Shown in pieces: positions 1 to 64,000 of a stretch of DNA of 64,000 nucleotides. Within the stretch, counting starts at the first letter, position 1. The number at the start of each line of letters is the position of its first letter. The position numbers and the translations under genes were made by a program. The notes below the pieces were generated by a model, which saw only the letters and a program-made list of their open reading frames with translations, was not told the origin of the DNA and made no database searches. Source of the stretch: Heterotrichella gracilis (Eukaryota; Sar; Xanthophyceae; Tribonematales; Xanthonemataceae); NCBI GenBank assembly GCA_032358255.1, contig JAULBX010012544.1:37815-101814 (forward strand), read 5' to 3'.

Positions 1-2
1 GC

Positions 3-77
3 TTTTTAGCCAGTGAAGAAACCAGTTTTATTACCGGTGCGAATTACAGCATTAATGGTGGACAACACGTCTATTAA
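3..77 (+). CDS. SDR-family oxidoreductase, C-terminal end (partial)
   Basis: Only the last 24 codons lie in the window. They end in ASEETSFITGANYSINGGQ then HVY, which matches the C-terminus of classical short-chain dehydrogenases (the S-x-F-I-T-G-x-x-x-x-x-x-G-G stretch after the last helix). The frame is open from base 3 to TAA at 75-77, and the gene starts upstream of the window. Substrate cannot be told; 3-oxoacyl-ACP or acetoacetyl-CoA reductases are common relatives. A terminator follows at 98-134. Confidence 0.75.
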   Translation, partial: FLASEETSFITGANYSINGGQHVY

Positions 78-97
78 GAAGTTATAAGTTATGAGTT

Positions 98-134
98 AAA
101 GGTTATACGTTTGACCAACGTTTAACCTTTTTTT
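98..134 (+). terminator. Rho-independent terminator after the SDR gene
   Basis: A 14-base stem (98-111 with 117-130, one mismatch) closes a TGACC loop and is followed by a T run to 134. It lies 20 bases after the SDR stop codon. The flanking 80-200 region is low-complexity DNA made of GTTAACTTATAAC-like words. Confidence 0.7.
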
Positions 135-244
135 GTTTTGCCAACTGTTAACTTATAACGATTAACGTTTAACTTTTAACCATTTTCACCCATTTGTTAT
201 ATTAAATAAAACAGCTATTTTAGCCACCTAACTTAAAACAAAAC

Positions 245-1921
245 ATGGAACACGCGATTGAAAAAAAGGGACATCCGAAAGGATTATGGGTATTATTTGG
301 AACTGAAATGTGGGAGCGTTTTAATTTTTATGGCATGCGCGCCATTCTCACTCTTTTTCTTGTAAACTCTTTAATGATGAAAGAAGAAACAGCTTCTTTG
401 ATCTATGGTGGTTTTTTAGGATTATGTTATTTAACCCCTATGCTAGGTGGTTTTATTGCCGATCGATTTTTTGGTAATAGAAATTGTATCCTTTTAGGTG
501 GTCTAATGATGGCCATTGGTCAAATGTTTTTATTTGCCAGTGCCAGTATTTTTGGAACTAACATTGGATTAGCCAATACCTTAATGTGGATCGCTTTAGG
601 CATCATTGTTTTTGGAAACGGATTTTTTAAACCGAACATTTCAAGTATGGTAGGAAGTTTGTATCCAAAACAAGAAAAAAGTAAACTGGATACAGCCTTT
701 ACTATTTTTTATATGGGAATTAATTTAGGCGCCTTTTTAGGTCAGCTTATTTGTCCAATAATTGGTGATGTGAAAGATTCAGAAGGAATTCGTGACATAC
801 ACGCCTTTAAATATGGATTTTTGGCCGCTTCAATTGCCATGTTAATTGGAACAGCATTATTTTACTTTTTAAAGAATAAGTATGTGGTTAGTCCGGAAGG
901 CAGACCATTAGGCGGTTTACCTTCTAAAAATGAAGCCTCTGATTTTGAGGAAGGCGAATCACAAAAAGCAGTTTTCTCTCAAAAATCCTTGATGATGGCC
1001 GGACTTGGCTTTATTATTCTTGGAAGTCTTATTCACTTTGTATTTGGCCAAAACTGGATCTACACGCTTATTTATTCGAGTGGAATTACATTAGCGGGCT
1101 TGATCATTTCTGATTCATCTTTAACTAAAGTGGAAAGAGATCGTATCATTGTTATTTACATTGTTGGATTTTTTGTGATCTTCTTTTGGGCCGCTTTTGA
1201 ACAAGCAGGATCGTCGTTAACGTTCATTGCCGATAATCAAACCGATAGAAACTTTTTCGGTTGGAATATGCCACCATCGATGGTTCAGATATTTAACGGC
1301 TTATTTGTTGTAGCCTTTGCGGTACCGTTCAGTATGTTGTGGGATTATTTACGCAGCAAGGGCAGAGAACCTATTTCGCCGATGAAACAGTCCTTTGGTT
1401 TGGCCTTAATTGCCGTGAGTTATTTTATCATTGCACACAATGTAAAAGATCTGGGTAATAACGGGATGTTGGCTATTAAATGGTTGATCTTATTATACCT
1501 CATTCAAACAGCAGCTGAATTATGTTTGTCACCTATTGGATTATCATTGGTAGGTAAATTAGCTCCGAAGCGTTTTTCATCTTTATTGTATGGCGTATTC
1601 TTTTTGTCTAATGCCTCTGGTTATGCCTTAGCTGGAACTTTAGGATCTATCTTACCTTCCACAGGCGATAAATTTAATAAAGCACAGGAGTTAGGAATTG
1701 ATTTGCAGGCGGTGCTTGATAAAACAGTGACCCCAACGGCTGAACAATTGGCCCTGTTGAGTGAAAATCACATCAGTGATCACAATCCGATGTTTGCAGG
1801 ATTTGAAATTCATAATTTATTTGAGTTCTTTATGGTGTTTGTGGTTCTCACCGGATTAGCAGCTTTAATTTTATTTGCTATTACACCAATTTTAAAGAGA
1901 ATGATGCATGGAGTGAAATAG
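245..1921 (+). CDS. POT/PTR-family proton-coupled oligopeptide transporter
   Basis: A 558-residue inner-membrane protein of the major facilitator superfamily, predicted to import di- and tripeptides with protons. The family signature E-x-x-E-R is present in helix 1 (E21-M-W-E24-R25, followed by FNFYGMR). The second POT signature is seen as FFKPNISSMVGSLY and FTIFYMGINLGAF around residues 125-160. At least 12 hydrophobic segments are visible. Length is within the usual 450-600 range. A paralogue follows at 2696, so this is a tandem pair split by a GxxExxY gene and repeats. The start is ATG with no clear Shine-Dalgarno, as is normal in Bacteroidota. Peptide specificity cannot be told. Confidence 0.93.
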   Translation: MEHAIEKKGHPKGLWVLFGTEMWERFNFYGMRAILTLFLVNSLMMKEETASLIYGGFLGLCYLTPMLGGFIADRFFGNRNCILLGGLMMAIGQMFLFASASIFGTNIGLANTLMWIALGIIVFGNGFFKPNISSMVGSLYPKQEKSKLDTAFTIFYMGINLGAFLGQLICPIIGDVKDSEGIRDIHAFKYGFLAASIAMLIGTALFYFLKNKYVVSPEGRPLGGLPSKNEASDFEEGESQKAVFSQKSLMMAGLGFIILGSLIHFVFGQNWIYTLIYSSGITLAGLIISDSSLTKVERDRIIVIYIVGFFVIFFWAAFEQAGSSLTFIADNQTDRNFFGWNMPPSMVQIFNGLFVVAFAVPFSMLWDYLRSKGREPISPMKQSFGLALIAVSYFIIAHNVKDLGNNGMLAIKWLILLYLIQTAAELCLSPIGLSLVGKLAPKRFSSLLYGVFFLSNASGYALAGTLGSILPSTGDKFNKAQELGIDLQAVLDKTVTPTAEQLALLSENHISDHNPMFAGFEIHNLFEFFMVFVVLTGLAALILFAITPILKRMMHGVK

Positions 1922-1927
1922 GGCCGA

Positions 1928-1969
1928 TGGAACGCAGATAACGCTGATTTATATGATTAGCGCGGATTT
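1928..1969. repeat. Inverted partner of the repeats downstream of the GxxExxY gene
   Basis: This stretch starts GGAACGCAGATAACGCTGAT and ends TAGCGCGGATTTT. Its reverse complement reads AAAATCCGCG ... ATCTGCGTTCC, which closely matches the repeat copies at 2541-2656 in direct orientation. The GxxExxY gene is therefore bracketed by inverted copies of one short repeat. Confidence 0.7.
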
Positions 1970-2046
1970 TAAAAATTAATATGAATTCCTCTCCTTATCA
2001 AAAGGAGAGGAATTTTTAGATTGATTGGAATTATAACCATACCCAA

Positions 2047-2445
2047 ATGGATTTAGATAATTTTAGACATTCAGAAATAACAGAAAAAATAATTAAAGCC
2101 TTTTATACTGTTTATAATACCTTAGGTTATGGTTTTTTGGAAAAGGTGTATGAAAACGCTTTGTATATTGAACTTTTAAAAATGGGTTTAGTTGTAGAAA
2201 AACAAAAACAGATAAAAGTATATTATTATGAAAAGGAGGTTGGAGTTTATTTTGCTGACTTAAGTATTGAAAATTGCATTATTGTTGAACTTAAAGCGGC
2301 TGAGTGCTTATGTGAAGAGCACGAATACCAATTAATAAACTATCTAAAAGCTACTGAGTTTGAGGTTGGACTATTATTGAATTTTGGAAAAAAACCAGAA
2401 CTGAGACGGAAAGTTTTTTCAAAACACTTAAACAAAAAAGCATAA
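2047..2445 (+). CDS. GxxExxY family protein (PD-(D/E)XK-like)
   Basis: A 132-residue soluble protein with the family motif G-x-x-E-x-x-Y (GFLEKVYENAL, about residues 29-39), followed by a predicted nuclease-like core: FADLSIENCIIVELKAAE around residues 69-87 supplies the D...E-x-K pattern of PD-(D/E)XK enzymes, then HEYQLINYLKAT and LLLNFGKK. Length fits the family (about 125). Function is not established for the family; the active-site pattern suggests nucleic-acid cleavage, which is inference. It stands alone between two peptide transporters and is bracketed by inverted copies of a short repeat at 1928-1969 and 2460-2660. Confidence 0.88.
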   Translation: MDLDNFRHSEITEKIIKAFYTVYNTLGYGFLEKVYENALYIELLKMGLVVEKQKQIKVYYYEKEVGVYFADLSIENCIIVELKAAECLCEEHEYQLINYLKATEFEVGLLLNFGKKPELRRKVFSKHLNKKA

Positions 2446-2662
2446 TTGAATCATAACAATTTGTTTCATCTGCGTTCCAGAACCAATCATATAAATCATA
2501 ACTTTTGAATCAAATTTGTTCTATAATCATATTAAATCATAAAAAATCCGTGTCATCTGCGTTCCATAACCAATCATATTAAATCATAACAATTTGTGTC
2601 ATCTGCGTTCCATAACCAATCATATAAATCATAAAAAATCCGCGTCATCTGCGTTCTAACAT
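2446..2662. repeat. Cluster of short direct repeats behind the GxxExxY gene
   Basis: The core CATCTGCGTTC occurs four times, at 2467, 2554, 2600 and 2646 (spacings 87, 46, 46). Between the cores lie variants of CATAACCAATCATATAAATC followed by either AAAAAATCCG or ACAATTTG. The 46-base unit is too short and its parts too alike to be CRISPR repeat plus spacer. An inverted copy lies at 1928-1969. Confidence 0.85.
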
Positions 2663-2695
2663 AATATAAGATTCACGTTCAATTAACTCACAACT

Positions 2696-4204
2696 ATGAA
2701 AGATTCATCTCTAGACCAAATCCGAGACTTCAAAGGTAAATACCCCAAACAGCTGTGGTATCTCTTTTTTAGCGAAATGTGGGAACGTTTTAGTTTCTAT
2801 GGAATGCGGGGTATGCTAGTGGTGTTTATGGTGAGTCAGCTTAACATGGATGATGTCACCGCCAATTTACAATACGGCGCCACTCAGGCCTTTGTGTATG
2901 CTTTTACATTTGTGGGAGGTTTGTTTGCGGATAAGATCTTAGGTTACAGACGTTCTTTATTTTGGGGTGGTATACTCATGATCATTGGAAGTGTACTTTT
3001 GGCGATTGACCCTAAAGTATTTTTCTTTTTCGGAATTAGCTTTACGATTATTGGAACGGGCTTTTTTAAACCGACCATTTCTACCATCGTCGGCAAATTG
3101 TATAAAGAAGACGATAATCGCAGAGATGCAGGATTTTCTTTGTTTTATGCCGGTGTTAATTTAGGGGCTTTAATTGGTGGTTATTTATGTGTAGCTACTG
3201 CCAACGGCACTTTGTTCTCTTCTTTTATTCCAGAAGCCTTGCGTTGGAATGTGGCTTTTGGTTTTGCTTCTATTGTGATGATGATAAGTCTTTTAAATTT
3301 TACACAAACGCAAAAAAGTTTAGGACCCATTGGTTTATCTCCCATTGCTCATCTGGAACCTAAAAAAAGAAAGTTGTATGAGATTCTGACTTACATTGGT
3401 TCTTTGGCTATTTTGCCTATCATCATGACCATGGTGTCACACACAGAGTATACTGATATTTTTATGTATATCATTGGTCCATGTTCTTTGCTGTATTTAT
3501 TTTATGAGATGCGGAGTTTTACCTTGGTGGAGAATAAAAAGCTTATAGCCGCATTGGTCTTCATAATTTTTTCTATTTTTTTCTGGGCATTTTTTGAACA
3601 GAGTGGGGGATCATTGAGTTTATTTGCCAGGAATAATTTAAGTACCGAACTCTTAGGTGTCACGCTTGATCCCAACGGCGTCAACAATTCCGCCAATTCT
3701 TTTTTTGTGATTTTGTTTGCAGCGGCTGTAGGTTTAGTTTGGCTGGCCATGGCTAAGAAGAAATTAGAACCTAATACCATTGTCAAATTTGGATTGGCTT
3801 TTCTCTTTTTAGCAGGTGGCTTTTATATTTTTTATTACACCAAATTTTTCTCCGATGCCAATGGGGTGACCTCTTTGAATCTTTTTACCTTCGGTTGGTT
3901 CATCATTACCTTTGGTGAATTGTGTTTGTCACCCATAGGCATGTCGGTGATGACAAAACTTTCTCCTCACAAAACCCAGGCTGTCTTAATGGGCATGTGG
4001 TTTTTAGCGAGTGCATATGGACAATATTTCGCCGGTTTATTAGGAGCCAATATTGCTGAGGCTTCTGAAAATTCTACGAATCTTGAAAAGCTGACCGTGT
4101 ATGCGGATGGTTACAAACAGTTAGCTATTTATGCTTTAGTTGCCGGAATTATTTTGATCGCCATATCTCCTTTGGTGAAGAAATTGATGGGAGGGGTGAA
4201 GTGA
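2696..4204 (+). CDS. POT/PTR-family proton-coupled oligopeptide transporter, second copy
   Basis: A 502-residue inner-membrane MFS protein, paralogous to the product at 245-1921. It carries the E-x-x-E-R signature (E27-M-W-E30-R31 then FSFYGMRGML) and the second POT signature (GTGFFKPTISTIVGKLY, then FSLFYAGVNLGALIGGYL). Twelve or more hydrophobic segments are visible. It is about 55 residues shorter than the first copy, mainly in loops. Expected role is proton-driven uptake of small peptides. A repeat cluster lies directly upstream, so its promoter would have to be in or near the repeats; none was clear. Confidence 0.93.
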   Translation: MKDSSLDQIRDFKGKYPKQLWYLFFSEMWERFSFYGMRGMLVVFMVSQLNMDDVTANLQYGATQAFVYAFTFVGGLFADKILGYRRSLFWGGILMIIGSVLLAIDPKVFFFFGISFTIIGTGFFKPTISTIVGKLYKEDDNRRDAGFSLFYAGVNLGALIGGYLCVATANGTLFSSFIPEALRWNVAFGFASIVMMISLLNFTQTQKSLGPIGLSPIAHLEPKKRKLYEILTYIGSLAILPIIMTMVSHTEYTDIFMYIIGPCSLLYLFYEMRSFTLVENKKLIAALVFIIFSIFFWAFFEQSGGSLSLFARNNLSTELLGVTLDPNGVNNSANSFFVILFAAAVGLVWLAMAKKKLEPNTIVKFGLAFLFLAGGFYIFYYTKFFSDANGVTSLNLFTFGWFIITFGELCLSPIGMSVMTKLSPHKTQAVLMGMWFLASAYGQYFAGLLGANIAEASENSTNLEKLTVYADGYKQLAIYALVAGIILIAISPLVKKLMGGVK

Positions 4205-4266
4205 GGCAGAACATTTGATGGACATCAGCATGATGATTGTTAGAGGCTCAATTTAAAGAAGCCGGT

Positions 4267-4893
4267 TTATTTAAACTTAATAACAAATGTCACACTATCA
4301 TTTATGTTTATGGTGGTGGAATCTAATGCCGAAAAGTCGGTGCCAAAATCGTTGATGTAATTAATTCCACTAGTCACAGTATCTCTGTAAGCACTTAAAT
4401 TACTTTTTCCAATCCCTGAAATAAATGCAGTGCCATTAATTAACACACTTCCCGTGATGCAGTAACTTAGTTGTGTGTTAACTTGATGATATTTTAATAA
4501 ATTGGAAGCGCCACAAGCATATTCTTTCCAGGTATAACCACCATTTTGAGTGGAGAGTGCTCTTAAACCAATGCCAGAGCCACCTTTAGCATAAAATAGG
4601 TGCATGACCGATTGGTTTACTATGACAGAATCTGTAATCATATAACCACTATAGAGTTCACACCCTGAATTAAAAATAACAGTATCCTTGTATAGTAATT
4701 TAAATGCACCACCATATCCATAGGATGGAAAACAAGGGTTTTGGCTCGTATACGAAATATCCTTTGTGCTCCATGGTTGTGGATACTTAACAGCACTTTG
4801 AATAGGAGCAGGAGGATTTGGTGTTGTTGTTTTTTTTGTACATGCAATAAAAGCTGTACTAATAAGAAGTAGGAAAAGTTTTTTTGGTAACAT
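4267..4893 (-). CDS. Putative lipoprotein, family with two paralogues at 9.4-10.7 kb
   Basis: A 208-residue protein with a lipoprotein signal (hydrophobic run then FIAC18-T-K-K). I do not recognise a named family. It aligns along its whole length with the products at 9456-10091 and 10094-10678. Shared features are PWSTK-xISY near the start, LLYKD, a single Asp-box/BNR-like element (TQNGGYTW, near residue 115), YCITG, the invariant block GIGKSNL, and a C-terminal DFGTD...LDST...INDSVTFVIKFK. An Asp-box suggests a beta-propeller-like fold, but one copy is too few for a full propeller. Role unknown; probably membrane-anchored in the periplasm or at the surface. Confidence 0.8.
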   Translation of the reverse strand: MLPKKLFLLLISTAFIACTKKTTTPNPPAPIQSAVKYPQPWSTKDISYTSQNPCFPSYGYGGAFKLLYKDTVIFNSGCELYSGYMITDSVIVNQSVMHLFYAKGGSGIGLRALSTQNGGYTWKEYACGASNLLKYHQVNTQLSYCITGSVLINGTAFISGIGKSNLSAYRDTVTSGINYINDFGTDFSALDSTTININDSVTFVIKFK

Positions 4894-5072
4894 GGGATGA
4901 AACTTAGGTTTAACTAATTTACAACATTTTTTAATTGGTTTTACATGCGAGAATAAATGGTTTAAGACTGTTTCGAAACGTACGAATAATTATCTTAGCG
5001 GATTCAAAATAGATTATATTTTGAGAAATCTCAAATAGTTTAGCTTATCGCAAACAATAAACATCTATTTCT

Positions 5073-6224
5073 TTAGTGAAAAACCTCCTTCCAAGGCAAT
5101 ACTTCCGTATCGGAACTACGTTTTTGTTTCTCTTTGCCGGCATAAAGGAGGATAGACTTTTTTATTCCACTAATTTTTTTGTAATAATCCAGATTCTTAA
5201 AAAATTCGGAAGTAATGGTTTGTCCCGATTTAATTTCTACCGGTACTAAGTGATTGCCGTTTTCAATGATCAGATCAACTTCATGCCCGGTTTTATCGCG
5301 CCAATAATATAAATTAATTGGAAGACCCGCGTTGCTGCGTTGCTTCACAAATTCACTCATGACCATGGTTTCAAAAAGGGCACCTCTTAATGGATGTATT
5401 TCAAGTTGAGCTGTGGATGTAATTCGCAGTAAAGAACACACCAGACCGGTATCGTAGAAATACAATTTTGGACGTTTTACAACGGTTTTATTGAAATTTT
5501 TATAATGTGGTTTTAATAAGTAGACAATGAAACTACTTTCTAAAACACCTACCCACGATTGTATGGTTTTGAGATCCACACCGGCTTCAATAGAAAGGGA
5601 GCTTAAATTGAGTTCTTGTCCGCATCGCCCTGCCAATAAAGCTAAAAAGCGTTCAAAACGATTTAGTTCACTGATATTTTTCACTTGTCGCACATCTCTT
5701 TCAATATAGGTACGAATGTAGTTAGGGTACCAGTCGGCGGCCGGAATTTTTTGATGATACACAGGAGGATAAGATCCTTTCAACAAAAAGTCGTTGTCGG
5801 TTTTTGGTAGTTTGTTAGCATTCTGGAGTTCATGCAGAGAGAAGGGCAGAAGGTTCAGATAAGCAATTCTTCCGGAGAGCGTTTGTGAAATACTTTCCTG
5901 TAATAAAAAGTTATTGGAGCCAGTTAAAATAAATAAGCCCTTTTTTTTACTGTTATCCAGTATTTCCTGCAAATAGGAAAAAAGTTCAGGTACCCGTTGA
6001 GCTTCGTCAAAAATGGCGCCCTTTGGATAGGCGCTTAAAAATGCTCTTGGGTCTTCTAAAGCAAAACGCATAGTGTCCGGATTTTCTAAAGAAACATAGG
6101 GTTTGTCTTTAAAGAGTGTTTTTACGAGTGTTGTTTTACCGGACTGACGCGGTCCAACCACCGCCACTGATTTAAATGTGCGGCTTAATTGAAGAAGTTT
6201 TTTTTCTGCATCTCTGGTAAACAT
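5073..6224 (-). CDS. AAA+ ATPase with DUF4143 domain (AAA_14 family)
   Basis: A 383-residue protein with a P-loop near the N-terminus (VGPRQSGKTTLVKTLF, residues 24-39), a Walker B-like IFDEAQRVPEL around 91-101, sensor-type LTGSNNFLL, and a C-terminal DUF4143 half (IRTYIERDVRQV ... YYWRDKTGHEVDLIIE ... VPVEIKSG). The last half resembles a PD-(D/E)XK-like fold (EVDLIIE ... VEIKSG). Length is typical. These proteins are common in bacteria and archaea and their role is unsettled. It is a single gene, transcribed away from a perfect 16-base-arm palindrome 12 bases upstream of its start, which may control it. Confidence 0.9.
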   Translation of the reverse strand: MFTRDAEKKLLQLSRTFKSVAVVGPRQSGKTTLVKTLFKDKPYVSLENPDTMRFALEDPRAFLSAYPKGAIFDEAQRVPELFSYLQEILDNSKKKGLFILTGSNNFLLQESISQTLSGRIAYLNLLPFSLHELQNANKLPKTDNDFLLKGSYPPVYHQKIPAADWYPNYIRTYIERDVRQVKNISELNRFERFLALLAGRCGQELNLSSLSIEAGVDLKTIQSWVGVLESSFIVYLLKPHYKNFNKTVVKRPKLYFYDTGLVCSLLRITSTAQLEIHPLRGALFETMVMSEFVKQRSNAGLPINLYYWRDKTGHEVDLIIENGNHLVPVEIKSGQTITSEFFKNLDYYKKISGIKKSILLYAGKEKQKRSSDTEVLPWKEVFH

Positions 6225-6236
6225 ACCACAAATATA

Positions 6237-6271
6237 TGGAATAATATGGAATTAGATTCCATATTATTCCA
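6237..6271. promoter_or_regulatory. Perfect palindrome upstream of the DUF4143 ATPase
   Basis: The arms TGGAATAATATGGAAT (6237-6252) and ATTCCATATTATTCCA (6256-6271) are exact reverse complements around TAG. Each arm contains GGAAT twice, spaced by AATAT. It sits 12-47 bases before the ATG of the ATPase (start at 6224, minus strand), in the expected promoter/leader zone, so it could be an operator or a leader hairpin. It has no T run, which argues against a terminator. Confidence 0.75.
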
Positions 6272-6401
6272 ATAATTGTTGTTAAAACATTGATAATTAG
6301 GTATTTAAAATTTGTATTTTTTTCGATGTTTTAAAATATTATGCAATCAAAGCCGGGTGTTTGTATTTAAAGGATGTGTGTTAAGTCAGGAATTTTCTAT
6401 C

Positions 6402-7061
6402 TCAATACGCATTGAGACTCGCCTTTCTAATATCTGCAATTTCCAGTATTTGTTTGGGGTAGGCTCTTAAAACAAGGTTTATCATTGCTTTTCCAACATC
6501 TTCCAGCTTCAATGTTTGGCGAGGTATCAGCGGACTAAGAATTGGGATAAGCATTTTGAACAAGCGTTTCACGTTCACTTGGCCTTTTACAGGTTTCATC
6601 AATCCCGGTCTGAAATTATACTCTTGTTTAAATTTCATTTGCATGAGATCATTTTCTGTTTTTCCCTTAACCCTTGCCCACATCAATCTCCCTTTTTCTG
6701 AACTATCGGTAGCAGCTCCCGAAACATAAATAAATGTGAGATTTGGGTTTTGTTCAAGTACCTTGCCGGCAAAATGAATGGTGGTATCATAAGTAACACG
6801 TTTGTAATCCGCTTCATTCATTCCCACAGAGCTAATACCTGCACAGAAAAAACTAGCGTCATAACCTTTGAGAGCTTCTGAATAATTGTTTAGATCTAAA
6901 AAGTCTGCTACAATGAGTTCCTTTAGTTTAGCATGTTTCACTGCTTGAAGCCGGCGATTGACCATTAATACCTCACTCACCTGAGAGTTTTGCAAACATT
7001 CCAATAAAACGCCTTCGCCTACCATACCGCTTGCTCCGGTTAAAATTACTTTAATCGCCAT
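6402..7061 (-). CDS. NAD(P)-binding Rossmann-fold protein (atypical SDR / NAD-dependent epimerase-like)
   Basis: A 219-residue cytoplasmic protein with an N-terminal dinucleotide-binding motif (VILTGASGMVGEGVL, G-A-S-G-M-V-G) and the SDR-a pattern ADFLDL ... DASFFCAGISS ... FIYVSGAATDSS. The catalytic Y-x-x-x-K is not clear, as in atypical NAD(P)H-binding SDRs of the YwnB/HTATIP2 kind. The start at 7061 (MAIKVILTG) is chosen because an upstream in-frame ATG would overlap the OmpA-like gene by 104 bases; with 7061 the gap is 10 bases. It is probably co-transcribed with the OmpA-like gene. Substrate unknown. Confidence 0.85.
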   Translation of the reverse strand: MAIKVILTGASGMVGEGVLLECLQNSQVSEVLMVNRRLQAVKHAKLKELIVADFLDLNNYSEALKGYDASFFCAGISSVGMNEADYKRVTYDTTIHFAGKVLEQNPNLTFIYVSGAATDSSEKGRLMWARVKGKTENDLMQMKFKQEYNFRPGLMKPVKGQVNVKRLFKMLIPILSPLIPRQTLKLEDVGKAMINLVLRAYPKQILEIADIRKASLNAY

Positions 7062-7071
7062 ATGTTCGATT

Positions 7072-7743
7072 TTATTTTTTAAGTACCCTAACTTCTGTTC
7101 GTCTGTTTTGTTTTCTTCCTTTTTCATCCGCATTATCGGCAATAGGTTCTGTATCACCGTAACCCTTTGCAACAACGCGTGTACTTTCTATTCCTTTTTT
7201 CTCTAAATAATATTTTACGGCATTCGCCCTATCTTCCGAAAGTTTTTTATTGCTTACTGCATCACCAACATTATCGGTATGTCCGGCTATTTCAATTGAT
7301 TCACTCTTTTGTTGCATCATGTATTTCACTAGTTCATCCAATTCCTTAAACGATTCAGGTTTTAAAGTAGATTTTCCGGTATCAAAAAAAACATTATCTA
7401 AGGTAATCATGGTAGGAGGGCTTATCTTTAATTTGCAGGTAAATACCACGCCCTCTGAGTTTGGTACCGGCATTTCGGTATAGTCTTTTTTAGAGGTGAT
7501 AGATTGGTACTGCACTTTGTATGTATCGCCTGTTGGTACAAATAGTTGCATCTTTCCATCTTTTTTACTAATTCCTTTGTAGGTTTTTTTGGTTTTGGAT
7601 GAAATGAATAAAATTTCCTGATTTTCAATAGGTACCTCCAGGTTGCTTACAACAACCACATTTATGGTTGCGTTTCCGCTAACTTGTTGCGAAAAAATAA
7701 AAAGAGGAAGGAAAATTAGGACGATCACAAATAGTTTTTTCAT
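7072..7743 (-). CDS. OmpA-family peptidoglycan-binding protein
   Basis: A 223-residue exported protein. A signal peptide (MKKLFVIVLIFLPLFIFSQQ) is followed by a beta-rich region of about 90 residues that looks like a carboxypeptidase-regulatory or CNA-B-type repeat (ISSKTKKTYKGISKKDGKMQLFV). The C-terminal OmpA domain has the hallmark NVFFDTGKSTLKPES start, EIAGHTDNVGDAVSNKKLSEDRANAVKYYL and the final NRRTEVRVL (about residues 115-223). Such domains bind diaminopimelate in peptidoglycan. No outer-membrane barrel is present, so it is a periplasmic or lipid-free anchor protein. Upstream of an SDR-like gene by 10 bases. Confidence 0.9.
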   Translation of the reverse strand: MKKLFVIVLIFLPLFIFSQQVSGNATINVVVVSNLEVPIENQEILFISSKTKKTYKGISKKDGKMQLFVPTGDTYKVQYQSITSKKDYTEMPVPNSEGVVFTCKLKISPPTMITLDNVFFDTGKSTLKPESFKELDELVKYMMQQKSESIEIAGHTDNVGDAVSNKKLSEDRANAVKYYLEKKGIESTRVVAKGYGDTEPIADNADEKGRKQNRRTEVRVLKK

Positions 7744-7760
7744 AAGTTATCTTTTAAATA

Positions 7761-8120
7761 TTAAATCCAATCCAGATCCTTTTGTGTTAAATTGGTTTGT
7801 TTATCTCCTGTATTAAGTGTACTCGCCGGTTCAAAAAGCATAACGGATACTTCTTCTTCCGCCACAGGTTTGTGTTCAACTCCTTTTGGGACAATAAAAA
7901 ACTCGTTTTCATTCAATGATATGGTCTTGTCACGAAGTTCTATTTTCAAGGTGCCGTGTAAAACAAAAAACAGCTCGTCTTCATGTTCATGTTTGTGCCA
8001 AACAAATTCGCCTTTTAGTTTGGCGAGTTTTACCTGTTGGCCGTTGAGTTCACCAACTACTTTTGGGGACCAGTGTTCTGAAAACAAGGCTAGTTTTTGT
8101 TCAAGATTGATCTTTTCCAT
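7761..8120 (-). CDS. Cupin-domain protein
   Basis: A 119-residue single-domain cupin. Motif 1 is seen as WHKHEHEDELFFVLHGTLKIEL (H-x-H-x(3)E...G) and motif 2 as FFIVPKGVEHKPVAE (P-x-G-x-x-H). The metal ligands H, H, E and H are all present. Enzymatic activity cannot be told; small cupins of this type include isomerases and mannose-6-phosphate isomerase-like proteins. It lies 8 bases after the stop of the YdeI-like gene on the same strand, so the two probably form a transcription unit. Confidence 0.88.
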   Translation of the reverse strand: MEKINLEQKLALFSEHWSPKVVGELNGQQVKLAKLKGEFVWHKHEHEDELFFVLHGTLKIELRDKTISLNENEFFIVPKGVEHKPVAEEEVSVMLFEPASTLNTGDKQTNLTQKDLDWI

Positions 8121-8128
8121 TTTTATAC

Positions 8129-8710
8129 TTATTCATCATTTAAGCCTTTTCCATTTAAAATAGCGGTAATACTTTTTTCAACTCTCGATGCTCTGGTACT
8201 AGCTTGTTTGGCTGCTGAGAAATGAAGCAGGTAGGCTCTTTGCCTTCCGGGTGTTAAAGCTTTAAATGCTTTATGAAGAGCAGGATTTTCACTTAGTTTC
8301 GTTTTAAATTCATCTGCCATAACAAATTCTTTCGTTTTCTTTAATTCTAGTTTCAAACCGGCTTTCTCCACTTCAATAGCATTTTTAATGTATGCACTTA
8401 GACTGGCTTTTAATTTAAGAATTTGAGAAGCGTTTGTAAATCTGATTTGACGGGCAGACTGTACATTTTCGGTTTGTTGGATAAGAATCCCTTTCGGGTC
8501 ATTTAGCAAAGCCCCCTTAAAAAACAAAAAAGCGCAATATTCTTTAAATGCATGTATTAAAACAATATTTTTTTCATCAAGGGTGTAACAAGGACATCCC
8601 CATTTTAATTCTTCTTGGAGTCCTGTGCTAAGTGCGATCATTCTCAGGCACTCCAGTTCTTTTAACCACCTTTTGTTCTTATTAAAATAAAAATCGACTT
8701 TAGGATTCAT
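8129..8710 (-). CDS. YdeI/OmdA family protein with DUF1801 N-terminus
   Basis: A 193-residue cytoplasmic protein. Residues 1-100 match the DUF1801 (iron-chaperone YdhG-like) fold (EELKWGCPCYTLDEKNIVLIHAFKEYCAFLFFKGALL) and residues 130-193 match the bacteriocin-protection YdeI/OmdA domain (FKALTPGRQRAYLLHFSAAKQASTRASRVEKSI). This two-domain arrangement is the usual YdeI layout. Molecular role is unclear; in enteric bacteria YdeI-type proteins have been linked to peptide resistance. A separate single-domain DUF1801 protein is encoded at 11616-12008. Confidence 0.88.
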   Translation of the reverse strand: MNPKVDFYFNKNKRWLKELECLRMIALSTGLQEELKWGCPCYTLDEKNIVLIHAFKEYCAFLFFKGALLNDPKGILIQQTENVQSARQIRFTNASQILKLKASLSAYIKNAIEVEKAGLKLELKKTKEFVMADEFKTKLSENPALHKAFKALTPGRQRAYLLHFSAAKQASTRASRVEKSITAILNGKGLNDE

Positions 8711-8745
8711 GCCAAGCTCTTTTTTCTGTTGTTTTAATTTAAGTT

Positions 8746-9309
8746 TTAAACCTTTAGAGAGGCTCGAAATCCTCTCGCTGCATAATATGACTCGGCTCCA
8801 TTATGGTACACAAAAACAGTTTTATATCGATGATCTGCAAAAATAGCGCCGCCTAATTTTCTGATCTCTGCAGGTGTTTCGATCCAACTGGATGTTTTGG
8901 TATCAAAAGCACCTAGTTTTTGCAATTTACGGTACTCTGCTTCGTTTAAGATCTTAATACCCATATCGGCTGCCATGCCCAATGCACTGTTTTTAGGTTT
9001 ATTTTCTTTTCTCGCTTCTAATGCCTTGTGGTCGTAACAAATACTTCGGCGTTCTTTAGGACTTTCGGCCGAACAATCGAAAAAAATAAATTCGCCGGTT
9101 TTTTTATCCAGTCCAACTACATCGGGTTCTCCGCCGGTACGTTCCATTTCAAACAAGGACCAGAGTTTTTCAGGATCTGCTTCAAGTTTAGACTGAACGT
9201 TTTTCCAGTCAAGTCCTTTATGACGTGACATGTTTTTTTCAAAGCGGGATTTTAGAATACTTATCAATTCTTTGATTTGTTGTGTCGATAACCTAGGTTT
9301 GCTTGCCAT
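8746..9309 (-). CDS. DUF4256 domain-containing protein
   Basis: A 187-residue soluble protein recognised by the family blocks LKSRFEKNMSRHKGLDW, MERTGGEPDVVG, GEFIFFDCSAESPKERRS, and near the C-terminus FADHRYKTVFVYHNGAESYYAARGFR. Function is unknown. The start at 9309 (MASKPRLST) is preferred over an in-frame ATG 42 bases upstream because the extra residues are a hydrophobic run that is not part of the family. It lies 35 bases from the YdeI-like gene on the same strand. Confidence 0.88.
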   Translation of the reverse strand: MASKPRLSTQQIKELISILKSRFEKNMSRHKGLDWKNVQSKLEADPEKLWSLFEMERTGGEPDVVGLDKKTGEFIFFDCSAESPKERRSICYDHKALEARKENKPKNSALGMAADMGIKILNEAEYRKLQKLGAFDTKTSSWIETPAEIRKLGGAIFADHRYKTVFVYHNGAESYYAARGFRASLKV

Positions 9310-9455
9310 GACTATAAAAATAAAAATTAATTGAAGAATTATCCAAACCATACCATTGGATCAGAAATTAAATATACGAATGAAAAGGGATTTTAAATAC
9401 TGCAAAGACTAAATGATCTTGTAAAGAGAGATTTAATTATTTAACTAACTAAATC

Positions 9456-10091
9456 CTAATTGAATCGGATGACCACTTCAACACTATCGTTTAAAATGAA
9501 TTTAGTAGAATCGATATTGGTTAATTCAGTGCCAAGATCGGTATAAAGGTATCGGCCTTTTAATAAGGTGTCCCTTAAACAAACAAGATTGCTTTTTCCA
9601 ATGCCTGTAATATCGTATATGTTAAATGTGTTAGGGTAGTAGGTGCTAATGCAATAAGTTAGCCGCTCGTTAATAGTATGATATTTAACAAACTGAGGAT
9701 AACAGGTAGGATACATTTTCCAGGAAAGGCCTCCATTTATGGTTTTTAGTACCGTACTACCTTGACTTTGCGATTGGAATAAAAGCATTGTTGAGTCATT
9801 GAGTATTTTTGGATTTGAAAGATTAAAGTTATTGTATTGTTCACATTTGGAAATTAAAGAAGAATCCTTATAAAATAATGTGTATCCATGACCATGTGAG
9901 CTGCACATTTTCTGAATGTTTTTAAAAGTTATAAATTCAGTTTTCCATGGCAGTGTATATGGATCTGTTTTTACAGGAGGTTCTGATTGAGTCTCTTTTT
10001 TACAAGAACAAAAAAAGACAATCATCATGCTTATACAAACTACTTTTTTCAACGATAAATGCTTAAGTAATATAAATAAATCAACTACCAC
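9456..10091 (-). CDS. Putative lipoprotein, paralogue of 4267-4893 and 10094-10678
   Basis: A 211-residue protein with a lipoprotein signal ending in FFCSC30-K-K. It shares with its two paralogues the blocks PW-x-T-x-x-I near the start, LFYKDS, a single Asp-box-like TINGGLSW, YCIS, GIGKSNL and a C-terminal TDLGTELTNIDSTKFILNDSVEVVIRF. The signal peptide is unusually long if translation starts at 10091; no Met lies closer to the hydrophobic core than M22, so the start is uncertain. Only two bases separate it from the upstream paralogue, so the two are surely co-transcribed. No named family is recognised. Confidence 0.8.
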   Translation of the reverse strand: MVVDLFILLKHLSLKKVVCISMMIVFFCSCKKETQSEPPVKTDPYTLPWKTEFITFKNIQKMCSSHGHGYTLFYKDSSLISKCEQYNNFNLSNPKILNDSTMLLFQSQSQGSTVLKTINGGLSWKMYPTCYPQFVKYHTINERLTYCISTYYPNTFNIYDITGIGKSNLVCLRDTLLKGRYLYTDLGTELTNIDSTKFILNDSVEVVIRFN

Positions 10092-10093
10092 AC

Positions 10094-10678
10094 TTATTTA
10101 AATTTTATAATAAAGGTCACACTATCATTAATTGGAACCACGGTTGAATCTAGGTTTGATATATTTGTGCCAAGATCGCTAATGTAGTGCCGGCCTTTTG
10201 TTACACTGTCTCCGTAGATTTTTAGATTGCTTTTTCCAATTCCTGTTACCGTTAAATACTTGACCCCTTTCCAACCGGTAAAACAATAGATCAATTCTTT
10301 TTTCACAAAATGAAATTTGAACAAATCATACATGCCGGTATATGTTTCTTCCCAGTTTAAACCACCATCGATTGTATGAATCACACTGCTATTCATATCT
10401 GCCGGATATCGAGTATATAAAAGCAACTGGGAATCGTCAATCATCAAGGAATCAGCTATTCCCACACCACCGTAAACCGTACATTTTGACCTGATCAAAG
10501 AATCCTTATAAAAGACGTTGTAACCCCATGAATGACTACCACACATATATTGGATATGGGAATAACTAATATTTTTGGTGCTCCAAGGCAATGCATAAGG
10601 ATCTTGGGCTATACTTTTTTCCTTTTTACAAGAATTAAATATGATTAAAACACTCAGAATGCTTATCGTTTTTCTCAT
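10094..10678 (-). CDS. Putative lipoprotein, paralogue of 9456-10091 and 4267-4893
   Basis: A 194-residue protein with signal MRKTISILSVLIIFNSC17-K-K-E. The start at 10678 is chosen because it gives a normal-length signal; an ATG 60 bases upstream adds an unlikely hydrophobic tail. It shares PYALPWSTKNISY, FYKDS, the Asp-box-like TIDGGLNW, YCFTG, TGIGKSNL and SDLGTNISNLDST...INDSVTFIIKFK with its paralogues. The last 12 residues are almost identical to those of the copy at 4267. Function unknown; tandem with 9456-10091. Confidence 0.82.
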   Translation of the reverse strand: MRKTISILSVLIIFNSCKKEKSIAQDPYALPWSTKNISYSHIQYMCGSHSWGYNVFYKDSLIRSKCTVYGGVGIADSLMIDDSQLLLYTRYPADMNSSVIHTIDGGLNWEETYTGMYDLFKFHFVKKELIYCFTGWKGVKYLTVTGIGKSNLKIYGDSVTKGRHYISDLGTNISNLDSTVVPINDSVTFIIKFK

Positions 10679-10771
10679 GAGAAATGGGTTCTTTACTAGT
10701 AAATATAGTAAAAAAAAGCTATCATTTACAATTAACATCGACAGTTTACAGAATAAACTTTTTTACGGTAT

Positions 10772-11245
10772 TCATTTATCAAACGGTGGCCCTTTAAATT
10801 CTTGTTTACTTAAATTCCATTTCATTATTTTTTGATCATAAGCATATTGTAAAACATAATCGTACTGATGTTTGAAGCCATTTGAAAACACTACAAACAA
10901 AAATTCGGCATGGTCTTTTTCTACCCAACCCATTAAATTAATATAGATATTCGATGGTATTGCTGCTTGTTTTTCTGCGCCTAATTCAGGACTGATGACC
11001 CTTATTTGCGTCTTTTCAATTAGTTTTGGCAAGGTAATGTTAGGAAAGTCATCCGCTTGTCCGTTGACCCGTTTTCCAAAAAATAAGGTATCAAAACGGA
11101 CGCCGTTTTTTTTATTGGCCGCTTTTATAAAGTCTGATATGGCTTGTGAATAAATTTTTGACAGTTCGTCTTTGGCTACAATAGTTTTAGATTGACCTAC
11201 ACCTAACATAGGAATCAAGAATATAAAAAACAGATACTTATTCAT
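10772..11245 (-). CDS. Exported protein of unknown function
   Basis: A 157-residue protein with a Sec signal peptide (MNKYLFFIFLIPMLGVGQS) and a small mixed domain. Visible blocks are ELSKIYSQAISDFIKAANKKNG, FDTLFFGKR, DDFPNITLP, RVISPE, and YINLMGWVEKDHAEFLFVVFSNGFKHQYDY. No family is recognised with certainty, although the pattern recurs in Bacteroidota hypothetical proteins. It lies 3 bases after the DUF2200 gene stop, so it is the distal gene of a three-gene unit with DUF2200 and DUF1801. Confidence 0.75.
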   Translation of the reverse strand: MNKYLFFIFLIPMLGVGQSKTIVAKDELSKIYSQAISDFIKAANKKNGVRFDTLFFGKRVNGQADDFPNITLPKLIEKTQIRVISPELGAEKQAAIPSNIYINLMGWVEKDHAEFLFVVFSNGFKHQYDYVLQYAYDQKIMKWNLSKQEFKGPPFDK

Positions 11246-11248
11246 TTT

Positions 11249-11614
11249 TTAAGCGTTCCTTAATATTTTATCCATTTGTTTTCCTTTGGCAAGTTCGTCT
11301 ATTAGCTTATCCAAATAGCGGACTTGTTTGGTAAGGGGATTTTCAATCTCTTCAATACGGTAACCGCAAATGACTCCTTTAATTAGGAGAACATTTGGGT
11401 TTAATTTAGCTCTTTTAAAAAATATTTCGAAGGTTACTTTTTCATCAATAAGCTCCTTTATTTTTTTGTCATTAAAACCTGTCAGCCAGGTTATTATCTC
11501 ATGTAATTCTTGTACCGTGCGGCCTTTACTCTCCACCTTTTTAATATAATAAGGATATACAGCAGCAAAAGTCGTTTTTGCCATGCGTTCATTATGTTCA
11601 GCTGTTGTTTTCAT
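11249..11614 (-). CDS. DUF2200 domain-containing protein
   Basis: A 121-residue soluble protein matching DUF2200 along its length: NERMAKTTFAAVYPYYIKKVESKGRT at the start, EIITWLTGF in the middle, then FFKRAKLNPNVLLIKGVICGYRIEEIENPLTKQVRYLDKLIDELAKGKQMDKIL. Function of the family is unknown. It is separated by one base from the DUF1801 gene upstream and by three from the exported protein downstream, on the same strand. Confidence 0.9.
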   Translation of the reverse strand: MKTTAEHNERMAKTTFAAVYPYYIKKVESKGRTVQELHEIITWLTGFNDKKIKELIDEKVTFEIFFKRAKLNPNVLLIKGVICGYRIEEIENPLTKQVRYLDKLIDELAKGKQMDKILRNA

Positions 11615-11615
11615 G

Positions 11616-12008
11616 TTATTTTAATCGTTCTAAGTGACCTTTTCGTTTAACAATGTTTTTGTAGTCCCATTGAATGTCTCTTGATTTTTTAAGCCAGCGT
11701 TTTAGGTCATCACTATTAATATCAGAAACTAAATTGTAAAATATAGATGCGTCCTTAAATTTTCCTCCAATGACGTTTATATTGTCTTCGTTAAAATCGG
11801 CACCGCTCCAAAACATCAGCCGGATTCCTCTTTTTTGTTTGCTATAACCTACTATAGGATTTTGGTCTATAAACCAAACCGGGTGGGCGTGCCATATTTT
11901 GTATTCTGCTTCCCTGAGCTCGTCGTTAATGATGGTAGCCAATTGTTTGCATATTTCTTTGTCTATTGATGTCTGTTGCTCATTGTAGGTGATAATCTCT
12001 TTATTCAT
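11616..12008 (-). CDS. DUF1801 domain-containing protein
   Basis: A 130-residue protein with a single DUF1801/YdhG-type domain: LATIINDELREAEYKIWHAHPVWFID near the N-terminus, then SKQKRGIRLMFWSGADF and a C-terminal ISYDDLKRWLKKS-like segment (INSDDLKRWLKKSRDIQWDYKN). Some relatives are called iron chaperones (frataxin-like fold), but the function here is unproven. First gene of the unit that continues with DUF2200 and the exported protein. Confidence 0.82.
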   Translation of the reverse strand: MNKEIITYNEQQTSIDKEICKQLATIINDELREAEYKIWHAHPVWFIDQNPIVGYSKQKRGIRLMFWSGADFNEDNINVIGGKFKDASIFYNLVSDINSDDLKRWLKKSRDIQWDYKNIVKRKGHLERLK

Positions 12009-12404
12009 TATGATAATGTAATAATGGAATTGATTAAAAAATTAAATCACATTTAAGTTAATTTTTTATTTTTCGTCTTAAAAATAGTCTTTTTTTATTC
12101 TTTTTGTTTTTGGTTGTTAATAGTATGTAAATCAGATAGATACGATCAAATTTATTCGACAACAAATGCTTACAATTGCTTTTATTCGAATGTAAATGTG
12201 TAAATACCGAATAAAGTTTCCCTCTCATCTCACCTTTGTATCGTCGATTCGAATCAAGCGCTTTTGAATTCAGATTTCGAAAAGGCACAAACAAATAAAG
12301 ACACGAATTTCACGATCCCGAAAGCTTTCGGGAGCATAAATCAAAACATGAAAGAACTGTCAAAAGGAAAATAAAAAAGTATAAACAATAAAAAAACAAA
12401 CAAA
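12009..12404. other. 396-base non-coding region before the first ssb gene
   Basis: Divergent spacer between the DUF1801 gene (minus) and ssb (plus). It is very AT-rich at 12050-12130 and holds a perfect 18-base palindrome at 12316-12333. A 78-codon open frame on the minus strand (12058-12294) is rich in Lys and Asn and has no recognisable content, so it is not called. The promoters for both flanking genes must be here, but no consensus pair was certain. Confidence 0.6.
12316..12333. repeat. 18-base perfect palindrome, Bacteroidota-style short repeat
   Basis: TCCCGAAAGCTTTCGGGA is its own reverse complement. Related palindromes lie at 12765-12780 and 12863-12879, with a decayed copy at 13281-13298 (15 of 18 matching), so four members surround the two ssb genes. 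No transposase is nearby. Confidence 0.8.
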
Positions 12405-12752
12405 ATGATGAACATTAAAAATCACGTACAATTAGTTGGACGTTTAGGTGCAAACCCGGAAGTAAAAGTGTTAGAGAATGGAAACAAGTTAGCGAAGTTT
12501 AACCTCGCCGTTTCAGAAACCTACAAAACCAAATCAGGTGAAAAAGTAACAGATGTGCAATGGCACTCAATTGTTGCCTGGGGAAATTTAGCAGGCATTG
12601 CCGAGCAGATCCTTGCAAAAGGCACACAGGTTGCAATTGACGGTAAATTATTCAAACGTAATTACACTACTAAAGAAGGTGAGAAGCGATCGAGCACAGA
12701 GATTGTTGCCAATGAATTATTTGTCACACAAAAAGCGGTTTTGGCTGCTTAG
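12405..12752 (+). CDS. ssb: Single-stranded DNA-binding protein, short form
   Basis: A 115-residue OB-fold SSB. Family blocks are HVQLVGRLGANPEVK at the start, KLAKFNLAVSETY, VQWHSIVAWGNLAGIAEQILAKGTQVAIDGKL in the middle, and STEIVANELFVTQ. It ends directly after the OB fold and lacks the linker and acidic DDDxPF tip by which canonical SSB recruits repair and replication proteins. Binds single-stranded DNA as an oligomer by family knowledge. Start may be ATG 12405 or the next codon 12408. A second tail-less SSB follows 181 bases downstream. Confidence 0.92.
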   Translation: MMNIKNHVQLVGRLGANPEVKVLENGNKLAKFNLAVSETYKTKSGEKVTDVQWHSIVAWGNLAGIAEQILAKGTQVAIDGKLFKRNYTTKEGEKRSSTEIVANELFVTQKAVLAA

Positions 12753-12764
12753 AAAACCACTAAG

Positions 12765-12780
12765 TCCGATAGCTATCGGA
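12765..12780. repeat. 16-base perfect palindrome
   Basis: TCCGATAGCTATCGGA is a perfect palindrome 12 bases after the first ssb stop. It is followed by a second inverted pair, GCACTGAG (12789-12796) with CTCAGTGC (12826-12833), in a stretch built from words such as CACTAAG and ACTCAGTGCCTC. These could work as a terminator between the ssb genes, but there is no T run. Confidence 0.75.
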
Positions 12781-12862
12781 AACTAAGAGCACTGAGAAAC
12801 ACTAAGAATTACTGAAAAGAATAAACTCAGTGCCTCATTGCCCCGGTGCCTCCCGAGGCGAT

Positions 12863-12879
12863 TCCGATAGCCATCGGGA
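12863..12879. repeat. Imperfect copy of the CCGATAG/CTATCGG palindrome
   Basis: TCCGATAGCCATCGGGA differs from a perfect palindrome at one central pair. It lies in a locally GC-rich stretch (12838-12890) upstream of the second ssb gene. Confidence 0.65.
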
Positions 12880-12933
12880 CGGGACAGGTTCTGTGTCGAT
12901 AAAAGGAGTATAAACCATAAAAAAATAGAAAAC

Positions 12934-13266
12934 ATGAATCCAATAAACAAAGTACAATTAACTGGAAACTTAGGAAGAGATCCTGAGATCAAAACGTTTG
13001 AGAATGGCAAATTGGCAAAATTCTCATTAGCAACAACCGAAGAATATACGACTCGCGGCGGTGATAAAACCTCTAATACCCATTGGCACAACATAGTTGC
13101 CTGGGGTAAGGTGGCCGATCACATTGAAGCTGAATTTAAAAAAGGAAGTTTTGTAAGTATTTCAGGCAAACTGGTTAGCCGCAGTTACAATGACAAAAAC
13201 GGAGATAAAAAATACATCACCGAAGTGGTAGCCAATGAAGCTGGTATTGTTCAAAAACAGGCCTAA
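12934..13266 (+). CDS. ssb: Single-stranded DNA-binding protein, short form, second copy
   Basis: A 110-residue OB-fold SSB with NKVQLTGNLGRDPEIK, KLAKFSLATTEEYTT, THWHNIVAWGKVADHIEAEFKKGSFVSISGKLVSRSY and YITEVVANEAGIV. As in the upstream copy, the C-terminal linker and acidic tip are absent. The two proteins are clearly paralogous but well diverged, so the duplication is not recent. A full-length housekeeping SSB is expected elsewhere in the genome, which would make these accessory SSBs. Both lie close to RadC, but a joint role is only inference. Confidence 0.92.
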   Translation: MNPINKVQLTGNLGRDPEIKTFENGKLAKFSLATTEEYTTRGGDKTSNTHWHNIVAWGKVADHIEAEFKKGSFVSISGKLVSRSYNDKNGDKKYITEVVANEAGIVQKQA

Positions 13267-13369
13267 GTATTAAACACTAATCCCGAAAACTTTAGAGAGG
13301 GGTTAAGGGCACTAAGACAGTAGTGTGATAAAAAAATTAGTATCTACTGTCGAGTGCGTTTAAAGATGT

Positions 13370-13515
13370 AGAGGCTGTTCAGAGTTTGGTTCTGTATGTA
13401 GTGGATTCTTTTGTCGCTTCGACAAATGGTGAAGAAAGAAACAAAATCAGACCATTTCTGTGAGAAGGAGATCATTTATATGATCGGTGAGAAGGAATGA
13501 AATGGAACAGCCTCT
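13370..13515. repeat. Structured 146-base element with 11-base terminal inverted repeats (MITE-like)
   Basis: AGAGGCTGTTC (13370-13380) and GAACAGCCTCT (13505-13515) are exact inverted repeats. Inside are the hairpins TTGTCG-CTT-CGACAA (13411-13425) and GATCAT-TTAT-ATGATC (13469-13484), the latter flanked by two direct copies of GTGAGAAGGA. The element is non-coding. No target-site duplication is visible, so an insertion origin is only suggested by the terminal repeats. Confidence 0.55.
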
Positions 13516-13523
13516 TTCTATAA

Positions 13524-14786
13524 TTAGGAAATAGAAGTAAGATCGAGTTTTTTGAGTTTCGGATTTATTTTATTTACACCTAACACAACTAGAATGGTCA
13601 TGCCTCCGCCAAATACAATGGAAGGAACCAGTCCCATGAGTTTTGCGGCAACGCCACTTTCAAAAGCTCCTATTTCATTGCTGCTTCCTACAAAAATATT
13701 GTTGATGGCACTCACTCGTCCGCGCATGTGATTTGGGGTCATTAATTGTAAAATACTATGACGAACTACCACGCTCACATTATCAAAGGCACCGGTCATA
13801 AATAACATCAAAACGGCAAGCCAATAATTGGTGCTAAGTCCGAATAAAATGGTAAATATACCAAACGCAATAACCGACCAAATGAGCGCTACACCGGCTT
13901 TTTTAGTTGGAGGATACACCGCCATAATAAAGGCAGAGATCACAGCACCAATGGCAGGAGCGGTTCTTAAAAAACCGTAGGCTTCCGGACCAAGATGCAA
14001 AATTTTATCGGTGAAGGCAGGGATCAGAACCACAGCGCCTCCAAACAATACAGCGAAGAGGTCGAGGGAGATGGCAGTGAGTACCATTTTGGTTTTAAAA
14101 ACAAAGCGGATGCCCATTTTCATACTTTCAAACATGGTTTCTTTTTTTTCGGAGACTTCAGGAGCACCCGGGTTGCTGATCTTGAGTATGAGTAAGAATG
14201 AAATGAGAAAAAGAATAACTTCAATCAGATGACAAAAGTTAGCGTTGAGGCTGTTGTTGTAACCGTAAATGATTCCGGCTAAAACCGGACCTAAAATGGA
14301 ACCGGTGTGCCAGGCTGTGCTGTTCCAGGTAGCAGAGTGGGTGTAATCTTTTCGGGGAATGAGTTGACTTAAAAAAGGATTTGTGGTAGCCCCCAAAAAG
14401 GCTCTAATAATTCCGAATAAAAAGACAATGGCAAATAGGGCCACAATACCGGTACTGCGCAATAAATGAAAAAAGGGCTCTGCATTAAAATACAAAAACA
14501 AGGCTCCTAACATTAAGAGGAAGGTACCCCAGAGTAAAATTTTCTTTTTATGAATGAGGTCCACAAAATGCCCACTGAAAAAGGAGGTGGCAATAAAGGG
14601 AAGCGCTTCGGCCAAACCAATAAGACCAAGGATCAATTCATCTTTTGAATATTCGTAATAGATCTGCAGATAAATGGTACTAAACTGCATTTGGATGGCC
14701 AAGGTTAAAAATAAGCGCAGTAAAATAAAAAGTCGGAAGTCTTTGATCTTAAATATTTCGAGCGACTCGGGTTTAATGAATGCCAT
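13524..14786 (-). CDS. MFS transporter, EntS/MFS_3-like exporter
   Basis: A 420-residue inner-membrane protein with about 12 hydrophobic segments. The N-terminal half shows DFRLFILLRLFLTLAIQMQF, GLAEALPFIATSFFSGHFVDLIHKKKILL (the MFS loop 2-3 motif) and RAFLGATTNPFLSQLIPR; the second half shows MLFMTGAFDNVSVVVRHSILQLMTPNHMRGRVSAIN, which is typical of the enterobactin-exporter-like MFS_3 branch. Probably an efflux carrier with unknown substrate. The start at 14786 (MAFIKPES) is preferred over the ATG seven codons upstream. Divergent from radC. Confidence 0.88.
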   Translation of the reverse strand: MAFIKPESLEIFKIKDFRLFILLRLFLTLAIQMQFSTIYLQIYYEYSKDELILGLIGLAEALPFIATSFFSGHFVDLIHKKKILLWGTFLLMLGALFLYFNAEPFFHLLRSTGIVALFAIVFLFGIIRAFLGATTNPFLSQLIPRKDYTHSATWNSTAWHTGSILGPVLAGIIYGYNNSLNANFCHLIEVILFLISFLLILKISNPGAPEVSEKKETMFESMKMGIRFVFKTKMVLTAISLDLFAVLFGGAVVLIPAFTDKILHLGPEAYGFLRTAPAIGAVISAFIMAVYPPTKKAGVALIWSVIAFGIFTILFGLSTNYWLAVLMLFMTGAFDNVSVVVRHSILQLMTPNHMRGRVSAINNIFVGSSNEIGAFESGVAAKLMGLVPSIVFGGGMTILVVLGVNKINPKLKKLDLTSIS

Positions 14787-14874
14787 AGAGGGCTTAAAAT
14801 TACACAATTCTCATTAGTAATTAGATTGAGATTTGAACAGAGTAGGAAGGATTAATAAACAAACTAAAAAAAAT

Positions 14875-15573
14875 ATGGAAGACACCAGAAGGCATATAAA
14901 AATGAAATTATTAGCGGAAGAAGACCGGCCGCGTGAAAAACTTATAATTCAAGGGAGACAAGCCTTAAGTGACGCTGAGTTGATGGCGATTGTGTTGAGT
15001 TCGGGAAACCGTGATGAAACGGCAGTACAATTAGCGCAGCGCCTTTTGAGTGATCACAAGAACAATTTAAATGAATTGGCCAAGCTCGGCGTGAATGATC
15101 TTAAAAAGTACAGCGGCATTGGTTTGGTAAAAGCCATCACCATTGCGGCCAGTTTTGAATTAGGCCGGCGAAGAAATGCTTCGGAAGTTATTGATCGTGA
15201 CAAGATCACTTCCAGTTTTGTGGCTTATCAGATCATTCAAAAACGATTGAGTGATTTACCCCATGAAGAATTCTGGATTCTCATCTTAAACAGAGCTAAT
15301 CAGGTTATTAAAGAAGAAAAATTAAGTAAAGGCGGAATCTCAGGCACCGTTGTAGATATGCGCTTGATTTGTAAATCAGCGATTGAGAACAATGCCAGTG
15401 GCATCATTATGGCACACAACCATCCCAGCGGGCAGATCGCACCCAGTGAACAAGATAAGAGTATCACTAAAAAAATGAAAGAAGGCTTAAAGGTTTTTGA
15501 AATAGCCTTGTTAGATCATCTCATCATAGGAGATCAGCAATATTTTAGTTTTTCAGATGAAGGAATTTTATAA
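14875..15573 (+). CDS. radC: RadC-family protein (JAB/MPN domain)
   Basis: A 232-residue protein. The N-terminal part (DRPREKLIIQGRQALSDAELMAIVLSSGNRDETAVQLAQRLL, then a helix-hairpin-helix-like YSGIGLVKAITIAAS) and the C-terminal JAB metalloprotease-like domain with H181-N-H183-P-S-G and a following D are all in place. Length is typical (about 225). Called a DNA-repair protein by tradition, but the enzymatic role is not settled. The start is ATG 14875; the frame remains open upstream to a TTG at 14833 with no family-like residues. Next to the SSB genes and the ORF6N locus. Confidence 0.93.
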   Translation: MEDTRRHIKMKLLAEEDRPREKLIIQGRQALSDAELMAIVLSSGNRDETAVQLAQRLLSDHKNNLNELAKLGVNDLKKYSGIGLVKAITIAASFELGRRRNASEVIDRDKITSSFVAYQIIQKRLSDLPHEEFWILILNRANQVIKEEKLSKGGISGTVVDMRLICKSAIENNASGIIMAHNHPSGQIAPSEQDKSITKKMKEGLKVFEIALLDHLIIGDQQYFSFSDEGIL

Positions 15574-15592
15574 AAAATACGACTAATTAACT

Positions 15593-15619
15593 TAAGGTAT
15601 CACAATTTGTGATACCTTA
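15593..15619. promoter_or_regulatory. Palindrome P1 of the ORF6N locus
   Basis: 13-base arms around one central T: TAAGGTATCACAA-T-TTGTGATACCTTA. It lies 17 bases upstream of the ATG of decayed copy 1. The 47 bases from the palindrome through ATGG are identical at P1, P2 and P3. Confidence 0.9.
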
Positions 15620-15636
15620 TTAAACCCAGTAATATC

Positions 15637-15841
15637 ATGGTGCATAGGCAATTTATATCATTAATTCCGACCGAAAAGATCATTCATGAGAAATTCGTTT
15701 TTTATGATGAAAGAGTCATGTTGGATAAACATTCTTCAGAATTGCAGAATGTTGAAAACACAGCTTTGAGACAAGTTGTTCCTAGACGTTTTATTAATTT
15801 TTAAAATGCTGAAATAGAGTAAATAAAAGTAATTTTTAACC
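15637..15841 (+). pseudogene. Decayed ORF6N gene copy 1 (N-terminal fragment, open for 55 codons)
   Basis: The copy begins at the same distance (44 bases) from its palindrome as the intact gene. The frame from 15637 encodes a 55-residue fragment (MVHRQFISLIPTEKIIHEKF onwards) ending at TAA 15802-15804. Compared with the intact protein, the segment NLDLFPPDFMFVL is largely lost, and the similarity stops at the GAAATAGAG that precedes the internal palindrome of the intact gene. A short peptide could still be made from the intact leader; otherwise this is a relic. Confidence 0.8.
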
Positions 15842-15868
15842 TAAGGTATCACAATTTGTGATACCTTA
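15842..15868. promoter_or_regulatory. Palindrome P2 of the ORF6N locus
   Basis: Identical to P1 and P3; 249 bases after P1. It sits where the internal palindrome of an intact ORF6N gene would be relative to copy 1. Confidence 0.9.
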
Positions 15869-15885
15869 TTAAACCCAGTAATATC

Positions 15886-16089
15886 ATGGCGCGCAGACAG
15901 TTTATATTATTAATTCCAAAGAAAAGATCATACATGAGATTTGTCTGTTACGTGATGAAAAGGTCATGTTGTAAATACTTTTAACGGAAATGTATGGTGA
16001 GAAGAACAGAGTCTTGAAACAATTTGTTCGTAGTCGTTTTATTAATTTTTCAAATGCTGAAATAGAGTAAACAAAAGTAATTTTTAACC
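15886..16089 (+). pseudogene. Decayed ORF6N gene copy 2 (frameshifted)
   Basis: Starts ATGGCGCGCAGACAGTTTAT, one base different from the intact copy over the same 20. A one-base loss in the codons for the PTEK region shifts the frame, and TAA follows soon after. Further down it is close to the intact gene (GTGATGAAAAGGTCATGTTG) and then shares with copy 1 the same derived deletion and tail, ending GAAATAGAGTAAACAAAAG. Copies 1 and 2 therefore descend from one another after the deletion. Confidence 0.85.
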
Positions 16090-16116
16090 TAAGGTATCAC
16101 AATTTGTGATACCTTA
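16090..16116. promoter_or_regulatory. Palindrome P3, upstream of the intact ORF6N gene
   Basis: Identical to P1 and P2; 248 bases after P2 and 17 bases before the ATG. The position fits an operator over the promoter or leader. A partial match with changed centre and flanks lies inside the gene at 16344-16368. Confidence 0.9.
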
Positions 16117-16133
16117 TTAAACCCAGTAATATC

Positions 16134-16682
16134 ATGGCACGCAGACAGTTTATATCAATAATTCCGACCGAAAAAATTATTCGTCAAATTTTTCTGTTAC
16201 GTGATGAAAAGGTCATGTTGGATATACATTTAGCGGAATTATATGGTGTGGAGAACAGAGCTTTGAAACAAGGGGTTCGTAGGAATTTAGATCTGTTTCC
16301 TCCCGATTTTATGTTTGTACTAACTAACAAAGAAATAGAGCTCATGGTATCACAAAATGTGATACCTTCCAAACAATCTTTGGGAGGCGCTAATCCATAT
16401 GTATTTACAGAGGCTGGTGTGGCCATGCTTTCAAGTGTTTTGAAAAGTAAACGAGCCAAGGAAATGAATATTGCCATTATGCGGGCATTTGTTGCTTTGA
16501 GAAAGTTATTATTGGGTAATTCTGAATGGCGCTTAGAAATAGAACGGATCAAGAAAAAATTAACAAATCAAGATAAAAACATTGAATTGGTCTTTCAGTA
16601 TTTGGATGAATTGATCGAGAAAAAGGAAAATAACAAACCCCGGGTTCAAATTGGGTATAAAGTATCCAAGAAAACAAAATAA
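16134..16682 (+). CDS. ORF6N domain-containing DNA-binding protein
   Basis: A 182-residue protein with the ORF6N domain at about residues 13-105 (EKIIRQIFLLRDEKVMLDIHLAELYGVENRALKQGVRRNLDLFPPDFMF, then the motif M71-V-S-Q-N-V-I-P-S79 and YVFTEAGVAMLSSVLKS). The C-terminal half is a charged helix of coiled-coil character ending in a basic GYKVSKKTK. The domain is found in phage antirepressor-like and free-standing bacterial proteins and is thought to bind DNA. The codons for MVSQNVIPS form a palindrome nearly identical to the three upstream palindromes. Two decayed copies precede it. No phage genes are nearby. Target of binding is unknown; autoregulation through P1-P3 is inference. Confidence 0.92.
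   Translation: MARRQFISIIPTEKIIRQIFLLRDEKVMLDIHLAELYGVENRALKQGVRRNLDLFPPDFMFVLTNKEIELMVSQNVIPSKQSLGGANPYVFTEAGVAMLSSVLKSKRAKEMNIAIMRAFVALRKLLLGNSEWRLEIERIKKKLTNQDKNIELVFQYLDELIEKKENNKPRVQIGYKVSKKTK
16344..16368. repeat. Internal palindrome P4 inside the ORF6N coding sequence
   Basis: The core is GGTATCACA-AAA-TGTGATACC, against GGTATCACA-ATT-TGTGATACC at P1-P3; 22 of 25 positions agree. It is in frame and encodes residues 71-79. It lies 253 bases after P3, matching the 248-249 base spacing of the upstream palindromes. Confidence 0.9.
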
Positions 16683-16707
16683 ATAGCTAGGCTGGTTGGA
16701 TTGGCTT

Positions 16708-16736
16708 TTTGCAATAAAAAATAGAAGGTATATTTG
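16708..16736 (+). promoter_or_regulatory. Bacteroidota-type promoter for wecB
   Basis: TTTG at 16708-16711 and TATATTTG at 16729-16736 match the minus-33 TTTG and minus-7 TAnnTTTG boxes with a 17-base spacer (19 is usual). The ATG of wecB is 17 bases downstream of the minus-7 box. Confidence 0.6.
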
Positions 16737-16753
16737 TGCTCTTAATTTCAAGT

Positions 16754-17899
16754 ATGTTAAAGATCGTTACCATCATCGGAGCTCGTCCGCAAATTATTAA
16801 AGCCGCAGCTTTAAGTCGTGCTATAAAAAATAAATTCTCAACTCAAATTCAAGAAATTATTGTGCACACCGGTCAACACTACGATGCCAACATGAGTCAG
16901 ATCTTTTTCGATGAATTAGGTATTCCGGCACCAAATTATAATTTAAACGTAGGCAGCAGCAGTCATGGTAAGCAAACAGCTACTATGCTAACCGGTATTG
17001 AAGACATTCTTCTAAAAGAAAAACCAAATGCCATTGTGTTATACGGCGACACTAATTCCACCTTATCCGGTGCCATTGCTGCCAGTAAAATTCATGTGCC
17101 GGTGGTTCACATCGAAGCAGGTTTACGTTCGTATAGCAAGGCCATGCCTGAAGAAGTCAACCGTATTTTATGTGATCATGTGAGCACGTTGTTATTTTCA
17201 CCAACCAAAACAGGTTATGATAATTTACTAAAAGAAGGTTTTAATAAAGACGCGCAGGCCCCCTACAGTGCTGATAATCCAAAGATTTATCACTGCGGTG
17301 ATGTGATGTATGACAACAGTTTGTACTTTTCAGCAATAGCTGAATCAAAAACGGATATCCTTCAACGCTTAAAACTAAAAACGAATGGATTTATTTTAGC
17401 CACCATTCATCGTAATAATAATACGGATGAACCTGAGCGTTTGAATGCTTTATTCAGATCTTTGCACGATATATCTGTCAAACATCAATTGGAAGTAGTT
17501 TTACCACTTCATCCACGCACGGCCAAATTATTAGAGACCAATTTGGATTCTAATCTCTATGCCGGCATCCTATCTAATCCTTTCTTTAAAATCACCGAAC
17601 CGGCTTCCTTTTTAGAAATGGTGGCTTTGGAAAAGAATTGCAGGCTGGTGATGACCGACAGTGGCGGGGTTCAAAAGGAAGCTTTTTATTTTGAAAAACC
17701 TTGTGTGATCCTTCGTCCCGAAACCGAATGGGTGGAATTAGTTGAATGCGGTGCTGCCATTGTAGCAGATGCCGATGAAAAAAGGATCAAAGCTGCTTTT
17801 GACATCCTATTTGCTAAAACTGATTTTAAATTTCCAAAATTATATGGTGATGGAACAGCCGCCGAATTTATTTGCGGAGAGTTAGTAAAAAATGTTTAG
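16754..17899 (+). CDS. wecB: UDP-N-acetylglucosamine 2-epimerase (non-hydrolysing)
   Basis: A 381-residue cytoplasmic GT-B-fold enzyme that interconverts UDP-GlcNAc and UDP-ManNAc. Family blocks are IIGARPQIIKAA at the N-terminus, HTGQHYD, VLYGDTNSTLSGAIAA, VHIEAGLRSY...MPEEVNRILCDHVS, ATIHRNNNTDEPERL, and the nucleotide-binding TDSGGVQKEAFYFEKPCVILRPETEWVELV. Start ATG 16754 (MLKIVTIIGAR) gives the usual N-terminus. Its stop codon overlaps that of the convergent PorP/SprF-like gene by two bases. It may supply ManNAc to the WecG/TagA-like transferase at 42836. Confidence 0.95.
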   Translation: MLKIVTIIGARPQIIKAAALSRAIKNKFSTQIQEIIVHTGQHYDANMSQIFFDELGIPAPNYNLNVGSSSHGKQTATMLTGIEDILLKEKPNAIVLYGDTNSTLSGAIAASKIHVPVVHIEAGLRSYSKAMPEEVNRILCDHVSTLLFSPTKTGYDNLLKEGFNKDAQAPYSADNPKIYHCGDVMYDNSLYFSAIAESKTDILQRLKLKTNGFILATIHRNNNTDEPERLNALFRSLHDISVKHQLEVVLPLHPRTAKLLETNLDSNLYAGILSNPFFKITEPASFLEMVALEKNCRLVMTDSGGVQKEAFYFEKPCVILRPETEWVELVECGAAIVADADEKRIKAAFDILFAKTDFKFPKLYGDGTAAEFICGELVKNV

Positions 17900-18903
17900 A
17901 ATTTTGGACAACTGACCAGAGCCCGTTTATTGCGTTTACGTTTTTTAGCTACTTCATACACTATCGAAATTTCATGCGCTCCTTTGGTGCTATTTAAACC
18001 TAACTTAGAAATAGTAATATCATAACTGTATCCAATCCTAAAATTTTTGTCCGGTATTTCTACTCCAACTAGTAACGCTATACTTTCTCGGTTAGGATAA
18101 CCGGCCTTGTATTTTTTAAAAGGCAATCCTCTGTACCAAACACCAAGATTTAAAAACGACTTAAAATAATAAGCGCCAATATCTAATTGATCATAATTCA
18201 TTTCGTGTTTATAATGAAGACTGGCACTAATAAATTCTTCGAGTTTAGTTTTACCCGAACCTCTGGCCGAAATGATGTAGCGGTATCCACCATGAATACT
18301 CACAAAGACCGGCAATGGTTCAATATTTCCAACCATGCTGGCATTAGGTTGATTAATGTGTTTGGCCGACATTCCAATCCAGTAATTGGTGGTATTATAT
18401 AAAGCACCGCAGCCCACATCTAAATAATTGATCTTCTCAATACTCAAGGCATCTCTTGAAGAACCACTGCCTGAGCCTGCTGCTAACTGATCATTAAATA
18501 CCAGGTTTGTATAATCCAAACGTTTTTGAGTCATCGCCATAACCATACCAAGTCGCAACTCAGAATATTTATTGATCTTAAAGCGATACGCAAAATTTAA
18601 GCCTTGTTGTTGTGTTAACAGATTAGAAGTTCCTGCTCGGTCATAAACAATAAATCCACCAATACCACTATTTAGGTTTGACATGTTGTAATCATAAGAC
18701 ACCATAGCTGTGTTATAAGCCGTTGATACACCCGGCCATTGTAGTCGCCCATTCATGCTAAAACGGTGTTCGTATGTTAAGCCGGTAAAGGCCGGATTTA
18801 AATACAAAGGAGAAGCATAAAACTGTGTAAAATGAGGATCCTGTGCTTTTACCTGAAAGCATACACAAAAAAAGAAAAGGCCTATAATGAAATTATTGCG
18901 CAT
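17896..18903 (-). CDS. PorP/SprF family T9SS-associated outer-membrane protein
   Basis: A 335-residue outer-membrane protein. A signal peptide (IIGLFFFCVCFQVKAQ) is followed by the family start DPHFTQFYASPLYLNPAFTGL, then GIGGFIVYDRAG, YNTTNYWIGMSAKHINQPN and the C-terminal GYSYDITISKLGLNSTKGAHEISI. Members form beta-barrels needed for surface attachment of certain T9SS cargo proteins. It overlaps the PD40 gene upstream by 11 bases and forms an operon with it and the PKD/type B cargo gene, a common arrangement in which each type B cargo has its own PorP/SprF partner. Confidence 0.93.
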   Translation of the reverse strand: MRNNFIIGLFFFCVCFQVKAQDPHFTQFYASPLYLNPAFTGLTYEHRFSMNGRLQWPGVSTAYNTAMVSYDYNMSNLNSGIGGFIVYDRAGTSNLLTQQQGLNFAYRFKINKYSELRLGMVMAMTQKRLDYTNLVFNDQLAAGSGSGSSRDALSIEKINYLDVGCGALYNTTNYWIGMSAKHINQPNASMVGNIEPLPVFVSIHGGYRYIISARGSGKTKLEEFISASLHYKHEMNYDQLDIGAYYFKSFLNLGVWYRGLPFKKYKAGYPNRESIALLVGVEIPDKNFRIGYSYDITISKLGLNSTKGAHEISIVYEVAKKRKRNKRALVSCPKF

Positions 18904-20479
18904 TACTTTTTTTCAATTTAATGGTTAAATAATGACTCAGGGCATCCATTTCAAGTGGCTTTATCTCAAAAGTTAGATTGTCGCAATTTTCTGCTTCTAC
19001 CTCGGCTACATATGTTTTAGTTGGATTTAAAATAATTATGAACCGTCCGCTTATTGAATTTGAATAATAGATGCCGGCATCTTGATCCGCGTCTTTTTCT
19101 CTAATTGTTATTTGAGCACGACCCGCTTGTCCATCAATACTTACAAAACCTTCTTCAGCCATCAATTCACTTTCAGTGAATCGAGTGTCTATTTGATAAA
19201 TATCTACATCACCAAATGAATCTGCTTTTTTGGAGGAATAATAGGCTCGTTGTCCATTTCCGTTTAAAACAAAGAAAATATCACTTCCAACATCATTAAT
19301 AGGATAACCTAAATTTTCCGCTTGTGAAAAATGGGTATTCTCACTATCCCAAATACTTTTAAAAACATCGTAATCTCCCATGGTATTATGACCTTTGCTG
19401 CTAAAATATAAGCTAACACCATCGGGATGTAAAAAAGGTGAATCTTCGTCGTATTTGGTATTAACTGTTGGTCCTAAATTGAGAGGCGGGCTCCATTGAC
19501 CGTTAGGAAGTTTTTTTATACGGTAAAGGTCCTTCCCTCCAAGGCCACCCTCACGATTGCTGCTAAAAAATAGTTCGGAGGTATCATTACTAAAACAAGC
19601 ACTCGTTTCAATGAAACGAGAGTTAATTTCATTTCCCATTCGTTCAAGTGCTTCCCATTTATTATTGAGGCCTAATTTGCTTAAATAAAGATCACCACTG
19701 AGTTGATCCGGACTGGTTCGGTATACGATCATTTTTGTTCCATCCGGACTAATAGCTACACATGCGTCGTTGGTCTCAGTGTTAATGGGTTCGCCTATGT
19801 TTTTAGCCGGTGTCCATTCACCATTTACTCTGAGTGACACATAAACATCTTCAAAATAAGTTTGATCACTGTTTTTTTTATTATTAGATGATCCCTCACG
19901 TTTGGATGTAAAATATAAGGCAGATTCGTCAGGTGTAATTACCGGAACATAATCGGCGTAAACGGAGTTAATCTTTTTTCCAAGGTTCTTAATGCTTGAT
20001 GGATGAGGCTGTTTGATTTGTTCGCGTGCGTTAATACAACTTGAAACCAAATAACTGGTCTCCTCATCGTTATACAAGCGTTTGTTGGCCGGTACTGTCA
20101 CATATTGACTTAAAAGTGCGATGGCTTCATCAAACAAATGTTGTTGGTGTTTAATTTTCGCCAGGCAAAATTTAGCATCATTTTTAGTAGAAATACTTAA
20201 CGGAGAAACTAGTGGTAAAAGACTATCTATGGAATAGTTGAGTTTAAAGGCACAATAGGCAGCATTCACAGATGCCAATTCATTCATTGGATCTTTATCC
20301 AATACCAACCGGTAACTTTTCCAGGAGTTTTCATACTCATCATTATCGAGATAATATTGCGCCTCCTTCAGTAGTTTTTTAGTGGATGTTTTTTTTCCGG
20401 AGTTCTGTGCATGGCCTATAAAACCTGATAAGATCAGACAAATAATTAAAAGACCGTATGTTGTGAAGACTCTACTCAT
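18893..20479 (-). CDS. TPR and PD40 (WD40-like) repeat protein, T9SS partner
   Basis: A 528-residue exported protein. A signal peptide (LLIICLILSGFIGHAQ) is followed by a TPR-like stretch (KKLLKEAQYYLDNDEYENSWKSYRLVLDKDP, about residues 35-70), then five or so PD40 blades (PVITPDESALYFTSKREG, CVAISPDGTKMIVYRT, SACFSNDTSELFFSSNREGGLGGKDLYR, PFLHPDGVSLYFSSKGHNTMGDYDVFKS, AYYSSKKADSFGDVDIYQ) and a small beta domain at the C-terminus. It looks like the PorE/SprE-type partner without its OmpA domain. Gene overlaps: 11 bases with the PorP/SprF gene and one base (ATGA) with the PKD gene. Confidence 0.9.
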   Translation of the reverse strand: MSRVFTTYGLLIICLILSGFIGHAQNSGKKTSTKKLLKEAQYYLDNDEYENSWKSYRLVLDKDPMNELASVNAAYCAFKLNYSIDSLLPLVSPLSISTKNDAKFCLAKIKHQQHLFDEAIALLSQYVTVPANKRLYNDEETSYLVSSCINAREQIKQPHPSSIKNLGKKINSVYADYVPVITPDESALYFTSKREGSSNNKKNSDQTYFEDVYVSLRVNGEWTPAKNIGEPINTETNDACVAISPDGTKMIVYRTSPDQLSGDLYLSKLGLNNKWEALERMGNEINSRFIETSACFSNDTSELFFSSNREGGLGGKDLYRIKKLPNGQWSPPLNLGPTVNTKYDEDSPFLHPDGVSLYFSSKGHNTMGDYDVFKSIWDSENTHFSQAENLGYPINDVGSDIFFVLNGNGQRAYYSSKKADSFGDVDIYQIDTRFTESELMAEEGFVSIDGQAGRAQITIREKDADQDAGIYYSNSISGRFIIILNPTKTYVAEVEAENCDNLTFEIKPLEMDALSHYLTIKLKKSNAQ

Positions 20480-23400
20480 CAGCGTAATAATAATACATCA
20501 CCGGTTTTATTTACTGTTCTGCCATCAATAAATGTGGCAGTGATCTTCCAAATGTAAACATCCTGGGTACACAAGTTCCCTTTGTAATAACCATCCCAAC
20601 CTTCATTTGGGTCTTTGGTATCAAACAACAATTCACCCCAACGTGAATAAATACTTAAGTTGTATTTTTCTGTTCCTTTAATATTAGGATGAAAAATATC
20701 ATTACTGGTATCATTTGGATCATAAATTGTACCTGGCGAACCATTTGGATTAGGGGTAAAGGCATTAGGTGTTTCTACCGAACTCTCAGCAAGGGCGTTC
20801 ACTGTATTAGGAAGGTCAAACGTGTCTTTACAACCTTCGCTGTTCATCACAATTAAACGAGATTGGAATTCGCCTGCAGTAACATAGGTATGTGATGGCG
20901 ATTTTTCATCAGAGGTTTCACCGTCTCCAAAAAGCCAGGTGTAATTTAAATTTTCTGGACTTGATTCGTTAGTGAAGAAAGTTGGTTGATTAGGAATAAA
21001 CACAACTAAAGGTTTGGCTGAATACTTGGCGGTAGGTAATGGATATACTTTAATTGGTTTTATAGCTGTGTCGGCACAGGTGTAAATATCACGTGCAATA
21101 AGTTCTATGTTAATTGTTTTGGTAAATGGATCTTTATTTTCGAAAACGTTGGTTACGCCACCTGTACTGCTAAAACTAATGCCATCGTATTTCCATTGAT
21201 ACTGCTTAACACCGGGTATGGTATCAAAATAGACCGCTAAAGGACTGCAACCAAAATCGGGATTGGATTTGATATTAAATTCCGGTTTAGGATGCACAAT
21301 CATGGGAACCGTTAGTGAATCAACACAATTGTTGACACTGATGGCCTTTAAGGTTACAAAATACGTTCTATTTGAACTGCTTGTGTTGGCATATGGATGA
21401 GTGGTGGTGGAGTTAGTGGTGACTTGAGTAGCACCATCTCCAAAGAACCAATTGTAAGAATCTGCATTAATAGAAGAACTTGAAAATTTTATGGTTTTAG
21501 GGGAACAAGCCGGAGTGTCAAGCGTAAATATTGTTTTTGGTTGTGGATATAAAGACACTGTTTTTACTATTGAATCTGAACATGAATTAGCAGTAGTGAC
21601 TCTTAATTTTACATTATAGTTATTTAAACCGGCTCCCGGGGCATTTGTAAAGGTAGAACCTGGATTAAGCAGCGACGAAGTTGAGCCGTTATTAAAATTC
21701 CAGAAATTGCTGCTCTGGCCAATACTTGTATTACTGAATGTTGGCGAAAAGGGAGAACATCCAATTCCGGGAATAGTGGTGTAATTGGCAATTGGGTTGT
21801 AAAATACGGTTACCGATCCTGTGCCGGTTCCAATACAACCGTTCGTAGTTTGGGCCGTTAAGGTCACCACGTAAACCAGATTAGTTGTCCCGGTATTAGT
21901 ATAAGGCCAGTTGTGCGTAGTTTGTGTGGTAAATGTTGGCGAACCATCTCCGTGGCTCCAGGAATAGGTTGCCACACCTGATACACTTTGAAATCCAACT
22001 TGTATAGGACTGCATCCGCTGGATGGCACCATTGTTATGGCTGGCTTTGGATCTGCATACACCGTGATTATTTTACGTATGGTATCTGAACAACTTAAAC
22101 TGTTTGTCACCACTAATTGGGCACTTAAGGTTTGTGTAAAAAGTGTGTTATTGGTGTAGGTGTGACTTGGACTAGGAGCACCTGAAACCCCTCCATCGCC
22201 AAAGTTCCAAAAGGAACTTGTAAAGCCTATACTGGTATTATTAAACGTGGTTAATAAGGGTGAACAGCCGGTTGATGAAAGTGTTGAATAATTTGCCACC
22301 GGTTTCGGTCTTATGGAAACAGCCTTTTTGGTACTGTCAAAACAGTTACCATTGGCAGCAATTAAAGTAACAGTATAATTTAAAAAATTTTGTGTGGCAT
22401 TTGAATAAGAATAGCTGGGGTTAGTAGCTGAAGAAGTAGCAGCAATACCATCTGTAAATTTCCATAAATAATTATTGGCATTTATGCTCGTGTTTGTAAA
22501 AGTTACTAAAAGCGGCGGACAGCCAACCGTTGGTGTAGCAGCAAAACTGGCGCTTGGTGTGATGTTAATGGTGATAGCTTGTGATATTGAATCGATGCAA
22601 AAGGCGGAAGAACATACCAATTTAACGGTATAACTGCCAGGGGCAGTGTAAGTATGAATGGGAGTAGGAGATGCCGACAGCGGACTCAAATCACCAAAAT
22701 TCCATGACTGACTGATGATGCTGTTACTTCCGCTGGTTGGTGTAGAATTATTTGTAAAACTGACAGGAGAACCAACACAAGCAGAAAATGTTGGAAAGGC
22801 CGGAAGTGGTTTAGGACGAATAGTGATTGTTTTGGTGCTTACATGAATGCAACTCGTACTGGCGGTAACCACTAGCGTTGGAACAAATGTGCCGCTAAGC
22901 GTGTAGTTTTGAGTGGGTGGCGATTGAAGTGTACTGGTGTTTCCATTGGCAAATGTCCAGTTCCAGGCAATTGCTCCAACAGAAAGATCGGTGAACGAAA
23001 CATTGCTTAAACTATTACAACCAACGGAAGGCGTAAGTGAAAAATTAGAAACAGGTGAAGCGAGTATAGTAATAACTTGTTTGCTCGTGTCTGTGCAGGC
23101 AGCATTAGCGCCGGCAAAAAATGCCACCAAGGCCACCGTATATGTTCCTGGGTTTGTATAGGTAAAGCTGCGAGTTCCTCCACTTAGAGTCTGAAAACCC
23201 AAGCCGGTACCAAAGTTCCATTGATATGAAACAGAAGGGGTATTAGCTGCATTAGTAAATGTGATACTGGTGTTTTGACATAAATTACCACTTGGAGCTA
23301 CTAATGAAGCTGTTGGTGGATTGACAATTGTAACCACAACCGATGCTCCATCAATACCACATAAATTACTGTCGAGTAATGAAACAGCGTAGGAACCCAA

Positions 23401-24252
23401 AGCTGTATACGTAATACTAATAGGAGCAGTTGGTGGCCAGGGGGTCCAGCCAATGATCGAATCCTGTCCTTTGCCCCAATGATCTCCTAAATTCCAGCGT
23501 TCCTGTCGCTGAAAAATATTGCCTTCGGGCACACAATTACGCGCTGTTGTATTGTTAAATTGAAAGGTGGCATCCGGCCAACAACGCACTAATTGGTCGG
23601 GCGTGATGGCCGCATCATCCAGGTCATAAATTTGAAGTGGATTAAACACAGCATTAGAAGGGTTTCCAAAACGACAAGCATTTAATCCCAATAGAGTGAC
23701 CGAGGTTTCACAATTAACAGTTCCTTTATTATATAAATGAGAAATCGTTTGACCGGCATTAGAGGCGGGATAAACAAAATCTCCTGTTCCATCACCAAAG
23801 TTCCATGTAAAGGTAGTAGTGCCGCTCACGTTGGTACTTGAATTCGTGAAGATGAGTGTTTTAGGCGCACAAGCCTGAGTCACGCCGGTAGTTGGTATTT
23901 GAATAGAAGCTGCTACGGGTCGTTCTACAATAACCGGAGCAGTAAATGTGCATGAAACAGAAGGAATTGTAACTGTGAGAACATACGAATTAGTTGTGGA
24001 AGCATAGGTATGTGGTATAACACCGGGAGTCGTATACGTGCCTGTTGTATTGGGACTACCATCGCCCCAATTAACGGTATACGTTCCAAAGGAGGTGTTT
24101 GATTGAAGATTCATGTTATAAACCGCACCTGAACAACTAATATAAAGTGGAGTAGTGGTTAGTGTCCCGAGATAATCATAAAATTGTGGGCATTGACCTT
24201 TGACTAAAAATCCTTGAAGAAAAAATAAAAAAATAATTATCCTTTTAAGCAT
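20479..24252 (-). CDS. Giant PKD-repeat adhesin with type B (gliding motility) T9SS sorting domain
   Basis: A 1257-residue secreted surface protein. After the signal peptide (IIIFLFFLQGFLVKGQ) come about 13 PKD-like units recognised by W-x-F-G-D-G cores (NWGDGSPN, WNFGDGTGDF, WNFGDLSPLS, WNFGDGGVSG, WSHGDGSPTF, WFFGDGATQV, WLFGDGETSD and variants). The last 90 residues are the gliding-motility-associated C-terminal domain: PNAFTPNPNGS...DIFHPNIKGTEKYNLSIYSRWGELLFDT, then WDGYYKGNLCTQDVYIWKITATFIDGR. Probable adhesin or cell-surface filament, exported by T9SS. First gene of the three-gene unit with the PD40 and PorP/SprF genes. The rnpB gene lies upstream. Confidence 0.95.
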   Translation of the reverse strand: MLKRIIIFLFFLQGFLVKGQCPQFYDYLGTLTTTPLYISCSGAVYNMNLQSNTSFGTYTVNWGDGSPNTTGTYTTPGVIPHTYASTTNSYVLTVTIPSVSCTFTAPVIVERPVAASIQIPTTGVTQACAPKTLIFTNSSTNVSGTTTFTWNFGDGTGDFVYPASNAGQTISHLYNKGTVNCETSVTLLGLNACRFGNPSNAVFNPLQIYDLDDAAITPDQLVRCWPDATFQFNNTTARNCVPEGNIFQRQERWNLGDHWGKGQDSIIGWTPWPPTAPISITYTALGSYAVSLLDSNLCGIDGASVVVTIVNPPTASLVAPSGNLCQNTSITFTNAANTPSVSYQWNFGTGLGFQTLSGGTRSFTYTNPGTYTVALVAFFAGANAACTDTSKQVITILASPVSNFSLTPSVGCNSLSNVSFTDLSVGAIAWNWTFANGNTSTLQSPPTQNYTLSGTFVPTLVVTASTSCIHVSTKTITIRPKPLPAFPTFSACVGSPVSFTNNSTPTSGSNSIISQSWNFGDLSPLSASPTPIHTYTAPGSYTVKLVCSSAFCIDSISQAITINITPSASFAATPTVGCPPLLVTFTNTSINANNYLWKFTDGIAATSSATNPSYSYSNATQNFLNYTVTLIAANGNCFDSTKKAVSIRPKPVANYSTLSSTGCSPLLTTFNNTSIGFTSSFWNFGDGGVSGAPSPSHTYTNNTLFTQTLSAQLVVTNSLSCSDTIRKIITVYADPKPAITMVPSSGCSPIQVGFQSVSGVATYSWSHGDGSPTFTTQTTHNWPYTNTGTTNLVYVVTLTAQTTNGCIGTGTGSVTVFYNPIANYTTIPGIGCSPFSPTFSNTSIGQSSNFWNFNNGSTSSLLNPGSTFTNAPGAGLNNYNVKLRVTTANSCSDSIVKTVSLYPQPKTIFTLDTPACSPKTIKFSSSSINADSYNWFFGDGATQVTTNSTTTHPYANTSSSNRTYFVTLKAISVNNCVDSLTVPMIVHPKPEFNIKSNPDFGCSPLAVYFDTIPGVKQYQWKYDGISFSSTGGVTNVFENKDPFTKTINIELIARDIYTCADTAIKPIKVYPLPTAKYSAKPLVVFIPNQPTFFTNESSPENLNYTWLFGDGETSDEKSPSHTYVTAGEFQSRLIVMNSEGCKDTFDLPNTVNALAESSVETPNAFTPNPNGSPGTIYDPNDTSNDIFHPNIKGTEKYNLSIYSRWGELLFDTKDPNEGWDGYYKGNLCTQDVYIWKITATFIDGRTVNKTGDVLLLR

Positions 24253-24270
24253 CTTTATTCATTTTAAAAA

Positions 24271-24651
24271 AAAGCAAGTTGTAAGCCGGGTTCTGTTTCA
24301 TTTTTCCGTTTAACCGAAAAAATATATCTACCATTGATCTTTGCGACCTACCCATTACGGCTCCAGTTTCCTGAATAAGACGGGTCGCCTTAATTACCGT
24401 AACCTATTTGGCCTTTCAACACCCGAGGTTTGCCCTACGTACTTATTACTAAGTATGTCTGTGAGCTCTTACCTCACATTTTCACTATGACCGCGGGTTT
24501 TACCCCGAGGCTACCTGGTTTTCTGTGGCACTTTCTGTTACAAAAACATTCCTGTTAATGCACCCACCCTTTCAGGTGGCGGATTACCCTGTGTTGCCCG
24601 GACTTTCCTCCACGAGGTTAAACTCGTGGCGGTAGAATAACTTGCACTTAA
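24271..24651 (-). ncRNA. rnpB: RNase P RNA (bacterial type A)
   Basis: On the minus strand the conserved block GAGGAAAGTCCGGGC (complement of 24596-24610) lies near the 5' end, followed by CACAGGGTAA, AGTGCCACAGAAAA, and the 3' block ACAGAACCCGGCTTAC (complement of 24281-24296). The ends pair through GCAAGT/ACTTGC to form P1. The 3' end is followed by a T run (plus-strand A run at 24266-24273). It is the catalytic RNA that trims the 5' end of tRNA precursors. The ends are approximate to a few bases. Confidence 0.95.
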
Positions 24652-24743
24652 AGGTAACAAAAAATTGCCGAACGTTTTTTGAAATTTTACGGAAGTCTGA
24701 ACAAATTAGACAAATGTTTAAAAACGCATGATTAATCACTTAT

Positions 24744-25370
24744 TTACATAAGTGATAAACCTTCTTTGGCTACATCTATAATGGTATAATAAGAATCCTT
24801 TAACAATTTATTTTCAATGGTTGAAACTTCAAACCAATCCACTTCCGTAATATCTTCTTCTTTTTGTGGAATTAATTTTTGTGCGTAATCGGTTTTCATA
24901 TAAAACCAATAGGCTTGTTTTAAAGCATAGCCTTTTTTATAACGGTAGATGTGAAAGGTAGAAGAAAGGCGTTTAATGATCTTTAAATTCTTCACTTGAC
25001 ATTCTTCTTCACATTCTCTTATAGCAGCGTTTTCAATTGTTTCACCTTTCTCTAATTTCCCTTTTGGAAGATCCCACTTGTTATGTCGGCGAATAAACAA
25101 ATATTTATTTTCTTTTTCAATAAATCCACCGGCAGCTTCTATGTAATGCAAATAGTGTTGTATAAATAAAAAAGCGCTGGAAAAGCTGATATTATTGATT
25201 TTAATGGATTTTTTATTGTTTTCTTTTAAAAAATCATCCAAAATATTTTTTAGAGTTTTTTCTAACTCTAGTCCTTCGTAAAATTTAAATGATTGATTCT
25301 GTGATGATTGGAAATCAGTATCCGGAAACTCTATGAACTTTTCATTGAAGTATATTTTTTTTGTGTTCAT
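24744..25370 (-). CDS. NUDIX hydrolase
   Basis: A 208-residue cytoplasmic protein. The Nudix box is GKLEKGETIENAAIRECEEE followed by CQV, matching G-x5-E-x7-R-E-U-x-E-E, but the usual Gly near the end of the box is Gln. The domain occupies about residues 75-200, after an N-terminal extension that contains NNISFSSAFLFIQHYLHYIEAAGGFI. By family it hydrolyses a nucleoside diphosphate linked to another group; substrate unknown. It is divergent from pyrE with only 42 bases between the start codons, so the promoters overlap. Confidence 0.9.
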   Translation of the reverse strand: MNTKKIYFNEKFIEFPDTDFQSSQNQSFKFYEGLELEKTLKNILDDFLKENNKKSIKINNISFSSAFLFIQHYLHYIEAAGGFIEKENKYLFIRRHNKWDLPKGKLEKGETIENAAIRECEEECQVKNLKIIKRLSSTFHIYRYKKGYALKQAYWFYMKTDYAQKLIPQKEEDITEVDWFEVSTIENKLLKDSYYTIIDVAKEGLSLM

Positions 25371-25400
25371 AAAAAAGTAGAATATTGAAAAAACTTAAAT

Positions 25401-25408
25401 TATTTTTG
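25401..25408 (+). promoter_or_regulatory. Minus-7 box of pyrE, suggesting a leaderless or very short-leader mRNA
   Basis: TATTTTTG at 25401-25408 is a perfect TAnnTTTG box only four bases before the pyrE ATG (25413). If the start point is about five bases downstream, the mRNA would begin at or near the start codon. No minus-33 TTTG at the right spacing is seen. Confidence 0.5.
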
Positions 25409-25412
25409 CGCT

Positions 25413-26066
25413 ATGACTTCATTTGACGACGCAGAGTATAAAGTTGCAGAATTTTTATTACAAATAAAAGCAGTAAAACTACAACCCGAAAATCCATTTA
25501 CCTGGGCCAGCGGCCTTAAATCGCCTATTTATTGCGATAACCGGAAAACCTTATCTTATCCAACCATCAGAACATACATTCGTCAACAGTTTGTGAGCTC
25601 TATTAATGAGCATTTTGCAAAACCCGATGTGATTGCAGGTGTTGCCACCGGTGGTATAGCCATAGGGGCATTGGTAGCTCAAGAAATGGGTCTGCCTTTT
25701 GTTTATGTGCGTAGCGAAGCCAAAAAACATGGCTTAACCAATATGATTGAAGGTGAAATAAGCAGCGGTCAAAACGTGGTGGTTATTGAAGATCTGATCA
25801 GTACCGGCGGAAGCAGCCTGAAAGCAGTAGAAGCTTTGCGTGAAAAAGGCTGTAAGGTGAAAGGAATGGTTGCTATTTTTACTTATGGTTTTGATGAAGC
25901 GGTTCAAAACTTTAAAAAAGCCAAATGTGAACTGGTGACCTTAACCAATTACCATACCTTGATCAATGCCGCCGTTGAGCGCAATTTCATCGATGAAAAA
26001 AGTGTTATGAGTTTGAAAGAATGGCGTTCTAATCCCGCAAAATGGGGCGAAAGCTTAGTGAAATAA
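25413..26066 (+). CDS. pyrE: Orotate phosphoribosyltransferase
   Basis: A 217-residue cytoplasmic enzyme of pyrimidine synthesis that joins orotate to PRPP to give OMP. Blocks seen are FTWASGLKSPIYCDNRKTLSYP near the N-terminus, DVIAGVATGGIAIGALVAQEMGLPFVYVRSEAKKHGL (with the flexible catalytic loop), and the PRPP motif VVVIEDLISTGGSSLKAVEALRE. Length and start are normal for the family. Single gene with a terminator at 26087-26113. Confidence 0.95.
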   Translation: MTSFDDAEYKVAEFLLQIKAVKLQPENPFTWASGLKSPIYCDNRKTLSYPTIRTYIRQQFVSSINEHFAKPDVIAGVATGGIAIGALVAQEMGLPFVYVRSEAKKHGLTNMIEGEISSGQNVVVIEDLISTGGSSLKAVEALREKGCKVKGMVAIFTYGFDEAVQNFKKAKCELVTLTNYHTLINAAVERNFIDEKSVMSLKEWRSNPAKWGESLVK

Positions 26067-26086
26067 AATAATTTCTGAATGAAACG

Positions 26087-26113
26087 AAATGCATACTTTT
26101 GGTATGCATTTTT
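26087..26113 (+). terminator. Rho-independent terminator of pyrE
   Basis: A 10-base perfect stem, AAATGCATAC (26087-26096) with GTATGCATTT (26102-26111), loop TTTTG, followed by a short T run. It lies 20 bases after the pyrE stop codon. Confidence 0.7.
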
Positions 26114-26121
26114 AATTGAGT

Positions 26122-26218
26122 TACAACTCTTCAAGAGTTTGGAACTCTTGAAGAGTTGTAGAGGAGTTTAGAACTCTTGAAGAGTTGTAGAAAGGTTTAG
26201 AACTCATGAAGTGTTGAG
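26122..26218. repeat. Repeated AACTCTTGAAGAGTT palindromes after pyrE
   Basis: A perfect hairpin with 18-base arms, TACAACTCTTCAAGAGTT (26122-26139) and its complement (26143-26160), is followed by another copy of GAACTCTTGAAGAGTTGTAG (26171-26190) and a degenerate one (GAACTCATGAAGTGTTGAG, 26200-26218). It lies between the pyrE terminator and the SIMPL gene. Origin unknown; no coding content. Confidence 0.8.
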
Positions 26219-26273
26219 AAAGAGAAGGGTTAAATCCCCGGGAGGCTTAATTAAATTTCTTAAAAATAATACC

Positions 26274-26987
26274 ATGAAAAATTTATTCATTAGTTTAAGT
26301 GTGCTTGCACTGAGTCTGTTCTCAGCCAAAGCACAAAACACTGAATCATCAAAACCATTTATTGAGGTGACCGGTACCGCAGAAACAGAAATTGTTCCCG
26401 ATGAGATCTACATCAGCATCACCTTAATGGAACGCATGGATGGTAAAGAGAAGATCACCATCGATAAACAAGAAGCCGATCTTAAAAAAAATCTCAAAGA
26501 ACTGGGAATTGATCTGGCAAACTTAAGTTTGAATTCAGCAAATGCTGATTATGGCAAGGTTCGTAAATCAGAAAAAGATGTCCTGGTAAATAAATCGTAT
26601 ACCCTCAAAATAGGCGGAACCGATATGCTGGCGAAAGTGTATGAACGTTTAGATAAGATCAATGCCTACGATGCTTATATATCTCGCTACACACATTCAA
26701 AAATAATTGACCTACAAAAAGAAAATCGTATTAAGGCTGTTAAAGCTGCTAAAGAAAAGGTCGATTATTTATTGGCTGCCCTTTCTCAACAAGCCGGTAA
26801 ACCTATTCAAATAAGTGAAATGGATAATTATGTGGAACAGGGTACCTTTATGCCGAGACCAATGATGAAATCAGTTCAAATGATGAGCAACGAAAGAACC
26901 TCAGAAGATTCGGGTGCTGAAATGTCTTTCAAAAAAATAAAGATCAGATCGAGCTTTTTAGTGAAATACGAAATTTTAAACAAATAA
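26274..26987 (+). CDS. SIMPL (DUF541) domain exported protein
   Basis: A 237-residue exported protein. A signal peptide (MKNLFISLSVLALSLFSAKAQ) is followed by the SIMPL domain: FIEVTGTAETEIVPDEIYISITLMER, DKQEADLKKNLKELGID, and the repeated alpha-beta segments to KIKIRSSFLVKYEI. Family proteins lie in the periplasm and have been linked to stress and signalling, with no agreed activity. ATG 26274 is chosen for its clean signal peptide; an upstream in-frame TTG frame does not encode one. It begins a tight run with the next two genes (gaps of 3 and 9 bases). Confidence 0.88.
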   Translation: MKNLFISLSVLALSLFSAKAQNTESSKPFIEVTGTAETEIVPDEIYISITLMERMDGKEKITIDKQEADLKKNLKELGIDLANLSLNSANADYGKVRKSEKDVLVNKSYTLKIGGTDMLAKVYERLDKINAYDAYISRYTHSKIIDLQKENRIKAVKAAKEKVDYLLAALSQQAGKPIQISEMDNYVEQGTFMPRPMMKSVQMMSNERTSEDSGAEMSFKKIKIRSSFLVKYEILNK

Positions 26988-26990
26988 GCT

Positions 26991-27404
26991 GTGGCTGCCT
27001 TTACCATTGTTAGCGAGACAAATAAAACCGCCTCATCTTTAAAAAGTTTGTTTGAATTTTTAATTGATTTTAAAAACTTTGCTTCCATTTTACCGGAAGA
27101 TAAAGTGGAGAACTTTCAATACAGCGGAGACCAATGTTCGTTTAATATCAAGGGAATTACACCCATGACCATTAAGTTGATTGAAAAGGATCCGTATAAG
27201 CGAATTTTATTTTCAAGCGAAGGTTTAGCCAAATTTAATTTTAGTTTAAAGGTTAGTTTTATTGGTGAAGCTGAAACTAATGGCGAATGTCAGGTCGATC
27301 TGATGGGTGATCTGAATCCCATCATTCGATCAATGGCCGAAAAGGCTTTAACAGGTTTGGTAAACACCATGTCCTTAAAATTATCACAACTCACACTTAA
27401 TTAA
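26991..27404 (+). CDS. SRPBCC/START-like domain protein
   Basis: A 137-residue cytoplasmic protein with a predicted helix-grip fold: FTIVSETNKTASSLKSLFEFLIDFKNFASILPEDKVENFQYSGDQCSFNI, then IKLIEKDPYKRILFSS and a C-terminal helix (MAEKALTGLVNTMSLKLSQ). The pattern is that of SRPBCC ligand-binding proteins, but the match is by overall shape. Starts at GTG 26991, three bases after the SIMPL stop, which suggests coupling; no ATG is near. Ligand unknown. Confidence 0.7.
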   Translation: MAAFTIVSETNKTASSLKSLFEFLIDFKNFASILPEDKVENFQYSGDQCSFNIKGITPMTIKLIEKDPYKRILFSSEGLAKFNFSLKVSFIGEAETNGECQVDLMGDLNPIIRSMAEKALTGLVNTMSLKLSQLTLN

Positions 27405-27413
27405 AAACGTCTT

Positions 27414-27695
27414 ATGCAAATTAATGCTGCTATACAATTATTGCCCATTGGGGCAAAGGGAAACCGTTATGACCTGGTAGATAAGGCCATCTCCCTCATC
27501 CACGAAAGCGGCTTACATTATAAAGTATGTCCCTTTGAAACAGTGGTTGAAGGACATAGTGATGCGGTGTATGCTCTTATTCATAAAATTCAGGTAGCCA
27601 CCTTAGGTGCCGATTGCAACGAGCTTCTTATCAATATTAAGATCCATGCCGCTACGCGCGATCTTAGTTTTAGTGAGAAGTTGGAGAAGTATTAA
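27414..27695 (+). CDS. Thiamine-binding protein, MTH1187/YkoF-like family
   Basis: A 93-residue protein matching the thiamine-binding family (PF01910): INAAIQLLPIGAKGNRYDLVDKAISLIHESGLHYKVCPFETVVEGHSDAVYALIHKIQ. The fold is a ferredoxin-like single domain; relatives bind thiamine or hydroxymethylpyrimidine in the cytoplasm. Last gene of the run starting at 26274. Whether it acts in thiamine metabolism here cannot be judged from the neighbours. Confidence 0.85.
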   Translation: MQINAAIQLLPIGAKGNRYDLVDKAISLIHESGLHYKVCPFETVVEGHSDAVYALIHKIQVATLGADCNELLINIKIHAATRDLSFSEKLEKY

Positions 27696-27764
27696 AGTGC
27701 CAGTCGATGGTTTTGATTTTCAAGCTAACTAGTAGCTTTAATCAAAAATAGTAAAGTTTAATTA

Positions 27765-29723
27765 CTAATTTACAATCAGCTTCTTAGTCATCACTGAACC
27801 ATCTTCTAACTGAATCGAAACAAAATACACCCCCGAATTGAGTTCTTGTACATCCAATGTTTCGTAAGCGGCCATCACATTGTTGATGGCTTTTTGTAAA
27901 ATCACCCTCCCGCCAATATCCATCAATTTTAATTCAATGTTTTGTTTTTGGTTTAGATCGAGTTTAACATACACCCGATCTGATGCGGGATTAGGAGACA
28001 GTTCAATGGTATTAGGAAGGAGATTTTCTGTATTGATTCCCACCAAATTGGGTGGTGGACTCGCCTTTACATAAAAGTAAGAGGTATAATTGCATCCAAA
28101 ATCGCCTTGAAAATTGGCAATGGTATTATTCGCATTGATGTAATCAAAACGTAGTCCGCCATTACCCGGATTAACTGGATAATTGGGATAGAACCACCAG
28201 GTGTAACCATCACATCCGGCATCATCAATGGTCATTTTATAACAACCCGGATTTAAATTGCGAATGGTATCCAGGTAAACGGTGTTGTTTGTGAGGTTGA
28301 CTCTTTGAGCAATAATTAATCCATTCTGATCTTCTAATTTCCATCTGGTTTCATTAAAACCGGTAATGGTATCGGTACCTTTATTGGTAAACATTTTTAC
28401 AATAAAGTCTTTGGGATAAATGGCAACAGGCGTTGTTTGCGATTGATACGTATTATTAAAAGTGTTCTGATCATTGGTGCCATTCACAGAAACAAGCGAC
28501 ACTTCAAACACGGCACTGGTGGTTCCTGTTAATAGGTTGGTAGATGGCGGAAACACTTCCGTTAATTCTTCTAAAAAGGCAAGTGATCCGGTCCAGGTAT
28601 GTGTCATCACAGTTCCTCCTTTAAGTCCATAATTAAAGACCACTTTTTTAACAGTATCTGTACCCACATTTTTAAATTTGATCACCGGGTTCATGCAAAC
28701 CGGATTTTCTCTATAATAATTTTCATTTTTGGATGGAGAGACAATGTCTTCAATAGACAGATCCAGACTATGATTAGGCGCCGTGTATTGCACTAATTGC
28801 GTTTGAAATTCATAACCACCTGAGGGACTCGAAATGGTATAAGGTTCCATGTCAACATCCAAGGTAAAGGTGGAGTTGGCTGTGGTAAGATTACTCAGAT
28901 CGTGATAAATAGGCCATACCACAGCGCCCGGACACCAGTTGCCGCGGTCAAAGACCCAGGTTCCGGTTTGAGGATATACTTCATTGATGCCACAGTCATT
29001 TCTCCATAATTGTTTTTGAGCGATGTTGGTATTATTTAATTTTAACTGATAATATTTACTGCAAAACTCTGAACATCCCTGAGCATCTGAACCGTGACCA
29101 CTAACGGTATTTTTTAGGAACGTTTTTCCGGTTGTTGCTGTGTAAGAAAATTGTTTCGCTGTTAAATAATTTTCAATGGAGTTAGCCGCATTTCCATAAG
29201 GGAAATAACCACGGTAAAGGTTTTTCGAACTGATGGCATCCATTGGTGGCACCCCTTCAATAAATTCTAATTTGAGAGTGAGTGTAAATCCCCACGAATA
29301 ACCCGAATAGTTATAACGCATACCAATACTTCCTTCTAAAATTGACGCATAGTCGGTGACTTCCACCACATAATCGTGTTTCCTGTTTTGTGATAACCAA
29401 TCCGTCGCGTAAGGTGTAATGACACGTGCAATTTCAACCGTATCGGCATTGGCCGGTTTAGCAAAAATTTGGGTGGTATAATCCCAGGAGCCGCAATATT
29501 GTGAGCCCGGGGCACAGGCATATCTTCCTAAAATATAATGCAGACGAATTTTGCGGTATCTTTTTCCTGTTGGAAATACGGCCGTGGTATCGTAATTGCC
29601 ATATTGCGTGATCTTACGTAAATTATACACCGTTACCCAGGTGGTGTCACCAGGATTTGAATAGGAACTGAAGGAAAGTACTTCGGCAAAAATGAGCAGT
29701 AATAGAATGCGTTTGAAATTCAT
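27765..29723 (-). CDS. PNGase F-like secreted protein with type A T9SS sorting domain
   Basis: A 652-residue secreted protein. The signal peptide (ILLLLIFAEVLSFSSYSN) is followed by a region resembling peptide-N-glycosidase F-related proteins: KRYRKIRLHYILGRYACAPG, CGSWDYTTQIF, KHDYVVEVTDYASILEG, GHGSDAQGCSEFCSKYYQLKLN and WRNDCGINEVYPQTGTWVFDRGNWCPGA, about residues 40-290. A middle beta-rich segment with several Cys follows, and the last 80 residues are a type A sorting domain (ELSPNPASDRVYVKLDLNQ...MDIGGRVILQ...LNSGVYFVSI...VMTKKLIV). If the glycosidase assignment holds, it would remove N-glycans from glycoproteins outside the cell. Catalytic residues could not be assigned with certainty. 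Confidence 0.75.
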   Translation of the reverse strand: MNFKRILLLLIFAEVLSFSSYSNPGDTTWVTVYNLRKITQYGNYDTTAVFPTGKRYRKIRLHYILGRYACAPGSQYCGSWDYTTQIFAKPANADTVEIARVITPYATDWLSQNRKHDYVVEVTDYASILEGSIGMRYNYSGYSWGFTLTLKLEFIEGVPPMDAISSKNLYRGYFPYGNAANSIENYLTAKQFSYTATTGKTFLKNTVSGHGSDAQGCSEFCSKYYQLKLNNTNIAQKQLWRNDCGINEVYPQTGTWVFDRGNWCPGAVVWPIYHDLSNLTTANSTFTLDVDMEPYTISSPSGGYEFQTQLVQYTAPNHSLDLSIEDIVSPSKNENYYRENPVCMNPVIKFKNVGTDTVKKVVFNYGLKGGTVMTHTWTGSLAFLEELTEVFPPSTNLLTGTTSAVFEVSLVSVNGTNDQNTFNNTYQSQTTPVAIYPKDFIVKMFTNKGTDTITGFNETRWKLEDQNGLIIAQRVNLTNNTVYLDTIRNLNPGCYKMTIDDAGCDGYTWWFYPNYPVNPGNGGLRFDYINANNTIANFQGDFGCNYTSYFYVKASPPPNLVGINTENLLPNTIELSPNPASDRVYVKLDLNQKQNIELKLMDIGGRVILQKAINNVMAAYETLDVQELNSGVYFVSIQLEDGSVMTKKLIVN

Positions 29724-29832
29724 GTATTAGTCTTTAATGATGAAAGATTAAAGATACTGAATTCTAATTATCCTTTTATGCAAAAAAACACTGAGTATTT
29801 TGTAGACACCCATCCAATTAAAATTATAAAAC

Positions 29833-30876
29833 TTATTTTTCAATGATGAGTTTTTTTCTTCCAATGCTTCCATCCTCTTTTTTAATTTGCAGAAGATAAA
29901 TACCCGCTGAAATAGCTGATATATCCATTGAATATGTCTTTCCTGAAAAAGTAGTACTAATAAGTGTTTTACCTGAAAGATCTATTATATGAACCACGTA
30001 GCTTGAATTGGTATTTTCTTCTATCTCCAGATTTAGAAGTTCCTTTGATGGATTTTGAAAACTAAAGGCCGAAAATTCAGTGATGGAATTATGGGAAATC
30101 CCTAACGGCGTTTTTTTAATATCGTTATAAATAATTGACCATTTATTATATGTTGTTGGGCTTTGGTATGCGTAAATTGTACTCGAATATATACTTAGAA
30201 TAGGGCCATGAACACCAGGACTATACCACTCATAACTTGCCGTATTAATTTTTAAACCATGAGCAGGTTGAGTCATTTCACTTTTTTCGAGATCGTCATA
30301 CCTATATATCCGAAGTGTATTTGTATAAGTGCCACAAGGTGTTACCAAGGTGCCATAACTATCTGCTTTTATTTTAACCATATGGTACTGATAAGAGCTT
30401 CCAACCAAAATAATAGTAGATGTTGAAGAAGAATCTCCGATATTGAATGGAAATTTAATAATAACGTTTCTATTAGTAACTGGGGTTATGGTGCCTTGGT
30501 AGGGGTTTATGTTCCCAGTCATTCCTAGATAGTAGAGGCCGCTTGAATCAGACTCTAAATAATAATCCAACCCTTGCTTTGTTAACTTAAGATTCGACGA
30601 ATGGATAATATATAGGGTATTTGTTGGAAGGCCAGTTGGAATAGAATATTTTTCTATAATTGGTACACCATCGTGTACAAGATGACTGAAATCCCAAAAC
30701 TGTCCTGCTCCAGCCGGTCCGGGAGTTGAATAAGTTGCTTTTTGAAAGGCGAGCGAATCTCCAGGTACAGGCGCACAATTAGCCGCCGTTAATGTTTGAG
30801 CGTACAACTGAGAAGTGAAATACGTGAAACTTATGACCAAGAAAGTGAGCTTAATTTTTGAGATAATTGTTTTCAT
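29833..30876 (-). CDS. Secreted protein with type A T9SS sorting domain
   Basis: A 347-residue secreted protein. The signal peptide (LTFLVISFTYFTSQLYAQ) is followed by a beta-rich domain of about 250 residues with no named family recognised (PGAGQFWDFSHL, YYLESDSSGLYYLGM, VNIGDSSSTSTI-like repeats, CGTYTNTLRIYRYDDLEKSEM, TASYEWYSPGVHGPIL). The C-terminal 80 residues are a type A sorting domain (FQNPSKELLNLEI...HIIDLSGKTLIST...AISAGIYLLQIKKEDGSIGRKKLIIEK). Function unknown; exported to the surface or medium by T9SS. Confidence 0.85.
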   Translation of the reverse strand: MKTIISKIKLTFLVISFTYFTSQLYAQTLTAANCAPVPGDSLAFQKATYSTPGPAGAGQFWDFSHLVHDGVPIIEKYSIPTGLPTNTLYIIHSSNLKLTKQGLDYYLESDSSGLYYLGMTGNINPYQGTITPVTNRNVIIKFPFNIGDSSSTSTIILVGSSYQYHMVKIKADSYGTLVTPCGTYTNTLRIYRYDDLEKSEMTQPAHGLKINTASYEWYSPGVHGPILSIYSSTIYAYQSPTTYNKWSIIYNDIKKTPLGISHNSITEFSAFSFQNPSKELLNLEIEENTNSSYVVHIIDLSGKTLISTTFSGKTYSMDISAISAGIYLLQIKKEDGSIGRKKLIIEK

Positions 30877-31078
30877 TGGGATTTATTTTTATCTAATTTA
30901 CAAAAAAAAAGGACCGATTTAACATTAAAATCACAGAACGCTATTTATTTGAAATCGAAATTGGTTTTTGTAAAAACCTTCGTTAATGATTGTAAATAAT
31001 CTTGTTTAATTCCTTTGAGCAGAGTAATTTTAGTTGTTCGCTTTGAACTATTCTGTTTAAGGCTTTCACAGCATTTTT

Positions 31079-33973
31079 ATGATATCTGAACTTATAGAAG
31101 AAGAAAATATTGAAGTGGTGGGCGCACGCTCTCACAATTTAAAAGATCTAAGCATTTCTATTCCTCGTAACAAACTGGTGGTGATCACCGGTTTAAGCGG
31201 TAGCGGTAAGTCCTCACTGGCCTTTGATACCATTTATGCCGAAGGTCAACGCCGTTACATTGAAAGTTTTTCTTCTTACGCCCGTCATTTTTTAGGGAAT
31301 ATGGAACGTCCCGATGTCGATAAAATTTCGGGCTTAAGTCCGGTTATTTCCATCGAACAAAAAACTGTCAATAAAAATCCCCGCTCTACAGTGGGCACTA
31401 TTACTGAGATCTATGACTTCATGCGTTTGTTGTATGCACGTGCAGGGGAAGCGTATTCTTATAATACCGGCGAAAAAATGGTGCGTTACAGCGATGATCA
31501 AATTGTAGATCTCATCATTCAGGATTATGCCGCAAAAAAAATAAATCTCTTAGCTCCGGTGGTAAAGGGTCGTAAAGGTCATTACCGTGAGTTGTTTGAA
31601 GATATTCGCAAAAAGGGTTTTAATAAAGTGCGTATTGATGGTGAGATCATGGACATCGTTCCAAAAATGCAGGTCGATCGTTATAAGATCCACGACATTG
31701 AAATGGTGATCGATCGTCTGGAAATTACACCCGACATTCGCGCACGTTTATATCAGTCTCTGCAAGTGGCCATGAAACACGGCAAAGGCGTCATCATGGT
31801 GATTGAACATGTGGAAGAAGTCAAAACAAAAAAAACCGCAGCTAAAACCACAAAAACGCCGACTTATGGTTTTGGGAAGATCCGTTTTTTCTCCCGCTTT
31901 TTAATGTGCCCAACTACCGGCATCTCCTACGATGAACCGGCTCCTAATTTATTTTCTTTTAATTCGCCTTATGGTGCTTGTCCCAATTGCAATGGTTTGG
32001 GAGAGGTGTCTGAAATTGATATTTCTAAAATTGTTTCCAACCCAAAACTATCCATTGCCAAAGGTGCCATTGCCCCAATTGGTGCACAAAAAGGCGGCGG
32101 TACCTGGATCTTCAAACAATTAGAGGCGATAGGAAATACACTTGGTTTTAATTTAGAAACACCATTTGAAGATATCAGCGATGAAGCAGTGAATGTGATC
32201 TTATATGGAAGTGATGAGATGTTTGTGGTGACTACTGAAGCGGGATCATACAATACGAATTTTGAAGGCATCGCTACCTTTATAACGCGTCAATCAGAAG
32301 ACGATCCAAGTCCTGCCATGTTACGATGGGCTCAAGGCTTTACTAATAAAAAAATATGTCCAAGCTGTAACGGGGCTCGTTTAAAAAAAGAGGCCTTGTA
32401 TTTTAAATTAGATAAAAAAAATATCAGCGAAGTGGCTGAGATGGATATTTCGGTGCTGGGTGAGTGGTTCAAAGATCTGGATAAACGTTTGAATAAAAAT
32501 CAAAACATCATCGCCCTTGAAGTATTAAAGGAAATTAGAGCAAGAATTCAGTTTTTAGTAGAAGTGGGTTTAGATTATGTAACACTTAACCGTTCTTCTA
32601 AATCACTGAGTGGCGGGGAGGCGCAGCGTATTCGTCTGGCCACTCAAATTGGATCTCAATTAGTAGGCGTTTTATATATTTTAGATGAACCGAGCATTGG
32701 TTTGCATCAACGTGACAACGTGCGTTTGATTCAGGCCTTAAAAAATTTACGCGATGTAGGCAACAGTGTCTTGGTAGTAGAGCACGACAAAGACATGATG
32801 CTCGAAAGTGATTATCTGATCGATATTGGTCCGGGAGCCGGTGTGCATGGCGGAAGAATAGTGGCTGCAGCCACTCCGCAAGAAATGATCAAATTTGATA
32901 CTACGACGGCCAAATACATTACCGGTAAATTAAACATTGAAGTACCTAAGACGCGCAGAAAAGGCAATGGTAAAAAAATTACCTTAAAAGGCTGCGCCGG
33001 ACATAATTTGAAAAATGTCACAGTTGATCTTCCTTTAGGAAAATTTATTTGCGTGACCGGAGTAAGTGGCAGTGGAAAGAGTAGCCTCATCAACGAAACT
33101 TTATATCCTTTATTAGCCGAACATTTTTACAATTCAGAAAAAAAACCTTTACCCTATAAATCTATTTCAGGTATCGATTTTGTAGATAAGGTGATAGACA
33201 TCAATCAATCGCCCATTGGTCGCACACCGCGCAGTAATCCTGCTACGTACACCAATGTGTTTTCTGACATCCGAAATTTGTTTTCAGAAATTCCCGAAGC
33301 AAAAATTCGTGGTTATAAACCCGGACGTTTTTCCTTTAATGTAAAAGGCGGTCGTTGTGAAACTTGCGGTGGAGCAGGGGTGAAGACCATTGAAATGAAT
33401 TTTTTGCCCGATGTGTATGTGAATTGTGATGTGTGTAATGGTAAACGCTATAATCGTGAAACTTTGGAAGTACGTTTTAAAGGAAAATCCATTAGCGATG
33501 TGTTGAACATGACCATTGATCAGGCCTGTGTGTATTTTGAGAATGTTCCAAACATCTTTCGTCAGATAAAAACTTTACAAGATGTGGGTTTAGGATATAT
33601 CACCTTAGGACAACAAGCGACCACTTTAAGCGGCGGAGAAGCTCAACGGGTAAAATTGTCGACTGAATTAAGTAAACGCGATACCGGCAATACCTTTTAT
33701 ATTTTAGATGAACCAACTACCGGTTTGCATTTTGAGGATATCCGGATATTGTTGGGGGTATTAAATCGTTTAGTTGATAATGGCAATACGGTGTTGGTGA
33801 TTGAACATAATTTAGATATCATCAAAGTAGCCGATCATATTATTGACATGGGTCCTGAAGGCGGCAGAGGTGGTGGAGAAGTATTATTTACGGGCACGCC
33901 CGAAGATTTAGCGAAAGAAAAACGCAGTTATACGGCGCCATTTTTGAAGAAGGAGTTAAGTTTAGGAAAATAA
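31079..33973 (+). CDS. uvrA: Excinuclease ABC subunit A
   Basis: A 964-residue DNA-damage recognition ATPase of nucleotide excision repair, which works with UvrB to find lesions. Both ABC modules are complete: Walker A G38-LSGSGKSS-46 and CVTGVSGSGKSSLINETLYPLL in the second half; signatures LSGGEAQRIRLA and LSGGEAQRVKLS; Walker B YILDEPSIGLHQRD and YILDEPTTGLHFED. Zinc-binding pairs CPNCNGLG, CPSCNGARL, CETCGGAGV and CDVCNGKRY are present. Length and order match canonical UvrA. No partner gene (uvrB) is adjacent, as is common. Confidence 0.97.
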   Translation: MISELIEEENIEVVGARSHNLKDLSISIPRNKLVVITGLSGSGKSSLAFDTIYAEGQRRYIESFSSYARHFLGNMERPDVDKISGLSPVISIEQKTVNKNPRSTVGTITEIYDFMRLLYARAGEAYSYNTGEKMVRYSDDQIVDLIIQDYAAKKINLLAPVVKGRKGHYRELFEDIRKKGFNKVRIDGEIMDIVPKMQVDRYKIHDIEMVIDRLEITPDIRARLYQSLQVAMKHGKGVIMVIEHVEEVKTKKTAAKTTKTPTYGFGKIRFFSRFLMCPTTGISYDEPAPNLFSFNSPYGACPNCNGLGEVSEIDISKIVSNPKLSIAKGAIAPIGAQKGGGTWIFKQLEAIGNTLGFNLETPFEDISDEAVNVILYGSDEMFVVTTEAGSYNTNFEGIATFITRQSEDDPSPAMLRWAQGFTNKKICPSCNGARLKKEALYFKLDKKNISEVAEMDISVLGEWFKDLDKRLNKNQNIIALEVLKEIRARIQFLVEVGLDYVTLNRSSKSLSGGEAQRIRLATQIGSQLVGVLYILDEPSIGLHQRDNVRLIQALKNLRDVGNSVLVVEHDKDMMLESDYLIDIGPGAGVHGGRIVAAATPQEMIKFDTTTAKYITGKLNIEVPKTRRKGNGKKITLKGCAGHNLKNVTVDLPLGKFICVTGVSGSGKSSLINETLYPLLAEHFYNSEKKPLPYKSISGIDFVDKVIDINQSPIGRTPRSNPATYTNVFSDIRNLFSEIPEAKIRGYKPGRFSFNVKGGRCETCGGAGVKTIEMNFLPDVYVNCDVCNGKRYNRETLEVRFKGKSISDVLNMTIDQACVYFENVPNIFRQIKTLQDVGLGYITLGQQATTLSGGEAQRVKLSTELSKRDTGNTFYILDEPTTGLHFEDIRILLGVLNRLVDNGNTVLVIEHNLDIIKVADHIIDMGPEGGRGGGEVLFTGTPEDLAKEKRSYTAPFLKKELSLGK

Positions 33974-33999
33974 TGTACTTTTAGACAAAATTGATTTAA

Positions 34000-34698
34000 A
34001 TGATAAAGAAGCTAGTTAAAAAAGGTAAGAATTTTATAAATTTAATCAAGGCCAAATGGGCCAACTGGCAGCACCGGAATAAGGTGAAGGATAAACCGGT
34101 TGAAAATGTGTTTACCTACATATATGAAAGTAATTATTGGGGTGATCCTGAAAGTGCTTCAGGAGCTGGAAGTAACCAAGATCAAACAAAAGTGATTGTT
34201 ACCGAAATCCCAAAAATCTTAAAGAAATATCAGGTTAATTCTATGTTGGATTTGCCATGTGGTGATTTTAATTGGATGAGACGAGTAGATCTAAGTGGTA
34301 TCAATTATACTGGCGGTGATATTGTGGAAGCGATTATCGCTAAAAATCAATCACGTTATGGGCGAGATACCATTCAATTTAAAAAGCTCGATATAATTTC
34401 TGGGGAACTGCCAAAAGTAGATTTGGTATTGTGCAGAGATTGTTTCATACATCTTTCGAACGAACAGGTATTAGCAAGTATTCAAAATTTAAAAAAACAC
34501 AACATTCATTATCTTTTAACAACCTCTCATACGGATAGGAAACAAAATACAAATATTCTTGCAGGCGAATGGCGTCCAATTAATTTACAAATCGCACCAT
34601 TTCATTTAAATGCCATGGAAATAATAAATGAAAATTGTACCGAAGATGAAGGGCGCAGAGCAGATAAAAGCTTGATTTTGGTGGATCTGAAGAAATAG
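34000..34698 (+). CDS. Class I SAM-dependent methyltransferase
   Basis: A 232-residue cytoplasmic protein. SAM-binding motif I is LDLPCGDFNW (around residue 85), followed by YTGGDIVEAI, VDLVLCRDCFIHLS (motif post II) and LTTSHTD. The N-terminus is a basic helix (MIKKLVKKGKNFINLIKAKWANW). Family methyltransferases of this shape modify small molecules or glycans; target unknown. It follows uvrA by 26 bases and faces the O-methyltransferase gene convergently with 6 bases between stops. Confidence 0.85.
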   Translation: MIKKLVKKGKNFINLIKAKWANWQHRNKVKDKPVENVFTYIYESNYWGDPESASGAGSNQDQTKVIVTEIPKILKKYQVNSMLDLPCGDFNWMRRVDLSGINYTGGDIVEAIIAKNQSRYGRDTIQFKKLDIISGELPKVDLVLCRDCFIHLSNEQVLASIQNLKKHNIHYLLTTSHTDRKQNTNILAGEWRPINLQIAPFHLNAMEIINENCTEDEGRRADKSLILVDLKK

Positions 34699-34704
34699 TT
34701 CGGT

Positions 34705-35340
34705 TTAACTCTTCCGCATCAACAACAAACCATCTCTCACAGGTAACAATAAGGGACTTAATCTTTTATCGGATGCTATCTTCGAATTAAAATCGTGAAT
34801 GGCTTGAGTATCGGCATCTTTGTTTGTGTCTAGAATTTTGCCGCTCCATAAAACATTATCGGCTATGATCAATCCACCTGAGCGCACTTTATCAATTACC
34901 AGATCATAATACAAGCCGTAATTTTTTTTATCGGCGTCAATGAAAACCAGATCAAATGTTTGTGTCAGGATTGGAATGATCTCCTGAGCAAGACCTTGTT
35001 TTAACTCAATTTTATCTTTAAAAGGCGAATTCTGAATAAATTTGTCGGCAAAAAAATTAGTTTCTTCATTGGGATCTATGCTGATCAGTTTTCCGTTTTC
35101 TGCTAAGCCTTCCGCTAAACAAAGTGCTGAATAACCTGTGTAGGTGCCAATTTCAAGAATGTGAGTTGGATAGATCAATTTCGATAAAAAACTTAAAAAC
35201 CTTCCTTGTAAATGTCCGCTCAACATGCGTGGACTTCCAATTTTTAAATGCGTTTCACGATTAAGTTGTAAAAGTAAAGGAGATTCTTTCTCACTATGAT
35301 TTTCGCAGTATTCTAATAAAGCCTCTTCTATAAATTCCAT
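34705..35340 (-). CDS. O-methyltransferase, class I SAM-dependent (COMT-like)
   Basis: A 211-residue cytoplasmic enzyme. It shows the family pattern ILEIGTYTGYSALCLAEGL (motif I), LISIDPNEETNFFADKFI, LVFIDADKKNYGLYYDLVIDKVRSGGLIIADNVLWSGKIL and the C-terminal DGLLLMRK. It is of the caffeoyl-CoA/catechol-O-methyltransferase type, with the metal-binding D...D-N residues in FIDADKKN and IADNVLW. Natural substrate unknown. Convergent with the methyltransferase at 34000. Confidence 0.9.
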   Translation of the reverse strand: MEFIEEALLEYCENHSEKESPLLLQLNRETHLKIGSPRMLSGHLQGRFLSFLSKLIYPTHILEIGTYTGYSALCLAEGLAENGKLISIDPNEETNFFADKFIQNSPFKDKIELKQGLAQEIIPILTQTFDLVFIDADKKNYGLYYDLVIDKVRSGGLIIADNVLWSGKILDTNKDADTQAIHDFNSKIASDKRLSPLLLPVRDGLLLMRKS

Positions 35341-35355
35341 AAACTTATAACCTTT

Positions 35356-35388
35356 AACTATTAACTATCAACTATTAACTATCAACTA
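35356..35388. repeat. Short tandem repeat, 14-base unit
   Basis: AACTATTAACTATC occurs twice in tandem plus a partial third copy (AACTA). The repeat runs across the stop codon of the gene at 35382 (minus strand) and fills most of the gap to the O-methyltransferase start at 35340. Similar TTAACTAT words are seen at 140-190. Confidence 0.8.
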
Positions 35389-35951
35389 AGTCTCCTCTGA
35401 ATGATCTTACATACATTCCCAAACACTTGTCCGGGCGAGAATTTACGCCAGTCAAAATCATCCAGTTCGCCTCCGCTAATGAGGTAATAATCTAGGCCTG
35501 CTCGGGTAAATTCCTTTAAAACATGTTCTCTGAAGTTTAAAAGGACGACCCATCCCTCATCACCATTTTCTTCAAACCATTCTTCATAATAGCTGTCATC
35601 ACTTTGATGAAAATTCAACACATTTTCACCTACTAAAATATATTTATTGATTCCCATAAAATTAAGTTCATCAATAAAATCGCGTTTCAATAACATGATA
35701 TCATTATTAATAGCATCATTCCATTCCCCAATTAATTCAATGATGGCGTATTTTTCTTCATAATCAACAAAGAGTATTTTAATGTATAAGGTTTCGCTTC
35801 CAATATCGTCCCACTGCGGGTGGATGTAAAAATTGTAAATGGTGTTGCTGAACTCAAATTCACTGTATTCTCTTCCATAAAAAGGCGAGTCAGGGTCTTC
35901 AGCCGCTATATACAGGTGTTGCCAGTTATAAAATGGTTCGAGCGTGTGCAT
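35382..35951 (-). CDS. Protein of unknown function
   Basis: A 189-residue soluble acidic protein without signal peptide or membrane segment. The start at 35951 (MHTLEPFYNW) is preferred to an ATG nine codons upstream. Visible features are LEPFYNWQHLYIAAEDPDSPFYGREY, IYNFYIHPQWDDIGSETLYIKILFVDYEEKYAIIELIGEWND, and ESDDSYYEEWFEENGDEGWVVLLNFREHVL. It is recurrent in the Bacteroidota by general look but I cannot name a family. Its own neighbours do not indicate a function. The sugar transferase gene lies upstream on the same strand with 68 bases between. Confidence 0.7.
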   Translation of the reverse strand: MHTLEPFYNWQHLYIAAEDPDSPFYGREYSEFEFSNTIYNFYIHPQWDDIGSETLYIKILFVDYEEKYAIIELIGEWNDAINNDIMLLKRDFIDELNFMGINKYILVGENVLNFHQSDDSYYEEWFEENGDEGWVVLLNFREHVLKEFTRAGLDYYLISGGELDDFDWRKFSPGQVFGNVCKIIQRRLS

Positions 35952-36019
35952 TTGCAAATTTACGCTTATTGAATACAATCGTGAAAAATGTGGAAGAAAT
36001 AGTTTTAAAAAAAATGCAC

Positions 36020-36745
36020 TTAGTCGTTTTGACGACCTCTGCTGAACGGCATTTTTTTGATGATCTTTACTTTAAGAGCTTCTCTTAAGGTTTCGAGGGC
36101 AGTGAGAAGGATGATTCGGATATCCATGCCGGTATAAGCATGTTCAACATAATACAAATCCCATTGCAAACGTTTATAAATAGATCGAATGTTAGGAGTA
36201 GGTCCTCTGAAACCATTAATTTGAGCCAATCCTGTGATTCCTGGTTTTACTAAATAGCGGTTATAATAGCCTGGGAAGATCTCGGCAAAATACTCAGAGT
36301 CGCTTAACATGTGGGGGCGTGGACCAACGATGGACATATCACCAATAAGCACATTGATAAATTGAGGAAGTTCATCCAAATTGGAGATTCTAAGGAATTT
36401 GCCCATGCGGGTAATGCGCGGATCATCGATAGAAGCTTGAAGGTCATTGGCTTTTTTATTCACCTGCATGCTGCGTAATTTAAAGCAGTTAAATGTTCTT
36501 CCTCTGTAGCCGGTTCGTCTTTGTTTAAAGAAAATTGGACCTCTTGAATCAATTTTGATGAGGATGGCTAAAATGGGCATTAACCAGCTCAAAATAAGGA
36601 CTACAATAAGGAGAGAGAAAAAAATATCGATACTTCTTTTAGCGAAGAGAAAACTCCGTCGCCTGTTTTCAACAGCTTCAACTAATTGTTCATTATGCTC
36701 TAAAGTGAAAGCATCCTTATCAAATATTGCGCTGTTTTGAGTCAA
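36020..36745 (-). CDS. Initiating sugar transferase (PglC/WcaJ-type catalytic domain)
   Basis: A 241-residue inner-membrane enzyme that transfers a sugar-1-phosphate to undecaprenyl phosphate, the first step of repeat-unit assembly. One membrane segment (IDIFFSLLIVVLILSWLMPILAILI) is followed by the catalytic domain: FFKQRRTGYRGRTFNCFKLRSM, DDPRITRMGKFLRISNLDELPQFINVLIGDMSIVGPRPHML, and KPGITGLAQINGFRG. It has only the C-terminal catalytic module and lacks the N-terminal helices and Rossmann domain of the 460-residue forms, as in PglC. Transcribed away from the Wzx-containing cluster; the 181-base gap probably holds both promoters. Confidence 0.93.
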   Translation of the reverse strand: MTQNSAIFDKDAFTLEHNEQLVEAVENRRRSFLFAKRSIDIFFSLLIVVLILSWLMPILAILIKIDSRGPIFFKQRRTGYRGRTFNCFKLRSMQVNKKANDLQASIDDPRITRMGKFLRISNLDELPQFINVLIGDMSIVGPRPHMLSDSEYFAEIFPGYYNRYLVKPGITGLAQINGFRGPTPNIRSIYKRLQWDLYYVEHAYTGMDIRIILLTALETLREALKVKIIKKMPFSRGRQND

Positions 36746-36926
36746 TGGTTAACTAAATGTTATTAAAGGCTAGGCAAAATTAATCTAAATTCAATCATGA
36801 AACTTAACTTTACTTCTTTTAAACGCTAAAAGACCTTAAATTTTAGAAGTAAATGTAAGTCCATTTGCTTAATTTATAAAATTATAAATAAATAGTATTG
36901 AACAAGTTAGTGTTGGTGACCTGCAT

Positions 36927-38369
36927 ATGAGTAGCACTTTTGGTAAAAAAAAGCTGATTAAAGATATCTCTTCGAATACCTTTCAAACGGGAGTTACGCA
37001 GTTTTTTGGATTGATTATTTTTTACATCACTTCAAAATACCTGAGTAAAGAGGATTTTGGGGAGTTTAATTGGTCTATGGCAGTTGGATCAACACTGATT
37101 GCTATTGCCTCCTTGGGTTTAGACTTGGTTTTTGTGAGAAAAATTGCCCAGGGTAAGGACATCATGGTTATTAGCGGTATTCATTTTTTTCATACTGTAG
37201 CCATTGGTCTTTTTCTTGGATTGATCCTGGTGATGGTCAAGATTTTTATTCCATCGTTCAACGACAGTCATCCTCTGTTTTTTTATATTTTTCTCAATCT
37301 GGCTCTGGCCAATGTTGCCAATTCTTTTAAATTATGTTTAAATGGTTTAGAGTCATATAAAAGGCTGGCTATTATTGCTCTTTTCACCAATTCAATCAAA
37401 TTTTTACTCGTAGTGGCTTTGTATCTCCTTCACCAATTTACGATTAACAATGTCATTTATGCTTATTTGCTTACCTCTGCCTTTGAGTTTGTTTTGGCTT
37501 ATTTTTTAATGAACAGAAGTATTTCCGGTCGCATTAAACCTTTACTTCGGGTTAAAGAATATAAATATTTTATTCTCGAATCTTTGCCACAATTGGGAGT
37601 GGTTTTATTTGATTCAGCCTTGGCTCGCATTGACTGGATTTTGCTTGGTATTATTAGCACAGCCGCCGCTACGGCCGAATATAGTTTTACTTACAAAATA
37701 TTCGAACTGTCTAAACTGCCGCTATTGATCATTGCCCCTGTTTTGTTGACCCGGTTCTCAAAATTGTTTCAGAATGGGGCTGAATTAAGTGAAAAACACA
37801 AAACGGAAATCCAATTTTTCCTGAAATTGGAAATGTTCGCGGTGATGTTTATTCCTATTATTCTTGTTTCATGTTGGTCACCTCTCATTGACTATTTTAC
37901 CGATAATAAATATGGTGCTGTTAACGAACTTACTTTTTGGATCCTTGCTATTTGTGTGCCTTTTCATGCGATCATTAATTTTTTATGGACGATGGGATTT
38001 GTTCAAGGGCAGTTAAAAGTAATACTTGTAATTACAGTGATTGTTTCCATACTAAACATTGCCGCCAATGCATTGCTAATACCCTTGTACAGTTCAATTG
38101 GCTCCGCCATGTCGTTTTTAATCTGCACAATCATTCAGGTGATCTTATACTTAAAATGGATCGATCAAAAACAAATTAAAATGAATCTAAAAAGTGTTAT
38201 ACTTGTTTTTTTAATTGCCGGTGTCGCAATTTGTATCCCTAAACTTTTAATTAATAATGTTATTTTTGGAACGGCTTTAGCTGTTTTTATTTACACAACG
38301 CTCAGTTTTGCCAGTGGCTTAATAACATTAAAGCAACTTAAGCAAGTAATTTGGAGAACTCAAGATTAA
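36927..38369 (+). CDS. Wzx-type polysaccharide flippase
   Basis: A 480-residue inner-membrane protein of the MATE/oligosaccharidyl-lipid flippase superfamily, with about 12-14 hydrophobic segments. N-terminal blocks are ISSNTFQTGVTQFFGLIIFYITSKYLSKEDFGEFNWSMAVGSTLIAIASLGLDLVFVRKIAQG. It would move the lipid-linked repeat unit to the periplasmic face of the inner membrane. First gene of the plus-strand cluster, 31 bases ahead of a GT4 gene. Confidence 0.9.
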   Translation: MSSTFGKKKLIKDISSNTFQTGVTQFFGLIIFYITSKYLSKEDFGEFNWSMAVGSTLIAIASLGLDLVFVRKIAQGKDIMVISGIHFFHTVAIGLFLGLILVMVKIFIPSFNDSHPLFFYIFLNLALANVANSFKLCLNGLESYKRLAIIALFTNSIKFLLVVALYLLHQFTINNVIYAYLLTSAFEFVLAYFLMNRSISGRIKPLLRVKEYKYFILESLPQLGVVLFDSALARIDWILLGIISTAAATAEYSFTYKIFELSKLPLLIIAPVLLTRFSKLFQNGAELSEKHKTEIQFFLKLEMFAVMFIPIILVSCWSPLIDYFTDNKYGAVNELTFWILAICVPFHAIINFLWTMGFVQGQLKVILVITVIVSILNIAANALLIPLYSSIGSAMSFLICTIIQVILYLKWIDQKQIKMNLKSVILVFLIAGVAICIPKLLINNVIFGTALAVFIYTTLSFASGLITLKQLKQVIWRTQD

Positions 38370-38400
38370 CAGATCTTTTTTACCAATCAACAACCAAACT

Positions 38401-39618
38401 ATGAATGTGCTTTTTATATGCGATGAGTACCCACCCGGAAAAAATGGAGGAGTTGGTACGGTTGTTCAATTATTGAGCAGAGAACTGGTAAAGCAAGGTC
38501 ATAAAGTGTTTGTGGCAGGACTCTATTCTCACACATACGGTCAAAACGATTTTGAGATCGACGAAGGAGTAATGGTTTGGCGCTTAAGATATGGCTTCAA
38601 TTTTTATTTAGGGGTGGATCATATTTTTCATAAAATTTTCAATAAAATTCCCGACAGTATCAAAGGAAATTTAAATGGTAAGAAAGCATATAAAAAGTTC
38701 ATTGACTTTCTGAACCAACTCATTCACAAAGAACAAATTGATATAATTGAAATTCCGGATTGGAATACCTTTGCCATGCGCATAGGCTTTAAGGTAGAAT
38801 GGCCAAAATTTCAAGTGCCCCTTGTGTTAAAGTCTCATGGTTCTTACACCTATTTTGCCAAAGAAATGAACGAACATCCAAAAGCAAAATTAGTGGAAAT
38901 TGACCGGGCTTTGTTCAACAGAGCAGATGCTCTTTCGGCTGTTAGCGCTTATACAGCCAAAATTAATAAAGACTTGTTTCAGGTAAATGAAATAAAAGTA
39001 CTGCATAATGCCATTCCTATTCCGGCAAGCATTAGGGGGATTGAACGCTTGCCGAATAAAGTTGTTTTTACAGGGACCTTAATTAAAAAAAAAGGTATCT
39101 TTCAGTTATTGAAAGCATGGAATAAAATACACATTTTAAAACCGGAAGCGGAACTCATTGTTTTTGGAAAAGGACATTCAGAAGAACTAAAAAATTTATT
39201 AAGTTCCTCCGCGCTCACTACCGTTTTTTTTAAGGGACACGTGGCCAGAGAAAAATTGTTTGAAGAACTCTCTTTGGCTACACTGGCTGTTTTTCCGTCC
39301 TATTCCGAAACCTTTGGTTTAGCAGTAATAGAAGCAATGAGCGTTGGTTGTCCGGTGATTTTCACAAAAAGGTCATGTGGACCCGAGATTGTAACGGATG
39401 AATATGATGGTGCTTTAGTTGATCCTGACAATTTAGATGAGATGAGTACTACAATTATTAACCTTCTTGAAAACACCAAGCTACAGGTCATGTATGCAAA
39501 AAATGCCGCACAAACTGTAAGCACAAAATTTAATATTGTTACTTCAGCCCAAGAACACATTGCTTATTATACAGAAGTGAAAAATAAATTCAAAAAAACG
39601 ACCAAAGAACATGCTTGA
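38401..39618 (+). CDS. Glycosyltransferase family 4 (GT-B)
   Basis: A 405-residue cytoplasmic glycosyltransferase. The N-terminal Rossmann half shows DEYPPGKNGGVGTVVQLLSRELVKQGHKVFVAG; the C-terminal half shows VVFTGTLIKKKGIFQLLKAWNKI, FGKGHSEEL and the E-x7-E motif SETFGLAVIEAMSVGCPVI with the nucleotide-sugar pocket. Retaining transferase of unknown sugar. Its end overlaps the next gene by 8 bases. Confidence 0.9.
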   Translation: MNVLFICDEYPPGKNGGVGTVVQLLSRELVKQGHKVFVAGLYSHTYGQNDFEIDEGVMVWRLRYGFNFYLGVDHIFHKIFNKIPDSIKGNLNGKKAYKKFIDFLNQLIHKEQIDIIEIPDWNTFAMRIGFKVEWPKFQVPLVLKSHGSYTYFAKEMNEHPKAKLVEIDRALFNRADALSAVSAYTAKINKDLFQVNEIKVLHNAIPIPASIRGIERLPNKVVFTGTLIKKKGIFQLLKAWNKIHILKPEAELIVFGKGHSEELKNLLSSSALTTVFFKGHVAREKLFEELSLATLAVFPSYSETFGLAVIEAMSVGCPVIFTKRSCGPEIVTDEYDGALVDPDNLDEMSTTIINLLENTKLQVMYAKNAAQTVSTKFNIVTSAQEHIAYYTEVKNKFKKTTKEHA

Positions 39619-41095
39619 ACGATTAAAAACTCTCTTTAATAACATCACAGCAAAGCTTGATGTGCCTTATTTATTATTCCTTATCAGTATTGCTTCCAAT
39701 AAAGTATACTTAAAGGTATTTGCCTTGGTTTTAATTTATTCACTACGACCAAAATTTAATTTATTATTTAGTAAAAAATTGCCCCTGTTTTATCCATTGA
39801 TCTTATTGTTATGTGTTTTGCAATTTATTCTGATGAATAATGACTTTAGTTCAGCGCATTTTACGCTGTTTGCAGTGGGTTTATTTTACTGGATCTTATG
39901 TTATGCTTTTTTAAATCAAACCTATTTATTTGTCGATCAGAGCTCTTTCACAAAAATAAACACAACCATCACAGCCTTCCTGTTATTGAATTTTTTCATA
40001 TGTGTTTTTGATTATTTCAAGATTTGCATAGAGATTCACTCACTATTTCCCTTTACGGCCCAAGAAGGTTTGTATGGTGCTTCCACTGGCGATCATATTA
40101 CCGGCTTATTCGGAAGACCATCCTACATCAATGCCTTAATTAGTTCCTTGTTTGCTCTTTATTTTTTACACCATAAAAAATATGGAATGGCTTTTCTCAC
40201 CACTTTTTTCGCAGTGATCTCATTTGCAAATATTATCAATCTGGTTTTTGTATTCATATTGATGGTTTATCTCATTATTGCTAATGGAAATCGGAAACGA
40301 CTTATGATAATTTCAAATCTTCTATTGATTATTTTCATGTATGTGTTTATTAGTCATGAGAATTACAACTATATGCGTAAAACAATTGGCTTATCGGTAA
40401 ATGATGAAATAGAAATTATGCCAGAGGTTGTCATTGCCTCTCCAACCGATTCTTCGCTCAAAGTGAGTGTGCCAACAATAGTAAAATACGTAAATGATAG
40501 CAGTGCTTCTAAGCAAAAGATCTTAATGTTTGATAGAGCACAATTATTTCAAAAGAATTTTGATGAGTTTAAAACCTACCATCCTGTTGATATTAAGTCG
40601 AGCCCTGGTAAAAAGATAGCTTTACTTCAAACCGCTAAATTCTTAAAAGAAAATCCTTCAAAATCCACATTTGGTGCCGGAATGGGGAATTTTTCTTCTC
40701 GTTTGGCTTATCAGTTTTCGGGCAGAGATAGCAGCCGCCTGTTCATGCGTTTGCCAAAATATTGCAGCGGCTATTATTTTAAAAATAATTTACTTATTTA
40801 TGATTCCATGCGTCAGTTACCAACCGAATATCATTCCATTAAACATTTTCCAAATAATTTTTTGTCACAATTAGCTGGTGAATACGGTATTATAGGATTT
40901 TTATTTTTTGTTGTTTTTTACGTTTATTACTTTTTTAAACGAGCGCACAATAAGATCTTTATTTTATTACTCATAGCCTGTGTTGGCAGTTATTTAATGC
41001 TCGATTATTTTTTCGAGTTCTTTAATGTAATGGTCATTTTTGAACTTATTTGTTTAATTGAAGCTAAGGAAAAACAGGACACACATATACTTTAA
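39611..41095 (+). CDS. Wzy/WaaL-like O-antigen polymerase or ligase
   Basis: A 494-residue inner-membrane protein with about 10-12 hydrophobic segments and a large periplasmic loop at about residues 255-420. The loop ends in the Wzy-like pattern PNNFLSQLAGEYGIIGFLFFVVFYVYYFF. Either a repeat-unit polymerase or a ligase; the family does not separate them by sequence here. It overlaps its neighbours on both sides (8 bases upstream, one base TAATG downstream). A second gene of this type lies at 43626. Confidence 0.85.
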   Translation: MLERLKTLFNNITAKLDVPYLLFLISIASNKVYLKVFALVLIYSLRPKFNLLFSKKLPLFYPLILLLCVLQFILMNNDFSSAHFTLFAVGLFYWILCYAFLNQTYLFVDQSSFTKINTTITAFLLLNFFICVFDYFKICIEIHSLFPFTAQEGLYGASTGDHITGLFGRPSYINALISSLFALYFLHHKKYGMAFLTTFFAVISFANIINLVFVFILMVYLIIANGNRKRLMIISNLLLIIFMYVFISHENYNYMRKTIGLSVNDEIEIMPEVVIASPTDSSLKVSVPTIVKYVNDSSASKQKILMFDRAQLFQKNFDEFKTYHPVDIKSSPGKKIALLQTAKFLKENPSKSTFGAGMGNFSSRLAYQFSGRDSSRLFMRLPKYCSGYYFKNNLLIYDSMRQLPTEYHSIKHFPNNFLSQLAGEYGIIGFLFFVVFYVYYFFKRAHNKIFILLLIACVGSYLMLDYFFEFFNVMVIFELICLIEAKEKQDTHIL

Positions 41096-41904
41096 TGGAA
41101 GCCGCTTTCGTTTCAATCATAATTCCGTGTTACAACTATGGCAATTTCTTAAAAGAAGCTGTGAACAGTGTAATTGAACAAACTCATAGCCATTGGGAAT
41201 GTTTGATTATTGATGACGGTTCGAAAGATAATACAGCAGAAGTAGCAGAACAATTATGTAAAATTGATTCAAGAATAAAATACATTCATAAACAAAATGG
41301 CGGATTATCTTCTACCAGAAATCATGGGATTACCTTAGCCAAAGGTGATTTTATCTGTTTTTTAGATGCGGATGATCTCTTCGATAAGAAGAAACTGGAA
41401 TCCCAATTAGCTTGTTTCGCTCAAAATTCTAAGGCCGATATTGTTTATGGAAATGCCATGTTTTTTGAAAAGGATGATCTTTCGAATTTATACTATTCTA
41501 AAAAGAAAGAAGCGCAATCGTCCTTTAAGCAATTTACCGGAAACGGTAAGGCTCTTATAAAATTGTTGATCGAAGACAATATGACGGTGGTAAGTGCTCC
41601 TCTAATAAATAAGGAGGTGTTTGTGAGAGTAGGGGACTTTGATCTAAGTTATAAATCATACGAAGACTGGCATTTTTGGCTCCGTTGTGCTTTGGCAGAC
41701 TGTCACTTTGTATTTTGCGCTGAACCTTTGGTTTGTACTTATATTCGATTTGGACATGAAAGTATGATGTCGGATAAGTCAAAATTATTGAGAGCCGGTA
41801 TTCAGCTACGTAAATTTCTTAACTCACAATTACCGCTTAACTTTTTGCCTTATAATTTTTATCGTTTACTTCGTTCACAATTTAAATTGTTATTGGTAAG
41901 ATGA
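41095..41904 (+). CDS. Glycosyltransferase family 2 (GT-A)
   Basis: A 269-residue cytoplasmic transferase with the GT2 N-terminus SIIIPCYNYGNFLKEAVNSVIEQTHSHWECLIIDDGSKDNT, then GLSSTRNHGITLAKGDFICFLDADDLFD holding the D-x-D motif (DADD), and a C-terminal acceptor part. Inverting transferase; sugar unknown. Start overlaps the previous stop by one base and its end overlaps the next gene by four. Confidence 0.9.
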   Translation: MEAAFVSIIIPCYNYGNFLKEAVNSVIEQTHSHWECLIIDDGSKDNTAEVAEQLCKIDSRIKYIHKQNGGLSSTRNHGITLAKGDFICFLDADDLFDKKKLESQLACFAQNSKADIVYGNAMFFEKDDLSNLYYSKKKEAQSSFKQFTGNGKALIKLLIEDNMTVVSAPLINKEVFVRVGDFDLSYKSYEDWHFWLRCALADCHFVFCAEPLVCTYIRFGHESMMSDKSKLLRAGIQLRKFLNSQLPLNFLPYNFYRLLRSQFKLLLVR

Positions 41905-42833
41905 GCACCGCTATCTTAATATTAAATTGGAATGGGGCTACAGATACCTTGGCCTGTCTCGATTCATTACTGCCAAATCTTGGTAAAGATGATTATGTTT
42001 TTTTGATCGATAATGGTTCGGCTGATAATTCAATCAAACAGTTTGAAGAGTATTTTTTAAAACACGATTTGCCATTAGTGAAATGTGCTCCGCATGAATT
42101 AATAAATGGATTTAAAAAGGAGAATGGGTTTTACCTAATTAAAAATTCACGAAATGCCGGTTTTGGCGGAGGAAATAACGTAGTATTAAAACAACTCGTT
42201 TTTTTGACCGCAAAAATGGAATATGTTTGGCTTTTAAATAATGATACACTTGTTGAATCGAAAACTTTAATAAGTTTAAGGGACTCACTTATTTCAGATC
42301 CCTCATGTGCCGTTGCGGGGTCTCTTATTCTGAATCTGCCAAAAAATGGCACTATTCAGTGTTCGGGTGTTAAACACTATAAATTTTTTGGTGTCTCTAA
42401 ACTTATCAATAAGAACAAAGAACTTGCTGTATTAAATACCTCGACCAACATTGATTTTGATTATTTAAACGGCGCTAGTTTGATGTTTAATTACAAGGCA
42501 CTTCAGGAAGTTGGATATTTTGATGAACGTTTTTTTCTTTATTCAGAAGAGTTTGATTTACAGCTAAGGTTACAGGAACATGGCTATCAATTAAAGCTGG
42601 ATCTGAACAGTGTTGTGTATCATAAATTAAGTGGAGGAACAAGTAAGAGTAAATATTTATTTTTTTATTACTATAACATGTCCGCGGTCTTGTTAAGTAA
42701 GAAGCATTTTTCAATCTTCTACACGCTTTGTGCTTTGGTTAATTTAACAGTGATTACATTTATAAGAGCTTTTCCTTCCTTTAAATGCATGTATTGGGGT
42801 GTAAAAGGAATAGTAAAAGGATTGTTAAAATAA
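41901..42833 (+). CDS. Glycosyltransferase family 2, rhamnosyltransferase-like
   Basis: A 310-residue protein with the GT2 start AILILNWNGATDTLACLDSLL, FLIDNGSADNS, NAGFGGGNNVVLKQL and VWLLNNDTLVES, the N-N-D form of the metal-binding motif seen in rhamnosyltransferase-like GT2 proteins. Also DYLNGASLMFN and DERFFLYSEEFDLQLRLQEHGY. A short hydrophobic C-terminus may sit on the membrane. ATGA overlap with the upstream gene. Confidence 0.9.
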   Translation: MSTAILILNWNGATDTLACLDSLLPNLGKDDYVFLIDNGSADNSIKQFEEYFLKHDLPLVKCAPHELINGFKKENGFYLIKNSRNAGFGGGNNVVLKQLVFLTAKMEYVWLLNNDTLVESKTLISLRDSLISDPSCAVAGSLILNLPKNGTIQCSGVKHYKFFGVSKLINKNKELAVLNTSTNIDFDYLNGASLMFNYKALQEVGYFDERFFLYSEEFDLQLRLQEHGYQLKLDLNSVVYHKLSGGTSKSKYLFFYYYNMSAVLLSKKHFSIFYTLCALVNLTVITFIRAFPSFKCMYWGVKGIVKGLLK

Positions 42834-42835
42834 AA

Positions 42836-43621
42836 ATGGGTTTAACAACGAACATATTTGGTTTTAATTTTATCTGTGACATGTCTTATGATCACTTGGC
42901 TCAAGAGATCATAAATACTGTTTCTGATCCTTCTGCCGGAATTTTTAATCTTATCACCCCTAACGCGCACGGCATTCGTATATATCAAAAGTATCCTGAG
43001 TTAAACACGTTTACTAAAACCTCTCAGTTTGTTTTGCCAGATGGACAACCCATTGTGTGGTTAAGCAAATTAACAGATCATCCAATTAAACAGCGCTTAA
43101 CCGGCAGCGATTTTTTTCCGGTCATGTATTCACACATTAAAAATACCGATCACCGCTGTTTATTTGTGTTGAGTCATGCTAAATTACAAGAACTGTTTAA
43201 TAAGGAAAGGTCTGGTGACAGCTATTTGGTGGCTCCTTTTATTAATACCGATGAGCATACCAAAATGGAAGGGATAGCCGATGAAATGGCTCAGATTATT
43301 ATGACTAAGAAGATAAAACATGTTTTTCTTGGTATTTCTGATCCCAAGCAGACTTACTTAGCCTTTTATACAAATAAGAAGTTACTAAAACTTGGATATA
43401 CTGAGTCCTGTGTTTTTTATTTACTGGGTGCTTCGTATGAATTTTATTTCGGATTAAAAAAGAGGGCTCCTGCGTTTTTTCAAAAAAACGGCTTAGAGTG
43501 GTTATACCGTTTAATGTTAGAACCAAGAAGAATGTTCAATAGATATGTTATAGGTAATTTTTTGTTTTTGTTTACTGCCATTAAATGGATGATGAACAAA
43601 AAATCATTCAACGTTAATTAA
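42836..43621 (+). CDS. WecG/TagA/CpsF family glycosyltransferase
   Basis: A 261-residue protein of the family that transfers N-acetylmannosamine(uronic acid) to lipid-linked acceptors. Signature blocks are FNLITPNAHGIRIYQKYPEL, VLPDGQPIVWLSKL and RLTGSDFFPVMYSH. The start at 42836 (MGLTTNIFGFNF) is chosen because earlier Met codons in the frame lie inside the upstream gene; the ATG is two bases after that stop. If it acts on ManNAc, the wecB product at 16754 could supply the donor. Confidence 0.88.
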   Translation: MGLTTNIFGFNFICDMSYDHLAQEIINTVSDPSAGIFNLITPNAHGIRIYQKYPELNTFTKTSQFVLPDGQPIVWLSKLTDHPIKQRLTGSDFFPVMYSHIKNTDHRCLFVLSHAKLQELFNKERSGDSYLVAPFINTDEHTKMEGIADEMAQIIMTKKIKHVFLGISDPKQTYLAFYTNKKLLKLGYTESCVFYLLGASYEFYFGLKKRAPAFFQKNGLEWLYRLMLEPRRMFNRYVIGNFLFLFTAIKWMMNKKSFNVN

Positions 43622-43625
43622 AAAA

Positions 43626-44939
43626 ATGAATAATTTTATCAATAGATATAGGGATTCACTGCAAACTCTCAAAGGTTATTCGCTCATTGAAATCATCCAA
43701 TTGATTTTATGTCTGGTTTTTGTAAGTACCATCACGCTTCAAACCAGAATGAATAGTGGACTTTTGATCGCTTTTTTGTTTTTTCTTCTTTTCACTTTTA
43801 AACGCTCGGGTTTTATTAAAAACCTAAGACCCATTCTCATTTTCACTTCCATTTTTTTGATCAGCGTCATCACTATTCCTTATTCAACAAATACTAAAGA
43901 AGCTTGGTTGGTCATTGAGAGGCAATTAGTGCTGTTACTTGTTCCGATCATCTTTTTTAGTGCCTTTAAATTAGATCCTCTCAAATTCAAAGCCATACTA
44001 ATTACTTTTTACACTTCTATTTTTCTGATCAGTCTTTATTTGATCAAAGTAGCCAGTGATAAATTTACTGCCAGTGGGCAAACTATTAAAGAATGGTTTG
44101 TTCGCGAAAATCTTTACCATTTTTTTGCACAGCCTATTGGTATGCACGCCACTTACTTATCTTTATTTGTTGCTTTAAGTATTTTTATTGGTCTTTATTA
44201 TTTACTATTAAACAGACATTGGTTTTCCAAATTAGTGATCTTATTTATGACACTCACCATGGTTATTAGCCTGGGTATGTTAACGTCGCGTATTGTGATC
44301 GTCACTTTGGTGGTAACCGTCTTTTTTGTATATCCGTTTTATACCGATAAGTTTAAAAACAGGATCCTCATGTTAATTGCCGGTATCAGTATTTTATTGA
44401 TCTTATTTTCAGTGATCCGCGAAAGTTCATTTATCTCGAATCGTTTTTTGGAGAAAATTGATGATGAGGTTCAACTCACGCCATTTTTAAAGGCCGATTC
44501 AACGTACAATCCGATATATGGAGGCGAAGCCAGAGCCGATCGCTGGTTTTGTGCTGTTGAATTAATTAAAGAACGTCCCCTTTTAGGCTATGGAACAGGA
44601 AGCGAGAAGGAAGTGTTAATGCAAAAGTATCATAAGTACAATCTTCAAAATGCCATTGAAAATAATTATGATGCTCATAATCAATATCTGGCCTTTTTTA
44701 TCAAGTCGGGTATCTTGGGTGTACTTTGTTTTTTATTGATTATTCTTTATGGCTTTTACATTGCTTTCCGATCAAAAAATTTTCTGTACCTGTCTTTTAT
44801 GATCCTGTTTTCGGTAACATGCATCACCGAAAATGTGCTTGAAAGTAATAAGGGTATTTTCTTTTTTGCTTTTTTTAATGCTGTTTTCAGCGCCTATTTA
44901 TTTTTTGACAGGAAGAATAATGATCAATCTTTAAAGTGA
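43626..44939 (+). CDS. O-antigen ligase/polymerase (Wzy_C domain)
   Basis: A 437-residue inner-membrane protein with about 11 hydrophobic segments. The Wzy_C domain is seen as WFCAVELIKERPLLGYGTGSEKEVL and AHNQYLAFFIKSGILGVLCFLLIILYGFYI (H-N-x-Y-L-x-x-x). It could be the O-antigen ligase or a second polymerase. Four bases separate it from the WecG-like gene. A 77-base gap then follows to the next gene, the widest in this part of the cluster. Confidence 0.88.
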   Translation: MNNFINRYRDSLQTLKGYSLIEIIQLILCLVFVSTITLQTRMNSGLLIAFLFFLLFTFKRSGFIKNLRPILIFTSIFLISVITIPYSTNTKEAWLVIERQLVLLLVPIIFFSAFKLDPLKFKAILITFYTSIFLISLYLIKVASDKFTASGQTIKEWFVRENLYHFFAQPIGMHATYLSLFVALSIFIGLYYLLLNRHWFSKLVILFMTLTMVISLGMLTSRIVIVTLVVTVFFVYPFYTDKFKNRILMLIAGISILLILFSVIRESSFISNRFLEKIDDEVQLTPFLKADSTYNPIYGGEARADRWFCAVELIKERPLLGYGTGSEKEVLMQKYHKYNLQNAIENNYDAHNQYLAFFIKSGILGVLCFLLIILYGFYIAFRSKNFLYLSFMILFSVTCITENVLESNKGIFFFAFFNAVFSAYLFFDRKNNDQSLK

Positions 44940-45016
44940 ACGCTATAAGCTAAAAAAATCCTGAGTAATTAATAGTGTTTAAACAATTGAACCTGGTTTA
45001 TGTTTTAAAAGAATAG

Positions 45017-46132
45017 ATGGTGACCAAAATGAAACGTAAAAAGGCCTTGTTTGTATTGCAATTACCTCCGCCCATTCATGGTGTATCAATGGTGGGATCA
45101 TACATTCAAAACAGCTCTCTAATTATAAATTCCTTTGATTGTACTTTTGTCAATTTGTCCACATCCTCATCGATGCAAAATTTACAAAGTGCATCTTTCC
45201 TCAAATATCTTAAAACGATTAAAATCTACTTAAGTGTGTTTTATCACTTACTTTTTAATCGATATCAGGTGTGTTACATCACCCTTTTTCCGTATGGTTT
45301 TTCGTTTTATAAGGATGCAGGTATCATTTGTTTGTGCAAACTCTTTGCATATAAACCACTGATTCATTTGCACACATACGGTTTTAAAGAAGCTTCCTCA
45401 AAATCTCGGTGGAAAACTAAATTGTATCGCTTTGTTTTTAAAAATACTACGGCAATTATTTTATCTCAGCGCCTCAAAGAGGATATTGAAGATATTTACG
45501 AGGGACAAGCCATTATACTTCCTAATGGTATTCCTGTTATAAATACTCAAAATAATTATAAGGCTGATCAAAACCCAGTAACGATCCTATACCTTTCACA
45601 TTTGGTAAAAGGAAAAGGAATTCTGCTAGTGCTGGATGCTCTGGAGATGCTTAAAACGAGAGGACATTTATTTCATTTAAGAATAGCCGGCGATGAATTT
45701 GATTTGACCTATGAACTTTTAAGAAAGATAATCAACGATAAAAATCTGGTGAATGAGGTAAGCCTTTTAGGATCACTTTACAACGAAGAAAAATATGCCG
45801 AGTTCAAAAAGGCTGGAATCTTTATATTGCCGAGTAATTACGATACGTTTGGACTGGTGTTACTGGAAGCCATGCAATTTGGGGTGCCATGCATTGCCAG
45901 CCTTATTGGTGCCATTCCCGATCTTTTGGGCGATGAAAGAGGTATTTTATTAAAAGATTTAAAAGCCGAGACCATCGCTCAGGCCTTGATCGATTTAATA
46001 ACAGATCCTGAAAAAAGAAAAAAAATGAGTGAAGCGGGATTTAATTATTTTAATACTCATTATACAAGTAAGGTATTTGAGACAAATTTTCTTGCTATAT
46101 TAAACGATCATTCAATGAATGTAATTAGATAA
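45017..46132 (+). CDS. Glycosyltransferase family 4 (GT-B)
   Basis: A 371-residue transferase. N-terminal FVLQLPPPIHGVSMVGSYI is typical of GT4 relatives, and the C-terminal half shows ILYLSHLVKGKGILLVLDALEML and FILPSNYDTFGLVLLEAMQFGVPCIASLIGAIPDLL. In the E-x7-E motif the first Glu is Asp (YDTFGLVLLE). Translation may begin at 45017 or at the next Met 45029. Sugar unknown. Confidence 0.88.
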   Translation: MVTKMKRKKALFVLQLPPPIHGVSMVGSYIQNSSLIINSFDCTFVNLSTSSSMQNLQSASFLKYLKTIKIYLSVFYHLLFNRYQVCYITLFPYGFSFYKDAGIICLCKLFAYKPLIHLHTYGFKEASSKSRWKTKLYRFVFKNTTAIILSQRLKEDIEDIYEGQAIILPNGIPVINTQNNYKADQNPVTILYLSHLVKGKGILLVLDALEMLKTRGHLFHLRIAGDEFDLTYELLRKIINDKNLVNEVSLLGSLYNEEKYAEFKKAGIFILPSNYDTFGLVLLEAMQFGVPCIASLIGAIPDLLGDERGILLKDLKAETIAQALIDLITDPEKRKKMSEAGFNYFNTHYTSKVFETNFLAILNDHSMNVIR

Positions 46133-46135
46133 TCC

Positions 46136-47236
46136 ATGAAGATCGCCATTATAGGAACAAGGGGTATTCCCAATCATTACGGCGGCTTTGAACAGCTCGC
46201 ACAATGGCTTTCACTTGGCTTGGTTAATAAAGGACATGAGGTGACTGTCTATAATTCCAATACACATCCATATCAAGAGTCAGAATGGAAAGGTGTTAAG
46301 ATCATTCATCAGGTGGATCCTGAAAAAACACTTGGTACCATAGGTCAGTTCATTTATGATTTTAATTGCATCCGAGATTCTCGAAAACGGGGTTATGATA
46401 TTATCCTTAATTTAGGTTATACCAGCAGTTCGGTGTGGATGAAGTTATTTCCTAAAAAAGCCATTGTCATTACCAACATGGATGGCCTGGAATGGTTAAG
46501 AACTAAGTATTCTAAGCCGGTGAAGTATTTTTTAAAACATGCTGAAAAATGGGCAGCGCTCCATAGTCAATGTCTGGTAGCAGATTCACATTATATTAAA
46601 AAGTATTTGTATAAAAAGTACCACATTGATCCTTGTTACATTGCCTATGGAGCCGAGTTATTTGATGAACCTAAGGTAGATGTGTTAGATAAATATCAAC
46701 TAAAACCATTTGGATACAACATGATTGTGGCACGAATGGAGCCTGAGAATAACATTGAAATGATACTGGATGGTATTCAAAATTCAGCCAGCACCTTGCC
46801 ATTTATCATTGTGAGTAATTCAAATAATTCCTTTGGAACCTATTTAAAAGATAAATACCAAAAAGACAAACGGATCACTTTTTTGGGTGCCATTTTTGAA
46901 AACACCCTATTAAATAATTTACGGTATTTTTCAAATATATATTTTCATGGTCATTCTGTAGGAGGCACTAACCCTTCTCTTTTAGAAGCGATGGGTTGCC
47001 GTTGTTATATTGCAGCGAATGAAAATGAGTTTAACCGGGCAGTTTTAGGTGACGATGCACTTTATTTTTCGGGACCTCAGGAAATTTCTAAATACGCCGA
47101 AATGAGCGAAAGACAGAGCCCTGAAACGCAACATATGATCGAGAATAATTACACTAAAATAAAAGAGGCCTATTCCTGGCCCAAGATCATTCAACATTAC
47201 GAGGATCTCATGAAATCCCAGCTCAAAGGAGTCTGA
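46136..47236 (+). CDS. DUF1972-type glycosyltransferase (GT4-like)
   Basis: A 366-residue cytoplasmic protein. The N-terminal DUF1972 domain (MKIAIIGTRGIPNHYGGFEQLAQWLSLGLVNKGHEVTVYN, then HQVDPEKTLGTIGQFIYDFNC) is followed by a GT-B-like half with MIVARMEPENNIEMILDG and FHGHSVGGTNPSLLEAMGC. Related proteins are annotated as rhamnosyltransferases. Three bases after the previous stop. Confidence 0.9.
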   Translation: MKIAIIGTRGIPNHYGGFEQLAQWLSLGLVNKGHEVTVYNSNTHPYQESEWKGVKIIHQVDPEKTLGTIGQFIYDFNCIRDSRKRGYDIILNLGYTSSSVWMKLFPKKAIVITNMDGLEWLRTKYSKPVKYFLKHAEKWAALHSQCLVADSHYIKKYLYKKYHIDPCYIAYGAELFDEPKVDVLDKYQLKPFGYNMIVARMEPENNIEMILDGIQNSASTLPFIIVSNSNNSFGTYLKDKYQKDKRITFLGAIFENTLLNNLRYFSNIYFHGHSVGGTNPSLLEAMGCRCYIAANENEFNRAVLGDDALYFSGPQEISKYAEMSERQSPETQHMIENNYTKIKEAYSWPKIIQHYEDLMKSQLKGV

Positions 47237-47341
47237 TTTTAGATCCGAACCTCCAGAAAAATCAGGCTGTTTTATTTTGAATCGAAGGCCATAAAGTCCT
47301 GCCTTTTTGAGGTATAAAATCGCAAATAAACGTATATTTAC

Positions 47342-47362
47342 CTTCATAAATTAATTATGAAG
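47342..47362 (+). promoter_or_regulatory. Hairpin covering the wzm start codon
   Basis: CTTCATAA (47342-47349) and TTATGAAG (47355-47362) are exact inverted repeats around ATTAA; the ATG of the ABC permease (47357) lies in the right arm. It might hold down translation. Another 8-base inverted pair (CTGATTTT 47233-47240 and AAAATCAG 47258-47265) lies upstream in the same gap. Confidence 0.45.
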
Positions 47363-48184
47363 ACGGTCATTACCAGTGAAGACAGATCCTTTTTAAACCT
47401 CAGGGAATTAAAGCGGTACAGTGGTTTGTTCAAATATTTATCGCTTCGCGATGTGTTTGTCAGATACAAACAAACCTGGTTGGGATTTGGCTGGTCTATT
47501 ATTCGCCCTTTGATAAACATTTTGATCTTTGGTTCCCTATCGTATTTACTCGATCGTTCTCAAAATTTCGGTGATCGGTTTTTGATGGTTTCTGCGGGTG
47601 TTGTCTTCTGGCAATTACTTTCCACGGCCATTTTAGATGTGAGTAATTCTCTCATCTCTAATTCCAACATTCTCACCAAGGTGTATTTTCCAAAACTGAT
47701 CTTACCCTTTTCTTCTATATTGGTGTGTTTGATCGATTTTTTCATCGCCTTTGTTATTTTTCTGATCTTCTTTTTTGTCTTTAAAGGTCTGCCACCCTGG
47801 CAAATTGTTTTTTTACCTTTGGTCCTGGCCTATGGATTGATCTTTAGTTTTGGTTTGGGTTTAATTTTTGCCACCGCTTCTGTGAAATACCGCGACGTTA
47901 AATTTATCTTACCCTTCCTCATTCAAATTTTATTTTATGCTTCACCGGTCTTCATGACCTCTAGCTACATCTTATCACTAAACATACCTCAATGGATCAA
48001 AGTGTTATATCAGCTAAATCCTTATGTGTATATTTTAAACGCCTTCAAATTTTGTTTTTATGGAAGTTTTGATTCATATGATCCAATTTATCTGTTTGTT
48101 TCTTTTGGTATTACCTGTCTGGTTCTGATCTTCGCCATCAGATACTTTCTTAATTTTGAAAAATCGTTTGCTGATTATATTTAG
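47357..48184 (+). CDS. wzm: ABC transporter permease for polysaccharide export
   Basis: A 275-residue inner-membrane protein of the ABC-2 family with six hydrophobic segments. It shows the Wzm-type N-terminus LRDVFVRYKQTWLGFGWSIIRPLINILIFGSL, then SNILTKVYFPKLILPFSSILVCLIDFFIAF and ASVKYRDVKFILPFLIQILFYASPVF. It forms the membrane channel through which a completed lipid-linked polysaccharide is flipped, with the ATPase encoded two bases downstream. The gap before it is 120 bases and holds hairpins. Confidence 0.93.
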   Translation: MKTVITSEDRSFLNLRELKRYSGLFKYLSLRDVFVRYKQTWLGFGWSIIRPLINILIFGSLSYLLDRSQNFGDRFLMVSAGVVFWQLLSTAILDVSNSLISNSNILTKVYFPKLILPFSSILVCLIDFFIAFVIFLIFFFVFKGLPPWQIVFLPLVLAYGLIFSFGLGLIFATASVKYRDVKFILPFLIQILFYASPVFMTSSYILSLNIPQWIKVLYQLNPYVYILNAFKFCFYGSFDSYDPIYLFVSFGITCLVLIFAIRYFLNFEKSFADYI

Positions 48185-48186
48185 TT

Positions 48187-49425
48187 ATGAGTCAAAAAGC
48201 CATCCTTGTTGAAAATATCAGTAAAAAGTATGATCTCCTCCATAAACAAAAGGAAGGGAGTAATTCACTGGTTGGCGCCTTTGCAGGTGGCTTAAAGAGT
48301 TTATTACGTTCTTCATCTAACACCGATTCACACGAAGATTTTTGGGCACTAAAAGATATTAATTTTGAAATTTCTCAGGGCGATCGGGTAGGCATCATTG
48401 GTAGAAACGGCGCCGGTAAATCAACGCTCTTAAAAGTTTTAAGCCGAATTGTAAAACCAACAACCGGTCGCATTGAATACACCGGACGAATGGCGAGCCT
48501 CTTAGAAGTGGGAACCGGTTTTCACGGCGATCTAAGCGGACGAGAGAATATTTATTTGAATGGCTCCATCATGGGAATGACTAAACGGGAGATTGATGCC
48601 AAGTTTGATGAAATAGTTGATTTTAGTGAAGTAGAAAAATTTTTAGACACCCCGGTAAAAAAATATTCTTCCGGCATGTATGTGCGTTTGGCATTTGCCG
48701 TGGCCGCTCATTTAAAGTCTGATATTTTGATCGTGGATGAAGTGTTGGCCGTTGGTGATGCTTCGTTTCAGAAAAAGAGTCTTGGTAAAATGGAAGACGT
48801 GAGTCAGCAAAGTGGAAAAACCATTCTGTTCGTTAGTCACAACATGGGACAAATTTCGAGTTTGTGTAATAAAGGAATCCTTTTAAATAAGGGCAGAGTG
48901 GAGGAGCAAGGAAACATTCAAACAATCATTGGATCTTATTTTAATCAGAACGAATCTTCGGAAGAAAATCAAACAGAATATCTTTATCCCTCTGATGCAA
49001 AGAAGGATCTGGTTATTACAAAAATTAGTTTATCTAATCAATCTAACCAAGGCTGCAAAAGCTTTGCGCACGATGAGCCTGTGTGTATTTCAATAACAGT
49101 AGAAAAAAATGCAGCCTTAAAAGACGTGATGCTCGGTATATTTTTTACGGATATGATGGATAAACGGATCTTTTCGGTGCAATTGCCTGTTTCCGATAAA
49201 TTTGATCTGGAAAATAAACGAACGTTTAAACTCCTTATTCCTTCTACCACCTTTATACCAAATACCTACCGTTTTTCGGTGGCCTTGCACATTCCAAACA
49301 TTCAATTAATTGATGATAAACCAAGCGCCGGAAAATTTGAAATATATGATAATGGCTCTGATCTTTATCGTTATGCCGGAACAGACATAGGAGTTGTTTT
49401 TGTTAATTGTAAATGGGAATATTAA
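48187..49425 (+). CDS. wzt: ABC transporter ATP-binding protein for polysaccharide export, with Wzt C-terminal domain
   Basis: A 412-residue ATPase. Walker A is G72-RNGAGKST-80; the signature is YSSGMYVRLAFAVA; Walker B is DILIVDEVLAVGD. Residues from about 255 to 412 form an extra beta-rich domain in the place of the Wzt carbohydrate-binding C-terminus (VITKISLSNQSNQGCKSFAHDEPVCISITVEKN ... NGSDLYRYAGTDIGVVFVNCKWEY). Such domains read the chain-end modification of the glycan. The next gene encodes a methyltransferase with no gap. Confidence 0.94.
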   Translation: MSQKAILVENISKKYDLLHKQKEGSNSLVGAFAGGLKSLLRSSSNTDSHEDFWALKDINFEISQGDRVGIIGRNGAGKSTLLKVLSRIVKPTTGRIEYTGRMASLLEVGTGFHGDLSGRENIYLNGSIMGMTKREIDAKFDEIVDFSEVEKFLDTPVKKYSSGMYVRLAFAVAAHLKSDILIVDEVLAVGDASFQKKSLGKMEDVSQQSGKTILFVSHNMGQISSLCNKGILLNKGRVEEQGNIQTIIGSYFNQNESSEENQTEYLYPSDAKKDLVITKISLSNQSNQGCKSFAHDEPVCISITVEKNAALKDVMLGIFFTDMMDKRIFSVQLPVSDKFDLENKRTFKLLIPSTTFIPNTYRFSVALHIPNIQLIDDKPSAGKFEIYDNGSDLYRYAGTDIGVVFVNCKWEY

Positions 49426-50244
49426 ATGAGTATGGAAACGTGTAAGATCTGTCATCAACCAACTGTTAAAATCTTTAGCAAGGTCATCCTTCAAAAATAT
49501 CCGGCCGATTATTTGAAGTGTTCTGCTTGTGGTTTTGTGCAGACCTCAAATCCCATTTGGATTGAAGAAGCCTACAGCTCTGCCATCACTTCTTTAGATA
49601 TTGGTTTGTTAGACCGAAATATTCTCCTGAGAAATGAAGTGAGCAAAATTATTGATGCTTGTTTTCCGGAGGCAAAAACCATGCTCGACTATGCAGGCGG
49701 TTATGGTGTGTTTGTGCGATTAATGCGCGATGCGGGTTTTAATTTTTACAGAGAAGACAAATTTTGCGAAAATATTTTCACTAAACATTTTGACATCAGC
49801 GATGCAGGGCAGACTAAATTTGACCTGGTAACCGCTTTTGAGGTCTTTGAACATTTTGTTAATCCCATTGAAGAGATTGAAAAGGTTTTAAGATTTTCAG
49901 ATCATCTTATTTTTTCAACGCAATTAACTCCTTCAACGAATAAAGAATTGGAGGACTGGTGGTACATAGCTCCTGAAACCGGACAGCACGTGGCTTTCTA
50001 TTCTCAAGCCAGTATGGAGTATCTGGCCAAAAAATACAATAAAAATTATTATTCTAAGGGTTCCTGGTTGCATTTATTTACCACAAAAAAACTCAGTGAT
50101 GAGCAGGTGGAATATGCTTTTAAAGAGGCTAAACGTCCGGGTATTTTAAAAAGACTTTTACCGTCTCGTTCAAAATTTAGCAAGCATCGTGAATCGTTAT
50201 TAGAATCAGACTTTCAGGCCATAAAAAATAAGCTCAATTCATAA
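49426..50244 (+). CDS. SAM-dependent methyltransferase with N-terminal zinc ribbon
   Basis: A 272-residue protein. An N-terminal zinc-ribbon-like pair (CKICHQP ... CSACGF, C-x2-C twice, residues 5-37) precedes a class I methyltransferase with motif I MLDYAGGYGVFVRLMRD and FDLVTAFEVFEHF. The start ATG directly follows the TAA of the wzt gene. By analogy with WbdD-Wzt systems it may modify the growing chain end, but here only gene order supports that. Acceptor unknown. Confidence 0.85.
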   Translation: MSMETCKICHQPTVKIFSKVILQKYPADYLKCSACGFVQTSNPIWIEEAYSSAITSLDIGLLDRNILLRNEVSKIIDACFPEAKTMLDYAGGYGVFVRLMRDAGFNFYREDKFCENIFTKHFDISDAGQTKFDLVTAFEVFEHFVNPIEEIEKVLRFSDHLIFSTQLTPSTNKELEDWWYIAPETGQHVAFYSQASMEYLAKKYNKNYYSKGSWLHLFTTKKLSDEQVEYAFKEAKRPGILKRLLPSRSKFSKHRESLLESDFQAIKNKLNS

Positions 50245-50253
50245 GTCATTAAC

Positions 50254-51360
50254 ATGAATGTTTTTTTTGATTACCAGATCTTTTATTTACAGAAATACGG
50301 TGGTATATCAAGGTATTTTGTTGAATTGACGAAGCACTTAAATCAAATTACAGACTGCGAAGCAAAGATCATTGCACCCTTTCATCAAAATGAATATCTG
50401 TTAAACAAAGAATCCGAAGCCTTTTCAATTCCATTAAATCCTCTTTTAAAAAAGCTCTCGTATAATCGCCTGATTGACAAACGCCTTTTTATGAACGAAT
50501 GGATGGCTCGTAAGGCCTGTGAACAAAATACCGGTTCTATTCTTCACGAAACCTATTACACTCATCGGTTTAAAGTGAAGGCACCAAAAGTGATCACCAT
50601 TCACGACATGATCTATGAATTGTACTCCACAAATTCAGAGGCAGAAAAAGAAATAATTAAAAACAAAAAACAAGCAATAATCGAAGCAGATAAGATCATC
50701 GCGGTTTCTCAAAGTACTAAAAAAGACCTGATCTCTTTATATCCACAAGTAAAAGATAAAATTGAGGTGGTCTATCACGGAATCAGTGAAGTGGATGCAG
50801 AAAGTATCTCCGCTTATCCTCACGCTAAACCATATATTTTATTTGTTGGTAACCGAGATTGGTATAAAAACTTTGAGAATTTGTTGCAGGTATACTGTCA
50901 GAATAAAGAAATTCAATCTGAATTTGATCTCGTTTGTTTTGGTGGACAGGATTTTACTCCCTCTGAATTAGAGTTTATTAAAAAATATAATCTTAGTTCG
51001 AAAATTAAATTGGTAAAAGGTTCAGACCATTTGCTAAATCAACTCTACAAAAGCGCCAGTGTCTTAGCCTATTTATCAAAATACGAAGGTTTTGGTTTTC
51101 CGGTGCTGGAAGCATTCAGATGCGGCTGTCCTGTAATTTGTTCAAATAGCAGTTCTTTGCCGGAAGTGGCAGGAAATTTTGCGACTATGATTGATGTTTC
51201 AGATAAACAAGAAATTGAAAAGGCTCTTAAAAAGGTACTATTTAGTTCCAATTCGACTACTGATCTTAAATCGCAAACAAAACACTGGGTGAATTCATTT
51301 ACCTGGAAAAAATGTGCACTTGAAACGCATAAAGTCTATTCTTCACTTTTTACGAAATGA
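50254..51360 (+). CDS. Glycosyltransferase family 4 (GT-B)
   Basis: A 368-residue transferase. N-terminal VFFDYQIFYLQKYGGISRYFVELTKHLNQ, a C-terminal YILFVGNRDWYKNFENLLQVY and the E-x7-E motif KYEGFGFPVLEAFRCGCPVICSNSSSLPEVAG are all intact. This form is often annotated as mannosyltransferase. Four-base ATGA overlap with the next gene. Confidence 0.9.
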   Translation: MNVFFDYQIFYLQKYGGISRYFVELTKHLNQITDCEAKIIAPFHQNEYLLNKESEAFSIPLNPLLKKLSYNRLIDKRLFMNEWMARKACEQNTGSILHETYYTHRFKVKAPKVITIHDMIYELYSTNSEAEKEIIKNKKQAIIEADKIIAVSQSTKKDLISLYPQVKDKIEVVYHGISEVDAESISAYPHAKPYILFVGNRDWYKNFENLLQVYCQNKEIQSEFDLVCFGGQDFTPSELEFIKKYNLSSKIKLVKGSDHLLNQLYKSASVLAYLSKYEGFGFPVLEAFRCGCPVICSNSSSLPEVAGNFATMIDVSDKQEIEKALKKVLFSSNSTTDLKSQTKHWVNSFTWKKCALETHKVYSSLFTK

Positions 51361-52175
51361 TTCACTTATCAGTCATAACCATTAATTATAACAACAAGAA
51401 CGGTCTTGAAAAAACCATTAAGAGTGTCATTGAACAAGAAGAGGCATCGTTTGAGTTTGTTATCATTGATGGGGGTTCAAATGATGGAAGTAAAGAATTA
51501 ATAGAGACTTATTCCAATAAGTTAACGCATTGGGTATCTGAAAAAGACAATGGCATTTATCATGCTCAAAATAAAGGTATCGCAGCGGCTTCCGGTAAAT
51601 TTTTATTGTTTTTGAATTCGGGTGATTACCTTTTTGATAACAGAGTATTGGCCAAGGTCATAAGTCAGTTGGATGATACGGAGATCATCTACGGGGATAT
51701 TCTCATGAAATCACCCGATGGCAAACAAAAACCTGAGGTGTTACCCGATTTGATTGATGATACCCATTTAATGGTATCAACCATTTGGCATCCGGGTGCT
51801 TTTATTCAAAAAAAGTTATTTGAACGCATTGGTTTTTATGATGAATCTTATAAAATTGCGGCAGATTATGCTTTTTTCGTGAAGTCCATCTTAGTTCATA
51901 AGGCCACACAAAAACACCTCCATTTCATTATTTCTGTTTTTGAAATGAATGGTGTGAGTACCGATCCAAACTTCTTTGAGGCCATGCTAAGTGAACGGAA
52001 AAAGATTCAAGCAACTTATTTTACAAAAGAACAACAGGATAAACTGACTCAGTTGGAGATTTTTCAAGCTGGAAGAAATTCAAAGTACTTTAAGTACCTT
52101 CCTTCTAAGCCTCTTCTTAACAAAATGTATGATGCGTTTTATCAATTTTGGTACAAGCTTAATAGAAACAGATAA
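51357..52175 (+). CDS. Glycosyltransferase family 2, WcaE/PssE-like
   Basis: A 272-residue GT-A transferase: SVITINYNNKNGLEKTIKSVIEQEEASFEFVIIDGGSNDGS, then WVSEKDNGIYHAQNKGIAAASGKFLLFLNSGDYLFD. The metal-binding motif reads N-S-G-D, as in the WcaE-like branch. Sugar unknown. ATGA overlap with the upstream GT4 gene; six bases to the next. Confidence 0.9.
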   Translation: MIHLSVITINYNNKNGLEKTIKSVIEQEEASFEFVIIDGGSNDGSKELIETYSNKLTHWVSEKDNGIYHAQNKGIAAASGKFLLFLNSGDYLFDNRVLAKVISQLDDTEIIYGDILMKSPDGKQKPEVLPDLIDDTHLMVSTIWHPGAFIQKKLFERIGFYDESYKIAADYAFFVKSILVHKATQKHLHFIISVFEMNGVSTDPNFFEAMLSERKKIQATYFTKEQQDKLTQLEIFQAGRNSKYFKYLPSKPLLNKMYDAFYQFWYKLNRNR

Positions 52176-52181
52176 AGCAAA

Positions 52182-53288
52182 ATGACCGGAGAAAAAAAGA
52201 AACTGCTTTTTGTGACACAATCTCTTGACAACACGGGATCAGAAGTTCTATTGTTTCATTTTATCAATCATTTAGCTGATCGTTATGCGGTTACGGTGAT
52301 TTGTTTTAAAAAGGGAAGTCTTGTAGGTCAATTAAATAAATTAGTGTATGTGCACGTGATTGACATAGGCGAAGCTAAATCAATCCTCGCTAAAATAAAT
52401 CGCAGATTCAAACTTCTGATCAACTTGCCTTTGATTTTTAGAAAGTATAAAGATCACTTGTGGTATATTAACACCATCATATTGCCTGTTCCGGTAAAAT
52501 TTGCAGTTAAAAACAAGATTGAGTTTATTTTGCATTCCCACGAATTAAAACACATGTACGCCTTGTTAAGCACTGATCAATTACAATTAGCACTGCATCA
52601 ACCAAAATTGATCGTCGCCAATTCGCAAATTACCAAAAACCATCTCATTGAAGCCGGAGCAAATAGACCAATACAGATCATTCATCCGTTTATTGATGTA
52701 CGCTTAATTACTTCTCTAAATAAAAGCAGAAATAAGGTCAACACCACTTTTACATGGTGCATGGTCGGAACAATTGATCAGAATAAAAATCCTGATTTGT
52801 TTGTTGAGATTGCTATAGAAGCAAAGAGACAAGACTTACCATATGAATTCAGATGGCTGTATCATTCTGTATCAGATGAGGAACTGTTTTCTCGTATTCA
52901 AGAAAAAATGAGATCAAACAATCTTTCAGTTCAGTTCATTCAAACCAAAAATTACGAGGATTATCTTCACTATTTAACTCAAGCCGATGGCTTACTGCTT
53001 ACTTCAACGTTTGAATCCTTTTCATTGGTTACCCTTGAGTCATTGGCACTTAATAAAGCTATAGTCGTGACCGATTGTGGTGGTGTTTCTGAGATCATTA
53101 ACAACGAACTTGCATCTGTTGTGCCGATCAATAGTCAATTGCAAATGTATCTGACTAAAATGAAATTTGAGGAGAATAGAAGTATCGAATTCCAAATTCA
53201 AAAGATTGAAAGAGCGCATCAATTTGATAAAAAAACGCTATTGTCAGAATGGGAGAATCTATTGCTTAATTTGGGTAAAATTAATTAG
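52182..53288 (+). CDS. Glycosyltransferase family 4 (GT-B)
   Basis: A 368-residue transferase. The N-terminal half (LLFVTQSLDNTGSEVLLFHFINHLADRYAVTVICF) and the C-terminal half (WCMVGTIDQNKNPDLFVEIAIEA, then LLLTSTFESFSLVTLESLALNKAIVVTDCGGVSEII with the E-x7-E motif) are complete. Sugar unknown. A 52-base gap follows. Confidence 0.88.
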   Translation: MTGEKKKLLFVTQSLDNTGSEVLLFHFINHLADRYAVTVICFKKGSLVGQLNKLVYVHVIDIGEAKSILAKINRRFKLLINLPLIFRKYKDHLWYINTIILPVPVKFAVKNKIEFILHSHELKHMYALLSTDQLQLALHQPKLIVANSQITKNHLIEAGANRPIQIIHPFIDVRLITSLNKSRNKVNTTFTWCMVGTIDQNKNPDLFVEIAIEAKRQDLPYEFRWLYHSVSDEELFSRIQEKMRSNNLSVQFIQTKNYEDYLHYLTQADGLLLTSTFESFSLVTLESLALNKAIVVTDCGGVSEIINNELASVVPINSQLQMYLTKMKFEENRSIEFQIQKIERAHQFDKKTLLSEWENLLLNLGKIN

Positions 53289-53340
53289 TATGCTTATTTT
53301 TAAACTTAATTATACCATTCCCTAATATTTTTTGATTGAG

Positions 53341-54207
53341 ATGCGATCTATTTGTTTTTTTGCTTCATACTTTACCTCCAAAAATATACCTTATTACATG
53401 GAGGTGTATTTAAAGGAATTAAAAAATCATTTTTCTGAAGTGGTCCTCTTCACCTCTCAAAAGCATCTTAATCAAAGTAGCCTCGATTTTTTAGAAGAAG
53501 AGGGTATTGTGCTTAAAGTGGAGGAGAATAAAGGTTTTGATTTTGGCATGTGGTACAAGGCTTTTCAATTATATGATGTCCATTCCTTCGATCAGGTGGT
53601 TTTGGTCAATGATTCCTGTATTTTGTTTAAGTCCTTGGATGAATTCGCTGCTTGGGCTTCTCAAGATCAGGCGGACTATAAAGGGATGACATTCTCGGAA
53701 GCTGTTTCACCGCATCTTCAATCTTACTTTTTAGTGCTCAACAAAAAAGCAACAGCATTGCTTTCCGAGTATTTTAAAAAGCAGGGTGTTTTAACCAATA
53801 TTCATGAGGTAATTAAAACATATGAAATTGGCCTAAGCGCCTATTTCCTTTCACATGGACTACAAATGTCTGCTTATATGGATAATAATGGCTACAAAGG
53901 TGAATTTAGTCCCTATTATTACTGCATCGATCATCATTTGGCTCAGGGAATTCCTTTGATCAAAAAGAAGATACTTTTTGCTTCTTATCGCCAAGATGAA
54001 TTGTTCACCATAGCGCGCATGAATTTTAATGTTTCAGCTAAGTATTATATAAAAAAGATCAAAGAACTTAATACGAAGCTGATCATAGATTTTTCTAAGT
54101 TAAAAGAACTCGATCGTCCGGAATTAAATGGTTTTAATCTTTTAAAGTATCAGTTCAATTGTCAGGTCATAAAATTAGTTCGATTAATCAAAGGATCTCA
54201 TGACTAA
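53341..54207 (+). CDS. RgpF-like rhamnan-synthesis family protein
   Basis: A 288-residue protein matching the rhamnan synthesis F family: ICFFASYFTSKNIPYYMEVYLKELKNHFSEVVLFTS, GIVLKVEENKGFDFGMWYKAF, VVLVNDSCILFKSLDEF and MTFSEAVSPHLQSYFLVLNKKA. The start is ATG 53341 (MRSICFF); an in-frame TTG nine bases upstream is unlikely. Family members act as glycosyltransferases in rhamnose-containing polymers. Eight-base overlap with the next gene. Confidence 0.88.
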   Translation: MRSICFFASYFTSKNIPYYMEVYLKELKNHFSEVVLFTSQKHLNQSSLDFLEEEGIVLKVEENKGFDFGMWYKAFQLYDVHSFDQVVLVNDSCILFKSLDEFAAWASQDQADYKGMTFSEAVSPHLQSYFLVLNKKATALLSEYFKKQGVLTNIHEVIKTYEIGLSAYFLSHGLQMSAYMDNNGYKGEFSPYYYCIDHHLAQGIPLIKKKILFASYRQDELFTIARMNFNVSAKYYIKKIKELNTKLIIDFSKLKELDRPELNGFNLLKYQFNCQVIKLVRLIKGSHD

Positions 54208-55198
54208 AGAACCGGAGAATATACTAGTCAGCATTTGTATCCCCACGTATAATGGCGAGAAATACCTGCGCCAATGTCTTGATTCTTGTCTGGATCAGGA
54301 TTTTAAAGATTACGAAATCATTATTTGTGACGACGGTTCACAAGATGGAAGTATTGCCATTTTAGATTCCTATGCCAACATGCATTCACAGATCACCTTC
54401 GTGAAGAATGAAAAAAATCTTGGTCTGGTTGAAAATTGGAATAAATGCATCTCTTTGGCCAAAGGTACATGGATCAAGTTTGTTTTTCAGGATGATTATA
54501 TCAGCAAAGATTGTTTAAGTGTCTTTACAGATGCCATTGATGAAACTTCGCAGCTAATTGTTTGTCAGCGGAATTTTAGTTTGCCGGAAAACGCCGACAA
54601 TGAAATGAAGACATACTATACACAAACAGTTCGAACACTTGAAAATACAGGTAATTATACCGATAATTATTTTACGCCAAAACAACTGGGCACTATTGCC
54701 ATGCAAAACATGTGCATGAATTTTATTGGTGAACCAAGCCTCATTTTCTTCAAAAAAGAAACGGCAATAAAATTAGGTCTTTTTAATATTCATTTAAAAC
54801 AGATCTGCGATTTTGAATTTGCCCTGCGTTTAGGAACAAATTATGGTTTAACTTATCTTCCCAAAAAATTATGCACGTTCAGGATTCATAAAGACTCTAC
54901 AACTAATACCAACATCAACTCTAAGTACTATATTCTCCGCTATATTGAACCTTTACTTTATGCTTACTTTTTAATATTCGACACTCATTTTAAAAATTTT
55001 AGAACTAATTTGAGTCTGCCTGAACGTTTTAAGTTAAACTTGTATTTTAAGGTGAAAGCCTATCATGCTTTTAAAATTAATGCAGAACAAGCTATGAACC
55101 ACAGCATATTCAATGAGTCAAATCCTTTGTTCGGTGAAATTAGAAAGATAAAGAAAGGAGATGCATTGACCCGATTAGTAGCTCTCTTCAAAAAATGA
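54200..55198 (+). CDS. Glycosyltransferase family 2 (GT-A)
   Basis: A 332-residue transferase with VSICIPTYNGEKYLRQCLDSCLDQDFKDYEIIICDDGSQDGS, NLGLVENWNKCISLAKGTWIKFVFQDDYISKD (D-x-D as Q-D-D) and a C-terminal region with LRLGTNYGLTYLPKKLCTFRIH. Sugar unknown. Last gene of the uninterrupted plus-strand run; the next gene is on the opposite strand, with 8 bases between the stops. Confidence 0.9.
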   Translation: MTKEPENILVSICIPTYNGEKYLRQCLDSCLDQDFKDYEIIICDDGSQDGSIAILDSYANMHSQITFVKNEKNLGLVENWNKCISLAKGTWIKFVFQDDYISKDCLSVFTDAIDETSQLIVCQRNFSLPENADNEMKTYYTQTVRTLENTGNYTDNYFTPKQLGTIAMQNMCMNFIGEPSLIFFKKETAIKLGLFNIHLKQICDFEFALRLGTNYGLTYLPKKLCTFRIHKDSTTNTNINSKYYILRYIEPLLYAYFLIFDTHFKNFRTNLSLPERFKLNLYFKVKAYHAFKINAEQAMNHSIFNESNPLFGEIRKIKKGDALTRLVALFKK

Positions 55199-55206
55199 TA
55201 CGGTTA

Positions 55207-55965
55207 TTAATTCACTAATTTTCGTTTTAATATTCGGAGACGCAGAAGCAAGCTTAGTTTTGAGAATAATTTTCCTCCGTATAGTTTATTGATCTGAACT
55301 TGTTCGCTTAAAAAACGATAATCTTTGCTGCCCGATTTTGAGCTGGTATAATAACGAAAGTGAGAAACAGTAGCACTTAGTTTTTTTACCTTGGCATTAT
55401 TTTTAAAACAACGTAAAATATATTCATAATCAAACGCGAAATGATAAGCAGCCAGTTCTCCTATCTTTTTTGTAAAGTCTGTTCTGAAAAAGGAACCGGG
55501 TTGACTGATAGAAGCGTTTTCAAATAACAATTGATGAAAACTCAGTAACTTGGTACTACTTTGTTTATGAAAGCCCGAATGTTCATCAATGTATGCAATA
55601 TCTCCATAAATGTAATCGGTATCGGGGTGTTTTAATAAGTAGTCTGCGAGTACTAAAAAACCTTCAATATCAATCAGGTCATCGGTATTTAACCAGGTCC
55701 AGAAATTCCCGCTTACTTTTTTTAAGCCTTTATTTATGGCATCGTATTGTCCTTTATCTGGTTCAATGATTAAAACAGTGAATATTGATCTGAATTCTTC
55801 AATTATAGAGCGGGTAGCTTCGTTAGAGCAGTTGTCAACAAGGATTAGTTCCACCGATATCCCTTTACCGGAAGCGACTTGCTTTAGTTGCTTTAAATTC
55901 TCCAGTGTTTCACGGATAAATCGGTCCTGGTTAAATGAAGGAATTATGATGGAATAAGAATTCAA
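55207..55965 (-). CDS. Glycosyltransferase family 2, on the opposite strand to the cluster
   Basis: A 252-residue GT-A transferase: YSIIIPSFNQDRFIRETLENLKQL, ELILVDNCSNEAT, EPDKGQYDAINKGLKKVSGNFWTWLNTDDLID (T-D-D metal motif), and YIYGDIAYIDEHSG. It is the only gene of the cluster between 36.9 and 60.4 kb on the minus strand. The 246-base gap to 56212 probably holds its promoter and that of the following GT4. Confidence 0.9.
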   Translation of the reverse strand: MNSYSIIIPSFNQDRFIRETLENLKQLKQVASGKGISVELILVDNCSNEATRSIIEEFRSIFTVLIIEPDKGQYDAINKGLKKVSGNFWTWLNTDDLIDIEGFLVLADYLLKHPDTDYIYGDIAYIDEHSGFHKQSSTKLLSFHQLLFENASISQPGSFFRTDFTKKIGELAAYHFAFDYEYILRCFKNNAKVKKLSATVSHFRYYTSSKSGSKDYRFLSEQVQINKLYGGKLFSKLSLLLRLRILKRKLVN

Positions 55966-56211
55966 GATTCACAAATATAAGCTATCTATTTAAAAGGTGG
56001 TAAGAGTATTTTTTTGTTTTGTGATTTACCGTTCATCCTCTGCTTGAACCATTAAACGGGTATTTAGCCATAAAATGGCAATCCTTTTTTTTTGTTAATT
56101 AATTACTTATTTTCATCATTGATAAGAGAATTATCTCTATTTTTAGGTCGAAGCTAAGCAAATGAAACACCCCTCATATTCAACTATTTATTTGGGCTTT
56201 TCCATTTTTTT

Positions 56212-57309
56212 ATGAAAATTTTACTTTTATCAGATAGTCACAGTGAGCATACCGAAAAGTGGGCACTCGGCTTGGCAAACAAAGGCATAAAGATTGGTTT
56301 ATTCAGTTTTAATAAGGCCTCTTACGATTGGCATACACATCCCAATATTTCTGTTTTTTTTGAACCAGAGAAGTCCATTAATGCCGAAAGCACTCTCACC
56401 AAACTGGCCTATTTAAAATATGTGACTGTTTTAAAAAAGATCATAAAACATTTTAAACCCGATGTGTTACACGCACATTATGCCACAAGTTACGGATTAG
56501 TTGGTGCACTTAGTGATTTTCATCCCTTTATTATTTCAAGCTGGGGAACCGATGTCATGAAATTTCCGAATAAAAATTTTATCGCCAAATCTATTTTAAA
56601 GTATAATTTCAAAAAGGCAGATGTTTTATGTGCCACATCTCCTACCATTGTTTCCTGTATTAACGATATAATAAAAAAGCCTGTTACAGTTGTGCCCTTT
56701 GGTGTTGATGTAGAACAATTTAAACCCATGAAAGTGCAATCGTTATTTGATCCGGAAGATTTTGTGCTGGCGAGTATTAAACCTATTGAGAAATTATATA
56801 ACATTGATATTCTTATTCAAAGTTTTGCGCAGCTAAGCGCCAAATATCAACATCTTAAACTGTTAATAGCAGGCGAAGGTTCGGTAAAGTCTGATCTTGA
56901 ATCTTTAGCCAAAAAATTAAATGTAAGCGATAAAGTTGTATTTACCGGACGAATTCCTTTTTCTGAAGTAAAAAATTATTATAACATGATCAATGTACTC
57001 GTCAATATTTCCGAGTATGAAAGTTTTGGCGTGTCAGTGATAGAAGCCATGGCCTGTGAAAAGCCGGTGATTGTTACAAATGTGGGGGGATTAAAAGATA
57101 TTGTGCGGGATGAAACACTTGGTTTTAAAGTGGAGATTCGCAATATTGAAGAAACAGTTCAGGCTATCGAAACCCTCATGTTAGATCAGGACTTATATAA
57201 AAAAATTGCCGGCAATGCGAGAAAACATGTGATTGAACATTATAGCTGGGAAAAAAATCTTCAGCAAATGATTGAAATATATGAGAACTTAATTCCTAAA
57301 ACGAGCTAG
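56212..57309 (+). CDS. Glycosyltransferase family 4 (GT-B)
   Basis: A 365-residue transferase. N-terminal ILLLSDSHSEHTEKWALGLANKGIKIGLFSF, HAHYATSYGLVGAL and ISSWGTDVMKFP; C-terminal PIEKLYNIDILIQSFAQL, VVFTGRIPFSEVKNYYNMINVLVNISEYESFGVSVIEAMACEKPVIVTNVGGLKDIV. The E-x7-E motif is complete. It heads a group with two FemAB-like genes and a deacetylase-like gene, at gaps of 5 bases or less. Confidence 0.9.
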   Translation: MKILLLSDSHSEHTEKWALGLANKGIKIGLFSFNKASYDWHTHPNISVFFEPEKSINAESTLTKLAYLKYVTVLKKIIKHFKPDVLHAHYATSYGLVGALSDFHPFIISSWGTDVMKFPNKNFIAKSILKYNFKKADVLCATSPTIVSCINDIIKKPVTVVPFGVDVEQFKPMKVQSLFDPEDFVLASIKPIEKLYNIDILIQSFAQLSAKYQHLKLLIAGEGSVKSDLESLAKKLNVSDKVVFTGRIPFSEVKNYYNMINVLVNISEYESFGVSVIEAMACEKPVIVTNVGGLKDIVRDETLGFKVEIRNIEETVQAIETLMLDQDLYKKIAGNARKHVIEHYSWEKNLQQMIEIYENLIPKTS

Positions 57310-57314
57310 CTATT

Positions 57315-58277
57315 TTGATTCTGAAGCGAATACATACACCTGAGATCTTCGCAGCACTCGCATCTTCGCACATTGGCGTTTTTGGCACTTCTAAGTGGCT
57401 TTCTATTTATGGTGAGGCCCTTCAATTAATCGGCATTTACAAAGATGAACATCAGCTCATTGGCGGATTTTATTTTCTCAAAACAAAAAAATACGGCTTT
57501 TCATTTATCAAACTTCCACCATACACGCCTCATTGCGGTTTGTTCTTTAAATCCGAAAACAGCAATCAATCTTCAAAGAATAATTTCTCTAAAGAATTGA
57601 TGGATGAAGTTTGTCAATTTATAAGCCAACAAAACGCCGCATTAACCATTCTGGCATTCCCTAGTTCCATCAATGATTTTCAGCCCTTCATCTGGAATAA
57701 ATTCAAGGTGGTACCAAATTACACGTATCGCATTCATTTAGAAAATTCAATGGAAAATATCATTTCCAATTTTGATTCTAAAAATAGAAATGCCATTAAT
57801 AAAGCGATTAAAGAAGAACTTGTTACCGAAATAAACGGATTGACCAAGCTTGAACTCTTTGATTTTTTTTACAAGTCCTTAACGGCTACCGATGCAAATA
57901 TCTATGAGCAGGAACTGAAACGTATTTTTCTCAATTTTTCTGACGATTCTAACTCATTTAGCATGGCCGCCAGATTGAAGGGTGACTTGATTGGATTGGT
58001 TTTTTGTGTTTACGATGAAAACACTTGTTATTATTTACTTGGTGGCGTCAACAAAAACGCTAGAGTAGGTGGGGTTACTAATCTTTTGATCCAAAAAAGC
58101 ATTGAACGCGCCAAACAACTTGGCTGCAAAATTTTTGACTTTGAAGGATCAATGTTAAAAGGAGTGGAGAAATTTTTTAGAGGTTTTGGTCCTGAATTAG
58201 TGCCATATTTTACAGTAAACAAAGCTAAATTACCAATTGAAATCGCACTAAAATTTAAAAAAAGAGAGTTGTTTTGA
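57315..58277 (+). CDS. FemAB/GNAT-like acyltransferase, copy 1
   Basis: A 320-residue protein of the FemAB-like (acetyltransf_6) type: LGVFGTSKWLSIY-like start (SSHIGVFGTSKWLSIYGEAL), KYGFSFIKLPPYTPHCGLFF, the central NRNAINKAIKEEL, and the C-terminal block GCKIFDFEGSMLKGVEKFFRGFG. It starts at TTG 57315, five bases after the previous stop; no ATG lies within the first 140 codons. Relatives add amino acids or acyl groups to peptidoglycan or glycan precursors. The paralogue at 58274 follows directly. Confidence 0.85.
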   Translation: MILKRIHTPEIFAALASSHIGVFGTSKWLSIYGEALQLIGIYKDEHQLIGGFYFLKTKKYGFSFIKLPPYTPHCGLFFKSENSNQSSKNNFSKELMDEVCQFISQQNAALTILAFPSSINDFQPFIWNKFKVVPNYTYRIHLENSMENIISNFDSKNRNAINKAIKEELVTEINGLTKLELFDFFYKSLTATDANIYEQELKRIFLNFSDDSNSFSMAARLKGDLIGLVFCVYDENTCYYLLGGVNKNARVGGVTNLLIQKSIERAKQLGCKIFDFEGSMLKGVEKFFRGFGPELVPYFTVNKAKLPIEIALKFKKRELF

Positions 58278-59248
58278 AAATTGAAGTGATCCATACAAAT
58301 TCAGTCCATGCAGCCAAATTCAGCACCTTTGTCTCTCAACAGGGACTGCTTTTTCATTCGCAAGATTGGATCAATAATTATCCGTCAGATAAACTGGTAC
58401 AATGCGCCATTCTAAACAAGAATGAAGACATCATTGGTTGTTTTATTTATTTTGTGTTCACGAAATTCAAATTTCGCTTTATCATTACGCCTCCTTTTTC
58501 TCCTGACATTCAATTGATGTATATCAATCCTGCTGAATCGGTGGTTGGTAAAAATTCGTTTACTAAAGATATTTTGGAACTGTTGGCCGACTACTTTGAT
58601 CAATTAAAATCGCCATTTGTGAGTTTACATTTACCGAAAGGCATCATTGATTCGCAACCTTTTATATGGAAGGGCTTTAGCTCCAAAATACGGTATACCT
58701 ATCTTATTGATCTTTCAAAAACCACAGAAGAATTATGGGATAACCTCTCTTCCGAAAAACGCAAAAGCATTAATAAAGCAGTGAAGGATGAACTACAGAT
58801 CAAACCATCGAGCGATGCTGTTTTGGTATATGATTTAATTGTTCAATCCTTGGATAGAAATGATAAGGCCAAAAACCTCGATATTCTTAAAAAAATTATT
58901 TTCGATTTTGCAAACAGTACCAACTCCATTGCATTTATCGCTTATCAAAACGAAAAACCAATTGGCGCCACTTTTTGTCTGATCAATCAAACTAATGCGG
59001 TTTATTTATTTGGAGGTTTTGACTCCGTTAATAAACACCATGGTGCCGGTGTGTCTTGCATGTGGCAAAGTATCTTAAAAGCGAAAGAACTCGGCTTAAG
59101 TTATTTTGATTTTGAAGGCTCCATGAATAGCTCTATTGAACGGTATTTTAGAGAATTTGGCGGAGACTTACATTCTTATATTTGTGTTGAAAAGATCAAA
59201 CCATTGTTGAATCTTGGGTTAACACTTAAAAAGGATAAAACTGTTTAG
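58274..59248 (+). CDS. FemAB/GNAT-like acyltransferase, copy 2
   Basis: A 324-residue paralogue of the preceding product, with FSTFVSQQGLLFHSQDWINNY, KFKFRFIITPPFSPDIQLMY, the KRKSINKAVKDEL helix and LSYFDFEGSMNSSIERYFREFG. It too starts at TTG (58274), whose last two bases and the following A form the TGA stop of copy 1 (TTGA overlap). The pair is clearly a tandem duplication but well diverged. Probably acts on the same glycan pathway. Substrate unknown. Confidence 0.85.
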   Translation: MKIEVIHTNSVHAAKFSTFVSQQGLLFHSQDWINNYPSDKLVQCAILNKNEDIIGCFIYFVFTKFKFRFIITPPFSPDIQLMYINPAESVVGKNSFTKDILELLADYFDQLKSPFVSLHLPKGIIDSQPFIWKGFSSKIRYTYLIDLSKTTEELWDNLSSEKRKSINKAVKDELQIKPSSDAVLVYDLIVQSLDRNDKAKNLDILKKIIFDFANSTNSIAFIAYQNEKPIGATFCLINQTNAVYLFGGFDSVNKHHGAGVSCMWQSILKAKELGLSYFDFEGSMNSSIERYFREFGGDLHSYICVEKIKPLLNLGLTLKKDKTV

Positions 59249-59254
59249 GCGATC

Positions 59255-60070
59255 ATGAAAGCCATCATTTCACACGATATAGATCACATTACAGTTTGGG
59301 AACATCTGTTCAAAGATATGATCATTCCGAAATACATGATGCGCATGCACATTGAACTTGCCGCCGGAAAGATCTCACTCAGAGAATATACGCTTCGCTG
59401 GTCAGATTTTTTTAAGAATAAATGGCAAAACATTGATGAACTCATCACCTTTAATAATATTCACCACATCCCTTCTTCTTTTTTTATTTCCGTTTCGAAG
59501 GGTGTGGGACTTAATTATTCACAAGAAGCCTCCTTGTTATGGATGGATCAAATTAAGCAACGCTCCTGTGAATTAGGTTTACACGGCATTGCGTACAAGA
59601 ATCAGGAAGATATAAATACAGAATTTGAGACCTTCAAAAAATTATCGCAGCTCGATCGTTTTGGAATACGGATGCATTACGTTAGACATACCGAAAACAC
59701 CTATTCTTTTTTGAACCAGGCCGGATTCACTTTTGACAGCACCGAATCAGCTTTTATAGATCCATATAAGATCGGAAATATGTGGGAGTTCCCTTTTCAA
59801 CTCATGGATGGATGGATCATTGAGAATCGAAAAAAATGGCAATCTCTTAATTTAGAGCAAGCTAAAGAGTTTACAAAAGTGCAAATAGATAAAGCCTTTG
59901 CCTGTAATTTGAACTATATGGGTATTGATTTTCATGATCGTTATTTTTCACATTCTTATGAAACCTGGCTCAACTGGTATGTTTGGTTAGTGGAGTATTT
60001 AAAGTTAAATGCCATAGAATTTGTTAATTTTAAACAGGCTATTAAGGAGTTAGAATTACAACACCAATAA
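59255..60070 (+). CDS. Polysaccharide-deacetylase-like protein (NodB-type variant)
   Basis: A 271-residue protein. The N-terminal S6-H-D-I-D-H11 stands for the NodB motif 1 D-D pair, and ELGLHGIAY, RFGIRMHYVRHTE, GFTFDSTESAFI and MWEFPFQLMDG follow, similar to deacetylases found with FemAB-like genes. One of the usual metal-ligand histidines is uncertain, so activity is not sure. It would remove N-acetyl groups from the polysaccharide or precursor. Six bases after the FemAB-like copy 2. Confidence 0.75.
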   Translation: MKAIISHDIDHITVWEHLFKDMIIPKYMMRMHIELAAGKISLREYTLRWSDFFKNKWQNIDELITFNNIHHIPSSFFISVSKGVGLNYSQEASLLWMDQIKQRSCELGLHGIAYKNQEDINTEFETFKKLSQLDRFGIRMHYVRHTENTYSFLNQAGFTFDSTESAFIDPYKIGNMWEFPFQLMDGWIIENRKKWQSLNLEQAKEFTKVQIDKAFACNLNYMGIDFHDRYFSHSYETWLNWYVWLVEYLKLNAIEFVNFKQAIKELELQHQ

Positions 60071-60092
60071 ATAGCATTTAAAGCAGCAACGT

Positions 60093-60422
60093 ATGATGCA
60101 TTTTATGACCTTACTTCAGGTAGCCGATGAACCGCTCATCAGTGGTTTCGAAGCGCTTCAAAAATTAAGTTTAAAATTATTTTTCCGTTTGTTGATCGAT
60201 CTGGTTTCTGTCTTCATTCTTGTTCGTCTGGTTTATTTCCATATTTATAAACGCCGAGAACTTTTCTTCACCTTCTTTATTTTTAACCTCGTTATTTTTC
60301 TCATTTGTTTCCTTTTAAATAAGGTTGACTTGAGTGTGGGAGCAACCTTCGGACTATTTGCCGTATTCAATATGTCACTTTACAGAACAAAGGATATTAT
60401 TTTGAAGACTGAGGTGTATTGA
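60093..60422 (+). CDS. DUF4956 membrane protein, C-terminally truncated
   Basis: A 109-residue protein with three hydrophobic segments (LFFRLLIDLVSVFILVRLVYFHIY, LFFTFFIFNLVIFLICFLLN, VGATFGLFAVFNMSLYRT). It matches the first half of DUF4956 proteins, which usually run to about 200 residues and continue after the R-Y-R-T-like site with an M-T-Y-L-F block and a soluble part. Here the frame ends at TGA 60420-60422, overlapping the convergent glutathione peroxidase gene by 26 bases, so the second half is lost. It may be nonfunctional or a minimal form. Confidence 0.7.
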   Translation: MMHFMTLLQVADEPLISGFEALQKLSLKLFFRLLIDLVSVFILVRLVYFHIYKRRELFFTFFIFNLVIFLICFLLNKVDLSVGATFGLFAVFNMSLYRTKDIILKTEVY

Positions 60423-60960
60423 TCCATTTCAAAATGAAACGAGAGTCCGGTTTTTTCCAGGGTGAAACCATATCCACTAAATGCCCTTCCTCATCAATGA
60501 GGTATTTTTGAAAGTTCCATTTCACGTTCGAGTTCATCACGCCATTCTGAGCCTTAGATGTCAGCCATTTATAGATCGGGTGAATACTGTCCCCCTTCAC
60601 ATGAATTTTTTCCATCATCAAAAAAGACACCCCATAATTTCGTTGACAAAATGATTCAATCTCCTTATTATTCCCGGGGTCCTGTTCGGCAAAGTCATTG
60701 GAAGGAAAACCAATGATCACAAGGTCTTTAAAGTTTGTATGTAGTTCCTGCAATTTCTCGAACTGAGGCGTTAAACCACACTTGCTGGCTGTATTCACTA
60801 CTAATATTTTTTTGCCCTTAAATAGCTTAAAATCTACCTGTTCACCACCGATGTTTTTAGCGCTGAATTGATGAATACTGCTGCTTGCTTGTCCCTTAAA
60901 AGGATTGGCAATTTGAAAAAATGATAAGAACATAAGTAGTTTAAGAATTGATTGTTTCAT
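60397..60960 (-). CDS. Glutathione peroxidase family protein, exported
   Basis: A 187-residue thiol peroxidase. An N-terminal signal peptide (LKLLMFLSFFQIANPFKG) is followed by the peroxidase domain: VNTASKCGLTPQFEKLQ (peroxidatic Cys), IGFPSNDFAEQDPG (catalytic Gln region: FP-N-D-F-x-x-Q), and KWNFQKYLID (Trp-Asn). The active site has Cys, not selenocysteine. Probably a periplasmic thioredoxin-dependent peroxidase that removes peroxides. Convergent with the truncated DUF4956 gene. Confidence 0.9.
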   Translation of the reverse strand: MKQSILKLLMFLSFFQIANPFKGQASSSIHQFSAKNIGGEQVDFKLFKGKKILVVNTASKCGLTPQFEKLQELHTNFKDLVIIGFPSNDFAEQDPGNNKEIESFCQRNYGVSFLMMEKIHVKGDSIHPIYKWLTSKAQNGVMNSNVKWNFQKYLIDEEGHLVDMVSPWKKPDSRFILKWINTPQSSK

Positions 60961-61001
60961 TTGTTTGTTTAAATTTAAACCAATAAATCGATATATTGTT
61001 T

Positions 61002-61430
61002 ATGAGTATTTGGCACGGTGAAGTGAACACCGAATTAGTGAATGCATTAAATAAAAACACCCTTGGTGAGTTTTTTGAAATTAACTTTACGGAGATTGGA
61101 CCTGATTTTATAAAGGCTACCATGCCTGTAAACCATAAAACCAAACAACCCTTTGGTTTACTGCATGGAGGTGCCTCCGTGGCCTTAGCGGAAACACTTG
61201 GTAGCGTGGCCACCTGGTGTGTCATTAACCGAGATCTGTTTATTGGTGTTGGAATTGAGATCAATGCCAATCACATCAAATCTGTTACAGAGGGCCTGGT
61301 AACGGCAACATGTTCTGCAATTAAGATAAACGGAAAGATCCATATTTGGGACATACGCCTGGTGAACGATAAAAATGAATTATGTACCGTCTGTCGCTTT
61401 ACCTGTATGGTAGTGCCCAAAAGGGCATAA
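61002..61430 (+). CDS. Hotdog-fold thioesterase (PaaI/MenI type)
   Basis: A 142-residue cytoplasmic protein with the thioesterase core TMPVNHKTKQPFGLLHGGASVALAETLGSVAT (H-G-G-A...E), then GVGIEINANHIKSV and CRFTCMVV. It hydrolyses acyl-CoA thioesters; candidates are DHNA-CoA in menaquinone synthesis and phenylacetyl-CoA products. Start ATG 61002 is chosen over a TTG two codons upstream. Divergent from the glutathione peroxidase gene. Confidence 0.88.
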   Translation: MSIWHGEVNTELVNALNKNTLGEFFEINFTEIGPDFIKATMPVNHKTKQPFGLLHGGASVALAETLGSVATWCVINRDLFIGVGIEINANHIKSVTEGLVTATCSAIKINGKIHIWDIRLVNDKNELCTVCRFTCMVVPKRA

Positions 61431-61456
61431 TCAAGGATTTGTTAACCTAAAAAATG

Positions 61457-61486
61457 CTTGCCATTTAAAAAATAACATTATTTTTG
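61457..61486 (+). promoter_or_regulatory. Bacteroidota-type promoter of the lipoprotein gene
   Basis: CTTG at 61457-61460 and TATTTTTG at 61479-61486 match the minus-33 and minus-7 boxes with an 18-base spacer. The ATG of the lipoprotein gene lies 24 bases downstream of the minus-7 box. Confidence 0.65.
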
Positions 61487-61509
61487 CTCATCATAAAAAA
61501 ATATAAAAC

Positions 61510-62367
61510 ATGACTATTACACCTAAATTAACAGCATTGGCAATTATCGCATTATCACTTTCTTCTTGTGGAGGAGGTAAACAATCCGAAAATACCGATA
61601 ATGCTTCAGCTGATGTGGCTTCTGTAGATACAAGCGCTGTGACTGTGGACGATACCACCAAGTTTAAATTTGACTTCACTATTGCTAATATTCCTTCACC
61701 GGCCAATACTTTGCAGGAAATAGAAACCTGGGAATTAGCCTATGATAATACCATTTTAAATGCCACTAAAAATGTAGAGAAGTATAATACCGAATTTAAA
61801 CAAAGTATTAACCTTGGAATTTATAACATCGACATGGCCCACGCTATGATGAATGACAATGGTTCTGACGTTTTAAATTATATGAAAACGGTTTTAAATC
61901 TGGGTAATAAATTGGGTTTGATGGCTTCACTCAATGCCATGATCGGCCAACGTGCTGAAGCTAATTTAAATAATAAGGACAGTTTGTTCGAATTATTAGA
62001 TGAGATCTTCGTTAAAAGCGATACCTATTTAAGAACTAATGAAAGAGTATACACTGCCGCTACTATTTTTGCAGGAAGCTGGGTGGAAGGTTTGTATCTG
62101 ACCTGTACAATTGGAAATAATATCACGGATGAAAAGAAAAAATTGGAGGCACAAAAAGTACTATGGGATCAACGACTTTACTTGGGAAATCTTCTAAATT
62201 TAATGGGTGATTTTAAAGAAAAAAAGGATTGCGCAAATCTAATTAACGATTTAAAGCCTATTTACGACGAAGTGATTTCTGCTAAACAACCAAGTGAAAT
62301 GACGGATGAGAAGTTTAAATCGATTTCAGCAAAGGTCATAGCCCTTAGAAATAAAATTACAGCCTAA
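61510..62367 (+). CDS. Lipoprotein of unknown function
   Basis: A 285-residue protein with a lipoprotein signal (LAIIALSLSSC20-G-G-G) followed by a Ser/Asp/Thr-rich linker (about residues 24-50) and a mostly helical domain: LQEIETWELAYDNTILNATKNVEKY, HAMMNDNGSDVLNYMKTVLNLGNKLGLMASLNAMI, and two further helices with RVYTAATIFAGSWVEGLYLTCTI and KDCANLINDLKPIYDEVIS. No named family is recognised. It has a well-formed promoter and terminator, so it is a single-gene unit, possibly well expressed. Confidence 0.85.
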   Translation: MTITPKLTALAIIALSLSSCGGGKQSENTDNASADVASVDTSAVTVDDTTKFKFDFTIANIPSPANTLQEIETWELAYDNTILNATKNVEKYNTEFKQSINLGIYNIDMAHAMMNDNGSDVLNYMKTVLNLGNKLGLMASLNAMIGQRAEANLNNKDSLFELLDEIFVKSDTYLRTNERVYTAATIFAGSWVEGLYLTCTIGNNITDEKKKLEAQKVLWDQRLYLGNLLNLMGDFKEKKDCANLINDLKPIYDEVISAKQPSEMTDEKFKSISAKVIALRNKITA

Positions 62368-62386
62368 GGTCTGCTAACATTAAATT

Positions 62387-62419
62387 AAAAGCGATAGAAA
62401 AACCTATCGCTTTTTTTTT
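62387..62419 (+). terminator. Strong rho-independent terminator of the lipoprotein gene
   Basis: An 11-base perfect stem AAAAGCGATAG (62387-62397) with CTATCGCTTTT (62404-62414) is followed by a run of Ts. It lies 20 bases after the stop codon. Confidence 0.9.
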
Positions 62420-62542
62420 GCATTAAATAGGCAATCCTCAAAAAGTCGCTTTTCATTTTTATTGCGTAAAATTTATGATTAAACGATACCAAAAACAGAT
62501 AATAATTAAGGGTAATGGTGAATGGTTCTGGTGTCCGGCCTT

Positions 62543-62687
62543 CGAGAAATTACGTAGAGATCAAGAGTCGCGTTTCTGGTGTTCTAAGCAGGCGGCAGGC
62601 GCTATGCAAATTCCTTTATTTGAGCGACCATGCGCGCCCTTCGCCTGCGGCAGAAACGCGACTCGTAGTATCTCGAGTAATTTCTCG
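62543..62687. repeat. Nested imperfect inverted repeat, about 145 bases
   Basis: Outer arms CGAGAAATTAC (62543-62553) and GTAATTTCTCG (62677-62687) and inner arms GAGTCGCGTTTCTG (62565-62578) and CAGAAACGCGACTC (62651-62664) are exact reverse complements. Between them the GC-rich AGCAGGCGGCAGGCGC and GCGCCCTTCGCCTGCGG nearly pair. The centre is GC-rich in an AT-rich neighbourhood. A shape of this kind fits a foldback or REP-like mobile repeat without a transposase nearby. Confidence 0.75.
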
Positions 62688-62703
62688 TAAGCCTTGATTT
62701 TTG

Positions 62704-62727
62704 GTTCTTTTGATCAAGCAAAAGAAC
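62704..62727. repeat. Hairpin GTTCTTTTG/CAAAAGAAC
   Basis: The 9-base arms at 62704-62712 and 62719-62727 are exact, with loop ATCAAG. It lies 17 bases beyond the nested inverted repeat and may belong to the same repeat element. Confidence 0.6.
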
Positions 62728-62854
62728 ATGAAAAAGAATCAGCACTAATCTGCCGAAAAGAGAACACGAATGGAACTTTTCCTGCAAACTAAAACAGCAC
62801 ATTTTACATTTTTGACCTTAAGAGGCTATAGGTTTAGCGATTTTTGAGCATCGA

Positions 62855-63634
62855 TTAAATAGGCAAAACTTTATCAACGCCTAATCCAAATAAGGCAAAA
62901 TCATATTTTACAGGATCCTTTGGGTCTAATTTTCTTAAAACGCCCGTTACCTCTTCAACCGCTTTCCAGTCATTTTGAGTACGTTTAAGTATTCCTAACG
63001 ATCGACTGACATTGCCGGTATGCACATCCAGAGGCAAACACAAATCGGATGGCTTTAACCGCTTCCATAAACCAAAATCAACTTTAGAAGCATCAGTTCT
63101 TACCATCCATCTTAAGTACATACATAAGCGCTTGGCACTTGAATTTTTGAGGGGCTCTGAGATGTGCTTTTCCAAACGAGTGGGGTGTTTGATCTCCAGA
63201 AACAAGTTTCGAAAGTGGGAAATACTATATTTTAGTTTAAAACCTTCTCCGTAATTAGCACTAGCAAAAGCATTTTCAAGCCCTCCGTGATTAACGTAAA
63301 TGTTTTTTAGGGATTGAATAAAATAAACACAATCATTCCCGTTAAAGGTTCTATGCACAAATGGTTTAAAGGCGGTTAAATCTTTTTTTTGATGATTTAG
63401 TATAAAGTCCAATGGCGCATGATCCATTTTCTCCATTAATTGTGTAGCATTCGAAATAATGGATTTCCTGTTTCCCCACGAGATGGTGGCAGTTAAAAAT
63501 CCGGCAATTTCAATATCTTCTTTTTTACTGAATAAATGTGGAATGCTAATAGGGTCTAGTGAGATAAATTTACTGGTATTATACAGACTGTATTTTTCAT
63601 CCAGAAGTTCTTTTATTTCTTCAAGTTCTTGCAT
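62855..63634 (-). CDS. TIGR02757 family protein (DUF2400)
   Basis: A 259-residue cytoplasmic protein matching this family: LDPISIPHLFSKKEDIEIAGFLTATISWGNRKSIISNATQLM, MDHAPLDFILNH, FVHRTFNGNDCVYFIQSL, then NSSAKRLCMYLRWMVRTDASKVDFGLWK, PLDVHTGNVSRSLGIL and DPVKYDFALFGLGV. The fold resembles HhH DNA glycosylases, but function is not established. Single gene; start at 63634 (MQELEEIKELL). Confidence 0.9.
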   Translation of the reverse strand: MQELEEIKELLDEKYSLYNTSKFISLDPISIPHLFSKKEDIEIAGFLTATISWGNRKSIISNATQLMEKMDHAPLDFILNHQKKDLTAFKPFVHRTFNGNDCVYFIQSLKNIYVNHGGLENAFASANYGEGFKLKYSISHFRNLFLEIKHPTRLEKHISEPLKNSSAKRLCMYLRWMVRTDASKVDFGLWKRLKPSDLCLPLDVHTGNVSRSLGILKRTQNDWKAVEEVTGVLRKLDPKDPVKYDFALFGLGVDKVLPI

Positions 63635-63819
63635 TTGACTGTGTAAATTTAAGCTAAATTATGCGCTTGAAGGTAAAGAATGATCTTTTAATCACCTGAT
63701 CCAATCAGATAATTAGACCTTTTTAGAATCACTAAATTGTTCTTTGATAGTAATGTTCATTTACCCGAAAACAATTTTAAGATCTCCATATGTTATATTA
63801 TGTAAAGGATTTAGAAAAT

Positions 63820-63858
63820 AAAAAAAGCCCCATCTCTTTAAAGATGGAGCTTTCCTAT
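63820..63858 (-). terminator. Terminator of the T9SS cargo gene at the window edge
   Basis: On the minus strand AAAGCTCCATCT pairs with AGATGGGGCTTT (one U-G pair), followed by a T run (plus-strand A run at 63816-63826). It lies about 14 bases after the stop at 63872. Confidence 0.75.
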
Positions 63859-63871
63859 AAAAGAACTAAAT

Positions 63872-64000
63872 TTATTTCGTCACAATGATCTTTTGATTGA
63901 TCGTCTCACCATTCTTCTCTCCAACAATAAAATAAACACCGGCCGATAGATCACTGATGTCTGCTTTATAATTGTTCGAAGCTTTTAACTCCATCGTACG
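63872..64000 (-). CDS. T9SS type A sorting-domain protein, C-terminal end (partial)
   Basis: Only the last 42 codons are in the window. They read ...MELKASNNYKADISDLSAGVYFIVGEKNGETINQKIIVTK, the typical end of a type A sorting domain (S-G-V-Y-x-x, then K-I-I-V). The gene starts beyond the window; its function cannot be told. Confidence 0.85.
   Translation of the reverse strand, partial: RTMELKASNNYKADISDLSAGVYFIVGEKNGETINQKIIVTK

Follow-up and report, generated by a model that had tools for sequence, protein, structure and literature searches.

Palindromic operators that lie partly inside coding sequence are found at lac O2 and gal OI, and these offer the comparison for a repressor that regulates its own expression. 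Palindromic DNA within open reading frames has also been described in two other settings. PARCEL elements are tandem 25-residue palindromic amphipathic repeats that occur in open reading frames without assigned function (PMC2996958). Rickettsia palindromic elements (RPEs) are about 150 bp long and are found in unrelated genes (PMC10969869). The accessible portions of the open-access literature on ORF6N, Bro-N, intragenic operators and autorepression contained no description of an intragenic palindrome or of a recognition code in these families.

The locus studied here lies in a window of 64,000 nucleotides, the term denoting the whole stretch of DNA that was analysed. The window resembles a piece of a Bacteroidota chromosome, and the assembly that contains it (68.5 Mb in 903 contigs) is far too big for a single bacterium. 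It carries a gene of the ORF6N domain family, the product of which scores 95.4 bits against PF10543, where the curated cut-off is 27.8 (Table 1). An earlier note on this DNA had reported the palindrome GGTATCACA-N3-TGTGATACC in four copies, three upstream of the ORF6N gene and one inside it, and this was confirmed (0.01 copies expected from shuffles). The string GGTATCACANNNTGTGATACC is found exactly at 15596-15616, 15845-15865, 16093-16113 and 16346-16366, and the upstream copies extend to 27-nt palindromes (TAAGGTATCACAATTTGTGATACCTTA). In the window's assembly, TATCACA-N3-TGTGATA occurs at the four places in the window and at one other. The two tandem units are 249 and 248 nt long, each opening with an upstream palindrome that is followed by a decayed 5′ gene part. 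The 47 nt comprising palindrome, leader and ATG are identical at 47/47 positions across all three units and the remainder of the units matches at only 155/202, 126/226 and 140/226 positions, which means that palindrome and leader have outlasted the coding part. Gln46 (numbered by hand count along the translation of the open reading frame) corresponds to domain position 28; the helix string of the window protein is NRALKQGV, and it is paired with TCAC, which is present in all four window palindromes. Elsewhere in the window, neighbouring genes at 12405-12752 and 12934-13266 resemble those for single-stranded-DNA-binding proteins, as judged from their translations.

Table 1. Positions of the ORF6N gene, its palindromes and the tandem units in the window
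Feature	Position	Strand	Basis or remark
ORF6N gene, 182 aa	16134..16682	+	ORF list; PF10543 E 2.6e-27
Internal palindrome, 25 bp, encodes MVSQNVIPS	16344..16368	.	within ORF6N gene
Gln46 codon (domain position 28); across the family, palindrome base -4 can be predicted from this residue	16269..16271	+	
Upstream palindrome P3	16090..16116	.	ATG 17 nt beyond
Upstream palindrome P2	15842..15868	.	opens decayed unit 2
Upstream palindrome P1	15593..15619	.	opens decayed unit 1
Tandem unit 1: palindrome, leader, ATG and decayed ORF6N 5′ part	15593..15841	+	
Tandem unit 2: palindrome, leader, ATG and ORF6N 5′ part, decayed, out of frame	15842..16089	+	

The internal palindrome is a feature of the family. 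ORF6N genes were collected from a named set (32 loci from named genome contigs and four of those genomes), from a Pedobacter-phylum sample (395 genomes, 117 with the family, from which the best loci and 100 more stretches were taken and not every hit), from a Desulfobacteraceae-phylum sample (247 genomes, 66 with the family, the best places being used as loci) and from plasmids and phages. In the first set of 167 full-domain genes, from which identical domains had been removed, a palindrome score of at least 10 was reached by 122 genes and by 1.2% of 5010 synonymous-codon shuffles, and the axis falls at domain codon 55-56 in 104 of those 122 genes. The largest set comprised 237 unique ORF6N genes, 231 of which have a palindrome of this 25-bp type in the same loop of the domain; the genes are kin, so that raw counts across the family are not independent. 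The site was found in 29/29 full-domain genes among the best-hit loci of the Desulfobacteraceae-phylum sample, a count that excludes two such loci with stops in the domain, and in 12/12 loci from ten plasmids and two phage scaffolds, the plasmids representing six phyla (Bacteroidota, Pseudomonadota, Campylobacterota, Spirochaetota, Bacillota and Fusobacteriota). The arms vary widely between genes (consensus TTGAGGTCRCAAWTTGYGACCTCAA) yet stay paired: among the 159/167 genes with a score of at least 7, pairing is at least 90% at distances 2-12 from the axis, 78% at distance 13 and about 50% at 14-15. Such paired arms that are free in sequence, together with the frequency of near-perfect copies, are what would be seen if strand switching at imperfect palindromes perfected arms that have no function. 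This mutational origin is very unlikely, as pairing stops sharply at 12-13 nt and 10/11 pairs are reached in 186/215 ORF6N domains but in just 2.0% of 1427 windows in other open frames. A hypervariable cassette was also considered and was dropped, since the similarity of palindromes tracks that of their flanks.

Several further observations were made at these loci. L273 and L274, from the Desulfobacteraceae-phylum sample, have ORF6N domains with three unlike palindromes in frame and in tandem, 39 nt apart. Several partial ORF6N matches (in the Desulfobacteraceae-phylum list; L275-L287) end just past the palindrome in a manner that resembles a break or frame shift; truncation of genes at the palindrome is suggested by this and is not claimed, as a frameshift in the loop would look alike. 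Two very small plasmids of Segatella copri, 2955 and 4140 bp in size (L232, L233), have one annotated gene each for replication and ORF6N and no others, in a gene table that may be incomplete. At five loci (L090, L097, L155, L224 and L237) an ORF6N gene, or a short ORF6N-like open reading frame, sits beside apparent type I restriction-modification genes, which we take to be hsdM and hsdS; at L237, subunit S and Fic are annotated.

What is conserved at this site is the symmetry of the DNA, neither the peptide nor an RNA hairpin. Among 149 genes with a score of at least 8, the palindrome is read in one frame in 139 (as RSQIVTS) and in another frame in 10 (as VTNCDHL). The DNA is alike and the peptides in the two frames are unrelated, and it is therefore the DNA symmetry that is conserved and not the peptide. 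The earlier note had tied the site to a conserved peptide motif; this tie does not hold, given that the same DNA is read in the other frame in the NCDHL/NCDRF genes. Silent positions behave in the same way: in the threonine codons of the right arm, the third base complements its pairing partner in 87/97 cases (expected fraction 0.57, relatedness having been left in this test), the codon being ACC in 68/68 cases opposite G, ACA in 10/10 opposite T and ACT in 9/19 opposite A. The transcript could fold into a stem of 11 bp closed by a loop of 3 nt, and a hairpin of this kind might affect translation or decay of the mRNA. This explanation was rejected and is extremely improbable, because G.U pairs are not preferred on the coding strand: arm mismatches there show no excess of G.T (33) over A.C (45) in 198 genes, nor did they in an earlier set (12 versus 23). 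Copies of the palindrome also exist outside the gene, and a protein residue tracks a palindrome base, neither of which fits a hairpin in the message. At core-selected sites outside but near ORF6N matches the trend is the reverse (G.T 25, A.C 17), the coding strand being undefined at such places.

A single base of the palindrome can be predicted from a single residue of the protein in nearly all genes. In 184 genes, protein columns outside the loop were scanned for covariation with the palindrome sequence after removal of overall divergence, and columns 28, 24 and 25 ranked highest (partial r 0.33, 0.28 and 0.21), compared with best values of 0.09, 0.10, 0.19 and 0.24 for four fake sites elsewhere in the gene. 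The three columns are spaced i, i+1, i+4, which is one face of a helix, and lie within ETKRLNEQVKRN. Among 186 genes with a single site, glutamine at position 28 goes with A at base -4 in 75/75, glutamate with G in 65/65, lysine with C in 17/17 (TTCC) and arginine with C in 24/27; another residue is present at position 28 in 2/186. When any internal site is counted, residue 28 predicts base -4 in 198/201 genes, 9/210 genes having been left out, either for lack of a site or for a different amino acid at position 28. In the three genes that deviate (L123, L157 and L169) the left half-site is TGAC, and their right half-site, read by eye, is TGCC, which fits the code. In six genes that have two sites of unlike type and Q, E or R at this position (L240, L271, L155, L265, L102 and L097) the code fits the better palindrome in five, the two palindromes of L097 being equally good. 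The pairs Gln-A, Arg/Lys-G and Glu-C are all familiar contacts.

On a tree of 201 genes, which was built from 61 columns with those of the loop and helix excluded and is weakly resolved, so that the change counts may be inflated, parsimony gives 62 changes of residue 28 and 56 of base -4. Shuffled residue labels require a mean of 93.9 changes compared with 62, which means that the signal is captured by the tree in part only; 197/201 tips are concordant with the code. The specificity of the protein, as computed, matches its own site in the 198/201 genes and also in 22/22 sister pairs that differ at residue 28, in each of which base -4 follows (two of the pairs are Arg/Lys, for which no change is expected). 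It could be proposed that residue 28 touches residues of the loop, with the DNA palindrome a by-product of their codons, and in the main frame base +4 does set Val or Ala in the loop. Coupling at the protein level nevertheless has a very small probability: the code is also obeyed when the palindrome is read in the second frame and so specifies other residues, in 18/18 Q/E genes with a TC core (12 E-G and 6 Q-A, with zero exceptions), and silent bases follow their pairing partner. The conserved palindrome, the constraint on DNA and the residue-to-base code are all established by computation. The proposal made at the outset, in which codons of the gene itself make up the DNA site that its protein recognises, is supported by this code. 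The link suggested between motif and operator is not supported in that form: the residue coupled to the site is encoded about 28 codons before it and not in the peptide motif.

Palindromes of the family are also found around the genes. In the set of 167, 40 genes have a total of 59 sites upstream and 13 genes have 21 downstream, where shuffled flanks gave 4 upstream, and some of the flanking sites sit in neighbouring ORF6N genes. It had been expected that upstream palindromes would match their own gene better than other genes, and as an average this stood, with a mean of 17.68/25 against 16.12 when permuted (38 genes, p 0.0006); gene by gene the match is clear in about a third, the own gene ranking in the top decile for 13/38 and below it for 25/38. 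When the initial 167 genes were tested in a comparable way, p was 0.006 with near sites and 0.038 with all of them. By base -4 alone the match is weak, holding in 20/35 genes (15.9 expected, p 0.08) and at 23/46 sites (17.4 expected, p 0.047). The idea that ORF6N genes sharing a genome regulate one another was rejected, since upstream sites were no more similar to those genes than to random ones (24 upstream sites; similarity 16.83 versus 17.75 at random, p 0.96). Upstream and internal sites showed no trade-off overall (p 0.28; p 0.065 for the 17 genes with strong upstream sites), and of the 7 genes in that scan with at most 7 internal pairs, two (L011 and L014) have an upstream site. Flanking palindromes, both upstream and downstream, are often of other loop types and sometimes form mixed arrays (L167, L245, L269). 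A fixed array pitch of 34 bp was found at L167 only, with spacings from 26 upward elsewhere, and was dropped as a general feature.

Across the 395 Pedobacter-phylum genomes, the pattern GGTCRCAAWTTGYGACC, which covers one palindrome group and is silent on the other types, was found at 57 sites in 44 genomes (counted by hand), and a control pattern at none. Of these sites, 42 fall within ORF6N genes and 9 no more than 300 nt away from such a gene, 1 belongs to a partial copy and 5 lie elsewhere (in G394, G103, G381, G288 and G396), which places a target-like site in, beside or in the remains of an ORF6N gene in 52/57 cases. The sites in G381 and G288 have a few ORF6N-like codons alongside, as judged by eye. 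Copies that surround ORF6N genes in such numbers (59 upstream and 21 downstream sites), arrays of unlike palindrome types, and the presence of at least two internal copies in 22/237 genes, with three in frame in L273 and L274, could all be produced by a mobile palindromic element, that is, a REP- or RPE-like hairpin of 25-27 bp inserting in and around ORF6N genes, with the protein as its helper or mere host. We consider this unlikely. The internal site occupies the same loop in the six named phyla and in the Desulfobacteraceae-phylum sample, its similarity tracks that of its flanks, and an insert is not expected to show a residue-to-base code. Searches elsewhere found nothing closely related to the window protein in viral contigs, no match in E. 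coli for two family-like probes, and no convincing sequence relative in the PDB (best E 0.26); a pRha search matched 7/148 genomes, for the most part where ORF6N had already been located.

Palindromes are also found in Bro-N genes. A Bro-N subfamily with the motif SIPSPKAEPF has a palindrome at domain nt 147-151, with at least 9/11 pairs in 29/29 unique full-length matches (14.9% of synonymous shuffles reach 9) and 10 pairs in 14/29 (1.7% of shuffles); its centre, by eye, is CAAWTTG in 20/29, and it too is read in two frames, in 26 and 3 genes. The place of the palindrome at these loci (L304, L325-L345, L298, L308 and L310-L315) is comparable to that in ORF6N. Phage Bro-N genes show a weaker palindrome. 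In twelve of them, domain nt 85-115 have a mean of 8.25/11 pairs compared with 6.50 when shuffled (largest of 300 shuffles 7.25), for genes hand-picked from 40 listed of 1023 records and a stretch chosen after an earlier look; one of these genes (L360) has 5 pairs only. Seven Bro-N loci (L303, L305, L307, L309, L314, L316 and L317), presumably DinD-like, lack the palindrome and reach 6-8/11 pairs in the open frame.

Taken together, the conserved palindrome, the constraint on DNA and the residue-to-base code suggest that the ORF6N protein probably binds the 25-bp palindrome inside its own gene. It would act as a site-specific DNA-binding protein whose target lies about 56 codons into its own domain and sometimes also before the start codon. 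Two subunits of a dimer would occupy the two half-sites, and the spacing suggests a helix at domain positions 23-30 through which the inner half-site would be read, with position 28 contacting the base pair 4 from the centre such that Gln would read A, Glu would pair with G.C, and Arg or Lys would read the G of C.G. Binding at the internal site, and at upstream copies where these are present, would probably repress or limit transcription of the gene, by a roadblock or by occlusion of the promoter; that autoregulation proceeds through this binding we judge to be about evenly balanced. A nearby upstream site is present in only 40/237 genes, which means that in most of them any effect would have to come from the internal site. 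For a subset that includes the window gene and the related L011, L014 and L015, it is plausible that the upstream palindromes are autoregulatory operators, and in the window the three upstream sites, identical and carried on decayed copies of the gene, could form an operator array. The tandem units of the window would also be compatible with the handle for recombination between gene copies that the earlier note suggested. A simple reader of half-sites does not account for the arms at -7 to -12, which drift freely in sequence yet remain paired. Some region of the protein that drifts in step with bases 7-12 may read them, or the pairing itself may matter through fold-back of the DNA. It is possible, if rather more doubtful, that each Bro-N/ORF6N gene is self-addressed, co-evolution of residue and base keeping the address matched to its protein through many changes, and that foreign addresses in the flanks are the targets of rival members, the family then providing naturally orthogonal regulators whose code can be read; arrays of foreign addresses might in that case serve mutual repression or exclusion between mobile genes.

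If binding to the internal site is right, a large and little-studied family of DNA-binding proteins has its target written in each gene, and the binding sites of many uncharacterised regulators could be read from sequence alone by means of a simple and directly testable protein-DNA recognition code. The site would be a rare stretch of DNA that doubles as codons and as the binding site of its own product, and it would provide a handle on the role of ORF6N/Bro-N genes, some of which lie beside restriction-modification genes or in phages.

Compared with what is described for the ORF6N and Bro-N families (PF10543 and PF02498), the window gene is a member of PF10543, to which the intragenic palindrome and the code are added features. 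The site is like PARCEL in being palindromic DNA within coding sequence with a wide and patchy distribution, and differs in that ORF6N genes usually have one site of 25 bp, in a DNA-binding domain (PMC2996958). It shares with RPEs the presence of in-frame palindromic DNA inside genes, but is 25 bp long and nearly confined to one family in the GGTCRCAAWTTGYGACC search (PMC10969869). Assignment to RPEs or MITEs was accordingly rejected, the site being 25 bp and only 5/57 pattern sites lying away from recognisable ORF6N. In contrast to lac O2 and gal OI, the ORF6N site is part of the very sequence that encodes the DNA-binding domain, at a fixed loop and across phyla, while its sequence changes.
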